Shown here in pieces: positions 1-64,000 of a stretch of DNA of 64,000 nt; the first letter of the stretch is position 1; every line of letters begins with the position of its first letter. The stretch is from Acidimicrobiales bacterium (GTDB lineage: Bacteria > Actinomycetota > Acidimicrobiia > Acidimicrobiales > MedAcidi-G1), in contig JASMLT010000003.1 of assembly GCA_030748555.1 (NCBI GenBank), positions 1 through 64,000 on the forward strand, written 5' to 3'. The notes under the pieces were generated by a model. That model worked only from the letters and a program-made list of their open reading frames with translations, was not told the origin of the DNA and searched no databases. The position numbers and the translations under genes were made by a program.

Positions 1-1247
1 CCTATGAGACATTTGTCAGCTATCTGAACTATGTACTGATCACGAATAAGTTCATCTGGATGTTGAGCAACTACTTTCATCGCTTCAATAGCCGCCCTTG
101 CTCTACCTTCCTTACTCTCAAAATCTCCCTTTTCCAGAACTCTGTCAACTCGAAACTGCATGTGAGACTTAGCACTTTCTACTATCCTGTTGAGTTCAGC
201 AGGATCTGAAAATGCGAGGTCTCCTGGATCCTGCCCTTCAGGCAAATCGGCAACTTTAAAAAGCACGTCAAATTCAGATTCCCATTCATAGACTTTTTCG
301 GCGGCGGATTGACCTGCATTGTCAGCGTCAAAAGCCAGAACCACTTTTTTGGCAAATCGTGACATTTTTCTTACATGTTCTTGAGTTAATGCAGTCCCAC
401 ATGTTGCAATAGCTCTCGATATTCCTGCTTCATGACAACCGATTACATCTGTGTAGCCTTCGCAAACGACTAATTCATCAACCCTTCCAGCTTCTTCTTT
501 GGCCCAATTGAGTCCGTACAAGATCTGACTCTTTGAGTAGATTTCAGCCCCATCAGATGTGTTTTTGTATTTAGGACCTTCCCCTTCTGGAAGTTTCCTA
601 CCCCCAAAAGCAATAGGGTCTCCCTGTTCTGAGAAAATTGGAAATAGTATTCGATTCCTGAAGAAGTCGTATTGACCACCGTTCTTGTTTATTCCGCCCA
701 ACCCCGAAGCAACTAAATCTTCATTTGAAACTGAAAGATGCTTACACAGTGAATCCCATGAGTCTGATGCCCAACCAATAGAAAACTTTGCAGCAATGTC
801 GCCGACTAAGCCTCTTTGTTTGAGATATTCACGAGCGGGCATCGCCTCAGGATTATCCATATCAAACAATTTTTTATTGTAGAAATCAACAGCTTCCGCT
901 ACGAGTTCGATTAACTCTTTTCTGCGGTTACGGGATTTGCTTTCCTTTTTGTCGGTATACCGAAGAGGTATTCCATTTTGTGCCGCAAGCATTTCAACAG
1001 CAGCTACAAAATCAAGGTTGTCAATTTCACGGAGAAACTCGATCGAATCTCCTGTTGCTTGACAACCAAAACAGTAATATCGTCCATTTTCTTGATTGAC
1101 GGTGAAAGAGGGGGTTTTTTCATTATGAAAAGGACAGAGGCCTTTCCAGGAACGACCTACTTTTTTCAACTGAGTGTGTTGCGTGATTAAACGTATTATG
1201 TCAGATTCTTCGCGGACTCTACGAATGTCATCATCCACAATTCCCAT
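1..1247 (-). CDS. dnaG: DNA primase DnaG, partial (C-terminus off the left edge)
   Basis: Own translation from ATG at 1247: MGIVDDDIRRVREESDIIRLITQHTQLKKVGRSWKGLCPFHNEKTPSFTVNQENGRYYCFGCQATGD..., zinc finger and Toprim (VVCEGYTDV). Missing from the ORF track because it runs off the window. Confidence 0.95.
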   Translation of the reverse strand, partial: MGIVDDDIRRVREESDIIRLITQHTQLKKVGRSWKGLCPFHNEKTPSFTVNQENGRYYCFGCQATGDSIEFLREIDNLDFVAAVEMLAAQNGIPLRYTDKKESKSRNRRKELIELVAEAVDFYNKKLFDMDNPEAMPAREYLKQRGLVGDIAAKFSIGWASDSWDSLCKHLSVSNEDLVASGLGGINKNGGQYDFFRNRILFPIFSEQGDPIAFGGRKLPEGEGPKYKNTSDGAEIYSKSQILYGLNWAKEEAGRVDELVVCEGYTDVIGCHEAGISRAIATCGTALTQEHVRKMSRFAKKVVLAFDADNAGQSAAEKVYEWESEFDVLFKVADLPEGQDPGDLAFSDPAELNRIVESAKSHMQFRVDRVLEKGDFESKEGRARAAIEAMKVVAQHPDELIRDQYIVQIADKCLI

Positions 1248-1294
1248 AGTCGGAACTTAGCAGCGTGTAAGAGTAAGTTGCTAGAGCAACGTTG

Positions 1295-2848
1295 TTACTT
1301 GAAAGAAGAAAGAACTGCTTGTGCCGCTGCTAACCGAGCTACAGGGACGCGGAAAGGCGAGCAGGAAACATAGTCAACACCTGCGTCGAAAAAGAACCGA
1401 ATGGATTCAGGGTCTCCGCCGTGCTCTCCGCACACTCCTATTTCAAGTTCTGGATTGATTTTTCTGCCTTTATCAATTGCATGTTTTATAACATGGCCAA
1501 CGCCTTGAAAGTCGAGTGTTTCAAAGGGGTTAACAGAAAGAATCCCTTTATTTACATACATACCTATTACTCGACTTTCGATATCATCACGGCTGAACCC
1601 GAAAACCAATTGAGTTAGATCATTTGTTCCGAAGGAGAAAAAATCTGCACTTTTTGCCACTTCTTCTGCTGTTACGGAAGCACGAGGAGTTTCGATCATG
1701 GTTCCTATACTTGGCCGTAATTCGTCTTCTAAAGACGCTATCTCCTCCTCGATCCAAGATCTCACTAAATTCAGTTCTCTGACTTCTGAAACAAGTGGAA
1801 TCATAATGTCCACGTTCGGTTTTTTACCCATTCCCTTAACATCTAACAACGCACCTATCAGTGCTCGAGTTTGCATCCTGTATAACTGTTCTCGCAGTAT
1901 CGCTAGTCTCACCCCTCGAGTACCTAACATGGGATTATGTTCTGACCACTCATCGGACGTTTCCTCTCCTAGAAATTCATGAAGAGGTGCATCTAATAGT
2001 CGCACAGTCACCGGATTTGGTGCCATAGCAGAAATGACCTCGCTCAGGTCTGAACGCTGGGCAACCATTAACTCATTTAGACTTTCTTTTTCCTCTTCAC
2101 TCTCGTCATCTGCAAGAATGAAACGTTGTATTAAAGGTAAGCGGTCGCCCATAAACATGTGTTCTGTGCGACAAAGACCTATACCCTCGGCTCCAAAGGA
2201 AAGTGCTCTCTCAGTATCTTTTCCAGTATCTGAATTCGCTCTAACTTTTATATGACCGGAGCGAATGCCGTCCGCCCAGCCCAAGAGTGTTTCAAGTTCA
2301 GGAATTTCTTCACTTGATTCCTGTAGTTCCATTTCTCCAGAAAACAGTTCCCCTGTACTTCCATCCAGAGAAATACAAGCCCCTTCTTCTAATCTATTTT
2401 CTCCGATTCTTATTTCCGTTTCTAAAATTTCCAGCTCAGAAACTCCAACCACTGCAGGAATCCCCCACCCTCTCGCGACTACGGCAGCATGACTCGCCAT
2501 TCCGCCGCGAACAGTGACTATTCCTTCTGCCATTCTCATCCCAATCTCATCTGCGGGGCTCGTTTCATGGCATACAAGAATTACCTTTTCGCCTTCATCT
2601 GTGGCATCAAGAACAGAGTCGCTAGAGAAACATACAATTCCAGTTGCCGCACCGGGGCTTGCAGGTATTCCATTTCCCAGAAGTTTCAATTCTTTTGAAG
2701 GTTTTGTTGAAGCAGTGTTATGCATTAATGATTCAACTAATGAAGTTGGTACTGATGCGACGGCGTTTTTCTTTACTTCTTCAGTATTTATTGACTTAGC
2801 GTTTTCAACTAAATCTATTAACCAGTCAAGGGTGTGTTCGTTTTCCAT
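1295..2848 (-). CDS. Pyruvate phosphate dikinase-like protein lacking the N-terminal ATP-grasp domain
   Basis: Phospho-His domain (GGMASHAAVVARGWGIPAVVG) and PEP-binding TIM barrel (GAEGIGLCRTEHMF, RLLDAPLHEFLG, GVCGEHGGDP). Starts in the linker just before the His domain. Confidence 0.88.
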   Translation of the reverse strand: MENEHTLDWLIDLVENAKSINTEEVKKNAVASVPTSLVESLMHNTASTKPSKELKLLGNGIPASPGAATGIVCFSSDSVLDATDEGEKVILVCHETSPADEIGMRMAEGIVTVRGGMASHAAVVARGWGIPAVVGVSELEILETEIRIGENRLEEGACISLDGSTGELFSGEMELQESSEEIPELETLLGWADGIRSGHIKVRANSDTGKDTERALSFGAEGIGLCRTEHMFMGDRLPLIQRFILADDESEEEKESLNELMVAQRSDLSEVISAMAPNPVTVRLLDAPLHEFLGEETSDEWSEHNPMLGTRGVRLAILREQLYRMQTRALIGALLDVKGMGKKPNVDIMIPLVSEVRELNLVRSWIEEEIASLEDELRPSIGTMIETPRASVTAEEVAKSADFFSFGTNDLTQLVFGFSRDDIESRVIGMYVNKGILSVNPFETLDFQGVGHVIKHAIDKGRKINPELEIGVCGEHGGDPESIRFFFDAGVDYVSCSPFRVPVARLAAAQAVLSSFK

Positions 2849-2856
2849 TACTACGA

Positions 2857-4176
2857 CTATGGGGCTAAGTGAGATGATAAGTATTCGACAAGTTCATTTA
2901 TCGGAACACGATCTTGATTCATCGAATCCCTCTCTCTAACTGTTACCGCTTTGTCTTCGAGAGTTTCGAAATCAATTGTGACGCAATATGGAGTTCCTAT
3001 TTCATCTTGACGCCTGTAACGGCGGCCAATCGCTTGCGTCTGGTCATAATCGCACATCCAGTGTGGTTGAACGAGGTCAAGCACCTCCTTTGAGGGTTCA
3101 ATCAGTTCATCCTTTTTTGAAAGGGGCAGAACAGCGACTTTGTACGGGGAAAGACGATGATCTAATTTCAAGACATTACGCACTTCGCCATTTACCTCCT
3201 CTTCCTCATACGCGTCCATTAAAAATGCCATTGCAGTTCGAGTGGCTCCAGCTGCGGGTTCTATAACATGTGGAACATACCTCTCGCCCGTTCCTGAATC
3301 GTTATATTCAAGTTTATTTCCTGAAGCTTGAGCATGTTGATTCAAGTCAAAGTCAGTTCTATTCGCAATTCCTTCCAATTCGTCCCAACCCCATGGAAAA
3401 GAAAACTCTATATCAGAGGTTGCTCTCGCGTAATGGCTCAGTTCATCTGGATCGTGAATTCTCAATCTTAGGGAATCTGCTTTCATGCCTAAGTTTAAGT
3501 ACCAATCCATTCTCTCTTTACACCAGTATTCAAACCATTTGTCGGAATCTGCTGGTGGGACGAAATATTCCATTTCCATCTGTTCAAATTCTCTAGTGCG
3601 GAAAACAAAGTTTCCTGGAGTTATTTCATTCCGGAATGACTTTCCTATTTGGGCAATTCCAAAAGGTGGTTTTTTTCTGCTTGTATTTAAAACGTTTGTG
3701 AAATTAGTGAACATACCTTGAGCGGTCTCGGGTCTCAAATAGACTTCAGCAGCGGAATCGATTACGGGTCCGGCGTTTGTCTTGAACATCAGATTGAACT
3801 GCCGTGCTTCAGTGAAAGAGGATTTTGAGTCGCAAGTGGGACAGCTATTCAGGTCTTCGAGTTTGTCCTGACGGAAGCGCGACCCGCACTCGCGACAGTC
3901 GACTAAAGGGTCAGTGAAGTTTGTTAAGTGTCCGGATGCCTCCCATATAGAAGGAGGCGAAAGGATTGCTGCATCTATACCAACTACATCTTGACGGAAC
4001 TGAACCATCGAGCGCCACCATTGTTCTTTCACATTTCGTAGCAACAAAACCCCTACAGGCCCATAGTCGTAGGTGGATCTGAACCCACCGTAGATTTCTG
4101 CTGACTGAAATACGAACCCTCTTCGTTTTGAAAGGTTTACGACTTTGTCGAAAAGTTCCTCTTTATTAACACCCAT
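2857..4176 (-). CDS. glyQS: Glycyl-tRNA synthetase (class II, single chain)
   Basis: KRRGFVFQSAEIYGGFRSTYDYGPVGVLLLRN, FRNEITPGNFVFRTREFEQMEMEYF motifs. Confidence 0.95.
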   Translation of the reverse strand: MGVNKEELFDKVVNLSKRRGFVFQSAEIYGGFRSTYDYGPVGVLLLRNVKEQWWRSMVQFRQDVVGIDAAILSPPSIWEASGHLTNFTDPLVDCRECGSRFRQDKLEDLNSCPTCDSKSSFTEARQFNLMFKTNAGPVIDSAAEVYLRPETAQGMFTNFTNVLNTSRKKPPFGIAQIGKSFRNEITPGNFVFRTREFEQMEMEYFVPPADSDKWFEYWCKERMDWYLNLGMKADSLRLRIHDPDELSHYARATSDIEFSFPWGWDELEGIANRTDFDLNQHAQASGNKLEYNDSGTGERYVPHVIEPAAGATRTAMAFLMDAYEEEEVNGEVRNVLKLDHRLSPYKVAVLPLSKKDELIEPSKEVLDLVQPHWMCDYDQTQAIGRRYRRQDEIGTPYCVTIDFETLEDKAVTVRERDSMNQDRVPINELVEYLSSHLAP

Positions 4177-4220
4177 AATCGAAGCGTACTAGGCCACAGA
4201 GGTTCATCTTGAAATATTTA

Positions 4221-4937
4221 CTAAGTATCCATAACTCGTCGTGATCTTATTTTTCTTTCTAAGTGAAACTCCACAGCTTCAGAAGCGATTCGGTCTATTT
4301 CAGAAATAGTTTTTACATCTTTCACTTCAAGTGCTTGATTTAATGCACCGCCCAAAATCGCTCGCATCACAGCGATAGAGGCATCTGAAATACTTCTTCC
4401 ACGTTGGCATTTACCGCAAAAAACTCCGCCCTCGCTAACAGATATTGATACAAGATTTTCTGTATCTAAACATTTGGCACAGAACCCCAATTCAGGTGCT
4501 AATCCTTCATGATCAAGTAGTTTCAAAAAAAATGCTGAAACAAGCAATGGAGGGTTTTTCTCGTCTAGTGCCCGAAGGGCTCCAAGAAGCATCTTGTAAC
4601 GTTTCGGATCTGGTGATTCATCAGGAGCCACATGATCTACGACCTCTAACATCGAAGAAGCATCACTAAACAGGTCAGGGTCTGATCTAATATTTTGGAA
4701 CCTATCAATTGTCTCAGCTTGTGTGACTATCCCTAAGTCACCTTTGCCTCTATATAACTGCAATGAAACATGGTTTGTTGGCTCCAAGCGTCCACCAAAC
4801 TTGCTTCGTGTTTTCCTTACACCCTTAGCAACAACTCTGACTTTTCCGTTGTCTTCTGTAATGATGACAATTATCCGATCTGATTCGCCTAGTTTCCATG
4901 TACGGATAACTATTCCTTGGTCACGATAAAGAGACAT
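4221..4937 (-). CDS. recO: DNA repair protein RecO
   Basis: MSLYRDQGIVIRTWKLGESDRIIVIIT..., Zn-binding Cys motifs, synteny with era/uppS/glyS. Confidence 0.9.
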   Translation of the reverse strand: MSLYRDQGIVIRTWKLGESDRIIVIITEDNGKVRVVAKGVRKTRSKFGGRLEPTNHVSLQLYRGKGDLGIVTQAETIDRFQNIRSDPDLFSDASSMLEVVDHVAPDESPDPKRYKMLLGALRALDEKNPPLLVSAFFLKLLDHEGLAPELGFCAKCLDTENLVSISVSEGGVFCGKCQRGRSISDASIAVMRAILGGALNQALEVKDVKTISEIDRIASEAVEFHLERKIRSRRVMDT

Positions 4938-4939
4938 TC

Positions 4940-5656
4940 TTAACTTCCGCCAAGGCCACCAAATCGCCGATCCCTGTCTTGAAATTCTTTAATCGCATTA
5001 AACAAGTCCTTACGCGAGAAATCTGGCCACAAAGTGTCACTGAATACAAGTTCGCTATAGGCCAACTCCCAAAGCAAAAAATTCGAAATTCTGGACTCTC
5101 CAGAAGTTCTTATTACTAAGTCAGGATCAGGCATTTCAGGGTTGTAAAGATTTCTCTCTATCGTTTTCTCTGTGACCTTTTTGACTCCTGAATCAATCAC
5201 TTTTTGAACGGCATCAACAATTTCTGCTCTTCCTCCATAATTGAAAGCAACAGTGAAAGTCAAACCTGTATTACTTCTGGTGAGCTTCTCGGCCTCTTCC
5301 ATTCTTTTAACAATTCTTTTAGGAACTTTCCCGTCACGGCGGCCAAGAAAACAAATCCTCACATTTCTTTCATTCAATTCTTCTTGTCGTTGGATAATTA
5401 TCTGTTCATTGAAGTCAAGTAAAAACTGAACTTCTTTCGCTGGTCGTTTCCAGTTCTCGGTTGAAAAAGCAAATACGGTAAACCATTCGACTCCTATTTC
5501 AATGGCACCCTCCACAACATCAAAAAGAGATTTTTCTCCCTCTGTATGCCCGTCTGTTCTTTTTAATCCCCTCTTTTCCGCCCAACGGCCATTGCCGTCC
5601 ATCACACAAGCTATGTGTCGGGGTATGAATTCGGGATCCAGATTGTCGGGTATCAC
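4940..5656 (-). CDS. uppS: Isoprenyl (undecaprenyl) diphosphate synthase
   Basis: HIACVMDGNGRWAEKRGLKRTDGHTEG ... PDPDLVIRTSGESRISNFLLWELAYSE. Confidence 0.95.
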   Translation of the reverse strand: MIPDNLDPEFIPRHIACVMDGNGRWAEKRGLKRTDGHTEGEKSLFDVVEGAIEIGVEWFTVFAFSTENWKRPAKEVQFLLDFNEQIIIQRQEELNERNVRICFLGRRDGKVPKRIVKRMEEAEKLTRSNTGLTFTVAFNYGGRAEIVDAVQKVIDSGVKKVTEKTIERNLYNPEMPDPDLVIRTSGESRISNFLLWELAYSELVFSDTLWPDFSRKDLFNAIKEFQDRDRRFGGLGGS

Positions 5657-5713
5657 AACTTTGAAGCTATCTGTCTAATAGCCACACAGGAAATCGAAAT
5701 TAAGGTTTGCATT

Positions 5714-6601
5714 TCAATATCCGAAACGGTCAAGCGACCGCGGATGCTTTTGCCAATCTTTTTCAACTTTCACTACTAATTCAATGAATGCTCCATCTTT
5801 TAGCTGTTTCCTTACCGCAGTTCCGACCTTTTTCAAAACTTCGCCTTTGTGCCCGATTACTATTCCTTTTTGCGAATTTCTCTCTACTAAGATTTCGCAT
5901 CGGATACGTGGCCAGTCCCACTCTGTAACTCGTGTTGCTATCGAATGTGGCAGCTCTTCACGAACTTCTGAAAGAAGTTGTTCCCGAACTAGTTCTGCAA
6001 CCCAAAAAGACTCAGAAAAGTCGGTTTCCATATTTTCAGGAAAGTAACGTGGCCCAGGAACCAGTTTTGTCTTGATATGTTCCAATAGTTCCGTGACTCC
6101 TTCTCCCGTTGAAGCGGAAATTGGGAAATACTCAGCAAAAGAGAAGTCTGAAGCTTCATTCAGTTGTGTCAAAATTCTACCGCTTTTGACTTTGTCTATT
6201 TTGTTAAGAACTAGAAGAGTTTTTTCAACTGGTAAAGATTCAGCGATAAACCTGTCCCCTTTACCAATTGCCGAATCAGCCTCTACTACAAAGAGAACCA
6301 AATCAATTTCCTTTAATGTGAAACGAGCAGTGTCATTCAATCTCGTACCCAGGAGAGTTCTTGGTTTATGAATACCAGGAGTATCGCAAAAAACGATCTG
6401 AAATTCAGAACCTGTAAGAACACCCCTTATCTCTGTGCGAGTTGTTTGTGGTTTATCCGAAACGATCGCTATTTTCTTTTTGAAAAAAGCATTTAATAAA
6501 GTTGACTTACCGACATTTGGCCTACCCACTAAGCTCACAAAACCTGAAATGTGGCCATCTGGCACTTCTATAGTTGGGTGGCTTTCTGAAATGTCATCCA
6601 T
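5714..6601 (-). CDS. era: GTPase Era
   Basis: GRPNVGKSTLLNA, DTPGIHKP, NKIDK, C-terminal KH domain (IVIGHKGEVLKKVG). Confidence 0.95.
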   Translation of the reverse strand: MDDISESHPTIEVPDGHISGFVSLVGRPNVGKSTLLNAFFKKKIAIVSDKPQTTRTEIRGVLTGSEFQIVFCDTPGIHKPRTLLGTRLNDTARFTLKEIDLVLFVVEADSAIGKGDRFIAESLPVEKTLLVLNKIDKVKSGRILTQLNEASDFSFAEYFPISASTGEGVTELLEHIKTKLVPGPRYFPENMETDFSESFWVAELVREQLLSEVREELPHSIATRVTEWDWPRIRCEILVERNSQKGIVIGHKGEVLKKVGTAVRKQLKDGAFIELVVKVEKDWQKHPRSLDRFGY

Positions 6602-7411
6602 CTACTGACCTGGCGCCGTGACCCTGACCTGAGTGATCCTCCTGCCGACTACTTTTTCAACTACAAAATGGTGTTCAGCTATATCCACATTTTCTCCTGC
6701 TTCTGGGGCATGCCCCAGTGCATCAAAGATGAGACCCCCCAAGGTGTCCCAATCACCTTCCGGTAATACTCCTCCTAGTAGTTCATTCAACTCGTCAACC
6801 GGCATTCTCCCGTGAACACGCAAGCCTCCTCCGATAAGAGGTTCAGCTAGCGCCTCTTCACTGTCGAACTCATCTACTATCTCTCCCACTACCTCTTCTA
6901 ATAGATCCTCTAAGGTGACCAGTCCCGCTGTCCCTCCGTATTCATCGATGACTATCGCTAAGTGATAGTGATTAGATTGCATTTCGCGTAGCAGTAATCC
7001 AGCTTTTTTTGTTTCTGGGATGAACTGTGGTAAACGCGCCAGAGTTTTTACCAAGATTTCACCGTCCCCATCCAGTTGAGCTTCCATCATGTCTTTTGCG
7101 AAAACCACTCCTACTATCTCATCTAAATTTTCACTACTCACAGGTACGCGTGAAAAACCATTCAATACAGAGACTTCCATAGCAGCAGAGACAGTGAAGT
7201 TGTCGGGAACACTGACGATGTCGGGTCGTGGTGTCATTACCTCTCGTACCAGAGTGTCGCCGAAAGCCAACACCGATTCAATTAGTTCATGTTCATCATT
7301 TTCTATCGATTTCGACTCGAGAGCTTTTTTGGCAGTTTCTAAGAGTTCATCTTCAGAGACGATTCTGCTCTCCTTCGATTTGAAAAATTTTCTCGTCAGA
7401 TTTCTAAGCAT
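6602..7411 (-). CDS. CorC-type CBS-domain protein (hemolysin C family)
   Basis: VREVMTPRPDIVSVP, DEYGGTAGLVTLEDLLEEVVGEI. Confidence 0.9.
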   Translation of the reverse strand: MLRNLTRKFFKSKESRIVSEDELLETAKKALESKSIENDEHELIESVLAFGDTLVREVMTPRPDIVSVPDNFTVSAAMEVSVLNGFSRVPVSSENLDEIVGVVFAKDMMEAQLDGDGEILVKTLARLPQFIPETKKAGLLLREMQSNHYHLAIVIDEYGGTAGLVTLEDLLEEVVGEIVDEFDSEEALAEPLIGGGLRVHGRMPVDELNELLGGVLPEGDWDTLGGLIFDALGHAPEAGENVDIAEHHFVVEKVVGRRITQVRVTAPGQ

Positions 7412-7949
7412 CGTTAACTCTTAAATGTTTTATATGACGATCAATAAGGCTTTTTTCCATTTTTTTCATTTCAACCTCTGCTGACTCTTCATAATGGTCA
7501 TATCCCAATAAATGGAGTATCCCGTGTGTCAGAAGAAGAGCAATTTCATCTTCAAAATTTAGACCTTTTTCTCTCGCTTGATGCGCTGCCACTGCGGGAC
7601 ATATGCACACATCACCCATGAGATAGACAGGGTCATCTGTTTCATTATCGGGTTCATCTATTGGGAAAGCCAATACGTCGGTTGGTCCTGATTTAAATAG
7701 ATGCTTTTCATTTAATGCAGAGATTTCTTCTGGATCTAAAAGAATCACATTCATTTCCAGTGGTCTTTTATTCGGGGCGGCTTCTTCAACGATTTTTTTA
7801 ACGAATCCCTCCAAAGCCTCAAGGTTTATTTCGCTGTTCTTTTCTAGTCGCTTATCCATTAAACCGATATAAATCGCTTCGTCGGCTTCTGGTGTTCCTT
7901 TGAGCAAGTTACTTAGTACCAATATTTTTTTTGAATTGTCTACCGGCAT
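7404..7949 (-). CDS. ybeY: Endoribonuclease YbeY (alternative start at 7859)
   Basis: LLLTHGILHLLGYDHYEE metal-binding motif; the long ORF overlaps phoH, so MDKRLEK (7859) is a plausible start. Confidence 0.93.
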   Translation of the reverse strand: MPVDNSKKILVLSNLLKGTPEADEAIYIGLMDKRLEKNSEINLEALEGFVKKIVEEAAPNKRPLEMNVILLDPEEISALNEKHLFKSGPTDVLAFPIDEPDNETDDPVYLMGDVCICPAVAAHQAREKGLNFEDEIALLLTHGILHLLGYDHYEESAEVEMKKMEKSLIDRHIKHLRVNDA

Positions 7950-8880
7950 TTTCGTACGCTTGGACTATTTCTTGGACTATTTCATGCCTTACGACATCTC
8001 GAGCCCCAAGTTTCACAAAACCCAAACCGTTGATTCCGGAAAATATATTCTCCAAGCCTTCAATTCCACTTCGACCACCAGGAACATCTATTTGACTTGC
8101 GTCACCAGTTACTATTACTCGTGATCCGAAACCAATTCTTGTTAGGAACATTTTCATTTGTTCTGGTGTTGTATTTTGTGCCTCATCGAGAATTATAAAA
8201 CTGTTGTTAAGGGTTCTTCCCCTCATGAAAGCAAGCGGCGCGACTTCTATTTGACCTCTTTCGAGTAATCTTTCTGCTTTTTCAGGATCAAGCATGTCGA
8301 AAAGTGCATCGTAAAGAGGTCGGAAATAGGGATCAACTTTTGCCATTAGGTCACCAGGGAGAAATCCGACTCTTTCACCTGCCTCGACTAATGGTCGAGT
8401 GAGAATAATACGGTCAACTTCACCTTTTTGCATCGCACTGACTGCTAGTGCTACAGCTAACCAGCTTTTTCCTGTTCCTGCAGGACCTATGGCAAATGTG
8501 ATAATGTTTTTGCTCGCGGTATCCAGATAATTCTTTTGCCCTGAAGATTTAGCTCTGACTGGTTTCCCTCTTGCTGTTATAAGTAGCTCTGTCGTTAATA
8601 TTTCAGATGGATTCTCGTCTTCTTTAACCATTTCAATTGTCTTTTTGAGGACATTTGCATCGAGTGGTAGTCCTCTTTCAAGCATTCTTGTCATTTCGCG
8701 AAATATCTGCTCAATCAGGATTGCACTGTCACCGTCAATAGCGATCTGATTGCCACGTACATGAATCTTCGTCTCAGGAAAAGAGGTTTCTATTATCTGT
8801 AAAAGCTCGTCACCCTGCCCTAAAAGTTCGGGCATGAGCTCATTCCCTGGAAGGTCGAATCTAACTTTTGTGTCTTGCAT
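7909..8880 (-). CDS. phoH: PhoH family ATPase
   Basis: AIGPAGTGKSWLAVALAV, IILDEAQNTTPEQMKMFLTRIGFGSRVIVTGD. Confidence 0.93.
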   Translation of the reverse strand: MQDTKVRFDLPGNELMPELLGQGDELLQIIETSFPETKIHVRGNQIAIDGDSAILIEQIFREMTRMLERGLPLDANVLKKTIEMVKEDENPSEILTTELLITARGKPVRAKSSGQKNYLDTASKNIITFAIGPAGTGKSWLAVALAVSAMQKGEVDRIILTRPLVEAGERVGFLPGDLMAKVDPYFRPLYDALFDMLDPEKAERLLERGQIEVAPLAFMRGRTLNNSFIILDEAQNTTPEQMKMFLTRIGFGSRVIVTGDASQIDVPGGRSGIEGLENIFSGINGLGFVKLGARDVVRHEIVQEIVQAYENAGRQFKKNIGTK

Positions 8881-8954
8881 TTGAGAGATTCAGGCTATCC
8901 GAAAGAAAACTTTCAGCATCACTGGGTTTTTAATATTAAAGATCGATGGTTGAT

Positions 8955-9326
8955 TTATTTTTTCCTTCGTTTCTTTTTCGAATTTCGCGAGATCTTCTTT
9001 AATCTTGCCCGCCCTTTTTTGGACTTTTGTTTTTCGAGTTCGGCCAGAACTCTGGGACCCGCCTCATTTATCACATCTTCTGCTGCATCTAGTAACGCCG
9101 AGATACTTTGATCTTCCCCTAAACTCGATGGTTCTTTCGGTGTTTCCGGTGTGATCAGGCTTCCGTAGCTCCAATTTACGTCTACTCTTCTTTTTTCGAA
9201 TGAACCGCACTCCTCTGGACATCGCCAAGGTGCTTCAGGAGCCTTATCTAAATTGCATTTTCTAACAGTTTCGCCGTTGGGATAGCTCCTACTTTCAAAC
9301 TGCTTACAGTCTTCTCTCATGGGCAT
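8955..9326 (-). CDS. Small Cys-containing protein with a basic C-terminal tail, unknown function
   Basis: ORF of 123 aa with CKQF/RKC/RCPEEC cysteines and a KKKRRKK tail; follows sufB closely. Confidence 0.65.
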   Translation of the reverse strand: MPMREDCKQFESRSYPNGETVRKCNLDKAPEAPWRCPEECGSFEKRRVDVNWSYGSLITPETPKEPSSLGEDQSISALLDAAEDVINEAGPRVLAELEKQKSKKGRARLKKISRNSKKKRRKK

Positions 9327-9365
9327 ATAAACAGTATGTCATTTGAAGTGACCCTAGTGATTTAT

Positions 9366-10769
9366 TTATCCTACAGATCCTTCCATCTGTAATTCAATCA
9401 AACGACTCCATTCAACTGCATATTCCATTGGGAGAGTCTTGGTAACTGGTTCAATGAATCCATTTACAACTAGCGAGGTAGCTTGATCTTCTGACAGACC
9501 TCTGCTCATCAAATAAAAGAGCTGTTCATCAGCTACTTTTGAAACGGTTGCTTCGTGACCAATAACAGCATCTGAAGTTCCAACCTCCATGTATGGGTAT
9601 GTGTCTGAAATGCTTTCATCGTCGAGGATTAGAGCGTCGCACTGAACGTGGCTCTTACAGCCATAAGCATCGTCTTCAACCCTTACCAAACCTCTGTAGC
9701 TAGTTCGCCCTCCGTCTTTCGAGATTGACTTAGAAATAATTTTTGAGGATGTTTCTGGTGCTGCATGAGTCATTTTTGCCCCTGCATCCTGATGCTGCCC
9801 CGAACCTGCGTATGCCACTGATAAGACCTCACCTGACGCTTTTGGACCTGTCATAACAACTGCGGGGTATTTCATCGTTAGCTGGGATCCTATATTTCCG
9901 TCTATCCATTCCATGCGACCCTCTTCTTCGACCACTGCTCTTTTAGTCACGAGGTTATATACATTGTTTGACCAGTTTTGAATTGTCGTGTAGGTAACTC
10001 TTGCAGATGGTTTAACGACTATTTCAACTACGGCAGAATGCAAGGAGTCTGTCGTGTAGACAGGGGCTGAGCAGCCCTCTATGTAGTGAACTTCGGAACC
10101 TTCATCTGCAATTATTAAGGTTCTTTCGAACTGGCCCATATTTTCTGCATTAATTCTGAAGTAGGCCTGAAGTGGCATTTCAACCTTCACCCCTGGCGGA
10201 ACGTAGATGAAAGATCCTCCGCTCCAGACTGCAGAATTGAGCGCAGAGAACTTATTGTCGTTTGGTGGTATTACTTTGCCGAAATATTGTTTCAGGATCT
10301 CTGGATTATCGCGCAGGGCTGTGTCCATATCCGAAAAAATTACACCTTGTTCTTCTAGATCTTCGCGGTTTTTATGGTAGACAACTTCTGATTCGTACTG
10401 TGCAGTAACACCTGCTAGATATTTTCGCTCTGCTTCAGGTATTCCTAATTTTTCATAAGTATCTTTGATGGATTCGGGTACGTCTTCCCAATCGTCGGAA
10501 AGTTTTTCAGTCGGTTTTATGTAGTAATAAATGTCATCGAAGTCGATCCCGTCTAAGTCTCCGCCCCATGCGGGCATGGGCCTCTTTAAAAACCTTTCAT
10601 GAGATTTGAGCCTGAAGTCATGCATCCATTTGGGCTCATTTTTCATTCCTGACATCTCTTTAATAATTTCAGGGTTAAGGCCCTTTTTTGGTTTGTAGAT
10701 GTAGTCTTCTTCGTCACTCCAGCCAAGCTGGTAGTTGCTTAGATCCACGCCTATTTCACTTGAAGTCAC
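9366..10769 (-). CDS. sufB: Fe-S cluster assembly protein SufB
   Basis: [58 protein letters not shown]. Confidence 0.95.
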
Positions 10770-10863
10770 TTTCTCACTCCTGCTGGTAGGAATAATTTCT
10801 CCTATTTAGATAGTAACAATTATCAGCGGTTAATGCTAAGAAAGTTAGATGAAATTAAGTCCC

Positions 10864-11625
10864 CTATTTGCTCATCCGCCTCTGCCTGTCGAGCCAACCT
10901 AGAAGAACTGCTATGGCTCTTGGGTCGTGCCTCAAATGATGCCCTGCACCTTCGATTAATCTCATGTCTGCATTCCCATGAGCATCCGAAAGAGCTCTGG
11001 CCTCTAACGAGGAAACTACGTCGTCTTCGGTTCCGTGGACTAAGAGCACGTTCTTCTCTTCAAGTTCAGAAATAGAGGACTCAGCAGAAATTTGTTTTAG
11101 CTCTTGTGCCCATGAGTCAAAATCTTCTGGGAAATTAGTATCAGGAATTACACCGGCTCTGCGTGCATGTATAAGGAGCCGTTTTGGGGAAGCCGCCCAC
11201 GTAGACCAATCTGCTGGGGCGGCAAGTGCTCCCACACCTTTTACTTTTGTTTCTTGAGCTGCTGCGCAAATAGATATCGCTCCTCCGCTTCCGAAACCAA
11301 CTAGCCATATTTCTCCTACTTTTGGATGATCGTTGAGTTCTGCAATAGATTTACGAACATCCGTTAACCATCCTCCAAGACTGAAACACCCCTCGGAGTC
11401 TCCAGTGCCTCGTAGCAATGGAGCCATGGTTATGAATCCCATTTCGGAGGAAATCCTATTTGCCAGTTCTGGCAAGGTGGCGGCTGAATTTGCTCCACCA
11501 CCAGGGCCTTCTGGAAAACCATGTATCAATAGAACACACGGCAGGAGCTCATCGGTTGACTCAGGAATCTCAAAATGGGCAACTAATTCCAAACCTTCAG
11601 AATGGAAACGGTGCACATTAGCCAT
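10864..11625 (-). CDS. Alpha/beta hydrolase
   Basis: LLIHGFPEGPGG, GFGSGG nucleophile elbow, GAGHHLRHDP. Confidence 0.82.
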   Translation of the reverse strand: MANVHRFHSEGLELVAHFEIPESTDELLPCVLLIHGFPEGPGGGANSAATLPELANRISSEMGFITMAPLLRGTGDSEGCFSLGGWLTDVRKSIAELNDHPKVGEIWLVGFGSGGAISICAAAQETKVKGVGALAAPADWSTWAASPKRLLIHARRAGVIPDTNFPEDFDSWAQELKQISAESSISELEEKNVLLVHGTEDDVVSSLEARALSDAHGNADMRLIEGAGHHLRHDPRAIAVLLGWLDRQRRMSK

Positions 11626-12549
11626 CTACAAAAGACTCTCTGCCAAGGTCTTCCACTGTTTTACCGGTAACCCATTTTGGAATTCGTGCTGTTCTGTTTG
11701 ATCTACGACCAGTTGGACACAAACGTGATCCGCTCCAGCTTCAAAATGCTCAGTAATTTTGGTCGAAATTGTTTCTACATCCCCCCAAGGTCTTATGGCA
11801 TCCAATAACCGGTCACTGCCCCCTTCACTCAGATCATCTTCGGTGAAACCCATCCTCAAAAAGTTGTTTCTATAATTTGGCAAGTCGAGATAAATAGAGA
11901 GATCTTTTCGTGCTAGTTCTCTGGCTTTTGAAGAGTCCGTTTCTATAATCACCGCAACCATCGGGGCTAAAAAAGCTTCTCCTCCCATTGTTTTTCGCGC
12001 CATTGCTGTGTGGTCTGCAGTCACATTGTAAGGATGAGCACCCCATGTTGATTCTGCCGCAAGTTTCAGCGCTTTTGGCCCTAAAGCACCAATGCAGATA
12101 GGGGCTTCATGTTCAGGTGGAAAAGCCCAGAAGGGGGATCTTTTCATATTCTCTATGTAGTCACTCAGATGTTCTAGAGGTTTTTCCCAAGTGTGGCCAC
12201 GAATAACCTCCACAAAAGGGCCATGACTTACACCCACTCCAAGTAAAAACCTGTTAGCAAAAGCTTCAGAAAGTGTCCGTGTGGCACTCGCCATGGCTAC
12301 AGCGTCACGAGAATAGATGCTGGCGATTCCTGTAGCCAGAACAATTTTTTGAGTAGCAGAAAGTAAGAGAGTTGAATGCACAAATGGGTCGCGCCCTGCG
12401 GTTTCAGGAATCCAAATGGCTCCAAAACCCATTTCCTCGATTTCGCTCGCTGCTTCACGAGCCCTTTCGGAAGGAACTCCGTCCAATTGATGTGTCCATA
12501 TTCCGATTTTCCCTGGGTCTAGAGTGACTCCGTCCATTTCACTAATCAA
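11626..12549 (-). CDS. LLM-class F420-dependent oxidoreductase
   Basis: Luciferase-like fold: EEMGFGAIWIPETAGRDPF, LGVGVSHGP. Confidence 0.85.
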   Translation of the reverse strand: MISEMDGVTLDPGKIGIWTHQLDGVPSERAREAASEIEEMGFGAIWIPETAGRDPFVHSTLLLSATQKIVLATGIASIYSRDAVAMASATRTLSEAFANRFLLGVGVSHGPFVEVIRGHTWEKPLEHLSDYIENMKRSPFWAFPPEHEAPICIGALGPKALKLAAESTWGAHPYNVTADHTAMARKTMGGEAFLAPMVAVIIETDSSKARELARKDLSIYLDLPNYRNNFLRMGFTEDDLSEGGSDRLLDAIRPWGDVETISTKITEHFEAGADHVCVQLVVDQTEQHEFQNGLPVKQWKTLAESLL

Positions 12550-13060
12550 TTCTTCGGAGGTTTTTCAAGTAGTTCGGGCCTCTAGCAGTGTAGGAAAGGG
12601 TATTTAACATATTTGCACCTTCTGCTACCACCCCTTCTCTAACCTGAGCCGGTACCCCCAGAGCCATTGACAAAGGTGGGATTTCTTGTCCGTTTCTAAC
12701 AACAGCGTTAGCTCCAACTATCGAACCTCTACCAACAACTGCGTTGTGTAATACCACCGCTCCAACTCCCACCAACGCTTCATCTTCGATTCGGCATCCT
12801 TCTAGATGACACAAGTGGCCTAATGTGACGTCATCTCCAACTGTAGTTATGACTTGAGGAATGCAATGTATAACCGCATTGTCTTGAACCGAACTTCGGG
12901 CACCGATCGCTATCTTGCCGTCATCACCTCTTATCACTGCATGCGGCCAGACACTTGATTCAGCTCCAATAACCACATTTCCAATAATCACTGCCTCCGG
13001 ATGCACATAGGCGCTTGAATCTATCTGAGGTTCGAATTCTCCTAGAGCATAAACAGGCAT
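12542..13060 (-). CDS. Gamma carbonic anhydrase family / hexapeptide-repeat protein
   Basis: Left-handed beta-helix hexapeptides: GNVVIGAESSVWPHAVIRGDDGKIAIGARSSVQDNAVIH. Confidence 0.9.
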   Translation of the reverse strand: MPVYALGEFEPQIDSSAYVHPEAVIIGNVVIGAESSVWPHAVIRGDDGKIAIGARSSVQDNAVIHCIPQVITTVGDDVTLGHLCHLEGCRIEDEALVGVGAVVLHNAVVGRGSIVGANAVVRNGQEIPPLSMALGVPAQVREGVVAEGANMLNTLSYTARGPNYLKNLRRID

Positions 13061-13546
13061 TTAATTTCCCCGATACTGTCCATAGGAACCGCCTAAAAAT
13101 AGTAGCGGCGAGCCTGTTTCCATAATTTCTGCACCTAAAACCTCTCCAATAACGAACCAGTGGTCGCCCGCCTCTACAACATTAAAGACCGAGCAGTCTA
13201 TGCTAGCCAGGCTGCCTTCTATCGCCGGCAATCCTTCTGCGGATTCATACCAGGGTATTACTTCCCAAGGATTATTTTCTTTCCGGAAGAATTCATTTGC
13301 GACATTTTCCTGCTGGTCTGAAAGCACATTAACGCAAAATTTATTTTCATTTTTCATTTTTTTCCATGTGTTTGACTCTTTACCAGGCAAAAATCCCACC
13401 AAAGGAGGTTCCATGGAAACTGAAACAAAAGAGCCAATAACCATGGCTTGGGGGCCTGCAGGAGAAGAGGAGGTAACGAGAGTCACTCCAGTTGGGTACC
13501 TGCCAAGCACTTTTCTGTACTCATTTCCATCAATCAGTTCTGCCAA
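13061..13546 (-). CDS. Flavin reductase family protein
   Basis: YRKVLGRYPTGVTLVTSSS ... GSFVSVSMEPPLVGF. Confidence 0.88.
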   Translation of the reverse strand: MAELIDGNEYRKVLGRYPTGVTLVTSSSPAGPQAMVIGSFVSVSMEPPLVGFLPGKESNTWKKMKNENKFCVNVLSDQQENVANEFFRKENNPWEVIPWYESAEGLPAIEGSLASIDCSVFNVVEAGDHWFVIGEVLGAEIMETGSPLLFLGGSYGQYRGN

Positions 13547-13648
13547 TTTTCTTCCTTAATATTTATGCATTTAAAAAAGGTTAGCCTAGACATTCAAAGA
13601 CCCCGACCCAGAGAGTGCATAGAGAAAGTATTGTGCGATAATTCAGGT

Positions 13649-15100
13649 ATGGGTTCTTATTTACTTGATAAGGAAAGTGAAGATCTGATTCTCGCAGTTG
13701 TAAAGAACGACTGCCCTACATGTCAGCTCTTAGTCCCGACACTTGAGAGCTTAGGGGAAGCGGGGAAATTAACTGTTGTGCTGCAGGACGAAATGGATTT
13801 TCCCTATGAGGCTGACTGGGTGCTGGATGACAGAGAATTGGAAATTAGTTGGAATTTGAATCTCGAATCTGTCCCTACTCTTTTACATTTTAAAAAAGGT
13901 GAAGAGGTTGAAAGAACTGTCGGGTGGTCACGCGAGGAGTGGCGTAAAATTACAGGAGATTCGACTCTTGGGGATGACCTTCCGGAATTTAAACCCGGTT
14001 GAGGTTCCCTTACTGTTGATCCCGGGAGGATCGACCAACTTAAATCAAAATTTGAAAATTCAGAATTCAATTCAAGACAAGTTGAGCTTGCTGCACAAGA
14101 AGATACTTACGAAGCCATGTTTGAAAGATCATGGACAGATGGACTGCCTGTAGTTCCGCCGACTAGGGGAAGAGTAAGAAAGATGCTTGAGGGAACGACC
14201 AGATCACCTGATGAGGTAGTCGTTTCAGTTCCTCCTAATTTGATCGAATGCAGTGTCGAAAAAATTGCAATAAATGCTGTCATGGCTGGCTGTAGACCTG
14301 AATTCTTGCCAGTGGTGATCGCTGCTCTGGAAACTATCTGCACTGAGGAATTTAACATGCACGGAGTTTTAGCTACAACGATGTCAGTCGGACCGATTTT
14401 TGTAGTAAATGGACCCATAGCACGTGATATTGGTATGAATTCTGGAATAAATGTCTTAGGGCATGGCAATAGGGCGAACAGCACTATTGGTAGAGCCGTC
14501 CAATTGGTAATTCACAATGTTGGTGGAGGCGGACCTGGGGGTGTGGATCGCTCAACTTTAGGTCATATGGGCAAACAGGGTTTTTGTTTTTCCGAGAACG
14601 AACTCTCTTCACCATGGCCATCACTTGCTGAAAGCCGTGGTTACAACTCGTCACAAAATGTCATAACTGCTTTCACGGGTGAAGGTCCACGACTGGTAAT
14701 GGATCAGAAAAGCAGAAAACCTGAGTCTCTGATACGTACACTTGCTGAACATTTGATTTCAACCGTCTCATCCAGAGTCGTTGTAGGCATGGATGCAATG
14801 CTTGTCTTGTCACCTGAGCACGCTGCTCGATTCTATGAAGCTGAATGGAGTAAGGAACGGTTTTTAGAAGAAATCACTGAGATCATGATGGTCGATACAG
14901 ACAATATAATTGCAGGGTCGGGCGGTATTGAAGAGGGACTTCCGGCAGAGATGAAAGGAATGAGCATTCCGAAATTTAGACCCAATGGTCTGTTACTTGT
15001 TCAGGCTGGAGGGCCCGCAGGACTATTTTCGGCGATAATTGGAGGGTGGCTTAATGGCCCCTCTGGAAGCGAACCTACTAGTAAGGAGATTTTACTGTGA
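13649..15100 (+). CDS. Selenoprotein candidate: thioredoxin domain (CPTC) fused through a Sec (PG-U-GS) linker to a DGLPVVPPT-type domain
   Basis: ORFs 13448..14002 and 14117..15100 are in one frame, separated only by UGA 14000-14002: ...VVKNDCPTCQLLVPTL...LPEFKPG[U]GSLTVDPGRIDQLKSKF...MFERSWTDGLPVVPPTRGRV... Alternative start at 13565. Confidence 0.82.
14015..14035 (+). promoter_or_regulatory. Candidate bacterial SECIS hairpin for UGA 14000-14002
   Basis: GUUGAUCC-CGGGA-GGAUCGAC: 8 bp (one U-G), 5-nt loop starting 20 nt after UGA. Confidence 0.65.
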
Positions 15101-15618
15101 CAGATGAAAAAGTTCTTCTCGATCCAACTTCTGAGAGTGTCCCTGCGGAAAGAAGCCTGTCAGAAAGACCCGAAACTATGGCTGGTCTGACGGTTGGATT
15201 ATTAGATATTTCTAAAGGGCGTGGAGACATTTTTTTGAATCGCCTTGAGGAAAAACTTTCTGATACAGGGATAGAAATACTTAGGTTCAAGAAACCTACT
15301 TTTACTAAACCTGCACCTGTGGATCTACGTCATGAGATCGCTACCAAATGTGATGCCGTGATCGAAGCTTTAGCTGATTGAGGTTCTTGTACGACATGCA
15401 GTGTGCATGACATAGATGATATTGAAAGAAGAGGAATACCAGCAGTCATGATTGCTTCTACCCCTTTCGAGGATGCCGCTCAGAAACAAGCTGACGCTCT
15501 TGGACTGGACATTGCAAGAGTATTTGTTCCTCATCCAGTTCAAGATAGAACAGACAAAGAAATGCATGAGATGGCCGACCTGGTATTTGAAAAAGTTTTG
15601 GACACTCTGACCAGATGA
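15097..15618 (+). CDS. UGSC-motif selenoprotein candidate (locus A)
   Basis: GTG start overlaps previous stop (GTGA). ORFs 15097..15381 and 15403..15618 are in frame across UGA 15379-15381: ...AVIEALAD[U]GSCTTCSVHDIDDIERRGIPAVMIASTPFEDAAQKQADALGLDIARVFVPHPV... Confidence 0.88.
15395..15409 (+). promoter_or_regulatory. Candidate bacterial SECIS hairpin for UGA 15379-15381
   Basis: CAUGCA-GUG-UGCAUG: perfect 6 bp, GUG loop starting 19 nt after UGA; possible lower stem UGU/ACA (15388-15390/15410-15412). Confidence 0.68.
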
Positions 15619-16535
15619 CAAGAAACGTTGCAGTAGCGCCGGATACAAGACCGGAGATGTACAAAATGATGTGCAATGCGGTTAAACGTTCTGGTGCGAC
15701 ATTGACTGGCGTGGAAGACGCAGAAGGTTTGATTTGGGCGGATCCTGCGAGGCCGGAACTCTTTCCTGAAATAGTAGAAACGGCAACTTTCCTCGAATGG
15801 ATACAACTTCCTTACGCTGGCATCGAACCCTTCGCCAATAATCTAGACCCCAAGTGGCGCTGGACATGCGGTAAGGGTGTTTATGCTCCCGCTGTAGCTG
15901 AGACAGTCCTTGCTCTCGCACTGTCTCTGTCCAAAAATTTACATGGATACGCCAGAGCAACCGAATGGTCTGGACCGATTGGCCGCTATCTGCACGGGTC
16001 TAATGTGACCATTCTTGGAGGAGGTGGCATAACCGTTGAACTTTTACCCCTTCTTGCTCCGTTTGATTGTGTCACGACAGTGATCAGAAAAAAAGCTGAG
16101 AATCTGCCGGGTGCCACGTTTACTTACACACCTGAAAAACTTGAAGAAGTTTTAGAAACAACCGATCTACTAATTCTCGCTTTAGCTTTAACTGAAGAAA
16201 CTAGGGGCATTATCGACAAAAAGGCTTTAGGTTTAATGCCTTCTCATTCCCACATAGTCAATGTTGCAAGAGGTGGGCACATAGTGACTGATGATTTAAT
16301 TGAGGCGCTTAAGGAAGGAAAAATTGCCGGAGCGGCTTTAGACGTCACAGACCCTGAACCTCTACCCGCAGGGAATCCTCTGTGGTCTGATCCGCGCTGC
16401 CTTATCACACCTCATATCGGCAACACTCCGGAAATGGGTTTAAAACTGCTTGATCCTTTCATTGAAGAAAATGTTCGACGGTTTATCAATAATGAGGAAC
16501 TTTTAGCACCTGTTGACGTTGAGCTAGGTTACTAA
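15615..16535 (+). CDS. D-isomer-specific 2-hydroxyacid dehydrogenase, NAD-binding
   Basis: ILGGGGITVELLPLLAPF, VNVARGGHIVTDDLIEALKEGKIAGAALDVTDPEPLP; ATGA overlap with the UGSC gene. Confidence 0.9.
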   Translation: MTRNVAVAPDTRPEMYKMMCNAVKRSGATLTGVEDAEGLIWADPARPELFPEIVETATFLEWIQLPYAGIEPFANNLDPKWRWTCGKGVYAPAVAETVLALALSLSKNLHGYARATEWSGPIGRYLHGSNVTILGGGGITVELLPLLAPFDCVTTVIRKKAENLPGATFTYTPEKLEEVLETTDLLILALALTEETRGIIDKKALGLMPSHSHIVNVARGGHIVTDDLIEALKEGKIAGAALDVTDPEPLPAGNPLWSDPRCLITPHIGNTPEMGLKLLDPFIEENVRRFINNEELLAPVDVELGY

Positions 16536-16907
16536 TTGGGTGCATGGGCTGGTTTTTTACTGGCGATCGTTTTTGTTTTTGCAGCAGTTAGTAAATTTCG
16601 TGATCCAACCGGGACTGAAAAATCCATTGCAGCCTTAGGACTTCCTTTCCCTAAATTTTTAGCCTCCCTGCTTCCATCTGTAGAACTTCTCTGCTCTGTC
16701 CTGTTAGCAATCGATCCTCGTTCTGGCGGACCTTGTGCTGTGGCTCTGCTTGTAGCTTTCACTACTCTTATCGCAGCTCAAATACTTTCTGGCAACCCTC
16801 AAGACTGCGCGTGTTTCGGATCTTGGTCTACTAAACAGATCTCTTCTTGGGACTTGCTGAGAAACATCGTTCTGATAGCACTCGGTGTTTTAGCAACACT
16901 CGACTGA
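16536..16907 (+). CDS. MauE/DoxX-like redox-associated membrane protein
   Basis: TTG start directly after previous stop; four hydrophobic segments and GNPQDCACFGSW motif. Confidence 0.75.
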   Translation: MGAWAGFLLAIVFVFAAVSKFRDPTGTEKSIAALGLPFPKFLASLLPSVELLCSVLLAIDPRSGGPCAVALLVAFTTLIAAQILSGNPQDCACFGSWSTKQISSWDLLRNIVLIALGVLATLD

Positions 16908-16977
16908 ACTCATTGTTATTCAGGCTGATACCTTCACAGGAGAGACAAGTCAAAAACTTTTAAGGAGGGTCAATCAA

Positions 16978-18600
16978 ATGGATGGTTTGATGATGGATGT
17001 TCCACTTTCTCTTAATCACATATTCGCCCGAGCGGAAAGACTCTTTCCAGAAAAAGAAGTTGTTACAGCGACTCCTTCCGGAAGGGAACGATTGAACTAT
17101 GGAGACTGGGCTAGACGAACGCGATGCCTTGGTGGGGTATTTGACGCTCTGGGAATAACTGACGACGGTCGTGTAGCAACTTTTGCTTGGAACAACTCAA
17201 GGCACTTGGAGCTGTATTTCGCTCCCTCGTGCACCGGACGCGTGGTCCACACACTGAACCTTCGTTTATTCCCTGATCAACTTACATACATAGTTAATCA
17301 TGCAGAGGACGAAGTTATTTTTATAGATCAGTCGGTCGCTGGTTTAATTTGGCCTTTAATGAACCAATTCAAGACTGTAAAACACGTCGTTCTAATGGAT
17401 GATGGTGCACCCGCTCCTGATCCTTCTGAAATTAATGCGAATGTTCATGACTATGAAGAATTATTGCAAGCTGCTGAACCTGTGGAATGGAAAACAGTTG
17501 AAGAAAACCGTGCCGGATCAATGATGTATACATCAGGAACTACTGGCAATCCAAAGGGTGTTGTTTATTCACATCGTTCAATGGTTCTGCATACATTTGG
17601 TGTGATGATGGCAGACACTATAGGGATTAATGAGAAAGATGTCTTGATGCCAGTCGTTCCAATGTTTCACGCTAATTCTTGGGGTATTGCTCATGCAGGT
17701 GTTGCAACCGGCGCAACTCTGGTGATGCCTGGCGCAGATCTTTCCCCCACTGCTTTAGCAGCACTTATAGAAGAGGAGAAAGTTACGGTAGCAGCCGGTG
17801 TTCCTACCATTTGGATGGGTGTCTTGCCGGAGCTGAAAGGGCGTGACACATCTGCCCTGCGTTCAATACCGTGTGGTGGTTCAGCTGTTCCTAAATCCCT
17901 CTCAGAGGGATACCGAGAGCAGACAGGTCTTCCCATCCTGCAAGCTTGGGGAATGACGGAAACCAGTCCGATTGCTGCTGTGTGTAATATTAAATCAACT
18001 CTTTCTCATCTTGATGAGGATGCCAAGGCAGATCTCCGTGCAACTGTTGGACTTGCAGTGCCCGGAGTTGATTTCCGTGTTGTTGAACCGGAAACCGGAG
18101 AAGAACTTCCGTGGGACAATGAATCTCGTGGAGAACTGCAAGTCAGAGGACCATGGGTTGCGAAAACCTACTACAACGATGAGAGAGCTAATGATTCCTT
18201 TACCAAAGACGGGTGGCTCAAAACTGGTGATGTAGCAACTGTTGATTCAAACGGCTATATCAGTCTTGTCGATAGAACCAAGGATTTGATCAAATCAGGT
18301 GGCGAGTGGGTAAGTTCAGTCGAATTAGAAAATGAAATTATGGCCCATCCAGAAGTTGTTGAAGCGGCTGTGATTGGGGTTGCTTCAACAAAATGGGGTG
18401 AACGTCCCATGGCCTGCGTTGTTCGTTCTGAAGATTCTCAAATTTCTGCCGAGGATGTAATCTCTTGGCTGGACGACCGTGTTGTTAAATGGTGGATCCC
18501 TGAACGCGTCGAATTCATTGAAGAAGTTCCAAAAACTTCAGTTGGAAAGTTCTCCAAGAAAACACTCAGAGATCAGTTTTCAGATGTGATTGTTGATTGA
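16978..18600 (+). CDS. Long-chain fatty-acid--CoA ligase (AMP-binding)
   Basis: MMYTSGTTGNPKGVVYSHRSM, GWLKTGDVATVDSNGYISLVDRTKDLIKSGGEWVSS; AAGGAGGG upstream. Confidence 0.93.
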   Translation: MDGLMMDVPLSLNHIFARAERLFPEKEVVTATPSGRERLNYGDWARRTRCLGGVFDALGITDDGRVATFAWNNSRHLELYFAPSCTGRVVHTLNLRLFPDQLTYIVNHAEDEVIFIDQSVAGLIWPLMNQFKTVKHVVLMDDGAPAPDPSEINANVHDYEELLQAAEPVEWKTVEENRAGSMMYTSGTTGNPKGVVYSHRSMVLHTFGVMMADTIGINEKDVLMPVVPMFHANSWGIAHAGVATGATLVMPGADLSPTALAALIEEEKVTVAAGVPTIWMGVLPELKGRDTSALRSIPCGGSAVPKSLSEGYREQTGLPILQAWGMTETSPIAAVCNIKSTLSHLDEDAKADLRATVGLAVPGVDFRVVEPETGEELPWDNESRGELQVRGPWVAKTYYNDERANDSFTKDGWLKTGDVATVDSNGYISLVDRTKDLIKSGGEWVSSVELENEIMAHPEVVEAAVIGVASTKWGERPMACVVRSEDSQISAEDVISWLDDRVVKWWIPERVEFIEEVPKTSVGKFSKKTLRDQFSDVIVD

Positions 18601-18602
18601 TT

Positions 18603-19847
18603 TCACCACGTGCACTGAAGGTGCTTGATCCCGTTTATAAATCCGCTCATCAATCTGTCAGGCTGCTCTGTAGCAATTAGCCCGGGAATACTTTTGTGTA
18701 TTTCTCGAAGCATGACGGTTATTTCACGTCTAGCGAGATGCGCTCCTAGACAGAAGTGCGGGCCTGGGGCTCCGTAGCCAAAATGATCATTCGTTTCGCG
18801 TGAAATATTGAACTCGTGGGGATTTTCAAAAACCGACGGGTCGCGATTAGCTGCCCAATAGTAGAGACTCAGTTTGTCGCCTTCTTCGAACTCCTTATCG
18901 CCTATACGCACACCATCTCTTGTTGCCGTTCTTCTCATAAAGATCACCGGACTTGCCCAGCGAACGATCTCTTCTACAGCTTTTGGTGCCAAATTCTCGA
19001 AATCATTCCAAAGGATTTCTTTTTGTTCAGGGTTTTCAGTAAGCAAATGCAATCCCCAGGAAAGCGCATTTCTAGTCGTCTCGTTTCCTGCAACTAATAA
19101 AAGAATAAAAAATGAAGCAATTTCTTCTTCTGAAAGCTTTTCTCCTTCTACTTCTGCATGCAGAAGAGCTGAGGTTAAATCCTCAGTGGGCGTTTGACTT
19201 CTTTCTCCGAGCATTTCTTTCATGAGTGCTGCTAGTTCAAATGCCGCACCCATGATTGCGCCAATAATGTCAGTTCCTTCTGGGGTGTATTCAATATCGC
19301 CCGCTCCGAGGATTATGTTCGATTTTTCAAATACAAAATCAACTCGGTCTTTCGGGACACCCATCATTTCACAGATCACTAAAAGAGGAAGCTGGGCTGC
19401 TACCTCAACTACAAAATCGCACTCACCTTTTTCAAGAGCATCCATTATGATTTCTTGAGCGATTCGCTCAACGGACTCCTCGACAGATGAAAGTCGACGT
19501 GGTGTGAAACCACTTGAAACGATACTTCTTAATCTCTTGTGTCTCGGGTCGTCCATGTTTATCATTGATCCGAAAAAATCAAGCATCTCTTCCGGAAAAT
19601 CAACTGTGCTTGTAGCTCCCTGACCACTACAGAAATCTTCTGGTCTTCTGCTTGCTTCTGCTACGTCTGAATGCCTGACAAGAGAATGGAATCCTTTTTG
19701 TTCAGGGATTATTCCAAAGATTTCTTCGGGCAAATCGAAATAACGGTAAGGATCCTCTAAACGCAACAGGTCAAAAGCTTCTTCTCTGTAATCCAACGGT
19801 TTGGACCAGAATTCTGCACGAGCCAGATCAATTTCTTCAATTTTCAT
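18603..19847 (-). CDS. Cytochrome P450
   Basis: AGNETTRNALSW (I-helix), FGYGAPGPHFCLGAHLARRE (heme Cys). Confidence 0.95.
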   Translation of the reverse strand: MKIEEIDLARAEFWSKPLDYREEAFDLLRLEDPYRYFDLPEEIFGIIPEQKGFHSLVRHSDVAEASRRPEDFCSGQGATSTVDFPEEMLDFFGSMINMDDPRHKRLRSIVSSGFTPRRLSSVEESVERIAQEIIMDALEKGECDFVVEVAAQLPLLVICEMMGVPKDRVDFVFEKSNIILGAGDIEYTPEGTDIIGAIMGAAFELAALMKEMLGERSQTPTEDLTSALLHAEVEGEKLSEEEIASFFILLLVAGNETTRNALSWGLHLLTENPEQKEILWNDFENLAPKAVEEIVRWASPVIFMRRTATRDGVRIGDKEFEEGDKLSLYYWAANRDPSVFENPHEFNISRETNDHFGYGAPGPHFCLGAHLARREITVMLREIHKSIPGLIATEQPDRLMSGFINGIKHLQCTW

Positions 19848-19971
19848 TTTTCAATCTTACGCCAAACTTTCTTGAATAAAAATTCAAAATTTATATGTCC
19901 GGTTATTGTCTTCGAGCACTATACGTGCCATTATTTTCTTGTCGCTCGAGCCCAGATGAGGAGAGGCTGCT

Positions 19972-20712
19972 GTGGAACTTTTTAATGACTGGATGGGGAT
20001 TTCAGGCGGAGGTCAAGCACTAGGCCGCTATGCCCATTACCTAGGTGGTATCACTTGGATAGGCCTGTTGTACTTCTTTAACTTTATACAAGGTGCAGCA
20101 TTTGGCGAAATGAGTGATGCGGCTCGTGGAGAAGCGCTACGGAAGATTACGTGGCGGACACTTTGGTGGTTCCGCTGGGCAGCAATGCTTACATGGGTCT
20201 CAGGAATCTGGATACTCCTCCATCAGGAACTGATCCATGATATGGATTACTGGCGTTCCGTACCAGGCATGGGAATAGCTTTTGGTGCGATTCTCGGAAC
20301 GACAATGGCCGCTAACGTCTGGATGGTTATTTGGCCTGCGCAGAAGATCGCTATCGGTTCCTCAGTATCGGTAAGCGAAGGTGGTGAAGCCGACCCTGAA
20401 GCCCCTGCAGCTGCTAAAAGGGCAGGTCGCGCTAGCCGAGTAAATACTCTTTTTTCAATCCCTCTTATTTTCTTCATGATGTGGCCAAGCCACTTTGGGC
20501 TCAACTTCGATAGCCCCGAAGGAGGCACCAGAGCCGTTTTATGGATCGTCTTTGCTGTTATTTGGCTTGTCATGGAACTATCTGCTCTTGGAAAAATCGG
20601 TGGCTACGACAACAAAATAAACGCAGTTGTTTTAGAAAAGCATCAAGACACAATCAAGTGGGGATTCCTAATAACTTTGGTTCTTTATCTGCTTTTCGAA
20701 ATACTCGCGTAA
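19972..20712 (+). CDS. PuuD-like urate hydroxylase membrane domain protein
   Basis: ALGRYAHYLGGITWIGLLYFFNFIQGAAF; multiple TM helices; no cytochrome c domain. Confidence 0.72.
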   Translation: MELFNDWMGISGGGQALGRYAHYLGGITWIGLLYFFNFIQGAAFGEMSDAARGEALRKITWRTLWWFRWAAMLTWVSGIWILLHQELIHDMDYWRSVPGMGIAFGAILGTTMAANVWMVIWPAQKIAIGSSVSVSEGGEADPEAPAAAKRAGRASRVNTLFSIPLIFFMMWPSHFGLNFDSPEGGTRAVLWIVFAVIWLVMELSALGKIGGYDNKINAVVLEKHQDTIKWGFLITLVLYLLFEILA

Positions 20713-20742
20713 ATACGAACTTTTTCTGGCAAGCGCGAACTT

Positions 20743-21135
20743 TCAGCTAACTAATAGTTTTGCTTCCATGCCGCTGGTTCTATGACCGGCTATGTCGCAG
20801 TAAAGGATGTACCGGCCAGCTTTTAGTTCTATTTCTCCACTAGCTGTTTTTTCGTCCCCTACCTCGAGTTTAAAATCATCTTCCATGCCTTCTATCACCA
20901 AAGTATGCGACTGGAAACCGTCTAGTAAGTATTCGATCTTCACTAAACCTTCTTTTGCTTGATACATGTCAGCATCAAATTTCTGGCTGTCATAGGTAGT
21001 TACACGCACCACTCCATCCGTGGTTGGTGTAGCGGTCTTTTTTTCTGCACTGCCCCCACATGAGATCAACAATAGAGTTGCCATTACTGTTCCTATATAT
21101 TTTCTTATTTTCATGACTCTCCTCGCTTCATCCAT
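20743..21135 (-). CDS. Cupredoxin-like lipoprotein
   Basis: Lipobox LLLISC; HTLVIEG...YILYCDIAGHRTSGMEAKLLV resembles a type-1 Cu site. Confidence 0.78.
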   Translation of the reverse strand: MDEARRVMKIRKYIGTVMATLLLISCGGSAEKKTATPTTDGVVRVTTYDSQKFDADMYQAKEGLVKIEYLLDGFQSHTLVIEGMEDDFKLEVGDEKTASGEIELKAGRYILYCDIAGHRTSGMEAKLLVS

Positions 21136-21168
21136 GACTTAAGACTAACAATGAGTCATCATTAGATA

Positions 21169-22059
21169 ATGATAAAAGTGTCACTTCTTGTTAATCCTTT
21201 AGCCGGTAAAGGCAAAGCGATTTCTGTTGCTGAGGAATTAAAAGGGGTTTTGGACGAATTAGGTGCTGAAGCCAACCTTCTAATACCAGAAAGCCGAGGT
21301 GAAGTTGTAGAAGCGACAACCAATTCACTCAAGTATGGCGTTGACAGGCTTATCGCTGTCGGAGGCGATGGTTTGATTAACCAGGCTGTGGACGCTCTGG
21401 CCGGAACAGACACCACATTAGGGATAATCCCCGTGGGTACTGGGAATGACTTCGCTAGATCCTTAGGTTTAGATTCTGGCGGATTATTCGAACAGGCGCA
21501 GAAGGCCTTATCACCTGCTGTGGAGGTTGATTTAATCAAATGCGGCTCAAATTATGTTGTGACTAGCACCATTTGTGGTTTTCCTGCTGCCGTGAATCTA
21601 CGTGCTAACGATCTACGTTTTCCTAAAGGTTCGTCTAGTTATACTTTCGCCACTCTTATGGAACTTCCTTTAATGTCACCTGGATCTTACGAACTTAAGC
21701 TTGACGGTGAGAGCCTTGAGGTAAAAGCTGCTGCTGTAATAGTTGCAAATTCTGCCTACTTCGGTGGAGGGATGAAAATATGCCCTGACGCTGATACATC
21801 TGATGGTCTTTTAGATGTCTGCATAATTGGCGATGTAGGCAAGTTTGATTTGTTGAGGTCTTTCTTAAAGGTTCGAACAGGTGACCATGTAGACCACCCT
21901 AAGGTTTCCATTTATAGAGCTTCTGAAGTTGAAATAACAGGAACAGGGATAATACGTGGAGATGGAGAGCAACTTGGTGAACTTCCGGCAAAAATTGTCG
22001 TTCAACGAGGAGCAATAAATGTAGCCGGAGGTGACAACCAACCTCCGGGAAGAGGCTAA
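21169..22059 (+). CDS. Diacylglycerol/lipid kinase family protein (YegS/DagK-like)
   Basis: LLVNPLAGKGKA, AVGGDGLINQAVDAL, GIIPVGTGNDFARSLG. Confidence 0.92.
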   Translation: MIKVSLLVNPLAGKGKAISVAEELKGVLDELGAEANLLIPESRGEVVEATTNSLKYGVDRLIAVGGDGLINQAVDALAGTDTTLGIIPVGTGNDFARSLGLDSGGLFEQAQKALSPAVEVDLIKCGSNYVVTSTICGFPAAVNLRANDLRFPKGSSSYTFATLMELPLMSPGSYELKLDGESLEVKAAAVIVANSAYFGGGMKICPDADTSDGLLDVCIIGDVGKFDLLRSFLKVRTGDHVDHPKVSIYRASEVEITGTGIIRGDGEQLGELPAKIVVQRGAINVAGGDNQPPGRG

Positions 22060-22068
22060 TGTGAGCCT

Positions 22069-22317
22069 ATGAGCAAATATCGAATCGAGATTACTTACTG
22101 CCTTCCTTGAGATTATTCAAGCTATGCCGTGAGCACAGTTGAAGATTTATTGACCAACCATCAACAAGTGATAGAAGAAGTTCGGCTCATACCGGGTGGA
22201 AGTGGCATCTTTGATGTGGCCGTTAATGATGAATTGATCTATTCAAAAGATGAAACTGGGAGGCACGCCGAAAATGGCGAAATCAGTACACTCTTTGCGG
22301 AATTATTGAAAAAATAA
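22069..22317 (+). CDS. SelW/Rdx family selenoprotein candidate (CxxU)
   Basis: ATG 22069 reads MSKYRIEITYCLP[U]DYSSYAVSTVEDLLTNHQQVIEEVRLIPGGSGIFDVAVNDELIYSKDETGRHAENGEI...; UGA 22108-22110 is in frame with ORF 22129..22317. Confidence 0.87.
22118..22141 (+). promoter_or_regulatory. Candidate (imperfect) SECIS hairpin for UGA 22108-22110
   Basis: CAA(G)CU(A)UGC-CGUGA-GCA(C)AG-UUG; loop starts 17 nt after UGA; one mismatch and one bulge. Confidence 0.5.
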
Positions 22318-22425
22318 CCTTCCATTAATTGGCGATTTTGACTTCCTGTGTCTTATCTCACAAATCAATCCTGAGTTCTTGAAAAATAACCCTCTAGAAT
22401 TAGAATAGAGCTAAAGCTATAAAGA

Positions 22426-22854
22426 ATGGAGAACAAAGTGAGCCTCGAAGGAACCCAGACCCACGAGAACTTAAAAGCCGCATTTGCCGGAGAATCACAG
22501 GCAAATCGCAGGTATCTATATTTTGCAAAAGTTGCAGACGTCGAAGGATATCCGGACATCGCTGGAAATTTCAGAGATACCGCAGAAGGCGAAACAGGGC
22601 ATGCTCATGGTCATCTTGACTATATGCAGTCAGCCGGAGATCCTGCTACCGGGTTGCCTATAGGGGAAACACCTGAAAATCTAGCCGCAGCTGTAGCTGG
22701 TGAAACCCACGAGTACACCGAGATGTACCCGGGGATGGCAAAAACTGCACGTGAAGAAGGTTTCGAAGAAATAGCTGACTGGTTTGAGACTCTAGCAAAA
22801 GCCGAAAAAGCTCATGCAGGAAGATTTCAGTCACTCCTAGACCAAATCAGTTAG
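22426..22854 (+). CDS. Rubrerythrin family protein
   Basis: [44 protein letters not shown]. Confidence 0.92.
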
Positions 22855-22919
22855 CCATTAATTGGGCCTGACTCACTCCCAAGTTTTGAAAATTAGACTT
22901 GAAAAGCTCTGGAAAAACC

Positions 22920-24284
22920 GTGAGTGAACCCATCTCATACTCCCCGACAGAGGGGATTTCATATTCACCATCAGAAGACATTTACTGGGATACTGATGCC
23001 CTCTCGATGGAAATTGACCGTACTTTTGAAATCTGTCATGGATGCAGAATGTGCTTCAAATATTGCGATAGCTTCCCACTCCTTTTTTCCTTTATAGATG
23101 AACAACATGATGGTGATGTAAGAAAAATATCTGAAATTGAGACTGAACAAGTTATGGACGCTTGTTTCCAGTGCAAGCTCTGTGAGGTTCAGTGCCCCTA
23201 TACCGTGAGAGAAAACCATGAATTCCTCTTGGATTTCCCAAAACTGGTTCATAGATATAAAGCACAAAGAACAATAAGGGAAGGTGTTACCTTCAGAAAT
23301 AAAATTCTTGGCAACCCGGGAAAAACTGCAAAAATTATCCGTCGCACCTCTGGTATTGCAGACAAACTGAATCAACGAAGCCGACTGCACAGAAAATTTT
23401 TAGAATTACTAGTTGGTATTCATCGGGATAAAGACCTTCCGAAGTATCCGAAAACAACTTTTTCTTCTTGGGCGGAATCAAAAAATCTAATTTCCAATCC
23501 TTCTGAAGGTGAAGTAGTAATTTTCCCAACTTGCTACGTGGAAAATAATGAACCTCAAATTGGTCAAGATACTGTCAACGTTTTACAAAAAAATGAAGTT
23601 TCAGTAACTTGTGAAAAAGGATTGGAATGCTGCGGAATGCCCGCTTGGGAAACTGGAGACCTTGCAAGTATGCGAGAATTTGCTTCCCGCAACCTCGACA
23701 TACTCGAACCTCATGTCAAAGCAGGTAAAAAAGTGATAGCTATTAATCCGACTTGTTCGATGATGTTAAAACAGGAATATCCGGAACTCGTCTCAACTCA
23801 GGATAAAGATAGAGCTTTAAAGATCGCTGAAAATGTTGCCGACCCAAGTGAATACCTATGGTCGTTAAGAAATGAAAAAAGATTCAACACTGACTTTTCT
23901 TCATCTCCGCAAAAAGTGAGCTATCACACTCCTTGTCATTTGAGAGCCCAGTCAATCGGCTTTAAGGCTCGTGATCTTATTCGCAAAATTCCAGGAGTTA
24001 AGGTCGATACCACGATGGAATGCTGTGGTCACGATGGAACATACGCCATGAAGACTGAGGGATTTGAAGCTTCCGTGCGCATTGGGAAAAAATCGTTCGA
24101 TTCTATGTCAGAAAGTTCTGCAGAAATCTGGGCAACTGATTGCCCTTTAGCCGCAATGCAATTTGACCAACATTCTGATAGAAGGCCGATGCATCCAATG
24201 TCTATTTTGGCAAAAGCTTATGAGGACTCTGGTTTTCCCTACCCTGTTAACAAAATAGAAGATAAAGAAACTACTAATGACTGA
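22920..24284 (+). CDS. GlpC/HdrD-like (4Fe-4S) and CCG-domain oxidoreductase
   Basis: CHGCRMCFKYC, CFQCKLCEVQCPY, two CCG domains (ECCGMPAWE, ECCGHDGTYAMK); GTG start within ORF 22899..24284. Confidence 0.9.
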   Translation: MSEPISYSPTEGISYSPSEDIYWDTDALSMEIDRTFEICHGCRMCFKYCDSFPLLFSFIDEQHDGDVRKISEIETEQVMDACFQCKLCEVQCPYTVRENHEFLLDFPKLVHRYKAQRTIREGVTFRNKILGNPGKTAKIIRRTSGIADKLNQRSRLHRKFLELLVGIHRDKDLPKYPKTTFSSWAESKNLISNPSEGEVVIFPTCYVENNEPQIGQDTVNVLQKNEVSVTCEKGLECCGMPAWETGDLASMREFASRNLDILEPHVKAGKKVIAINPTCSMMLKQEYPELVSTQDKDRALKIAENVADPSEYLWSLRNEKRFNTDFSSSPQKVSYHTPCHLRAQSIGFKARDLIRKIPGVKVDTTMECCGHDGTYAMKTEGFEASVRIGKKSFDSMSESSAEIWATDCPLAAMQFDQHSDRRPMHPMSILAKAYEDSGFPYPVNKIEDKETTND

Positions 24285-24864
24285 AACAACTTTTGAAAAT
24301 CATTCACACCACGTGAACAGGTCAGAAATAATTGATTACCAAACATATGAAGACCACCGAGCAGAAATCCGAAGCGAAGTTTTCGAAATCAAGAAACACC
24401 GCAGAATCCACTTAGGCGAAAACCTAACTTTTTTATTCGAAAATCATGAGACAATCAGGTATCAGATTCTTGAAATCATGAGAGCTGAAAAAATTGCCAG
24501 AGAGTCTGCGATTCAAGAAGAACTAAATACTTACAACAATTTTCTAGGAAAACCTGGAGAGTTGGCCTGTGTGTTGTTAATAGAAATAGAAGCAGAATCT
24601 GATAGAAAGCCTCTTTTAGAAAGCTGGATGGGGCTCGAAAAATGCATATACCTTTTAGATCAAAAAGGTAACAAAATATTCGCTCAACACGATCCGACCC
24701 AAGTAGGAGATAGAAGACTGTCTGCAGTTCAATATCTAAAGTTTGTAATCAAAGAGCCTCCCATTGCTCTTGGTTGCACATTTGATGAACTGGCGGGAGA
24801 AGTTGAACTTACAAAAGAACAAAAAGATGCCCTTGTGGAAGATCTAGCAGCAACTTTCGCTTAA
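24277..24864 (+). CDS. DUF3501 family protein
   Basis: EVFEIKKHRRIHLGENLTFLFENHETIRYQILEIMRAEKI; follows rubrerythrin and Fe-S protein. Confidence 0.82.
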   Translation: MTETTFENHSHHVNRSEIIDYQTYEDHRAEIRSEVFEIKKHRRIHLGENLTFLFENHETIRYQILEIMRAEKIARESAIQEELNTYNNFLGKPGELACVLLIEIEAESDRKPLLESWMGLEKCIYLLDQKGNKIFAQHDPTQVGDRRLSAVQYLKFVIKEPPIALGCTFDELAGEVELTKEQKDALVEDLAATFA

Positions 24865-24915
24865 TACTTGTATAAACCCTTATTTAGATATTTAAGCACC
24901 CATGGCTTGACATTA

Positions 24916-24936
24916 CGATAATAACGATTATTATCG
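24916..24936. promoter_or_regulatory. Operator-like perfect inverted repeat upstream of tetR
   Basis: CGATAATAA-CGA-TTATTATCG, 9-bp arms; TTGACA at 24907-24912; repeat ends 4 nt before ATG 24941. Confidence 0.75.
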
Positions 24937-24940
24937 AAAT

Positions 24941-25540
24941 ATGGCTCTTGCAACCGAATTGACAAATACAGATCAAGATGAGCTAAAAGAACGACTCCTT
25001 CATGCAGCTGCAGAGGTTTTCGCAGAAAATGGCTACGAAAAGGCTGGCGTAGCTGAGATAGCTCGTCGTGCTGGAGTTACAACTGGAGCAATCTACAGTC
25101 GATATAGCGGAAAAGCTGAACTCCTAATAGATGCTGTCGACAGACATTTGTTGACTCAACTCCACTCGCTTCATTCAAATGCATCAGCAATCGATGTGCT
25201 GTCCCATCTCGGAGACCATCTCCTGGACGACCTTTCAGATGGAACAGGACTTTTCCTCGAAGCTGTAGTTGCAGCAAAACGTGACCCTGAACTCGCCGAA
25301 CGTCTTCGTCATGTTTTACAAAGTGAAGAGAACAAACTTGGGCAGCTAATTAAAGAAGCTGCCCCGCAGCAAGATGTAGACCAACTTGCCCTGATGCGGT
25401 TAGCGCATGCAATTGGATTCGGAATGACCTTGACCAGAACAATTGGACTGGAACTCCCTTCGAGAGATGACTGGACCAAAGTTATAAATCTAGTAATTGA
25501 AGCATTTATCAATAACGAAATGGAAACCCACGGAGGCTGA
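24941..25540 (+). CDS. TetR/AcrR family transcriptional regulator
   Basis: N-terminal HTH: AAAEVFAENGYEKAGVAEIARRAGVTTGAIYSRYSGKAEL. Confidence 0.93.
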   Translation: MALATELTNTDQDELKERLLHAAAEVFAENGYEKAGVAEIARRAGVTTGAIYSRYSGKAELLIDAVDRHLLTQLHSLHSNASAIDVLSHLGDHLLDDLSDGTGLFLEAVVAAKRDPELAERLRHVLQSEENKLGQLIKEAAPQQDVDQLALMRLAHAIGFGMTLTRTIGLELPSRDDWTKVINLVIEAFINNEMETHGG

Positions 25541-25542
25541 AC

Positions 25543-26718
25543 GTGACTACAACCGAAACCAATCAGAGCATCGAAGAGTATGCGAATGACCCAGAAAGAA
25601 TAACTGAGTATTCAGTGTGGAATGAGGACGTAACTTCCTTGATACATACTGTTGAAGATAACGCTGATGCGATTTTCACCTGGGGTTATGACAAAGGGGA
25701 ACGTGCTCCTCTAGATCGTTTGTATGAAAAAGCAAAAACATCGCAATGGAACGGTCAAACTGATCTCGACTGGTCCATCGAAGTGGATCCGTACACCATG
25801 CTTCTCCCAGCAAATCCTTTGGAGGCTGATTATTTCAAAGAGAGCCCTGACTCCCCTCTTCATAAATTTTCTGACGATCAGTGGAAGGAAATGGCAGTCG
25901 AATCTCTAAATTGGAGCCTTTCACAGTTCATGCACGGTGAGCAGGGAGCGCTTCTATGCACAGCAAAAATAGTTGAGACTGTTCCTTGGATTGATGCTAA
26001 ATATTACGCTTCTACCCAGGTGGTCGATGAAGCAAGGCACGTAGAAGTGTTTGCTCAATACCTTGAGCAGAAAATGGGAGGCATCAACTATCCGGTAAAC
26101 CATCATTTAAGAGCCCTGCTAGATGACATCATTGAAGACAGTCGTTGGGATATCACTTATCTGGGGATGCAAATAATGGTTGAAGGTTTGGCTTTGGCAG
26201 CCTTTGGTTTCATGCATCAAACAACCGAAGAACCTCTCCTCAAGAAACTGCTTCGTTATGTCATGTCCGATGAAGCCAGGCACGTCGCGTTCGGGGTGTT
26301 AAGTCTTCAAGAAATTTACAAAGATATGGATGCTAAAGAGATCCGCGAAAGGCAAGAGTTCACATTCGAAGCAGCACTTCGCATGAGAGACCGTTTCTTA
26401 CGCCAAGAGATGTGGGAAAAACTGGGAGTTGATGTTAAAGAAATGGTCAAATACCAGCTCGCAATGCCTGAAGAATTAAAAGTCTTCCAACGCATGCTGT
26501 TCTCAAAAATAGTTCCTAACTGCAAAAAACTTGGCCTTCTTGATGCCGGAGATGCATGGCTCCGTGACCGTTTCACTGAAATAGGCGTAATCGAGTTTGA
26601 AGACTGGGTTGATACAGGTTCAGAATATGAAGACTTTGATCTTGACAAGAGTCTTGAAGAGAAAGATAACGAGGTGCGAGAAGCGGCACATGAGATCTTT
26701 CATAAAGAAGACGCCTAG
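25543..26718 (+). CDS. Ferritin-like di-iron protein (putative oxygenase)
   Basis: Two E...DEARH motifs (VVDEARHVEVF, MSDEARHVAFG). Confidence 0.82.
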   Translation: MTTTETNQSIEEYANDPERITEYSVWNEDVTSLIHTVEDNADAIFTWGYDKGERAPLDRLYEKAKTSQWNGQTDLDWSIEVDPYTMLLPANPLEADYFKESPDSPLHKFSDDQWKEMAVESLNWSLSQFMHGEQGALLCTAKIVETVPWIDAKYYASTQVVDEARHVEVFAQYLEQKMGGINYPVNHHLRALLDDIIEDSRWDITYLGMQIMVEGLALAAFGFMHQTTEEPLLKKLLRYVMSDEARHVAFGVLSLQEIYKDMDAKEIRERQEFTFEAALRMRDRFLRQEMWEKLGVDVKEMVKYQLAMPEELKVFQRMLFSKIVPNCKKLGLLDAGDAWLRDRFTEIGVIEFEDWVDTGSEYEDFDLDKSLEEKDNEVREAAHEIFHKEDA

Positions 26719-26790
26719 GGTGCGTGCAAGATCTTTTATAACTTTGGGAACCCCCGGTTTCTAAGGCCCAAATGCTCCCACACCGCCAGT

Positions 26791-26820
26791 CCTGAACCGG
26801 TTCGGCCAAACCAGTTCAGG
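26791..26820. repeat. Imperfect inverted repeat at the left edge of the GC-rich segment
   Basis: CCTGAACCGGTT-CGGCCA-AACCAGTTCAGG, 11/12 paired. Confidence 0.7.
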
Positions 26821-26861
26821 CCAGCGTCGGACATCGAAGACTGCCGTCGGGGCGTGGACAA

Positions 26862-28175
26862 ATGTTGGTTGCTCCCGATCCGACGCCCAACAGCCAACCA
26901 TCTCCCAAAAGGCATCTGATGTCGATCACCGACGGCCACGAGTTGATCTCGCCGCAGGCCTACGGGGAGCACGGCGTACCGCACGACCTCTGGACTCGCC
27001 TGCGGGCCGAGTCGCCAGTTCATCGATGCGAACCGGAGACGTTCGAACCCTTCTGGGCGATCACCAAACACGCGGACATCAGTGGAATTTCCCGACATCC
27101 CGAGCACTTTCTCTCCGAGCCCGGCATCACTGTGCTCTCCAAGGGTCAACAGAACGCGTTGGAGAACAGTGCGTTCAACTCCATGCGCGTCATCATCCAG
27201 ATGGATCCACCCGAGCACCGCGATACACGAAAGGTCGCGAGCCACATCTTCACGCCACGCGCTATCCGAGCCCTCGATGCCGACATCGATCGCAGCGCAC
27301 GCGAAGTCGTGGACCGGCTGGCGGGTGAGAGCGGCGAAGGAGAGTGCGAATTCGCAAGCGATGTTGCCGCCGCCCACCCACTTCGCATCCTTTCCAACAT
27401 GCTCGGAGTGCCCCGCGAACAGGAGTCCGACATCCTGCGCCTCACCAACGAACTGTTCGCTTTCGATGACCCCGATCTCCAGCGTGAGGGCGCTGATCGA
27501 CAACAAGCGATCATGGACCTGGGGATGGAGCTCTACGCGCTGTTCGACAGCATCATTCAGGACCGCCGAGCCAATCCGACCAGTGACCTCGCGAGCGTAC
27601 TGGCGAACGCGACGATTGACGGTGAACCACTCGGGCCGATGGAAACGGTCGGCTACTACCTGATCATCTTCAGCGCCGGCCACGACACCACCAAGAACGC
27701 ACTGGTCGGGGGGATGCGAACCTTTCTCAAACACCCCGACGAGTTCCGCAAGTTGCAAGATCATCCTGAACTCGTGGAGTCCGCCGTCGAGGAGGTCGTT
27801 CGATGGACGTCGCCCGTCAACTACATGAAACGAACAGCGGCGGTTGACACTGTGATCCGTGGGCAGGAGATCTCCAAGGGCGACAGCGTGGTGCTGTTCT
27901 ATGCGTCGGCCAACCGTGACGAAGATGTCTTCGACGATCCGTTCAGCTTTCGTATCGACCGCGACCCGAACCGACATCTTGGGTTCGGAATCGGCGAGCA
28001 CTTCTGCCTCGGCGCTCACATGGCCCGACGCTCACAACGCGCCCTGCTGCTCGAGTTGGCCCAACGGCTGGAGTGGGCGGAACTCGCAGGCGAACCGGAG
28101 CAGATCCACTCGTCCTTCGTGGTAGGCCTAAAGCACCTACCCATGCGTTACCGGATCCGGCCTGCCGCACTCTGA
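26862..28175 (+). CDS. Cytochrome P450 in a GC-rich segment
   Basis: SAGHDTTKNAL, FGIGEHFCLGAHMARRS. Confidence 0.93.
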   Translation: MLVAPDPTPNSQPSPKRHLMSITDGHELISPQAYGEHGVPHDLWTRLRAESPVHRCEPETFEPFWAITKHADISGISRHPEHFLSEPGITVLSKGQQNALENSAFNSMRVIIQMDPPEHRDTRKVASHIFTPRAIRALDADIDRSAREVVDRLAGESGEGECEFASDVAAAHPLRILSNMLGVPREQESDILRLTNELFAFDDPDLQREGADRQQAIMDLGMELYALFDSIIQDRRANPTSDLASVLANATIDGEPLGPMETVGYYLIIFSAGHDTTKNALVGGMRTFLKHPDEFRKLQDHPELVESAVEEVVRWTSPVNYMKRTAAVDTVIRGQEISKGDSVVLFYASANRDEDVFDDPFSFRIDRDPNRHLGFGIGEHFCLGAHMARRSQRALLLELAQRLEWAELAGEPEQIHSSFVVGLKHLPMRYRIRPAAL

Positions 28176-28380
28176 CGGCAACGGCGACTAGCCGAATTGG
28201 CACCCACCAACAGGGAAGCAGATTCCGCGGCTAAAGACGCTCGGGGACAGCCGCAGGGCGACTCCCCGCTCGGTGCCCTAAATCTCGGGTGCTGAGAGGC
28301 CGCTAACCCTCGGTTTGAGCATTTGGTAGCGCCCTCTAGGGAACTAACGCTTAAACCGTAACTCTTAAAGAGATATGACT

Positions 28381-28680
28381 TTAATCCGAAGGGATATCAG
28401 TGTCGATCTCGACATGATGCCTGATTACCTCTTCAATGATAAAGCGTAGAAATTTTTCGCTGAATACAGGATCTATGCCAGCGTCTTCTGCGAGTTCACG
28501 CATTCGTTTAACCTGTTCAGCTTCTCTTTCTTTGTCTTCAGCAGGTAAACCATTCTCGGCCTTATAGACACCAACTTGATGAGTGATACGAAACCGTTCA
28601 GCGAGTAAGTGAATCAGAGCAGCATCAACATTGTCGATACTTGACCGGTACTCTTCCAGTAAATCTCTGTTATCTTCCAT
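28381..28680 (-). CDS. Chorismate mutase (AroQ-like)
   Basis: LLEEYRSSIDNVDAALIHLLAERFRITHQVGVYKAENGLPAEDKEREAEQ. Confidence 0.88.
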   Translation of the reverse strand: MEDNRDLLEEYRSSIDNVDAALIHLLAERFRITHQVGVYKAENGLPAEDKEREAEQVKRMRELAEDAGIDPVFSEKFLRFIIEEVIRHHVEIDTDIPSD

Positions 28681-28803
28681 GCCTTATCCTTGTAAGAGTG
28701 GACTACAAATTTATTTCTAATATAAGCGTATTACCTGAGATGAAAATGAACACCAATTTGAAGTAGTCTCTCATCTGGAAACACTTAGAATCATGAGGCA
28801 AGC

Positions 28804-30336
28804 ATGGAGATACCACTAACCCTTATCGACTATCTCAGAAGAGCTGAACTGGTATACGGAGATCAAATTGCCGTAGTCGATGAACCTGATCAGCCAGCAA
28901 GCCCTTTAAGCAAGCTCACATATAAAGAACTTGGTCGATCAGCCCAGAGTTTGGCTGCAGGACTTGACGAGCTTGGAATTGAACTAGGTGCGCGAGTAGC
29001 AATAGTTTCACAAAATTCTGCGAGGATGCTTATCTTTCTATTTGGAACAAGCGCATTTGGCAGAGTCGGGGTTCCAATAAACTTCAGACTTAATAAAGAA
29101 GAGGTTGCTTACATAGTTGAACATTCAGGTGCGGAAGTTCTTCTGATCGACCCTGAGCTTAAAGAGGATCTTGCAGATATAAATGTGAAACATTTGTTTG
29201 TTTTGGGTGAAGAATCCGACCACTTATTTGAAAACGCAAATACTCCGAAACCGTGGATACCAGATGAAAATGCCACGGCAACGATCAATTATACGAGTGG
29301 TACCACTGCCCGTCCCAAGGGCGTAGAAATGACACATAGAAACTTGTGGCTGAATGCTGCAGTCTTTGGCTGGCAAACTGGTGTCGACCATCGCGAGATT
29401 TACTTGCACACACTTCCCATGTTCCACTGCAACGGATGGGGAATGCCTTATGCAATTACTGGAATGGGAGGCAGGCATATCGTCCTAAGAAAGGTAGACG
29501 GTTTGGAGATTCTAAAACGCATCGCAGAACATAAAGTCACTCTGCTTTGCGGCGCTCCGGCTGTAATAGCATCAATTCTCGAAGCTGCTACTGAATGGGA
29601 TGGAAAAATTCCCGGTAACGGAACGATGCGAATAGTTGTTGCTGGGGCCCCACCGCCAACCAAAACAATAGAAAGAGTTGAAACAGAACTTGGATGGGAA
29701 TTCATTCAAATCTATGGCTTAACAGAAACAGCTCCATTCGTAACAATGAATCGCACTCGCCCAGAATGGGATGATAAGACAGCTCAAGAAAGAGCTATTT
29801 TACTTTCAAGTGCCGGAAGTCCAGCACTTGGTATTGACCTCTCCACTTCGCCAGACGGTGAACTTTTGGTACGAGGTAACCATGTTCTGAAAAGTTACTG
29901 GAAGCAACCTGAAGCAACAGACCAGGCACTGGCAGACGGATGGTTCCACACTGGCGACGGAGCAACACTAGGAAAAGATGAATACGTAACAATAACTGAC
30001 CGAAAAAAAGATGTGATAATTTCCGGCGGTGAAAATATTTCATCAATTGAAGTGGAAGATGTTCTTTTCTCTCACCCATCAGTCGCTGAAGTTGCTGTAA
30101 TAGGAGTGCCAGACGAAAAATGGGGCGAAACTGTTAAAGCCCTTGTCGTGCTTACAGAAAACAACTCAACAGATGAACAGACATTAATTTCTTATTGCCG
30201 AGAAAACCTTGCACATTACAAATGTCCAACTTCAGTCGACTTTCTTGAAGAACTAGCGAGAACTACCACTGGGAAACTTCAGAAATTTAAACTGCGAGAG
30301 CCTTACTGGAAAGACATGAAGAAGCAAATTAACTAA
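28804..30336 (+). CDS. AMP-dependent acyl-CoA synthetase
   Basis: INYTSGTTARPKGVEMTHRN, GWFHTGDGATLGKDEYVTITDRKKDVIISGGENISS. Confidence 0.92.
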   Translation: MEIPLTLIDYLRRAELVYGDQIAVVDEPDQPASPLSKLTYKELGRSAQSLAAGLDELGIELGARVAIVSQNSARMLIFLFGTSAFGRVGVPINFRLNKEEVAYIVEHSGAEVLLIDPELKEDLADINVKHLFVLGEESDHLFENANTPKPWIPDENATATINYTSGTTARPKGVEMTHRNLWLNAAVFGWQTGVDHREIYLHTLPMFHCNGWGMPYAITGMGGRHIVLRKVDGLEILKRIAEHKVTLLCGAPAVIASILEAATEWDGKIPGNGTMRIVVAGAPPPTKTIERVETELGWEFIQIYGLTETAPFVTMNRTRPEWDDKTAQERAILLSSAGSPALGIDLSTSPDGELLVRGNHVLKSYWKQPEATDQALADGWFHTGDGATLGKDEYVTITDRKKDVIISGGENISSIEVEDVLFSHPSVAEVAVIGVPDEKWGETVKALVVLTENNSTDEQTLISYCRENLAHYKCPTSVDFLEELARTTTGKLQKFKLREPYWKDMKKQIN

Positions 30337-30504
30337 ATTGAAACCCTTTAAAATCAACCTTTTTGGAGTCTAGAACCTTACGAAAATATGAAATTTTTGC
30401 AGAAGTTGCCTCTGATGGCTTTCAGACATAGCGTTTATTTACCGTTAACGGTCGAATAGGAAAAACCTATTTGGATATCCCAGTTAATTGGAGGGGAATT
30501 ACTT

Positions 30505-31614
30505 ATGACCAGCAAGTTCGTGAAACTACTTGCGGTAGCACTAACCATTGGGGTTGTTGCAGCTGCTTGTGGTAGCGATGAAGAAGAAGCACCAGCGGCA
30601 GCACCTGCTACAACAGCAGCTGCCGCAACAGCGCAAGTTGAAATGGTTGCTGACGGAAGTCTTCTTGACACCGTTCAGGCCCGTGGAACCTTGCACTGTG
30701 GAGTAAGTGGAAGTGCGGTTGCATTCTCAGAAACTCAAGCTGACGGCTCAGTAACAGGCTTTGATGCCGACTACTGTCGTGCCGTAGCAGCTGCAGTTCT
30801 TGGAGATGCAAATGCAGTTAAGTTCACTGCTCTAACAGCATCAGAGCGTTTCACCGCCGTACAGAGTGGTGATGTTGACGTGTTGATGCGTAACACAACT
30901 TGGACTCAAAGCCGTGATACCGATGTCGGTATGGACTTTGGACCAACAACTTATTATGACGGACAGCAGCTTATGGGACGCGCTTCCGATGGGTTTACAG
31001 CAAACTCAGGAGCCGCTGACCTTGAAGGCGCAGTCGTCTGCACAAACGCAGGAACAACCACTGAAAAGAATGTTTCTGAATACGCAAAACTCGCAGGTGT
31101 AAATATCGAACTTAAAACATTCGAAACAAGCGATGAATACTGGCAAGGATTTATCGACGGGGCTTGTGATATTTCAACCACTGACGGATCGGCTCTCGTG
31201 GGTCGTAAAGTCAAACAGCAACCTGCTGATGAGGAATGGGTAATTTTCCCAGCTACTCCAATATCCAAGGAGCCTCTAGGACCTACCTACGGTCAAAATG
31301 ACTCAAAGTGGGCAGACGCAATCAACTGGACTGTTTATGCAACAATCATTGCTGATGAATACGGAGTAAATCAGAGCAATGTAGGTGCAGGCTCCTCATA
31401 TGAAGGAGAGCTCCAACGTCTACTCGGTGGTGACGGTGAACTCCAGACCACTATGGGACTAAGCGCTGATGCTTTCCATCAAGTGATCAAACAAGTCGGT
31501 AACTACAGCGACATTTACAATAGAAACCTCAATCCAGTAGGTCTCTATCGTGACGGTTCCGCTAACGCCGGCTGGAAAGATGGTGGATTAATTTACGCTC
31601 CACCAGCACGATAA
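30505..31614 (+). CDS. Amino-acid ABC transporter substrate-binding protein
   Basis: Lipobox VVAAACGSD; GTLHCGVSG...GFDADYCRAVAAAVLGD. Confidence 0.92.
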   Translation: MTSKFVKLLAVALTIGVVAAACGSDEEEAPAAAPATTAAAATAQVEMVADGSLLDTVQARGTLHCGVSGSAVAFSETQADGSVTGFDADYCRAVAAAVLGDANAVKFTALTASERFTAVQSGDVDVLMRNTTWTQSRDTDVGMDFGPTTYYDGQQLMGRASDGFTANSGAADLEGAVVCTNAGTTTEKNVSEYAKLAGVNIELKTFETSDEYWQGFIDGACDISTTDGSALVGRKVKQQPADEEWVIFPATPISKEPLGPTYGQNDSKWADAINWTVYATIIADEYGVNQSNVGAGSSYEGELQRLLGGDGELQTTMGLSADAFHQVIKQVGNYSDIYNRNLNPVGLYRDGSANAGWKDGGLIYAPPAR

Positions 31615-31646
31615 GTAAAACTCTTATCTTTCAATAAAGTCCTAAT

Positions 31647-31673
31647 GGCCCAAGGTGAATTTCACCTTGGGCC
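31647..31673 (+). terminator. Strong hairpin between SBP and permease genes
   Basis: GGCCCAAGGTGA-ATT-TCACCTTGGGCC, perfect 12 bp, followed by TAAGGCTTTTT. Confidence 0.85.
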
Positions 31674-31757
31674 TAAGGCTTTTTGACTTATTACAGACAG
31701 ACCAGCATTTGCTATGCTTTCCATAATCCGGTCTCAAATTTGATTGAAAAGAAACCT

Positions 31758-33296
31758 ATGCAATCACCTGCAGAAGAAAAATCAAGCACACTAAAAGCAG
31801 TCTCACAAAGAGTGCCTTTATGGCGTGATGTAGTTGTCATTAAGTGGGTGACACAGTTAGGTCTACTAGCGGTGGTTGTAACTTCGCTATGGTTTTTAGC
31901 CGGGCAAGCCGGTGACAATCTTCAAGCTAGGAATATTAATACCGGTTTTGATTTTCTTGAGCGCCCTCCCGATATTCAACTAAGCGAAGGCATCGACACC
32001 TCACCCGCAACTGGCGGCAGAGCACTTTGGGTGGGCATGGTTAATACCTTGCGCATGGCAGTCGTAGGAATAGTTTTTGCAACTTTTCTTGGAGTTATAG
32101 TTGGGTTAGCTCGCCTCTCAAATAATTGGCTCATAAAGCGCCTTGCAGGCTTATGGATAGAAACTCTAAGAAATGTGCCTCTTCTCGTGCAAATGATCTT
32201 CTATTTTGCTGTTTTGACTGCCCTGCCCCGTGTGAGCCTAGAGTCGGGACCAATACATGGGTGGTTCCATGTGTCAAATAAGGGTATTTCAATGCCCAGA
32301 GTTTTTATATCTGATGGCTTCTACCAGTGGATCACTGTTGTTGCTGTTGGTTGCATTGCCGCATACTTCCTCAAAAAACAACGGGAGAAGAAACACGACT
32401 TGACAGGTGAAAACACACACGCTGCTTCTTGGGCATTTTTGACTGTCTGCACCTTTGCGATTATTGGAATTTTTGTTCACCCGATATTCAGTTTTGTGGG
32501 TGAAATATTCGCAGCTCTGGCCACTCTTTTTGAGAACATTCCGGCAACACTTATAAAGATTCTCATATCTTCAATTCTTATTTTTTTCGCCGCCCGCTGG
32601 ATTCGAAACTTCTTCGCCAGCCGTAGAAGTGCCACTGGACATCTTTCTTTAATCGATGACGATATTTTCAGAATGGTTTTTGTAGGGACCGGTGCCCTAA
32701 TAGCAATTATTGTTGTTATCAGCTGGACTGGAATATCTTCTTGGATCTTACATAGTGGCCGAGACCTCTTTCAGATGCTTGAGGCTAAATTCGAAGTAGA
32801 CGGCGCCGCTCGCCCGTTCGATGCCATGAAACCCGACATAGTCAAACCAGGAAAATTTGCAAACTACGGCAAAAACGGACTGACCATGGGTCCTGGATTC
32901 GCAGCGGTTTTCTTTGGTGTAGTTTTTTACACTTCCGCTTTTGTCGCAGAGATAATAAGGGGTGGGATTCTTGCTGTTCCGAAAGGACAAATCGAAGCAG
33001 GAAACGCTGTTGGGTTAAGCAGAAGCCAATCTCTTCGCCACATTGTCCTCCCTCAAGCAATAAGAATCATCCTTCCTCCCATGGGAAACCAGTATCTGAA
33101 CCTTACAAAAAATACATCCCTTGCGATAGCAGTCGGTTACAGTGACATAGTTCAAGTTGGTCAAACGGTTTACAACCAAACAGGCAAATCACTTCCTGTA
33201 ATGGCTATTTGGATGCTCTTCTATCTCACTTGTTCATTAACAATTTCTGTAATAGTCAACTACTACAACGTTCGGATGAAGATTGTGGAACGATGA
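31758..33296 (+). CDS. Amino-acid ABC transporter permease (AapQ-like, enlarged)
   Basis: Internal ATG of ORF 31683..33296; EAGNAVGLSRSQSLRHIVLPQAIRIILPPMGNQ motif. Confidence 0.88.
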   Translation: MQSPAEEKSSTLKAVSQRVPLWRDVVVIKWVTQLGLLAVVVTSLWFLAGQAGDNLQARNINTGFDFLERPPDIQLSEGIDTSPATGGRALWVGMVNTLRMAVVGIVFATFLGVIVGLARLSNNWLIKRLAGLWIETLRNVPLLVQMIFYFAVLTALPRVSLESGPIHGWFHVSNKGISMPRVFISDGFYQWITVVAVGCIAAYFLKKQREKKHDLTGENTHAASWAFLTVCTFAIIGIFVHPIFSFVGEIFAALATLFENIPATLIKILISSILIFFAARWIRNFFASRRSATGHLSLIDDDIFRMVFVGTGALIAIIVVISWTGISSWILHSGRDLFQMLEAKFEVDGAARPFDAMKPDIVKPGKFANYGKNGLTMGPGFAAVFFGVVFYTSAFVAEIIRGGILAVPKGQIEAGNAVGLSRSQSLRHIVLPQAIRIILPPMGNQYLNLTKNTSLAIAVGYSDIVQVGQTVYNQTGKSLPVMAIWMLFYLTCSLTISVIVNYYNVRMKIVER

Positions 33297-35125
33297 TGAA
33301 CTCAGCAAACTCTACTTCACAAGATCAATTCAGCTCCGACTCTTTAACAGATGTGTCTAAAAATGAACTCCCCCCAAAAGTGGCTGCTCTTTCTCCGACC
33401 GAATGGCTCAAAGCCAACCTTTTCTCTAATACTTTTAATTCAATCCTCACTGTCATCTCAACAGCAGCCATCCTTCTTATCATCCGTGGATTGCTTAGCT
33501 TCATTTTCAATCCTCTAAGACAATGGTCCGCTACCGCCACAAATATGCGCCTACTGATGACACAGGCCTACCCTGAGCATCAATATGCAAGAATTTGGGT
33601 GAGCCTCGGATTTTTACTTTTCCTCACAGGAATCTCTTTAGCTTTCTGGCGTGCAGGAAGGAGCGTCCAACTTTCTCAAGTAGGAAAACGGCTATTAGCA
33701 CTTGGAGCCTTCATACTTTTAGCAACTCTTTTAGCGCCATTCAGTAACAAGGCGACAATAATCTGGTTGATAATCGGAATCTTTATTGTAGGGATAGGTT
33801 TCTTGTTGAAACCCTCTCATGAAGACAAAACCGTCAGCTCCTTGACGCTGCTTTCAGGAGCTTTTCTTTTAGCTATTCTTTCTCTCTGGGTTATTCCTTA
33901 CGGCCATCACAGCTATTTATCAACCCGAACACCCAAGATTCTCGCTGAGCCTGGAACAGTGGCAATGACAACGAAACTGCCGTGGACAATAATGTTCGTG
34001 GTTGCTATGTGCTCATACTTTCTCGGCTCTTTCATTAGAGAGAAAATTGATGAGACCAGAAGTAAAGCTGTCCTTTCTGCGACTTGGCTGATTTCGCCAC
34101 TTTTTCTTCTTTTCTTGGTTCTAAGAGATCCAGACTTTGACACAGGACATCTTCTCTCAACAGATATACCTATATTCCTATTCTTCTCAATTGTCGGCTC
34201 AGTTCTTCTACTTTGGTTGACAAGACCAGATATTGGGGAGAAAGGAAGAGTGATCTCCGCCGCAATTCTTTTTGTTGGTTTTGCAACATTTTTATTCCAA
34301 ATGCTCATGATCGTAAGGATTCTCACTCTGGTGCTAGCTTTCTTCGCTCTAGCTGCACCAACCTTTAGCGGTCAGAAGCCGGCACGCATCAGGTACACCA
34401 AAGTATGGATTGCATCTATGGTTATTCTCTGTTGGTTGATTACAGCAATAAACACTCCTTCAACGGCAAAAGTTCCCGGCGATTTCTTCATTGGGGGTTT
34501 CGCCATCACATTGATGATCTTTTTCTTTACGATGGTTTTAGCTTTTCCTTTAGGAGTTCTATTAGCTCTTGCGAGAACCTCGAAGTTCCCTATTTTCCGG
34601 ATAATTTCAACTACTTTTATTGAATTCATCCGAGGTGTCCCTCTAATAACTATTCTCATCTTTTTTAGCGTGATGGTGCCCCTCTTTTTACCTGATGGTA
34701 TGGACCTAACAGAAATAGCTGCCGTAACCATCGCTTTCATAATTTTCGAAGCTGCATATTTAGCCGAAAATGTTAGAGGTGGACTGCAATCAGTCACACG
34801 AGGTCAACATGAAGCAGCTGAAGCAGTCGGAATGACAAATGCTCAAAAAACATTTTTCATAGTTCTCCCACAAGCTCTTAGAGTCGCGATTCCACCAATG
34901 GTGGGGCAGATTATCGCGACCTTCAAAGAAACGGGACTATTAGCGATAATAGGCATTTTCGATTTCCTATACATAGCTAGATCTGTAATTCCGGGACAGA
35001 CACAATACATGGGTAGCACGAGAGAGAACTTGTTATTCGTATCTCTGGTTTACCTAGTCATCTGTTTCGCCATGTCAAAAGCTAGTCAGCGGGTTGAGAA
35101 ACGCGTTGGGCTCGGCGAAAGGTAA
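33293..35125 (+). CDS. Amino-acid ABC transporter permease (AapM-like, enlarged)
   Basis: Internal ATG of ORF 33209..35125; EAAEAVGMTNAQKTFFIVLPQALRVAIPPMVGQ; long hydrophobic N-terminal region. Confidence 0.88.
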   Translation: MMNSANSTSQDQFSSDSLTDVSKNELPPKVAALSPTEWLKANLFSNTFNSILTVISTAAILLIIRGLLSFIFNPLRQWSATATNMRLLMTQAYPEHQYARIWVSLGFLLFLTGISLAFWRAGRSVQLSQVGKRLLALGAFILLATLLAPFSNKATIIWLIIGIFIVGIGFLLKPSHEDKTVSSLTLLSGAFLLAILSLWVIPYGHHSYLSTRTPKILAEPGTVAMTTKLPWTIMFVVAMCSYFLGSFIREKIDETRSKAVLSATWLISPLFLLFLVLRDPDFDTGHLLSTDIPIFLFFSIVGSVLLLWLTRPDIGEKGRVISAAILFVGFATFLFQMLMIVRILTLVLAFFALAAPTFSGQKPARIRYTKVWIASMVILCWLITAINTPSTAKVPGDFFIGGFAITLMIFFFTMVLAFPLGVLLALARTSKFPIFRIISTTFIEFIRGVPLITILIFFSVMVPLFLPDGMDLTEIAAVTIAFIIFEAAYLAENVRGGLQSVTRGQHEAAEAVGMTNAQKTFFIVLPQALRVAIPPMVGQIIATFKETGLLAIIGIFDFLYIARSVIPGQTQYMGSTRENLLFVSLVYLVICFAMSKASQRVEKRVGLGER

Positions 35126-35134
35126 GGTAACAAA

Positions 35135-35920
35135 ATGACTGACAACGAAACCAAATCTTCTGTTAGAGGAGACCGCGACCTTGCAAACGCGCAAGACATT
35201 ATCGTTTGTGAAGGAGTTTCAAAATGGTTCGGCGATTTCCAAGCTTTAAACAATGTTTCTGCGACGATTAAAGAACAGGAAGTTGTAGTTGTTTTAGGTC
35301 CTTCTGGTTCAGGAAAATCAACATGGATTAGATGCATAAACAGATTAGAACAACACCAAGAAGGTCGAATAATGGTTGACGGCGTTGAGCTTTCAAACGA
35401 CCTCCGAAATATAGAAAAAGTTAGATCAGAAGTCGGAATGGTTTTTCAAATGTTTAACCTTTTCCCGCATCTGACAGTCCGGGACAATATTAGCCTTGCT
35501 CCTATTTGGGTGAGAAAAAAACCAAGAGCTGAGGCTGAAGAACAAGCGTCGTCATTACTTGAGCGAGTTGGCATTCCGGAGCAGGCAGACAAATTCCCTG
35601 GACAACTTTCCGGAGGACAGCAGCAAAGGGTTGCTATCGCACGGGCATTAGCAATGGAACCAAAAATCATGCTTTTCGATGAACCTACATCAGCTTTAGA
35701 TCCGGAGATGATCAAAGAAGTTCTCGACGTGATGAAAGAACTTGCATTGTCTGGTATGACAATGATGGTCGTTACCCACGAAATGGGATTCGCAAAAGAA
35801 GTTGCTGACAAAATAATGTTCATGGAAGGTGGACAAATAGTCGAAACTGGAACACCTGAACACTTCTTCACTAATCCAACTGAAGAACGAACAAAACTAT
35901 TTCTTTCCCAAATACTTTAA
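35135..35920 (+). CDS. Amino-acid ABC transporter ATP-binding protein
   Basis: [47 protein letters not shown]. Confidence 0.95.
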
Positions 35921-35927
35921 ACGTCTC

Positions 35928-36830
35928 GTGAAAAGTTCACTAAACGTTGAACCGCTAACAGGGGTATTGGGAGCTCGCCTTTCAGGAATCGACCTTAAAT
36001 CTGGTATGGATAAGGAACTACTCGCATCACTCAGGGCTGCTATTTGCGAATTTGAAGTTGTCATAATACCCGATCAAAGTCTTACGCCTAAGCAACAAGT
36101 TGAATTCAGCCACCTACTTGGCCCTTATTCCCCTGTTCCTTTCGTGAAGCCAATAGATGAACATGCTGAAGTTATTAAAGTTGTTAAAGAAAGCACCGAA
36201 CCAGAAGCTTTCAACTTTGGAGGTGTCTGGCATAGCGATTTTTCCTTCCTTCCTATACCACCGGCATTTACAATCCTTTATGCAATCGACGTTCCATCTG
36301 CCGGTGGCGACACAGTTTGGGCTTCTAATACTGCGGCCTATTCTCAACTCGATGCCACAACTAAGAGCACCTTTAATTTAATAAACGGAATACATTCCGC
36401 AAGTGCCTCTTACTCCCCTGCTCAACAAGATCTTCATTCTCAACTGTCCAATATGACGATCGAAACCTCAGAAAAAGCTGAAGCTACACAAGAACACCCG
36501 CTGGTATGCAAGCATCCCGAAACTGGAAAACCTTCCCTTTTTTTCAATCCAACTTATGTTCGAGGGTTAAAGAGACGAATGGATTCAAGTGAACCAGCAC
36601 TTGAAACTGAAGAAGAAGGGAATTTAATGAAATGGCTGAGTCAGTGGACCACCGGAATCCAGTTCACATTCCGACACAAGTGGTCGCCTGGCGATCTTGT
36701 TATTTGGGATAACAGATCAACCCAACACATAGCTTTGAACGACTACAAAGGGGCAAGAAGAGAGTTGAATAGGACTACGGCAAGCGACTCAGTCCCACCT
36801 TCTCCATATCATAAACACCTCCGGTCATGA
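35928..36830 (+). CDS. TauD/TfdA family dioxygenase
   Basis: VWHSDFSF (HxD), WDNRSTQHIA. Confidence 0.9.
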   Translation: MKSSLNVEPLTGVLGARLSGIDLKSGMDKELLASLRAAICEFEVVIIPDQSLTPKQQVEFSHLLGPYSPVPFVKPIDEHAEVIKVVKESTEPEAFNFGGVWHSDFSFLPIPPAFTILYAIDVPSAGGDTVWASNTAAYSQLDATTKSTFNLINGIHSASASYSPAQQDLHSQLSNMTIETSEKAEATQEHPLVCKHPETGKPSLFFNPTYVRGLKRRMDSSEPALETEEEGNLMKWLSQWTTGIQFTFRHKWSPGDLVIWDNRSTQHIALNDYKGARRELNRTTASDSVPPSPYHKHLRS

Positions 36831-36835
36831 AATAT

Positions 36836-37705
36836 CTACTTTTCTGCTAGCAATTCTATAAGAGATGAGACATCAGATCTGCTATGACCTTTTTCTTGCA
36901 ACTCGGCGAAAAAGCTGTCAACCAGGGATGTGACCGGTAAATCAAAACCTATTCTTTCTGCTTCTTCAAAAACTATGCCGAAGTCCTTCCGCATCCAGTC
37001 AACTGCAAATCCGTGATCGAATTCCCCTGCAAGCATTGTTTCTGAACGATTGCTTAGGTACCAAGATGCAGATGCCCCTTGGCTGATTGCTTGTAGGGCT
37101 TTTTCAGTATCCAAATTTGAGCGTTTCGCGAATTCCAGTGCTTCTGACAAGCCTTGCAACAAACCTCCGATGCAAATCTGATTGACCATTTTTGTGAGTT
37201 GCCCATGACCCGAAGGGCCAACGAGAATAGAGATTTTTGAATAAACATCTATTACTGATTCAATCTTTGCAAACGCTTCTTGAGACCCTCCGCACATTAC
37301 ACTCAACTGGCCTGATTCAGCTCCTGCCTGACCTCCTGAGATGGGCGCATCTACAAAACCTACGCCCTTCTCTGTGCAAGCTTCTTCCAATTCTTTGGCT
37401 AGAAACGCTGAAGCAGTCGTATGGTCAACTAGAACAGATCCTGGTGTCATTCCTTCCAAAACACCAGATTCTCCATAAACAACTGACCTAACGTCATCAT
37501 CATTTCCGACACAGAGCATTACCACATCAGCACCCTGAGCCGCCTCACAAGGTGTAGCAGCTAAAGAGCCTCCATAAGCTTCCACCCATTTTTCGGCTTT
37601 AGAAACGGTGCGATTGTAAACCGTGGTTAGATTGCCGGCATTCTGTAGATAACCAGCCATTGGATATCCCATCACTCCCAAACCTATAAATGCACATGTT
37701 GGCAT
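36836..37705 (-). CDS. NAD(P)-dependent oxidoreductase, 3-hydroxyisobutyrate dehydrogenase family
   Basis: FIGLGVMGYPMAGYLQNAG, FVDAPISGGQAGAESG. Confidence 0.92.
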   Translation of the reverse strand: MPTCAFIGLGVMGYPMAGYLQNAGNLTTVYNRTVSKAEKWVEAYGGSLAATPCEAAQGADVVMLCVGNDDDVRSVVYGESGVLEGMTPGSVLVDHTTASAFLAKELEEACTEKGVGFVDAPISGGQAGAESGQLSVMCGGSQEAFAKIESVIDVYSKISILVGPSGHGQLTKMVNQICIGGLLQGLSEALEFAKRSNLDTEKALQAISQGASASWYLSNRSETMLAGEFDHGFAVDWMRKDFGIVFEEAERIGFDLPVTSLVDSFFAELQEKGHSRSDVSSLIELLAEK

Positions 37706-37816
37706 CTTTCCTCCTTTTTACTTTTAACTTTCAAATATCGACCCTAGGCTTTAATAGTTGCAAATCACTCATCATGAATGAACTTGCATTATGGACAATA
37801 ATTTAGGAGATAAATA

Positions 37817-38749
37817 ATGGGCAACCTCTGTGAAGGTCGTGTGGCTATCGTTACTGGAGCGGGAAGAGGCATTGGACGCGAACATGCACTCATGCTTGCA
37901 AACCAGGGTGCAAAAGTGGTCGTAAACGATTTGGGTGGCGATATGGATGGATCCGGCAGTGACCTTAGCCCCGCTCAAGAAGTAGTTAACGAAATCGTTG
38001 AAATGGGCGGCGAAGCTATCGTAAATGGTGCGAACGTAGCCGACTTTGCAGCTGCCGGTGAAATGGTTCAACAAGCAATTGACACCTGGGGGAGATTGGA
38101 TATTTTGATCAATAACGCGGGGATTTTGCGTGATCGAATGATTTTTTCAATGTCTGAAGATGACTTCGATGCTGTCATAAATGTTCACCTTAAAGGAACA
38201 TTCTCAACTGTTCACCACGCCTCAGTCTTCTGGCGAGAAACAGTTAAAGCTGGAGGTGAAGCTTTTGGGAGAATCATCAACACTTCTTCTCCTTCCGGTA
38301 TTTACGGCAATGTCGGTCAATCGAACTATGGCGCAGCTAAAGCTGGTATAGCAGCATTTTCTGTTATCACTGCAATGGAACTTGTCAAATACGGTGTGAC
38401 AGTCAACTGTCTTGCACCCGCAGCTTTCACGCGTATGACCGCTGACCTCCCGGGGATAGTAGGCACAGAAGAAGGTGCTGAAGAAGCAATGAGTCCAAGA
38501 TGGATTTCTGTAATAACTGCCTGGTTGTGCAGTGAAGCCGCTCAGAATGTCACGGGGAGAGTATTTGATGTTGTCGGAGAAAGACTTGGAATAGCCGAAC
38601 AATGGCATCTAGGACCGTCTGCTAAACAAACAGATGATCCTGAAGGACTCACTGACATTGTCAAGGAATTAATGAAGGATGCACAACTCAATCCTGATAT
38701 GGGTGGAATGCCGACAGAAGGACCTGGAAGGCCCAGCAAAGACATCTAA
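37817..38749 (+). CDS. SDR family oxidoreductase
   Basis: AIVTGAGRGIGREHA, INNAGILRD, SNYGAAKAG. Confidence 0.92.
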   Translation: MGNLCEGRVAIVTGAGRGIGREHALMLANQGAKVVVNDLGGDMDGSGSDLSPAQEVVNEIVEMGGEAIVNGANVADFAAAGEMVQQAIDTWGRLDILINNAGILRDRMIFSMSEDDFDAVINVHLKGTFSTVHHASVFWRETVKAGGEAFGRIINTSSPSGIYGNVGQSNYGAAKAGIAAFSVITAMELVKYGVTVNCLAPAAFTRMTADLPGIVGTEEGAEEAMSPRWISVITAWLCSEAAQNVTGRVFDVVGERLGIAEQWHLGPSAKQTDDPEGLTDIVKELMKDAQLNPDMGGMPTEGPGRPSKDI

Positions 38750-39987
38750 TGGCAATTGATTTCACACTTTCGCCTGAGCTGGAAGAAATACGGAATAACG
38801 TCCGTGGCTTTATTGAACGGGTAGTAAAACCCGGAGAAGAAATAATAGAAGGCTCAAATGGAACCGAACCGTTAAGCCCTAAAGACAGGATCGGCAAACT
38901 AATTGAAATGCGAAAAGAGGCTTTCGAAGAAGGCCTCTGGCTACCTCATATGCCAAAAGAATGGGGAGGAATGGAACTGGGACACGTGGCTATGGCTATG
39001 GTTCAGGCCGAAGCAGCGAAATCCTATTACGGTCCATGGGTGCTCAATTGCCAGGCTCCAGATGAGGGCAACATGCACACAATGTTGCATTGGGCTACAG
39101 ATGAGCAGAAAGAAAAATACCTGAAACCTCTTTGCAAGGGAACGGCCACTTCTTGTTTTGCTATGACTGAGCCTGAAGTAGCTGGATCAGACCCGACGCT
39201 TATTCAGACAAACGCCTATCAAGATGGTGAAGAGTGGATTATCAACGGTCATAAATGGTTCATTTCAAACGCTCATCGGGCAAATTTTGCAATCCTTATC
39301 GCCAGAACTGAAGATGATCCTGAACTACCACAAGCAGCAAACACAGCTTTCATTATCGATCTTCCATCTGATGGTTGGACTGAAGCAAGAGAAATTGAAA
39401 CAATGCACGGCTCAACAGGTCATTCTGAAATAGTTATTGAAGACCTTAGAGTTCACGACTCTCAGATGTTAGGTGGCAGGGGTCAAGGTCATTTACTTGG
39501 TCAATACCGTTTAGGCCCAGCTCGACTAGCACACTGTATGAGGTGGATTGCACAAGCAGAGATGGCACTTGACATGACAGTTAAAAGATCTCTGGAAAGA
39601 TACAGTCATGGGTCAATCCTGGCTGAAAAACAAGGAATTCAGTGGATGATCGCTGATTCTGCGATGGAACTTTACCAATGTAAATTAATGGTTCTACATG
39701 CCGCTTCGAAAATTGACAATGGAGATGATTTCAAATCAGAGGTTTCAATGGCGAAACACTTCGTCGCAAACAGCCTAAACCGGATAATAGACCGCGCCAT
39801 ACAGGTTCACGGTGCTCTCGGTTACTCAACAGACACCCCTCTAGCCCACATGTACCAACATGCAAGATGGTCCAGATTTGCCGACGGTGCTGATGAGATC
39901 CATCAGATGCGTATAGCTCAAAGAACAATAGCTGCCTTTAAGGATCACGGCTCGACTTCTTCAGCTACCGGAAACCTACCAATCTGA
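38749..39987 (+). CDS. Acyl-CoA dehydrogenase
   Basis: CFAMTEPEVAGSDPT, QVHGALGYSTDTPLAHMYQHARWSRFADGADEIHQ. Confidence 0.93.
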   Translation: MAIDFTLSPELEEIRNNVRGFIERVVKPGEEIIEGSNGTEPLSPKDRIGKLIEMRKEAFEEGLWLPHMPKEWGGMELGHVAMAMVQAEAAKSYYGPWVLNCQAPDEGNMHTMLHWATDEQKEKYLKPLCKGTATSCFAMTEPEVAGSDPTLIQTNAYQDGEEWIINGHKWFISNAHRANFAILIARTEDDPELPQAANTAFIIDLPSDGWTEAREIETMHGSTGHSEIVIEDLRVHDSQMLGGRGQGHLLGQYRLGPARLAHCMRWIAQAEMALDMTVKRSLERYSHGSILAEKQGIQWMIADSAMELYQCKLMVLHAASKIDNGDDFKSEVSMAKHFVANSLNRIIDRAIQVHGALGYSTDTPLAHMYQHARWSRFADGADEIHQMRIAQRTIAAFKDHGSTSSATGNLPI

Positions 39988-40029
39988 AAGTATTAATGCC
40001 CACTAAGTGAAATAAACAAGGAGAAAAAA

Positions 40030-41208
40030 ATGAAAGAAGTTGTGATAGTAGACGCAGTGAGAAGCCCCATAGGCAAAAGAGGTGGTGGTCTTTCCAATTC
40101 ACACTCTGTAGACCTACTAGGAACAGTTCAAGCTGCCTTATTCACCAGAACAGGAATGGATCCGAAAGAAGTTGGACAAGTTGTGGGTGGATGCGTAGGT
40201 CAGGTAGGCATGCAGACTATGAATGTAACTCGTACAGCATGGCTTACTGCCGGCTTGCCTATTGAAGTGGCCGCGACAACAGTCGATGCACAATGCGGTT
40301 CTTCTCAACAGGCAACGAATCTTGCATACGCTCTAGTGGCTTCAGGAACTGTCGATTCAGCTATTGGATGTGGTGTGGAACTCATGAGCCAAGTCGGCTT
40401 CGGGGCGACAATTCCTAAAGAACCCAATGCCGGAAGTCCGGTAAATCGCAACTACTTCGAACATTTCGAAATGACTAGTCAATTCGAAGGTTCAGAAAGA
40501 ATTGCTGACCATTGGGAAATTACTCGTGATGATTGCGACACCTTCGGAAAACTTTCTCAAGACCGCGCCGCCAGAGCATGGTCAGAAGATCGATTCGCCA
40601 CACAGATAACCCCAATCGAAGTCCCGGTCACTGACGAAGAGGGGAACCCTTCAGGCGAAAATGTCACAGTCACTCGCGACGAAGGACTTCGAGAAACCAC
40701 TATGGAATCACTTGCAAATCTGAAACCATCAGGACGTGAAAATGGTGTCCACACCGCTGGAACTTCCTCACAAATCTCTGATGGTGCTGGAGCAGTATTG
40801 ATGATGACAGCGCAAAAAGCATCAGATCTTGGATTAAAACCTCTAGCTAAAATCGTTGATAGCTGCTTGGTCGGTTCAGATCCTGAATTCATGCTCACAG
40901 GACCAATATTCGCAACTGAAAAAATCCTAAATGACAATGGGATGAAAATAAACGATATAGACATCGTTGAAATCAACGAAGCATTTGCATCTGTAGTTCT
41001 GGCATGGGAAAAAGAAACCAAACCTGATATGGAGCGCGTCAACCCAAATGGAGGTGCAATAGCCTTGGGCCATCCTCTCGGTGGAACGGGTGCAATATTG
41101 ACAACAAAGGCGGTTCATGAACTCCACCGGACTGATACCGAACACGCTTTGGTAACGATGTGCTGTGGAGGAGGACTGGGAACCGGGACCCTTCTGCAAC
41201 GTTTATAA
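40030..41208 (+). CDS. Thiolase / acetyl-CoA acetyltransferase
   Basis: DAQCGSSQQATNLA, NPNGGAIALGHPLGGTGA, CCGGGLGTG. Confidence 0.93.
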   Translation: MKEVVIVDAVRSPIGKRGGGLSNSHSVDLLGTVQAALFTRTGMDPKEVGQVVGGCVGQVGMQTMNVTRTAWLTAGLPIEVAATTVDAQCGSSQQATNLAYALVASGTVDSAIGCGVELMSQVGFGATIPKEPNAGSPVNRNYFEHFEMTSQFEGSERIADHWEITRDDCDTFGKLSQDRAARAWSEDRFATQITPIEVPVTDEEGNPSGENVTVTRDEGLRETTMESLANLKPSGRENGVHTAGTSSQISDGAGAVLMMTAQKASDLGLKPLAKIVDSCLVGSDPEFMLTGPIFATEKILNDNGMKINDIDIVEINEAFASVVLAWEKETKPDMERVNPNGGAIALGHPLGGTGAILTTKAVHELHRTDTEHALVTMCCGGGLGTGTLLQRL

Positions 41209-41227
41209 TTTTTTGGAATTAGTTTCA

Positions 41228-42304
41228 GTGTCAAACGTGAAAAATTGTTCTGCTGTCATCTTCAACGGAGATGGCAGTTGGGAGAGAAAAGACGACTTTG
41301 ATGTACCTAAACCACCGAAAGGTGGAGCAGTTCTCGCTGTTGAAGCCGTCGGCCTCTGTCATAGTGATGTCGCTCAATTAAACGGTCAGAAACACGTTCC
41401 CGGAGAAGTTTCACCTACTGTTCCTGGACACGAAATAGTTGGAAGGGTCTATGACTTGGATCCTGATTCAGAACTCGGAGTTGAAATTGGAGATCGTGTA
41501 GCGGTAAACATTGTTGTCCCGACAGAACCTTCAGACTCGAACCCCTTCGGCATAAGTTGCTACGGATACAGTTTTGGACTGGATGAAGCTGAAGGGCTCT
41601 GGGGAGGCTACGGGGAATACATGTCCATTCTACCGAAAACCCAACTTGAACGCCTCAGTAATGACATACCTGCTGAAGAGCTGACTATTTTTGAACCCCT
41701 AAGCAATGTAATTGCGTGGACAAGCCGGATCCGCTGGGGCAAAAAAATGAAAGTGGTGATACAAGGACCCGGACACATGGGTTTAACTTTTGCTGCTATG
41801 GCCAAGCAAATGGGAGCCGACAAAGTCATTGTTACAGGAACCGGCGAAGATGACCACAGACTCTCCATAGCGGAAAAAATTGGAGCTGATTTCGTTATTG
41901 ATGTATCTAACGAAGACCCAGTCGAAATAGTCACAGATATCACTGGTGGCATAATGGCCGATCTCGTAGTCGATCTGAGCAGTGCACCCTCAGTGCCAGG
42001 ATTATGCCTCGATCTGGTCAGATATGGCGGCGATGTGATTTGGGCTGGTCTTAAAAACCGAGAAGCAGTTCCAGTCGTAACAGACAAGGCTGTCATGCGG
42101 GGAATTACTATCCATGGTGGAGCAGGAGGCACTAATAAGTCATTAAAAGAAGCAGTAGAAATTCTTAACACAAAGAAATTCCCGACTGCCCCGCTACTTG
42201 GGGAAGTCTTCACAATAGATCAAATAGACGAAGCAATGGGAGTATTGAACAGAACTGCAGCAAATGACGCTGTACGCGCTGTCTTATCCCACACGCATAA
42301 GTAA
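41228..42304 (+). CDS. Zinc-dependent alcohol dehydrogenase (MDR family)
   Basis: Internal GTG of ORF 41165..42304; CHSDVAQLNG, GHEIVGRV, GPGHMGLT. Confidence 0.87.
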   Translation: MSNVKNCSAVIFNGDGSWERKDDFDVPKPPKGGAVLAVEAVGLCHSDVAQLNGQKHVPGEVSPTVPGHEIVGRVYDLDPDSELGVEIGDRVAVNIVVPTEPSDSNPFGISCYGYSFGLDEAEGLWGGYGEYMSILPKTQLERLSNDIPAEELTIFEPLSNVIAWTSRIRWGKKMKVVIQGPGHMGLTFAAMAKQMGADKVIVTGTGEDDHRLSIAEKIGADFVIDVSNEDPVEIVTDITGGIMADLVVDLSSAPSVPGLCLDLVRYGGDVIWAGLKNREAVPVVTDKAVMRGITIHGGAGGTNKSLKEAVEILNTKKFPTAPLLGEVFTIDQIDEAMGVLNRTAANDAVRAVLSHTHK

Positions 42305-42327
42305 TTTAATTTTCCAAATTCCTCTGG

Positions 42328-43203
42328 CTAACCCCAAACTAGTGGACAATCCGGATGATCAACCACAGGATCACCTGTTCTCATATTTTCATGATGCGGT
42401 TTCTTAGGAGCACCAGGACGAATTTTATAGGTGGAACCATCTCCACAGTAACGAACTGAAACAGCCCGTCGTTGTCTAGATGTCGAGTTGTTCGCACCCG
42501 CTCCATGAAGTGTTAATGCGTGATGCACAACCAAATCTCCAGGTTTTGTATCAAATTGAAGCAAATCAAATTTTTCTTCACCTGTTTCAATATTGGGTAG
42601 ATCATTTCCTTCTGTGCCGGGCAAAGGCTCATTGGCAACAAACCAATTCGGTTTAAATACTTTTTTACTCTTATGGGAGGAACGGAGATAAATAACTCCA
42701 CCTGTTTCAGAGCTAATTTCATCTAGAGGAGCCCAGACCGTACAAATACTGTCCCCTTCTATATGGAAATAACCCAAATCTTGATGAAAGGCAGTTCTTT
42801 CTGCCGTGCCGGGTTCTTTAATCAAAACCGAATCTTCATACAGGTAAACCTTTTTTGAGTCCATAAGTTCCGCCACAATCGAGGGAAGAGGGGAAATTTT
42901 TGCAAATGCGGCAAAATTTTCATCTTCTTTCCAATGATCTATTCCCGATAAAAACCTCCCTCCTTTAATGCCGCTGTCAGCTAAAACGCTCAAACCTTGA
43001 GTTTCATTTAAATCGCTTCCAAGTGCTGTAAGGTCGGCAAACATTTGTGGTTCTTTAAGCATGAGCTTCAAGGCAGAATCAAGCAGGCCAACCCAGTCTT
43101 TGTGCACAATTCCAGGCAAGTGAACCACGCCATCTAAAGCAAAAGAAGAGATCTCTGCCTGAGTGATGGTTCTCATCGGATCAGAAGATGGGAAACTATC
43201 CAT
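42328..43203 (-). CDS. Phytanoyl-CoA dioxygenase (PhyH) family protein
   Basis: TAFHQDLGYFHIEGDSICTVWAPLDE, LVVHHALTLHGAGANNSTSRQRRAVSVRY. Confidence 0.88.
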   Translation of the reverse strand: MDSFPSSDPMRTITQAEISSFALDGVVHLPGIVHKDWVGLLDSALKLMLKEPQMFADLTALGSDLNETQGLSVLADSGIKGGRFLSGIDHWKEDENFAAFAKISPLPSIVAELMDSKKVYLYEDSVLIKEPGTAERTAFHQDLGYFHIEGDSICTVWAPLDEISSETGGVIYLRSSHKSKKVFKPNWFVANEPLPGTEGNDLPNIETGEEKFDLLQFDTKPGDLVVHHALTLHGAGANNSTSRQRRAVSVRYCGDGSTYKIRPGAPKKPHHENMRTGDPVVDHPDCPLVWG

Positions 43204-43241
43204 ATTTTTCCATGGGATTTTTGACTCGCATGTGAAATCCC

Positions 43242-44033
43242 TTAGACACTTGGTGGCCTCTCACGTGACAAATAGGCACCTGCATCGGCTAAAAACAACT
43301 GACCAGTAATATTTTGGGCAAAATTAGAAGCTAAAAAAACGGACAGGTATCCCAAGTCTTCGATATCACTCATTTTTCTCAATGGATTTGATTGTTGTAT
43401 GGCCGAAATTCGATCATCGTCGAAAAAATCTGCAACTGTTTCAGTCAAGGTTGTGCCTGGAGCGATTGCTAGAACCCTTATACCCATGGGCCCTAATTCC
43501 ACTGCCGCTGTCTGAGTTAGATGATTTATTCCTGCTTTAGCCGCACCATAACCCGCCAAGAACGGACTAGGTCTTGTAGTTTCACCTGAACTCACATTGA
43601 TAATTACCCCGCTTCCCGACTCACTCATATGTTTTGCTGCTGCCTTCATGGATAAGGCTGTCACTAAAAGATTTTGTTCAATTACATCCCTCCATTTTTT
43701 CTCATCCATTTCCAATAATGGAGCAGTCCCCTCTGGTCCTAGCATTCCAATATTGTTAACTGCTATATCAATCCCCCCAAGTTTCTCCGAAGACTCGTCA
43801 AACATTCTTTCAATCTGACCCTCTTCGCGAGCGTCACCGACAACAGAACAATGTGATCCTTGATTTAAAGCAGTCAACATTTCAACAGTTTCCTGTGCCT
43901 TGTCGACCCTCTTGTCCAAAACAGCAACACTCGCTCCAGCTTGGGCAAACAGGGATGCTATAGAGCGTCCTATTCCTGCGCCAGCACCTGTTACAACAAC
44001 ATTTTTTCCCGAATGGTCGATTTCAATTGACAA
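43242..44033 (-). CDS. SDR family oxidoreductase
   Basis: VVVTGAGAGIGRSIA, AVNNIGMLG, GYGAAKAGINHL. Confidence 0.92.
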   Translation of the reverse strand: MSIEIDHSGKNVVVTGAGAGIGRSIASLFAQAGASVAVLDKRVDKAQETVEMLTALNQGSHCSVVGDAREEGQIERMFDESSEKLGGIDIAVNNIGMLGPEGTAPLLEMDEKKWRDVIEQNLLVTALSMKAAAKHMSESGSGVIINVSSGETTRPSPFLAGYGAAKAGINHLTQTAAVELGPMGIRVLAIAPGTTLTETVADFFDDDRISAIQQSNPLRKMSDIEDLGYLSVFLASNFAQNITGQLFLADAGAYLSRERPPSV

Positions 44034-44034
44034 A

Positions 44035-44568
44035 TTAGATCTCCAATACTTTCAACAAATCATCCAAAGCGGACTCGATCCAACTCATGATAACCTCTTC
44101 TTCCGTGCCACCCAGAGGGTGTGGGACTACCACAATTCTCGCTTTTGGCATTCCTAAGCTACTGGCAGCGGAACGAGTTAACTCTTTAAACTTTTCTGTA
44201 GTGAAAACAACGGCTGGCACTCCTGCTTTTTCAATTTCAATCAAATCGTGGACACTCCACGAAGTACAAGATCCTCAATCGGCTGAACCGGTTAACACCA
44301 ATTGAACTTCTTCTGCAAGCATTCCAATAACTTGAGGATTGCATGCTGTAGCAGCATTAGCCCTTTCACCTTTCCCGGTGGTCACCGAAAACTTTGCATC
44401 AATTCTCCCTGCGAGTCCTTCAGCGATCTTTGTTAGTAACAAATCAGCATTTGGTTTACCGTTTTCGAGAACCCCTATTTTACCACCAGAGAATAATGGT
44501 GTAGTTGAACACAACTCAACCGCCTCATCCATTAACTCACCTTCAGGACTGTGAATCTTCATATTCAT
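44035..44568 (-). CDS. UGSC-motif selenoprotein candidate (locus B)
   Basis: ORFs 44275..44568 and 44035..44244 are in frame across UGA 44277-44275: ...EEVQLVLTGSAD[U]GSCTSWSVHDLIEIEKAGVPAVVFTTEKFKELTRSAASSLGMPKARIVVVPHPLGG... Confidence 0.88.
44246..44262 (-). promoter_or_regulatory. Candidate bacterial SECIS hairpin for UGA 44277-44275
   Basis: UCGUGGA-GUG-UCCACGA: perfect 7 bp, GUG loop starting 19 nt after UGA. Confidence 0.72.
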
Positions 44569-44589
44569 AGATTAGACCTCCCACTCCAT

Positions 44590-45642
44590 TTATATTGGAA
44601 CTGTCACACTTCGAGTCATTCCCCAGCTTGGTACTACACATGAATGCTTTCCAGCACCTCCACTTACTAGGACTTTGATATTTTCAACCTCTTGAGTCAT
44701 CGGGACTAACTCATCATCTGAAAGTGAATGCATCCAATCTGCCCACGCTAATAAGTTGAACTGTTCTCTGAAGCGGCCAGCTGGCATTCTTGCTTTCTCA
44801 AACAAGTAATTGGAAACATCTTCCCTGCTCCAACCTTGACTAGATGCCGTAGCGGCGTGTTCGGGGCAAAGGATAACGAACCATTCACCACCGGATATGC
44901 AAGCATTATTGACTCCAAAAGTCGTCATAGCCGAAGCAGCCTTATCAAGTATTCTCTCAATGTTTTCTGACTCCATGTCATGAAAATTGTGTGGGTTTTC
45001 TCCGCAATGCACAGTAAGTGCGCTGTCTGAATCAACTCCAAGCGTTACCGGATACGAATCCCAAGGGTTTTCCTTTTGATTCTCTGCAATGCAATAGGTG
45101 TACTTCGAAGGTTGGCCTTGTGTGGAAGCATCACCAGGACCTGGTGCCGCTCCTGCAATATGCAACAAGACAAGTCTTATCGCCCTTCCTACCGTTGCAT
45201 TTGCTCTATTACCGGGTCCAAATACCCCTAAACCGGAGTTAAAACCAAGTTCATCTACCACTTTTCCATGAACTATCAATAAAGGAGCAACAGGATGAGT
45301 TGTCGTGTTCACTCCACGCAAATTAATCCTTTGATTACCTAAAGCTTTTACAGCTGCAACAACAACAGGAAAATATTCAGGTTTGCAACCCGCTAAAACG
45401 GCATTAACTGCTACGGATCTAAAAGTTGCTGAGCCTCCTCGTGGCGGAAGAACTGTCAGCACTTCTTCTGGTGAAACCTCTATGTGACTAAGCATTTCAT
45501 TCACACGTTTATCCGTTGGTGCCACCAGTGGCAGACCATCCCCCCAACCATGTTTCTCAAATAATTCATAGATAGTGTCTGGGTCTTCATCTGGCAATTC
45601 AAGAAACTGTCTTCGACTTTCCATTCCAATATTCTCGCCCAT
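44590..45642 (-). CDS. DGLPLVAPT-type protein, UGSC partner (paralog of the C-terminal domain of 13649..15100)
   Basis: WGDGLPLVAPTDKRVNEML...VAVNAVLAGCKPEYFPVVVAAVKAL...GFNSGLGVFGPGNRANATVGRAIRLVLLHIAGAAPGPGDASTQG. Confidence 0.85.
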   Translation of the reverse strand: MGENIGMESRRQFLELPDEDPDTIYELFEKHGWGDGLPLVAPTDKRVNEMLSHIEVSPEEVLTVLPPRGGSATFRSVAVNAVLAGCKPEYFPVVVAAVKALGNQRINLRGVNTTTHPVAPLLIVHGKVVDELGFNSGLGVFGPGNRANATVGRAIRLVLLHIAGAAPGPGDASTQGQPSKYTYCIAENQKENPWDSYPVTLGVDSDSALTVHCGENPHNFHDMESENIERILDKAASAMTTFGVNNACISGGEWFVILCPEHAATASSQGWSREDVSNYLFEKARMPAGRFREQFNLLAWADWMHSLSDDELVPMTQEVENIKVLVSGGAGKHSCVVPSWGMTRSVTVPI

Positions 45643-45701
45643 AGGCTTACCGACTTTGCAGTTGGGAAAATTCGATTATGAAATTTTCACAATTTGTAAA
45701 A

Positions 45702-46817
45702 TTAGTTTCTTTCGCCAAAGTAACTTAAGTGCGTTGCTCTATGACTTTGACCATCTCTGCTCTCTGCGTTGAAATCACGGCCAGCATCTTTACTTGAAAT
45801 TAATGCTAACCCTAAATTTCCTTCCATGGCGGGTGACCATGCCGCTACGCGTATTTCCCCGATCTTATTTCCTGATTCATCAAATGCTGCCCATGGTTCT
45901 TCAGTTGGCGAAGCGAGAGGTTCGCCTGACAATAGAATCTTCACCAATCTTCTTGTGGGACCTCTGCTTTTTTCCGCTAGTAAGGCTTCTTTCCCGATGA
46001 AATGCTCATCTCTTTCCAAGTTCATGAAACGATCCAGACCCAACTCCAAAGGAGTCGCTGAAGCTCCACAGTCGGTCCTATATGAAAGCAATCCGCTTTC
46101 TATCCTTTCGACCGCATTGGGAGTGCCTGGGTGAATACCGTATCGTAAACCAGAATTCCAGACCCTTTCCCAAAGGTCTATCCCCTTTGAGCCGTCAGTT
46201 AGAAATAATTCAAATCCTCCTTGCCCACTCCACCCCGAACGACAAATTATGAATGGGATGTCGTCCAATTGTGTTTCCATAAAACCAAAGAAAGGTATAT
46301 CCATAACCCAATCTCCGAGTAAATCAACCATGGTTTGATCAGCCTTCGGCCCTTGAACTGCCAAAGGTGAAACTTCTGGTTCGAAGACACTGCAATTGAG
46401 GTTTCTTTCAGAACTTACAGCTTGAGCCCATAACAGAAGGTCACCATCTGCAATTGAAACCCAGTAACGATCGTCTCTTAAACAAAGTGTTATCGGATCG
46501 TTAATAAGAATTCCTTGATGGTCACAAATTGGCGTGTAACGAGCTCTGCCCTCCTTGCATGACCTCATTCCCCTAGTTGATAAATACTCAACCAGTTCAA
46601 GGGCATCAGGGCCCACTATCTCCACTTGACGCTCGCAACCTACATCCCAAATAGAAACCTTTTCAGTTAATGCCTCATATTCAGCAGTTGGATTACCGTA
46701 TGAAGTCGGCATATACATATGGTTGTAAATAGAAAATTGCTTAACTCCGTGTGAAATCGTAGCTTCGAAAAAAGGTGACTTTCTGACTCTTGAACCGATA
46801 GCAATTTCGCTGGTCAT
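45702..46817 (-). CDS. GcvT-fold aminomethyltransferase, DmdA (DMSP demethylase)-like
   Basis: GSRVRKSPFFEA...YNHMYMP...IWDVGCERQVEIVGPDALELVEYLSTR...ICRSGWSGQGGFELF...VERIESGLLSY resembles recalled DmdA motifs. Confidence 0.72.
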   Translation of the reverse strand: MTSEIAIGSRVRKSPFFEATISHGVKQFSIYNHMYMPTSYGNPTAEYEALTEKVSIWDVGCERQVEIVGPDALELVEYLSTRGMRSCKEGRARYTPICDHQGILINDPITLCLRDDRYWVSIADGDLLLWAQAVSSERNLNCSVFEPEVSPLAVQGPKADQTMVDLLGDWVMDIPFFGFMETQLDDIPFIICRSGWSGQGGFELFLTDGSKGIDLWERVWNSGLRYGIHPGTPNAVERIESGLLSYRTDCGASATPLELGLDRFMNLERDEHFIGKEALLAEKSRGPTRRLVKILLSGEPLASPTEEPWAAFDESGNKIGEIRVAAWSPAMEGNLGLALISSKDAGRDFNAESRDGQSHRATHLSYFGERN

Positions 46818-46819
46818 TT

Positions 46820-48463
46820 CTATTTATCTCCTTTGTGTTTATAAACAGGTGAGTCATCTGCTGCTAAGGGAGTGTTACCCAATATAAGGTCTGCTGCCTT
46901 CTCGGCAAGCATCATAACTGGTGCATAAATATTTCCGTTAGTGATGTTAGGCATGACAGAGGCGTCTACCACTCTCAACTGATCCGTTCCATGGACTCTC
47001 ATGGTTGAAGGGTCTACAACCGCCATGTGATCTGTTCCCATTCGAGCGGAACAGGATGGGTGAAGCGCAGTCTCTGAATCCTTTTTAATCCAATTCAAAA
47101 TCTCGTCATCTTTTTCAATATTCGACCCAGGAGATATCTCTCCCCCATTGAACTCCTCAAAAGCTGGCTGGCTCATTATTTTCCGAGCAACACGAATAGC
47201 CTCAACCCATTCTTTTTTATCTTCTTCAGTGGAAAGGTAATTAAATCTAATTGACGGCTTTTCAAAAGGGTCATTTGTTTTTATTTTGATACTTCCGCGG
47301 CTATCAGAAAACATCGGCCCTACGTGAAACTGGTAACCGTGACCTGAAACCGGAGTACTTCCGTCGTATCTGATAGCAATAGGTAAAAAGTGGAACATCA
47401 GATTTGGCCATTCAACTCTTTCATTTCCTCTTACAAAACCCCCTGCTTCAAAATGGTTAGTTGCACCTGGGCCTTTTCTCAATAACCACTGAAAAAAAAC
47501 CAAAGGTCGTCTCCACACCTTCAAGTAGGGTGACATGGATACAGGTTTTTTGCAGGCGTACTGGACATAAACTTCTAAGTGATCCTGTAAATTTTCACCC
47601 ACGCCAGGAAGGTCAATCAATGTCTCTACACCGGCTTCCTCGAGGGTTCTAGCTGGACCCACTCCTGATAGTTGTAGTAGTTGTGGAGTGTTTATAGCAC
47701 CTCCGCAACAAATTACTTCACCTGCTGTGCTGGTTTTATTGCGCCTGTCTTTCATGAACTCGACCCCGACCGCCTTGTTGCCATCAAAAATTATTTTCGT
47801 GACATGAGCTCTTGTTATGACATCTAAATTTGGCCTTGAGGCAACAGGGTGTAAATAAGCAACTGAAGCAGAGTTTCGTCTCCCCCTGTAAATATTTCGG
47901 TCAAAAGAAGCGAACCCCTCTTGGCGGTATCCATTCACATCTTCAGTTATTTCATAACCGGCTTCCTGCACTGCATCAAAAAAGGCTCCAAATAAAGGAC
48001 TCTCAGCAGGTCCTCTTTCCAGCATTAACGGGCCACTGCCCCCTCTGTACCGGTCTACCCCATGGAGACAAGTCTCCATTCGTTGGAAGTAAGGCAAACA
48101 GTGTGAATAACTCCACTGTCTGCAACCTGGTGTTGCAGCCCAGCGTTCATAATCGGCAGGATTGCCACGTTGAAAAATCATGCCGTTGATACTTGAAGAA
48201 CCCCCCAACACCTTCCCTCTGGCATGAGACACTCTTCTACCTTCAAGTCCTGGCTCGGGGTCAGATTCATACTTCCAATCGTAAAACTTGTTGCCTATGC
48301 CGTATGAAAGTGCTGCAGGCATATGAATTACGAAATCCCATCGATGGTCTCGCCTTCCCGCTTCCAGCAAAAGGACTTTTACATTACTGTTTTCACTTAA
48401 ACGATTTGCGAGCACACACCCTGCTGAGCCTCCGCCAATGATAATTACGTCATAATTACTCAT
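46820..48463 (-). CDS. GMC family (choline dehydrogenase-like) oxidoreductase
   Basis: [56 protein letters not shown]. Confidence 0.93.
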
Positions 48464-48529
48464 TGGAAGTATCCGTGTAAATCAAATTTTTCATACGAAT
48501 TGATTCTGCCTTCAAACTTGTCCTTAGTG

Positions 48530-48568
48530 GTGTCAAGGAAAACTTTTTACTAAAAAGTATCCTTACAC
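48530..48568. promoter_or_regulatory. Extended dyad abutting the P450 start codon in a divergent intergenic region
   Basis: GTGT-c-AAGGA-aa-ACTTTTTA-c-TAAAAAGT-a-TCCTT-ACAC; core 8-bp arms perfect. Confidence 0.65.
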
Positions 48569-49744
48569 ATGGGAAAAAGTGCCTATGTGCCTAGATCAGG
48601 TGAGTCGTGGCGTGATCCTTACACCATGTATTCAGATCTGCGCGATAACTCTCCGGTACATTTCGTGGAAGAAGGATCCTACTGGTTCTTTTCTCGATTC
48701 GAAGATGTTTTCAATGCTGCAAGAAGTCCGAATATATTTTCCTCTCGACATGGTCTAACAATTGATCAGGACTCAAGCTATTTAGAAATGGGAGATGCGA
48801 CTCCTATAGTTTTTCTGGATCCACCTGAACACACCCAATTCAGGAGACTGATCAGCAGGGGTTTCACTCCTAGGAAAGCTGAAGACATGAGACAGGACAT
48901 TAATTCTTTTGTCGATACAGCAATAAATAGAATAAAAGAACTAGAAGACTGTGACATCATTTCTGAACTGTTTAAGCCCCTCCCGAGCTTTGTGGTTTCA
49001 AAATACTTAGGTGTACCAGCATCAGATCGAGTGATTTTTGACACTTGGACAGAAAAAATCGTTGCAGGTGCAATCCAAAATGAAGACAGTGAAGGACTCG
49101 ATGCCATTGTTGAACTTACAGGTTACTTCACTGAATTGATCGAGTGGAGGAAGAGGAAACCTGGGGATGACTTGATTTCAGAACTTCTAGAAATGGGTGA
49201 AGAGAAAGTTTCTATCATGTGGATTCTCGGATTGGCTTTCACGATGATCACCGGCGGAAACGACACCACAACTGGCTTATTGGGCGGTTCAGCCGTGTTG
49301 CTGACTGAATACCAAGATCAGCGAAAACTTTTGTTAGACGATCTAGAACTTTTACCTGCGGCAATTGAGGAATTGTTGAGAATGACTTCTCCAGTTCAAG
49401 GTCTGAGTAGAGTTCTTTTAGAAAATTTCGAGTCACACGGTGAAAAAATACCTTCCGGATCTCGTGTTCTTCTTGGTTATGGATCCGGCAATAGAGACGA
49501 ACGCGAATTCGGTGAAGACTCTGAAAAACTGAACATTCGTCGAAAAATAAAACGAACGTTGGGTTTCGGATCCGGTGCACATCTTTGTCTAGGTGCATCT
49601 GTCGCTCGCCTGCAATCCTCCATTGCACTTAAGGGAATTCTGAGGAATTTTCCTGATTTTCATGTAGATGAAAGTTCCTCCACCTACGCAACAGGAAACT
49701 ACGTGCGAAGGCATACATATTTAGCTTTCCACTCAAGTGGCTGA
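48569..49744 (+). CDS. Cytochrome P450
   Basis: ITGGNDTTTGLL, LGFGSGAHLCLGASVARLQ. Confidence 0.94.
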   Translation: MGKSAYVPRSGESWRDPYTMYSDLRDNSPVHFVEEGSYWFFSRFEDVFNAARSPNIFSSRHGLTIDQDSSYLEMGDATPIVFLDPPEHTQFRRLISRGFTPRKAEDMRQDINSFVDTAINRIKELEDCDIISELFKPLPSFVVSKYLGVPASDRVIFDTWTEKIVAGAIQNEDSEGLDAIVELTGYFTELIEWRKRKPGDDLISELLEMGEEKVSIMWILGLAFTMITGGNDTTTGLLGGSAVLLTEYQDQRKLLLDDLELLPAAIEELLRMTSPVQGLSRVLLENFESHGEKIPSGSRVLLGYGSGNRDEREFGEDSEKLNIRRKIKRTLGFGSGAHLCLGASVARLQSSIALKGILRNFPDFHVDESSSTYATGNYVRRHTYLAFHSSG

Positions 49745-49798
49745 GTGTCTTTATATCTTCGATATCCTTACATGAACAAATTTGTTTGAGGATAACCA

Positions 49799-50614
49799 AT
49801 GAGTCGGAATCACAAAGATCAAGTAGTCGTAGTAACTGGTGCTGGAAAAGGAATTGGACGTGCTATAGCGGAGCGCTTCTCGAGTGAGGGCGCCAAAGTA
49901 GTCGTGAACGATATTGATGAGGATCGAGTTAACGAAGTAGTCGCAGGCATCAACAACAACGGAGGTGAGTCTATTGGAGTCGTAGCTGACGTAGCTGATA
50001 GCAGCCATGTGAAAAGAATTTTCGACTCTGCATTAGAATCTTTTGGAACTGTTGACGTACTTGTAAACAATGCAGGAATCGTAAGCCCGATGCTTCACTT
50101 CTTTGAAGCAGACGAGGCTTGGTGGAGACGTATTATTGACGTTAATTTAACTGGACATTTTCTTTGCTCTCAGCAGGCAGCAAGGATCATGGCTTCCAAA
50201 AAACAGGGTGTGATTATCAACATGTCATCAGGTGGTGCGACTCGTGCGCACAGATCCTTCACGGCCTATGACGCTTCAAAAGGAGGCATAGAAGCTCTTA
50301 CTAGAGCGATGGCGCTTGATCTCGGACCTTATGGCATAAGGGTATGTGCGCTCATGCCGGGTTCAATCGACACCGAGGGAATGGATGAAGAAGCAAGAAA
50401 TCTTCGGGGTGAAAATATTCCTCTTGGTCGCCCTGGTGATCCTGATGATATGGCAGGTCCAGCACTTTTCCTTGCCTCTGAGGACGCCAAATACATCACT
50501 GGTGATGTGATTAAAGTGGATGGCGGAATGCTGTCACAACAGAGATCTGCAACAGTGGATATAGTCCCTCCTTCCACATTTCCACCTTTAGAGGACATTC
50601 TCGAAGGAGACTAG
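49799..50614 (+). CDS. SDR family oxidoreductase
   Basis: VVVTGAGKGIGRAIA, VNNAGIV, YDASKGGIEAL. Confidence 0.92.
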   Translation: MSRNHKDQVVVVTGAGKGIGRAIAERFSSEGAKVVVNDIDEDRVNEVVAGINNNGGESIGVVADVADSSHVKRIFDSALESFGTVDVLVNNAGIVSPMLHFFEADEAWWRRIIDVNLTGHFLCSQQAARIMASKKQGVIINMSSGGATRAHRSFTAYDASKGGIEALTRAMALDLGPYGIRVCALMPGSIDTEGMDEEARNLRGENIPLGRPGDPDDMAGPALFLASEDAKYITGDVIKVDGGMLSQQRSATVDIVPPSTFPPLEDILEGD

Positions 50615-52731
50615 TGCCCGTAATGGCTAAGAATAAAATGCGAATCGGAGCTGATGTCGGAGGAACATTTACCGACGTAGTGCTGGAGGCAGGAGGGGAA
50701 ATTTTTTCAACGAAAGTTCTCACTACTTACGAATCGCCCGAGATAGGAATACTCCAAGGCATAGATGCAGTTATAGCCGATTCAGGAACTGATCTCTCAG
50801 AACTTGACTCCTTTATACACGGGACGACTCTTGCCACAAATGCTTTAATCTCTAGAACCGGAGCAAGAACGGCTTTTGTAACTACAAAAGGTTTTCGCGA
50901 CACAGTTGAGATGAGGACAGAGAGCAGATTTGAACAATATGACCTCAATCTTGAACTACCCAAACCTCTAATTGAGAGAAAAAACAGATATGTCCTTTCA
51001 GAGCGCATCTCTGCAGATGGCTCCGTGCTTTTACCTTTTGACGAAACGGAAGCTAAAAACCTTATCAATCTACTGTCTTCTAAAGAAGATAGATATGAAG
51101 CTGTTGCAATAGGTTTTATACATTCATACATGAATGACAGACATGAATCTCTCTTTCAGGAAATGCTTTTAGATCAGCTTCCAAATTTGAAAGTCTCAAT
51201 CTCGTCCGAAGTGTCGCCTCAAATGAGAGAATTTGAAAGATTTAACACTGTATGTGCAAACGCCTATGTCCAACCAATGATGGCCTCTTATCTTGAAAGG
51301 CTTAAGACTGAATTAGCTGATGCCGGAGCGAAATGCGATATTCATCTCATCCATTCGGGTGGCGGATTGATCAGTATAGAAAGTGCAATAAAATTTCCTG
51401 TAAGACTCATAGAATCAGGCCCTGCAGGGGGCGCTGTTTTCGCTTCTGAAATTGCTACTCGCCATGGAATAGACGCTGCTCTCTCTTACGACATGGGAGG
51501 CACAACTGCAAAAATATGCCTCATAGATGAACAATCGCCGCGATCTGCAAAGACTTTTGAAGTAGCGAGAACCCACCGTTTCACTAAAGGAAGCGGGATG
51601 CCTATATCAATACCTGTGATAGAAATGATTGAAATAGGAGCTGGTGGCGGATCTATTGCCAATGTTGATGACCTTAAACAGATAAGAGTCGGCCCTCTAA
51701 GTGCAGGTTCTGAACCAGGGCCCGCAGCATATGGGTTAGGTGGCTCTCTGGCAACAGTAACGGATGCAAACATAGTACTTGGTCGAATCTCACCGGAGAC
51801 TTTCGGCGCTGATGATATTAACCTCCTACCCGAAGAGTCCAGAAAGGCTTTATTAGCCGACGTAGCAGAGCCGCTTGAAATAAATGTTGAAAATGCAGCA
51901 ATCGGAATCATCGAGGTTGTCGATGAAAATATGGCTAATGCGGCTCGAGTTCATGCAGTAGAAAATGGCAGAGATGTATCCCAGTACTCAATGATTGCGT
52001 TCGGTGGAGGAGCGCCTCTTCATGCCTCTCGCTTGTGTGACAAGCTGGAAATAGAAAGACTACTTATACCTCCCGGAGCAGGTGTCGGTTCTGCCATAGG
52101 TTTTCTTCGAACACCATTTTCTTATGAAGCTTTGAAAAGTTTCTACGTTTCCATAGAAAATTTTGATCATGAAAGTGTGAACCAGCTTCTAAATGACCTG
52201 ACTTTAGAAGCTACAGAATTTGTAATGGAAGCATCAAATGAGAGTTTCCCTATCGAGAGTCTCACTGTGGAACGTTGTGCTTTTATGAGGTACGCAGGGC
52301 AAGGATGGGAAATCACTGTCCCTCTGGAAAATGCGATATTTGACCACTTGGGCATTGAATTACTGAACAACAAGTTCGAGAAAACTTATGAGGAGCATTT
52401 CGGTAGAGCTATAGAAGGTCTGCAAATTGAAGTAGTCGGGTGGTCCGTCAAAGTCACCTCTCCAAGACCAGAAATTGAAAGAACTGTTAGTGTTGCTTCT
52501 GAAAATATTGTTACAAGTGACCTTAAACGTGTTATCTATGACCCAGTTAAGGATTCTGAAGTCAATGCTTCTATCTTCGAGCGTGAAAAATTAAACCCCG
52601 GTGATTGTGTTATGGGTCCAGCAATAATTGTTGAGAGTCAAACAACAACTTGGATTTCGAGTGAAAAAAAGTCATCTGTGCAGCAAGACAACTGTCTACT
52701 GGTGACTAAAAAAACTGAGGCTGCCGAATGA
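50614..52731 (+). CDS. Hydantoinase/oxoprolinase subunit A (HyuA)
   Basis: MRIGADVGGTFTDVVLE, HGTTLATNALISR, SYDMGGTTAKICLI. Confidence 0.93.
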   Translation: MPVMAKNKMRIGADVGGTFTDVVLEAGGEIFSTKVLTTYESPEIGILQGIDAVIADSGTDLSELDSFIHGTTLATNALISRTGARTAFVTTKGFRDTVEMRTESRFEQYDLNLELPKPLIERKNRYVLSERISADGSVLLPFDETEAKNLINLLSSKEDRYEAVAIGFIHSYMNDRHESLFQEMLLDQLPNLKVSISSEVSPQMREFERFNTVCANAYVQPMMASYLERLKTELADAGAKCDIHLIHSGGGLISIESAIKFPVRLIESGPAGGAVFASEIATRHGIDAALSYDMGGTTAKICLIDEQSPRSAKTFEVARTHRFTKGSGMPISIPVIEMIEIGAGGGSIANVDDLKQIRVGPLSAGSEPGPAAYGLGGSLATVTDANIVLGRISPETFGADDINLLPEESRKALLADVAEPLEINVENAAIGIIEVVDENMANAARVHAVENGRDVSQYSMIAFGGGAPLHASRLCDKLEIERLLIPPGAGVGSAIGFLRTPFSYEALKSFYVSIENFDHESVNQLLNDLTLEATEFVMEASNESFPIESLTVERCAFMRYAGQGWEITVPLENAIFDHLGIELLNNKFEKTYEEHFGRAIEGLQIEVVGWSVKVTSPRPEIERTVSVASENIVTSDLKRVIYDPVKDSEVNASIFEREKLNPGDCVMGPAIIVESQTTTWISSEKKSSVQQDNCLLVTKKTEAAE

Positions 52732-54332
52732 AACATTTGAAAAATCAAGTTATGTGGAATCGGCTTATATCAATAGTCGAAGAACAAGCTCTGGCTCTTG
52801 TTCGTACAGCCTTCAGTACAAGTGTTAGAGAGGCAGGAGACCTCTCAGCAGGCGTCTATGACACTAAAGGAAGAATGATTGCACAGGCGATAACTGGAAC
52901 TCCGGGACATGTAAACACCATGGCAGCAGCTGTAGTTAACTTCATAGAGGATATCGGACCTCACAGAATTTATGAAGGCGACGTTTACATAACCAATGAT
53001 CCATGGAAGGGCACCGGTCATTTACATGACTTCACAGTGGTTACTCCTGTGTTCAGAGATACAAATCTAATAGGATATTTCGGTTGCACAGCTCATGTGG
53101 TAGATGTCGGCGGCAGAGGTTTCGGACCCGATGCAACTGAGGTTTACGAAGAAGGGCTCTTCGTCCCTATTATGAAATTGCTGGAGCGCGGTGAATTAAA
53201 TGAAGATCTGATAAATATAGTCCGTCATAACGTTCGTGAGTCTTCACAAGTAATTGGTGACCTTCATTCTCTTTCAACATCTAATGAAACAGGTATTAGA
53301 CGTCTACACGGAATGCTTGACGAGTTTCATTTAGACAACTTAGAAGATTTAACTGAATTCATCTTCGAAAAGACACATGACGCCACAATGGAACGTCTTT
53401 CGAAGTTGAAGCCAGGTAAATACGAAAATGAAATGCAAGTTGATGGGTACAACGAGACAGTCACCTTAAAAGTGACCATCACAGTCGATAAGAAAGGCGC
53501 ACATGCTGACTTTGAAGGAAGTTCGCCCACCTGCGAACATGGGGTTAACGTACCGTTAGTTTACGCTCATGCTTACTATTCGTATGCCATGCTTGTAGCA
53601 CTAGCTCCTGAGATGCCGAGCAACTATGCGTCACTAGCAGCTTTCACTGTTAGTGCACCAGAACAATGCATACTAAACGCCAAACATCCTGACCCAGTTG
53701 CAGTCAGACATGTGACTGGGCATTTCGTAACTGACCTTTGCTTGGGAGCCATATCAGAAGCCCTCCCTCAGGTCATTCCAGCGGAAGGAGCCGGAGCTCT
53801 ATGGAACTTTCATGTCAGCGCTAGGTCTGCTGGCGCGAATCCAGACTTACCACCAAGGGAAATACTTATGTTCAATAGCGGTGGCACAGGAGCCAGACCA
53901 CATTTAGATGGGCTAAGCAGCACGGCTTTTCCGAGTGGTGTTAGAACAATGTCATCCGAAGCGACCGAACAAGTCGGACCAATAGTTATATGGCGAAAAG
54001 AGTTGCGGCCTAATTCAGGGGGGAACGGGCGTCATCGTGGTGGATTAGGTCAAATAATTGAGCTAGCCCCTGCTGAGGGTTACAAATTTTTCTTCAGTTG
54101 CATGTTTGATCGAGTCGAAAACCCTGCACGAGGGCGTGACGGAGGAGAAAGCGGATCCCCCGGAAAGGTGTATCTCGACGACGGAACACCCTTTGACGCA
54201 AAAGGGAAACAACCTGTTCCAGAAGGAAGGAGATTGATTTTGGAACTCCCAGGTGGAGGAGGTTTCGGTAATCCAGAAGAACGAAATCCGGATTCAATTG
54301 AAAATGATCTAGCACAGGGTTATGTTTCCTAA
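52728..54332 (+). CDS. Hydantoinase/oxoprolinase subunit B (HyuB)
   Basis: REAGDLSAGVYDTKGRMIAQA, GDVYITNDPWKGTGHLHDF, LPGGGGFGNP. Confidence 0.93.
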   Translation: MKHLKNQVMWNRLISIVEEQALALVRTAFSTSVREAGDLSAGVYDTKGRMIAQAITGTPGHVNTMAAAVVNFIEDIGPHRIYEGDVYITNDPWKGTGHLHDFTVVTPVFRDTNLIGYFGCTAHVVDVGGRGFGPDATEVYEEGLFVPIMKLLERGELNEDLINIVRHNVRESSQVIGDLHSLSTSNETGIRRLHGMLDEFHLDNLEDLTEFIFEKTHDATMERLSKLKPGKYENEMQVDGYNETVTLKVTITVDKKGAHADFEGSSPTCEHGVNVPLVYAHAYYSYAMLVALAPEMPSNYASLAAFTVSAPEQCILNAKHPDPVAVRHVTGHFVTDLCLGAISEALPQVIPAEGAGALWNFHVSARSAGANPDLPPREILMFNSGGTGARPHLDGLSSTAFPSGVRTMSSEATEQVGPIVIWRKELRPNSGGNGRHRGGLGQIIELAPAEGYKFFFSCMFDRVENPARGRDGGESGSPGKVYLDDGTPFDAKGKQPVPEGRRLILELPGGGGFGNPEERNPDSIENDLAQGYVS

Positions 54333-54391
54333 AAAATGTCAGGCAATATTTAAAGGAAACTTAAATCGAGATTTATGACTGAAGGCGCCTC

Positions 54392-55579
54392 ATGAAACAT
54401 TGCGATACTTTAATCATCGGAGGTGCCGTCATGGGTAGTTCTACCGCCTATTGGTTGTCTGAAAATACCGACTACGACGGGAACATAGTAGTAATCGAAC
54501 CAGATCCAACATACGCACAATCTTCCACAGCACTTTCCGAGGCAAGCATCCGGCACCAATTTTCGCAACCTGTAAATATTAAGCTTTCAATGTTTGCTAC
54601 CGAATTTTTTTCAAATTTTCATAACCACGTTCAAGTAAATGGAGAGGCACCCGAACTTCCTTTTCATGAAACTGGTTATCTGTTCCTAGCCACTGAAGAT
54701 GGAATGGATAATTTGATAGACAACCATGAGATCCAAAAGGAATGCGGAGCAGAAGTCGCGTTGCTTTCACCAAGTGAAATTAAGAAAAGATTCCCTTACA
54801 TGGAGACCGGTGACCTTGAGGGCGGAAGTTTAGGAATTAGACACGAAGGAACGCTAGATGCGTTTTCATTAATGCAAGGTTTCAAGCTACGAGCCAGACA
54901 TAACGGAGTTGAATATTTTAATAGTCGTGTTGCATCAATCAATATTGACAAAAGCAAGGGTCTTGTAAAGGAAGTGGAATTAGATTCAGGTGAAGTTCTT
55001 TCATGCTCGCGTGTAGTGAATTGCGCTGGTCCCCGTGCAAAGTGGATAGCAGAAATGGTGGGTCTGGAACTTCCAGTCGAACCAAGAATAAGAGCGGCTT
55101 TTGTTTTCGACTGCCGTGAGATCCTAGAAGGGCAGACTCTTCCACTAACGATCGACCCTTCAGGAGTTCACGTCAGAACTGACCCTCCCCATTTTATTGC
55201 AGGTGCACCCCCTGTAAATGATTTAGAGGTAGACCCTGATGATTTCAAAGTAAGAGGGGAAGAATGGGAGGAAAATATCTGGCCAGTGCTTGCCCACCGT
55301 GTTCCAGCTTTTGAAAAAGTTAAAGTAATAAGTTCATGGGCTGGTCACTATGCTTACAATACTTTGGATCAAAATGCGATAATCGGTGCTTGTGAAACGC
55401 TTCCAAATTTCTTTTTTTGCAATGGTTTTAGTGGACACGGATTTCAACAAAGCCCTGGTGTAGGAAGAGGGTTGAGTGAATTGATAATTTACGGTGAATA
55501 CCGATCTCTTAACTTAACTGAGCTTAATTACGGTCGAGTTCTAAGAAACGAGCCTTTTTTGGAAAAAGCTGTTATCTAG
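54392..55579 (+). CDS. FAD-dependent oxidoreductase, DAO family (sarcosine oxidase-like)
   Basis: DTLIIGGAVMGSSTAYWLSE, FFFCNGFSGHGFQQSPGVGRGLSELI. Confidence 0.88.
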   Translation: MKHCDTLIIGGAVMGSSTAYWLSENTDYDGNIVVIEPDPTYAQSSTALSEASIRHQFSQPVNIKLSMFATEFFSNFHNHVQVNGEAPELPFHETGYLFLATEDGMDNLIDNHEIQKECGAEVALLSPSEIKKRFPYMETGDLEGGSLGIRHEGTLDAFSLMQGFKLRARHNGVEYFNSRVASINIDKSKGLVKEVELDSGEVLSCSRVVNCAGPRAKWIAEMVGLELPVEPRIRAAFVFDCREILEGQTLPLTIDPSGVHVRTDPPHFIAGAPPVNDLEVDPDDFKVRGEEWEENIWPVLAHRVPAFEKVKVISSWAGHYAYNTLDQNAIIGACETLPNFFFCNGFSGHGFQQSPGVGRGLSELIIYGEYRSLNLTELNYGRVLRNEPFLEKAVI

Positions 55580-56298
55580 CTCTCTCCAAGGTAAGAAGAA
55601 CGCAGTTCCGGATTAGCTAGCAAAGCTTCAGCAGTGTCATCGAGCACGACTCTGCCTGTCTGTAAAACCCAACCTCTATCAGCAATAGAGAGAGCCATGT
55701 TTGCATTTTGTTCCACCATGAAAATAGCCATTCCCTCTTCATGGATTTGCTGAATAAGTTCGAAATTCTGTTGCACAAGCGCAGGAGCTAGTCCCATTGA
55801 TGGCTCATCCATAAGAAGAACTCTTGGACGCGACATTAATGCACGTCCAATTGCCACCATCTGTTGTTCACCTCCTGAAAGAGTTCCTGCCTTTTGAGAA
55901 AGTCTTTCTTTGACACGAGGGAAAAGTTCATAAATATTTTCAAGATCCTCATCGATTCCTTCTCTGTCATCTCGTAAATAGGCACCAAGTTCAAGATTCT
56001 CTTTAACTGTCAAACGTTTGAAGAGTCGACGATTTTCAGGAACCATCGTCACACCATTAATTACTCTGTAGCTCGTTGGTTTGTCATTAACCACTTCACC
56101 GTCAAGAAGAACTTCACCAGAGGTAGGGGTAACCATACCCAACAAGGTTTTTAGAGTCGTTGATTTTCCACTTGCATTGCCACCTAATAAGCAAACCATC
56201 TCACCTGGATATATAGCCAGATCAACGTCTTTAAGTATATGAACGGCCCCATAATGGGTGTTAACCGAACGAAATTCCAGCAAAGCGGTTTCTGTCAT
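55576..56298 (-). CDS. livF: Branched-chain amino-acid-type ABC transporter ATP-binding protein (LivF)
   Basis: GGNASGKSTTLKT, LSGGEQQMVAIGRALMSRPRVLLMDEPSMGLAP. Confidence 0.9.
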   Translation of the reverse strand: MTETALLEFRSVNTHYGAVHILKDVDLAIYPGEMVCLLGGNASGKSTTLKTLLGMVTPTSGEVLLDGEVVNDKPTSYRVINGVTMVPENRRLFKRLTVKENLELGAYLRDDREGIDEDLENIYELFPRVKERLSQKAGTLSGGEQQMVAIGRALMSRPRVLLMDEPSMGLAPALVQQNFELIQQIHEEGMAIFMVEQNANMALSIADRGWVLQTGRVVLDDTAEALLANPELRSSYLGES

Positions 56299-57080
56299 GA
56301 TTTAGCCTCTACTGGCCTACCCAAATACGCTTCAATAACATCAGGATTGGTTGAAACCTCGTCGTACGCTCCCTGAGCGATGGGTACACCATGGTCTAGA
56401 ACCACCACGCGATCAGAAACATCTCGAACTACTTTCATGTCATGCTCGATGACTACAATTGTGAATCCCCATTCATCGCGCAGTCTGCTGATTAGTCCCG
56501 TTAACTCTGCAGTTTCGATCGGATTCATACCTGCAACTGGCTCATCTAATAGCAATAAACGTGGCTGAGTCGCCATCGCGCGTGCAATTTCAAGCCTGCG
56601 TCGATTTGCATATGACAATGCAAAAGCTGGCTGATCTAAACGGTATCCAATAAGGCGAGTTCCGAAAAAGCTCAAAATTTCTTCAGAACGTTCTCGTATT
56701 TCTCTCTCTTCTTGTTTGAATGCCTTTGTTTGAAATAAAGCTCCAACTACCAGTTGCGACGTTCGACAGTGTTGTGAAACCATCACATTCTCTAGAACAG
56801 TCATATTCGGAAATAGTCTCACATTCTGGAATGTTCGTGCGATTCCCATCTCTGTTATTTGATTTGGATCAAGACCCAGAACTGACTCACCGTTAAAGAT
56901 GATTTCTCCACTAGTCGGAGGAATCATTCCTGAAATTGTGTTAAAAAATGTTGTTTTTCCAGCACCATTCGGTCCGATAACACTAACAATTTCTCCTTCT
57001 TCGATTGAAAAATCGAGACTTGAAAGCGCATCTAGTCCCCCGAAAGTGACCTGAAGGTTATGAATTTCCAACAGACTCAT
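56295..57080 (-). CDS. livG: Branched-chain amino-acid-type ABC transporter ATP-binding protein (LivG)
   Basis: GPNGAGKTTFFNTISG, GIARTFQNVRLFPNMTV, LLLLDEPVAGMNP. Confidence 0.9.
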   Translation of the reverse strand: MSLLEIHNLQVTFGGLDALSSLDFSIEEGEIVSVIGPNGAGKTTFFNTISGMIPPTSGEIIFNGESVLGLDPNQITEMGIARTFQNVRLFPNMTVLENVMVSQHCRTSQLVVGALFQTKAFKQEEREIRERSEEILSFFGTRLIGYRLDQPAFALSYANRRRLEIARAMATQPRLLLLDEPVAGMNPIETAELTGLISRLRDEWGFTIVVIEHDMKVVRDVSDRVVVLDHGVPIAQGAYDEVSTNPDVIEAYLGRPVEAKS

Positions 57081-58867
57081 AGTTGCTCTCCAACTTCTTC
57101 TCGTTCCTCATTCTCATCGTCACCCAACCATGCATCTTGAAGATATTCTTCTTGATGCAATTCCCTAGTTCGACGTGCAGTGGGCACAAGACCCTCAGGA
57201 CGTTTAAGCATCATGAAAACGAGCAAGGCTCCATAAATCAACAGTTTGAAGTTCTGAAACTCTTGAAGAAGTCCTGGTTGTCGCGGCCCACCAAGGATTC
57301 CTATCAGCACCAACGAACCGACCATTACTCCGGTAATGCTGCCCATGCCTCCCACTATCACAACTACGAGAATTATGATTGACACGAGAATCTCAAAACT
57401 CTTTGGGAAAACAGATCCGACTTTGGCCGCCAAAACAGCCCCGCTAAATGAAGCCAAGACAGCTCCGACCACAAAAGCCATCAATTTGGAATTAACTGTA
57501 TTTATTCCCATTACTTCAGCGACGCTCTCATCTTCTCTTATCGCCATCCATGCTCGACCTAAACGGGAACCTTGAAGTCTCCATGAGACGTATATAGCAA
57601 GAACACAAAAAGCAAGAACCATGTAGAAAACCGATCTGGGATCCGCGCCTCTGACTTCCCAAGGACCTAGATCTATTGCAGGGATGTTGGTGATGCCTTG
57701 TGAGCCTCCTAAATAAGGCTTCAGCCAGTCAGATAAGAAAAGAAGTCTTATGATTTCACCGAATCCTAAAGTAACGATTGCTAAATAGTCTCCTCTCATT
57801 CGAATAACGGGGGCACCTATTAGAAGACCTGCCAAAGTCGCCATTACCACAACAACCAACAGTGAAATACCAAAATGAGTTTCAGGAGAGAACCACGGTG
57901 AATTAGGAGAGGTGAAAACTGCGGTTGTGTACCCTCCCACGGCAAAGAAAGCCACGTATCCTAGGTCCAAGAGACCTGCAAGACCGACTACGATATTCAG
58001 ACCTAAGGCCAGTAATAAGAAAAGTCCAACGTTCGCTAAAAGCTCGTTAATGATCCCGCCTAAGAACCAAGGAAGCACAATAACTAAAACTGCAATAATA
58101 GAAAATAGAACCACAGAGTTCCGTCTTTGATTCTCTGGCGTAGCGTCTGAGCGGTAACGATCTACTGTCTTTTTAAATTTGCCCCGAGTGATCAATGGCA
58201 GCAATGCCAGCACTACAGCAAGGACAATCATTGAAGTGACTGTCATGCCGCCCTTTTTGGCATAGATCATGTCGCTCAACCACTCCAGTCGGAAGCCTTC
58301 TGAAAGATCATCTATGACATCCTCTAAAACAGCAAAGGAAAAAAGACCAAATGTCGCATAAGCAACCATTTTTCGGATTTGGCTTGACATCTGGTGTAAA
58401 GAAGCTCCGACAGTGCCGAGCCCTACGCCTACTGCAATCCAAACCAAACTCCCGAATCCAATACTGTTTTCGAAAGTAAGCAATCTGAATAGTTTTGGAT
58501 TCCAGTTGATCAAAGGATCTCTCATGTCAAGATTATCGATACCCAACATGAGCAATACGAGACCTAAACTTCCAAATAGTCCAGTTAACGCTCCTGATAG
58601 TAAATCTGCTGCGCCGGGTTTAGGGTTTTCTACACCTTCCAACTCGACCATTTTTGAAACTATGTAACCGAACACCAAAGGAATCCAGAGTATAAAAAGG
58701 TATCCAAGGCTAAGAGTTGACTCAATCAGTATTCGTCTGTTCAATTCTGATGGAAGACCGACTAAACAAATAAAAACCTGAGACAACGCGCATATGCTCC
58801 CCCAAAATGAAATGCGTTTCCAATTCTGTTCAAACAGTTTCTTAGAGGCCGAAGTATCAGTCATCAT
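57077..58867 (-). CDS. livM: LivM-type permease with long N-terminal hydrophobic extension
   Basis: LALGLNIVVGLAGLLDLGYVAFFAVGGYTTAVF; ~270-aa extension before the LivM core. Confidence 0.88.
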   Translation of the reverse strand: MMTDTSASKKLFEQNWKRISFWGSICALSQVFICLVGLPSELNRRILIESTLSLGYLFILWIPLVFGYIVSKMVELEGVENPKPGAADLLSGALTGLFGSLGLVLLMLGIDNLDMRDPLINWNPKLFRLLTFENSIGFGSLVWIAVGVGLGTVGASLHQMSSQIRKMVAYATFGLFSFAVLEDVIDDLSEGFRLEWLSDMIYAKKGGMTVTSMIVLAVVLALLPLITRGKFKKTVDRYRSDATPENQRRNSVVLFSIIAVLVIVLPWFLGGIINELLANVGLFLLLALGLNIVVGLAGLLDLGYVAFFAVGGYTTAVFTSPNSPWFSPETHFGISLLVVVVMATLAGLLIGAPVIRMRGDYLAIVTLGFGEIIRLLFLSDWLKPYLGGSQGITNIPAIDLGPWEVRGADPRSVFYMVLAFCVLAIYVSWRLQGSRLGRAWMAIREDESVAEVMGINTVNSKLMAFVVGAVLASFSGAVLAAKVGSVFPKSFEILVSIIILVVVIVGGMGSITGVMVGSLVLIGILGGPRQPGLLQEFQNFKLLIYGALLVFMMLKRPEGLVPTARRTRELHQEEYLQDAWLGDDENEEREEVGEQL

Positions 58868-59991
58868 GCACGATCCTCTTGTGAAAGTCTCTCTCCAAAT
58901 AGCCCTGAAGGTTTAAACAGTAAGACAAGCACGAGAACGGTAAAGGCTACAGCGTCCTTTAATTGGCTTACGCCTGGAACCCCAAGTGGTTCCAATATGA
59001 CCATAGGGGCTATAGATTCTGCTGATCCTAAAAAAACGCCGCCAGCCATCGCTCCACCCATGTTTCCAATGCCTCCAACCACAGCAGCGGTAAATGCTTT
59101 AATTCCCGGCAAGAAACCTGTCATATGAGTGACGCTTCTAAATAGTAGACCCCAAAGGATTCCACCAACTCCAGCCATTGCCCCACCAACGCCGAACGTA
59201 ATTACAATTGTTCGATTCACATTTATCCCCATGAGTGAGGCAATCTCTTTATCCTCGGCAACTGCTCTCATTGCTCTGCCTGTTTGAGTTCTTTCAACCA
59301 GATACCAAAGACCTGCCATTGAAAGTCCCGCTACAACCATTACAAGAATCTTTGTTCCAGCTATCTCAACAGTAAAAATCGACCTTTGCTTCGATAGCCA
59401 TTCAGGAAGACGGGGGTACCCCTTACTCGCAGGCCCAAACAATCCCAATACAGCGTTTTGGATAAAAAAGGAAACACCTATCGAAGTGATTAAAGGAATC
59501 AACCGCGGCGAACTACGCAACGGTCTATAAGCGATTCTTTCAGTAATTATAGCTGTCACAGTAGAGGTGGTAATCGCTACAAAAATGATCAAGAAGAGTG
59601 ACAAAATAAAATTACTTTCCCACAGACCAGCATCGTTTAATTTCTCGGATGTAATCCAACCTGACATAGTTCCCACCATGAAAACTTCCCCATGGGCGAA
59701 ATTTATGAAACCTAAGACTCCGTAAACCATTGAATAACCCAAGGCAATTAGCCCATACATCGCTCCTTGTGACAAACCTGAAACCACCAGGCCTTTAAAT
59801 TGATCACCTGTTAGGCCACGCGCATCAGGATTCCTCCATTCTGCAAATGGGTTATTCGGCCATATTTGCTGTGAAATGAACGCGACAACCCCTAGAACTA
59901 TCAACGTCGCCATAAGAACGCGAATAAAGGTCAAAAACCTGTCTACGCCCGATACGCGTGATTTAAATCTTTTTTTCACTATCTCTGACAT
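58864..59991 (-). CDS. livH: LivH-type permease
   Basis: GLSQGAMYGLIALGYSMVYGVLGFINFAHGEVFMVG. Confidence 0.9.
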   Translation of the reverse strand: MSEIVKKRFKSRVSGVDRFLTFIRVLMATLIVLGVVAFISQQIWPNNPFAEWRNPDARGLTGDQFKGLVVSGLSQGAMYGLIALGYSMVYGVLGFINFAHGEVFMVGTMSGWITSEKLNDAGLWESNFILSLFLIIFVAITTSTVTAIITERIAYRPLRSSPRLIPLITSIGVSFFIQNAVLGLFGPASKGYPRLPEWLSKQRSIFTVEIAGTKILVMVVAGLSMAGLWYLVERTQTGRAMRAVAEDKEIASLMGINVNRTIVITFGVGGAMAGVGGILWGLLFRSVTHMTGFLPGIKAFTAAVVGGIGNMGGAMAGGVFLGSAESIAPMVILEPLGVPGVSQLKDAVAFTVLVLVLLFKPSGLFGERLSQEDRA

Positions 59992-60013
59992 TCTTGCCTC
60001 TTAAAGATTCAGA

Positions 60014-62104
60014 TTAAACATTCTGCCCGATGTTTGGGTTTTCGTATACTTTTTCCCTATTAAATTCATTCAAAATTGAACGTGATGATAATGCTAAAGA
60101 GGCTCCACCCAGAGCAGTCAAGAAAGCTCCTGCTCCTGTGACTATTTGCAGATCTGAAACTCTGGCCAAACTTATGATCCAACCAAGTCCAATTATTGAT
60201 ATGCCTGCCCCTATGCCTGCAGTGATGACGCTCCAGCGCCATCGCATATGCTCGTTGAAACCAAAAAATCCGACCGCCGGCAATAAAGTCAGAAGACCAA
60301 TTATCACAAGTGGTATAGCCAAATAAGAAAGTCCCCCACCATTTGGAGTTATACCATCATTGATAGTCTCCACGGTCATGCGGTACTTGTTTATTAAGGA
60401 ACTGATCTTTGAATTGTTTATCGCAACTAACGCTGGTGATAATTCAACCTCTTCACGGAGAACATTAATTTCCGCTTGAGCCTCTGGTGGCAAATCCGTA
60501 GCTCCCCGTTCATCAAAGGTCCATCCAGAAATCGAGCCTATTAATACTAGAAGAAGAGCTGTTATACCCGCTAATACTCGACCCCATCCAATAGAAATTG
60601 TTAACGGCCTGTGTGGCGACAGTGGAGCTGTCTGCAGAGCGAAAAGGGAACCTAAAATACCTATGGCTCCTCCAGCTACTGACACATAGAGTCCTATCCC
60701 ATGAGAGTAACTGACTGTTTCTTGTGCCGTATTTGCCATTAAGTACGTTAGAGAAGAAATCAAAATCACGAAAGATGCTATTACTGCACCGTGAGCGCCC
60801 ATCCATTTAGATATTGAGCCTGGGTTTCTAATGGTTGTGATTGAAGCAGCAATTATTAAACACGCTGCACCGAAAACGAAAAATCCGAACCAGTTTCCTC
60901 CTGAAGCAGCAAACCCGTTAAATGATTGACCTGTAAGGTCAAGGTCGGCTGCACGAGCATGGCCAGCTATTAAACCTGCGTCACTACCCCAGGTCAAAAA
61001 TAATGAAACTAAGGCAACAACCCCGCCGACACCAGCGACAAGTAAACCTGTACGTTCATTTGGTGTTGCAGGAGCATTCCATTCAACTTCTGTTGTTTCT
61101 TTATCTTTACCCAGTTCGGCTAATTCGCTCAGTATCTCTTCATCTGTACTTCTACGGGCTCTTACGGCACCTGTAATACGCTCAAAGAGTCTGCGATTGT
61201 CACCCTCAGGTTGTGAGAGTCGATCAAGTACAACTGAAACTAGAAATAGAGCAAAACCTGCGGAAAAACCTAAGCCAACATCAAGGTTCTGAACCGCTCT
61301 GAACACCTGAAGCCCCAGTCCTGACGCACCCATAATTGCTGCGATACCAACCATTGCTATTGACAACATTAAGCATTGATTCAATCCTGTCATTATCGCT
61401 GGCCTCGCTAAAGGAAGTTGAACATCAACCAAAACTCTTGTCTCAGGGGCTCCGTATGCGCGACTTGCCTCAACGACATCTTCAGGCACTTGTCTGATAC
61501 CAAGATTAGTCAAACGGACTAATGGAGGCAGAGCATAAATCATTGTCACCATAGTCGCGGGTACAACACCGATACTGAAGAAAAACACAAAAGGAACCAT
61601 GTAGGTAAATGAGTGAATAACTTGCATAGCATCCATCACCGGTCTCACGACGTTCCACACGCCGTCTTGTCGTGCACAGAGCACACCTAATGGAATTCCA
61701 ATGAGGGCGCAAAGAGCGACGGAAACGATAACCATTCCGACAGTTCTCATAGTGTCTAACCAGTACGCCTGGCCGAGTAATCCACACAGTGCGAGTGCAA
61801 AACCTGATTGGATTCCAATTCTAGGGGTACGGAAAAGAGCCCCGAAAACAATCGTGAAAAGCACAACCCAGAACCAAGAAACTGTGAGGAGAAAGGAATT
61901 AACGAAATTATCAAGCAAAAAATCAAAAGGCCATTTAATCGTGTCCAGGACCCATCCTGCGTTCAAATCCATCCAGTCGACCATCTGATCAAACCAATAG
62001 CCGAAAGGAATTCTCCACTCATCCAGAATCGCAGTGTCAAAAATGCTTACTGATTCTTCAGTACCTGCTTTCTCGAAACGTATTTGTCCGAAAATATGCA
62101 TCAT
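60014..62104 (-). CDS. proW: ProW-type (glycine betaine/proline) permease with large C-terminal TM extension
   Basis: ALIGIPLGVLCARQ, VEASRAYGAPETRVLVDVQLPLARPAIMTGLNQCLML; ~350-aa hydrophobic C-terminal region. Confidence 0.85.
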   Translation of the reverse strand: MMHIFGQIRFEKAGTEESVSIFDTAILDEWRIPFGYWFDQMVDWMDLNAGWVLDTIKWPFDFLLDNFVNSFLLTVSWFWVVLFTIVFGALFRTPRIGIQSGFALALCGLLGQAYWLDTMRTVGMVIVSVALCALIGIPLGVLCARQDGVWNVVRPVMDAMQVIHSFTYMVPFVFFFSIGVVPATMVTMIYALPPLVRLTNLGIRQVPEDVVEASRAYGAPETRVLVDVQLPLARPAIMTGLNQCLMLSIAMVGIAAIMGASGLGLQVFRAVQNLDVGLGFSAGFALFLVSVVLDRLSQPEGDNRRLFERITGAVRARRSTDEEILSELAELGKDKETTEVEWNAPATPNERTGLLVAGVGGVVALVSLFLTWGSDAGLIAGHARAADLDLTGQSFNGFAASGGNWFGFFVFGAACLIIAASITTIRNPGSISKWMGAHGAVIASFVILISSLTYLMANTAQETVSYSHGIGLYVSVAGGAIGILGSLFALQTAPLSPHRPLTISIGWGRVLAGITALLLVLIGSISGWTFDERGATDLPPEAQAEINVLREEVELSPALVAINNSKISSLINKYRMTVETINDGITPNGGGLSYLAIPLVIIGLLTLLPAVGFFGFNEHMRWRWSVITAGIGAGISIIGLGWIISLARVSDLQIVTGAGAFLTALGGASLALSSRSILNEFNREKVYENPNIGQNV

Positions 62105-63321
62105 AGGAATACCTCCCTATCGAACCCATCAATTAGTTGCTCCACGCGTCCCATCTCTTCCATGATTTCACGAGGTTCAAGTTCGCCTATTAAACGTCCT
62201 GTTTCATCAACAACTGCAATTGGCAATCCTCTTCCGGCAGCTGCATAGTTTGTGTTAAATGTCGCTTCCGCTGTGGTTCTTTCAAAGTCAGTTCTGAGCA
62301 CATCCTTCAGATCGGTTGAACCTTGGGCTAGAGCAGAACTTGCATCTGCTAAGTGTAAAAGAGATACGGGCTTTCCGTCCTGATCACAACAAAACCCTCC
62401 TTGACGGCCTCCAAGTGAATTAATGGCTTCCACAAGAGTTGAATTAGAGTCAACTATTGCCGGCGCTTCCATAACTGATTCGACATCAATCACTCTTCCC
62501 TGGTCTACGTCCTGAACAAACTCAGCCACATAGGCATCGGCCGGCTGGGTGAGAATTTCTTCTGCAGTGCCAATTTGAACAACATAACCGTCTCTAAGTA
62601 TGCAGACTCGATCACCTATTCTTAGAGCCTCATTCAAGTCATGGGTAATAAACAGAATTGTTTTATGAAGTTCACTCTGAATCGACATAAGCTCATCTTG
62701 CATTTGACGACGTATCAGCGGATCTAGAGCGCTGAATGCTTCATCCATGAGAAGTATGTCTGGATCGCTACACAAAGCACGAGCTAACCCCACCCGCTGC
62801 TGCATTCCACCGGAAAGTTCTCTCGTGGCATTTAGTGCGTACGCTTCAAGACCCACGAGTGAAAGGGCTCTCATGGCGGCTTCATTTCGTTGTCTTTTAT
62901 CTACACCTTGCACTTTTAGACCATAGCCTGTGTTATCAATTACATTTCTGTGTGGAAACAGAGCAAAATGTTGGAATACCATTCCCATTTTTTCACGTCT
63001 AAATTCCTGCAGTGCGGATCCAGTCAATTCCTGCACATCCGTACCCTCTACCATCACTTTTCCACTTGTGACGTCATGAAGTTTGTTTACTGTACGTATC
63101 GCGGTTGATTTCCCAGAGCCTGACAAGCCCATAACCACAAATATTTCACCTTTGTTCACAGAGAAGGAAACATCGGTTAAACCCACGACGTGCCCAGACT
63201 GCTTTTGGACATCGTCTTTATGAACACCAGATTTAGCTAAATCAAAAGCTCTTCCCCGAGGATTCGGCCCAAATATTTTAAAAACGCTTTCTAGAGAAAT
63301 TATTGCTTCCCCGTCAGCCAC
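62101..63321 (-). CDS. proV: ProV-type ABC ATPase with CBS domains
   Basis: VMGLSGSGKSTAIRTVNKL, LSGGMQQRVGLARALCSDPDILLMDEAFSALDPLIRRQMQDEL. Confidence 0.92.
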   Translation of the reverse strand: MADGEAIISLESVFKIFGPNPRGRAFDLAKSGVHKDDVQKQSGHVVGLTDVSFSVNKGEIFVVMGLSGSGKSTAIRTVNKLHDVTSGKVMVEGTDVQELTGSALQEFRREKMGMVFQHFALFPHRNVIDNTGYGLKVQGVDKRQRNEAAMRALSLVGLEAYALNATRELSGGMQQRVGLARALCSDPDILLMDEAFSALDPLIRRQMQDELMSIQSELHKTILFITHDLNEALRIGDRVCILRDGYVVQIGTAEEILTQPADAYVAEFVQDVDQGRVIDVESVMEAPAIVDSNSTLVEAINSLGGRQGGFCCDQDGKPVSLLHLADASSALAQGSTDLKDVLRTDFERTTAEATFNTNYAAAGRGLPIAVVDETGRLIGELEPREIMEEMGRVEQLIDGFDREVFL

Positions 63322-63444
63322 TTTTCCTCCCTTTATTTACCTTGTGAACAAAGCAAAATTGAACGCTGTCTTTGAACTAAAAGGTTTTTCATTTTTTAGA
63401 CTTATAAGCACCGTAGCAGTTTAGGGAGGTACGCTGACCAGTCA

Positions 63445-64000
63445 TGACTAAAAGTACTCATTCAGCAATAGTTGATCCGCGAAATGAAAATGTGAAAATC
63501 TATATAAATGGAAATTTTCACAGTAGAGAAAACGCTCAAATTTCAGTCTTTGACAGTGGTTTTCTGGTTGGTGACGGTATCTGGGAAGGATTAAGGCTTC
63601 ACAATGGAAAAATCGCCTTTTTAGATAGGCACCTAGACAGACTCTTTGCTGGCGCTTCAGCAGTTCATTTGGATATTGGATTGAATAGAGAAGAATTGAT
63701 CGACGCCCTGCTTGAAACTGTTGAAATTAATGAGATGACAGATGATGTGCATATCCGCGTAATGATTACCAGAGGTAATAAAAAGACGCCTTCTCAACAT
63801 CCTTCAAATGTTATAGGTGGTCCTAATATTGTGATAATAGCTGAACATAAAGTCGCTGACCCTTCTGTAAGCCAGGAAGGAATCACACTGTTTACAGTGA
63901 CCGTTCGACGTCCCCCACCTGACACACTGGATCAAAGGTTAAATTGCCATTCAAAACTGCATGAGGTGATAGCCCTCATCCAAGCCATCGAAGCAGGAGC
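63445..64000 (+). CDS. Aminotransferase class IV (BCAT/ADC lyase-like), partial at right edge
   Basis: Own translation from ATG 63445: MTKSTHSAIVDPRNENVKIYINGNFHSRENAQISVFDSGFLVGDGIWEGLRLHNGKIAFLDRHLDRL... Confidence 0.9.

Follow-up and report, generated by a model that had tools for sequence, protein, structure and literature searches.

A gene interrupted by an in-frame UGA raises the question of whether it encodes a selenoprotein and, if so, to what kind of enzyme it might belong. Such a gene is found in the 64,000-nucleotide stretch of DNA analysed here (the window), which comes from a marine actinobacterium. Direct translation confirmed that, as the first-pass annotation had stated, the open reading frames at 15097..15381 and 15403..15618 of the plus strand share one frame with a single TGA between them (15379-15381). 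Readthrough of this codon in the gene spanning 15097..15618 (locus A; GTG start, TGA stop) gives a 173-aa product, ...AVIEALAD-U-GSCTTCSVHDIDDIERRGIPAV..., in which the recoded codon is residue 95. The gene overlaps both neighbours by 4 nt (GTGA at 15097-15100 and ATGA at 15615-15618), also as described. A change of the genetic code was rejected because TGA is the ordinary stop of neighbouring genes, as at 18598-18600 and at the end of this gene itself, which agrees with the earlier view of a local recoding. The name 'UGSC family (seleno)protein' given in the first-pass annotation was correct: the readthrough protein matched NF041046 (159 bits over residues 30-172, cut-off 125) and PF24696 (147.6 bits), and carries the same U-G-S-C motif as the family. 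The UGSC family is already known but functionally uncharacterised, and the cited UGSC literature gives no function, obligate partner or second selenocysteine (Sec). To this family the present analysis adds a second selenoprotein, an almost obligate partner and a resemblance to the reductase subunits PrdB and GrdB.

The codon at the Sec position was compared among homologs. Of 81 genomes of relatives, 62 gave UGSC matches, more than 100 in total, and almost every match contains exactly one in-frame TGA; together with the model scores, this shows that the readthrough frame is no accident. Positions C95, G96 and C98 were invariant in an alignment of 35 homologs in which U was treated as C, and U-GSC is present in both UGSC copies of the window (locus A and locus B, described below). 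The column itself held TGA in homologs, TAG in two Geodermatophilaceae and Cys in a few; across homologs L094-L173 it was TGA wherever readable, with the exception of Blastococcus and Geodermatophilus (TAG). A tRNA-Sec with anticodon CUA, together with UGSC-motif selenoproteins, has been reported in Geodermatophilaceae (PMC5330540).

Downstream of the UGA of locus A, a SECIS-like hairpin with an apical GUG was located at 15395..15409 (+), beginning 16 nt past the initial U of that codon. All three in-frame UGAs considered in the window have a hairpin at +15/16, the other two being located at 14015..14035 (+) and 44262-44246 (−), and their single-sequence z values against dinucleotide shuffles were not significant. 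Across homologs, the 30 nt at +13 were compared in stability with versions of each gene in which synonymous codons had been drawn at random. Mean z was −2.40 for UGSC genes with UGA (n=100) and about 0 for two Cys UGSC genes, these z values not being probabilities because related sequences are not independent. In a scan along the gene with non-redundant UGSC sequences (n=54), the peak was found at +12 (mean z −2.07). The hairpin after the UGSC UGA is thus as expected of a bacterial SECIS and exceeds the synonymous-codon controls.

The Sec machinery was searched for in the metagenome-assembled genome (MAG) that contains the window, which consists of 73 contigs and is 69.9% complete. Of the four components proposed for this search in the first-pass annotation, only selD was recovered (G000:C22:68972-69895, minus strand); it has itself an in-frame TGA (GAGUGCK) and encodes a Sec-containing selenophosphate synthetase, whereas selA, selB and tRNA-Sec were absent from this MAG. 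The incompleteness of the assembly would explain these absences. A selB candidate (206 bits) turned out to be EF-Tu, located in an rpsL-rpsG-fusA-tuf operon, and weak tRNA-Sec matches corresponded to tRNA-Gly, tRNA-Leu, tRNA-Trp and others. Among eight congeners, selA and selB were found in all eight and tRNA-Sec, above 60 bits, in seven. In addition, the presence of UGSC was associated with that of selA in the 81 relatives (57/5/8/11, Fisher p 1.5e-5), and selA and selB lay near the operon in 9 and 10 of 80 named loci, respectively. Altogether, the family models, the codons of the homologs, the SECIS-like hairpin, the selA and selB genes near the loci, the Sec-type selD of the MAG and the Sec machinery of congeners strongly support Sec insertion at this UGA, and hence a UGSC-family selenoprotein encoded at 15097-15618.

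Analysis of the gene upstream revealed a further in-frame UGA that the first-pass annotation had missed. The open reading frame at 14117..15100 runs back in frame through a TGA at 14000-14002 into a thioredoxin-like domain with a CPTC motif (13649..13996, +), whose PDB fold matches are thioredoxins. The complete gene would extend over 13649..15100 (+), with an inferred start codon in a frame open from 13448, and its product has the layout thioredoxin, PG-U-GS (PG-U-GSLTVDP in the window) and a 330-aa domain that we call DGLP (14117..15097, +). No Pfam or NCBIfam model matched DGLP at E below 0.1, and in plasmid records the domain is annotated, where at all, as 'hypothetical protein'. An alignment of DGLP homologs showed invariant D-G, P-T, GC, R, D and E positions. 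Sequence searches of the PDB with DGLP and UGSC profiles gave nothing credible; a fold search with the AF2 model of the upstream protein (mcc8609ccd527, pLDDT 87.8) returned matches that, in all 50 of the 50 listed, cover the thioredoxin domain only. No useful match came from scanning the window against Rfam.

The PG-x-GS column is occupied by TGA in the congeners whose locus reached the site and by Cys in order-level relatives and most of the 80 named loci. The Blastococcus and Geodermatophilus loci (L115 and L172), with TAG at 6362-6364 in the UGSC column, have Cys here. Three changes between U and C were seen on a DGLP tree (93 sequences); on one reading, Sec would have been gained in the clade of the window and a second time in L162, a betaproteobacterial MAG, with a reversion in L152. 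The hairpin at this site is present in UGA forms and not in Cys forms: mean z in the 30 nt at +13 was −1.19 for PGUGS genes (n=22) and −0.04 for PGCGS genes (n=71). With non-redundant sets, the scan along the gene gave a peak from +6 to +12 for PGUGS (n=12; −1.06 and −1.05) and no peak for PGCGS (n=64; mean z about 0). The sequence itself thus identifies the gene upstream of UGSC as that of a predicted second selenoprotein, one that is cut short by standard gene calling.

A second DGLP-UGSC pair, absent from the first-pass annotation, was found on the minus strand at 44035-45642 (locus B). Its UGSC gene (44035..44568) has a UGA at 44277-44275 and scored 122.4 bits against NF041046 in the genome search, just under the cut-off of 125; its DGLP partner (44590..45642) has neither the thioredoxin domain nor PG[U/C]GS. 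Both genes are flanked, on the same strand, by conserved neighbours: an SDR dehydrogenase directly downstream of UGSC (43242..44033) and, upstream of DGLP, a GcvT/DMSP-demethylase-like methyltransferase (45702..46817) and a choline-dehydrogenase family gene (46820..48463; betA 809 bits, cut-off 732), with conservation of the latter two across several family genomes. The complete order GMC - GcvT-like - DGLP - UGSC - SDR is kept in several family genomes, and DGLP - UGSC - SDR in more. At locus A, the UGSC gene is followed by a D-2-hydroxyacid dehydrogenase-like gene (15615..16535, +), which overlaps it by 4 nt and is conserved in a congener locus (L089), and by a gene for a MauE/DoxX-type membrane protein (16536..16907, +).

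The association of DGLP with UGSC extends well beyond the window. A survey of 247 actinobacterial genomes, almost all of them 90% complete or better, found DGLP in 21 and UGSC in 21, with both in 20 and each alone in one (Fisher p 3e-27). Furthermore, the two are joined in a single chain in one genome (G059; Cys form, L081), the frame runs on from U-GSC into DGLP in L079 and L090, and fused UGSC-DGLP proteins occur in Sporomusa and Vibrio (L206:6398-8122 and L207:6431-8116). A passage of PMC2398784 reports a fusion of UGSC with a domain termed 'Unknown_1', which is probably DGLP. These data strongly support, at the level of gene content and sequence, that DGLP and UGSC form an almost obligate pair of co-inherited subunits. 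The unit is larger than the first-pass annotation had proposed, as it comprises two adjacent selenoproteins that probably act together as a single thioredoxin-driven Sec enzyme.

In the AF2 model of UGSC (pLDDT 94.8), five strand-helix units are seen, and the Sec lies where a strand passes into a helix. The predicted fold is flavodoxin-like, (beta-alpha)5, and places the Sec in a loop at a helix N-terminus, in contrast with the thioredoxin-like fold that had been guessed for UGSC in PMC2398784. A PDB fold search returned generic flavodoxin-like matches only (TM about 0.45). In profile comparisons by hhalign with PrdB-like and GrdB proteins from actinobacterial genomes, UGSC matched PrdB-like proteins with E 1.9e-5 and GrdB with E 4e-4, at modest probabilities of 78% and 35%, and Sec was aligned to Sec. 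The GrdB model was matched, weakly, by 17 of 35 UGSC members at E below 0.01; the locus A protein scored 26 bits against TIGR01917, far under the cut-off of 602, and UGSC gave no match to PF07355. With the PrdB/GrdB proteins (PF07355, TIGR01917, TIGR04483), UGSC shares the place of the Sec, a strand AVI(L), the U loop and a helix ending in E-R-x-GIP-x-V, and in some operons a thioredoxin system stands next to the DGLP-UGSC pair. On the other hand, UGSC is devoid of the N-terminal half of GrdB, and no relation between DGLP and the GrdB profile could be detected. That GrdB-type Sec enzymes can diversify towards another C-X bond is illustrated by the fluoroacetate reductase FarEB, a GrdB-like dehalogenase (PMC10838667); it differs in coming from an anaerobe and in having GrdB and GrdE homologs, and UGSC is not mentioned in that report.

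With regard to the electron donor, trxB or trxB-trxA lies beside the DGLP-UGSC pair in three plasmid operons: the gene order is trxB-trxA-DGLP-UGSC in Arthrobacter ERGS1:01 and DGLP-UGSC-trxB in Roseovarius THAF8, and in Variovorax SRS16 trxB is close to DGLP and a Cys-form UGSC. In Haloterrigena, a TrxB-like gene is located immediately 3′ of DGLP. In the other genome-derived loci tested, trxB was not detected beside the pair. Plasmid pFER4 of Paracoccus ferrooxidans carries a UGA-split UGSC gene annotated as two hypothetical proteins (L213:5450-6019), which adjoins DGLP and has selB about 4 kb away. In haloarchaea, the neighbours of the copies are CoA-transferases, CoA ester lyases and transporters of the TRAP or tricarboxylate type, and no shared substrate emerged from the neighbourhoods of the distant subfamilies.

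On balance, the reading that we favour is that of a two-subunit, thioredoxin-driven Sec reductase acting in small-molecule catabolism. UGSC and DGLP would form one enzyme of the chemical type of proline and glycine reductase, in which DGLP would hold a small substrate for attack or reduction by the Sec of UGSC. The U-x-x-C centre, once oxidised, would then be re-reduced by the thioredoxin domain of the partner, the PG-U/C-GS residue serving as a relay, or, where the thioredoxin is unfused, by separate TrxA/TrxB, and different paralogs might serve different small-acid or osmolyte catabolic pathways. Both the chemistry of a reductase and the role of the second Sec as a relay are inferred here. 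The locus B partner, with no fused thioredoxin, counts against the reductase reading, as do the modest hhalign probabilities, the loci in which no trxB was detected beside the pair, the lack of detected kinship between DGLP and GrdB, the Met-form fusions described below and the missing selA, selB and tRNA-Sec of the MAG. More tentatively, DGLP-UGSC could be an undescribed enzyme family that stands next to the glycine and proline reductases as a third branch of the Sec/Cys reductases, two-subunit and thioredoxin-driven, distributed among bacteria (including aerobes) and haloarchaea and acting on varied substrates. The clade of the window would then have moved Sec into a second position, in the PG-U-GS relay on the thioredoxin side. 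The fixed partner, the second Sec, the inferred electron donor and the related enzyme family make these proposals testable with the two proteins and TrxA/TrxB.

The fused thioredoxin and the U-x-x-C motif would also suit an antioxidant or detoxifying thiol/selenol peroxidase, or a disulfide reductase, instead of a catabolic reductase, and a passage of PMC2398784 assigns redox roles to most uncharacterised selenoproteins. We consider this unlikely, since the UGSC model does not predict a thioredoxin fold, the neighbours are mostly catabolic and uptake genes (CoA-transferases, CoA ester lyases, TRAP/tricarboxylate transporters, choline dehydrogenase), and varied substrates are suggested by the paralogous UGSC matches, of which a single genome has as many as ten. 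The Sporomusa and Vibrio fusions bear on another alternative, as Met occupies their Sec column (DMGTS) and their genes stand beside those for aconitase X and DUF126. DGLP-UGSC might accordingly act as a lyase, an isomerase or a dehydratase built on a Rossmann-like scaffold, with Sec/Cys used for binding of metal or substrate and redox activity being secondary; nearly all other homologs, however, have Sec or Cys, thioredoxin is fused or trxB/trxA adjacent, and UGSC resembles Sec reductases, which leaves this alternative quite improbable. Because of that Met, the fusions also warn that not every branch is redox-active through the residue at the Sec column. A pseudogene or a sequencing error at 15379, conceivable in a 73-contig MAG, has a negligible probability, given that congeners and members of other phyla share this TGA, that Geodermatophilaceae have TAG in its place, and that the frame is intact and has the 4-nt overlaps, so that the earlier claim that this is not a decayed gene holds.

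The genome of the window also contains a PrdB-like PF07355 match of 27 bits (G000:C43:451-789, minus strand). In actinobacterial PF07355 PrdB-like proteins (L188-L198), the match ends just before an in-frame UGA (PxU-P-x-C); automatic calls therefore probably truncate these actinobacterial proteins.
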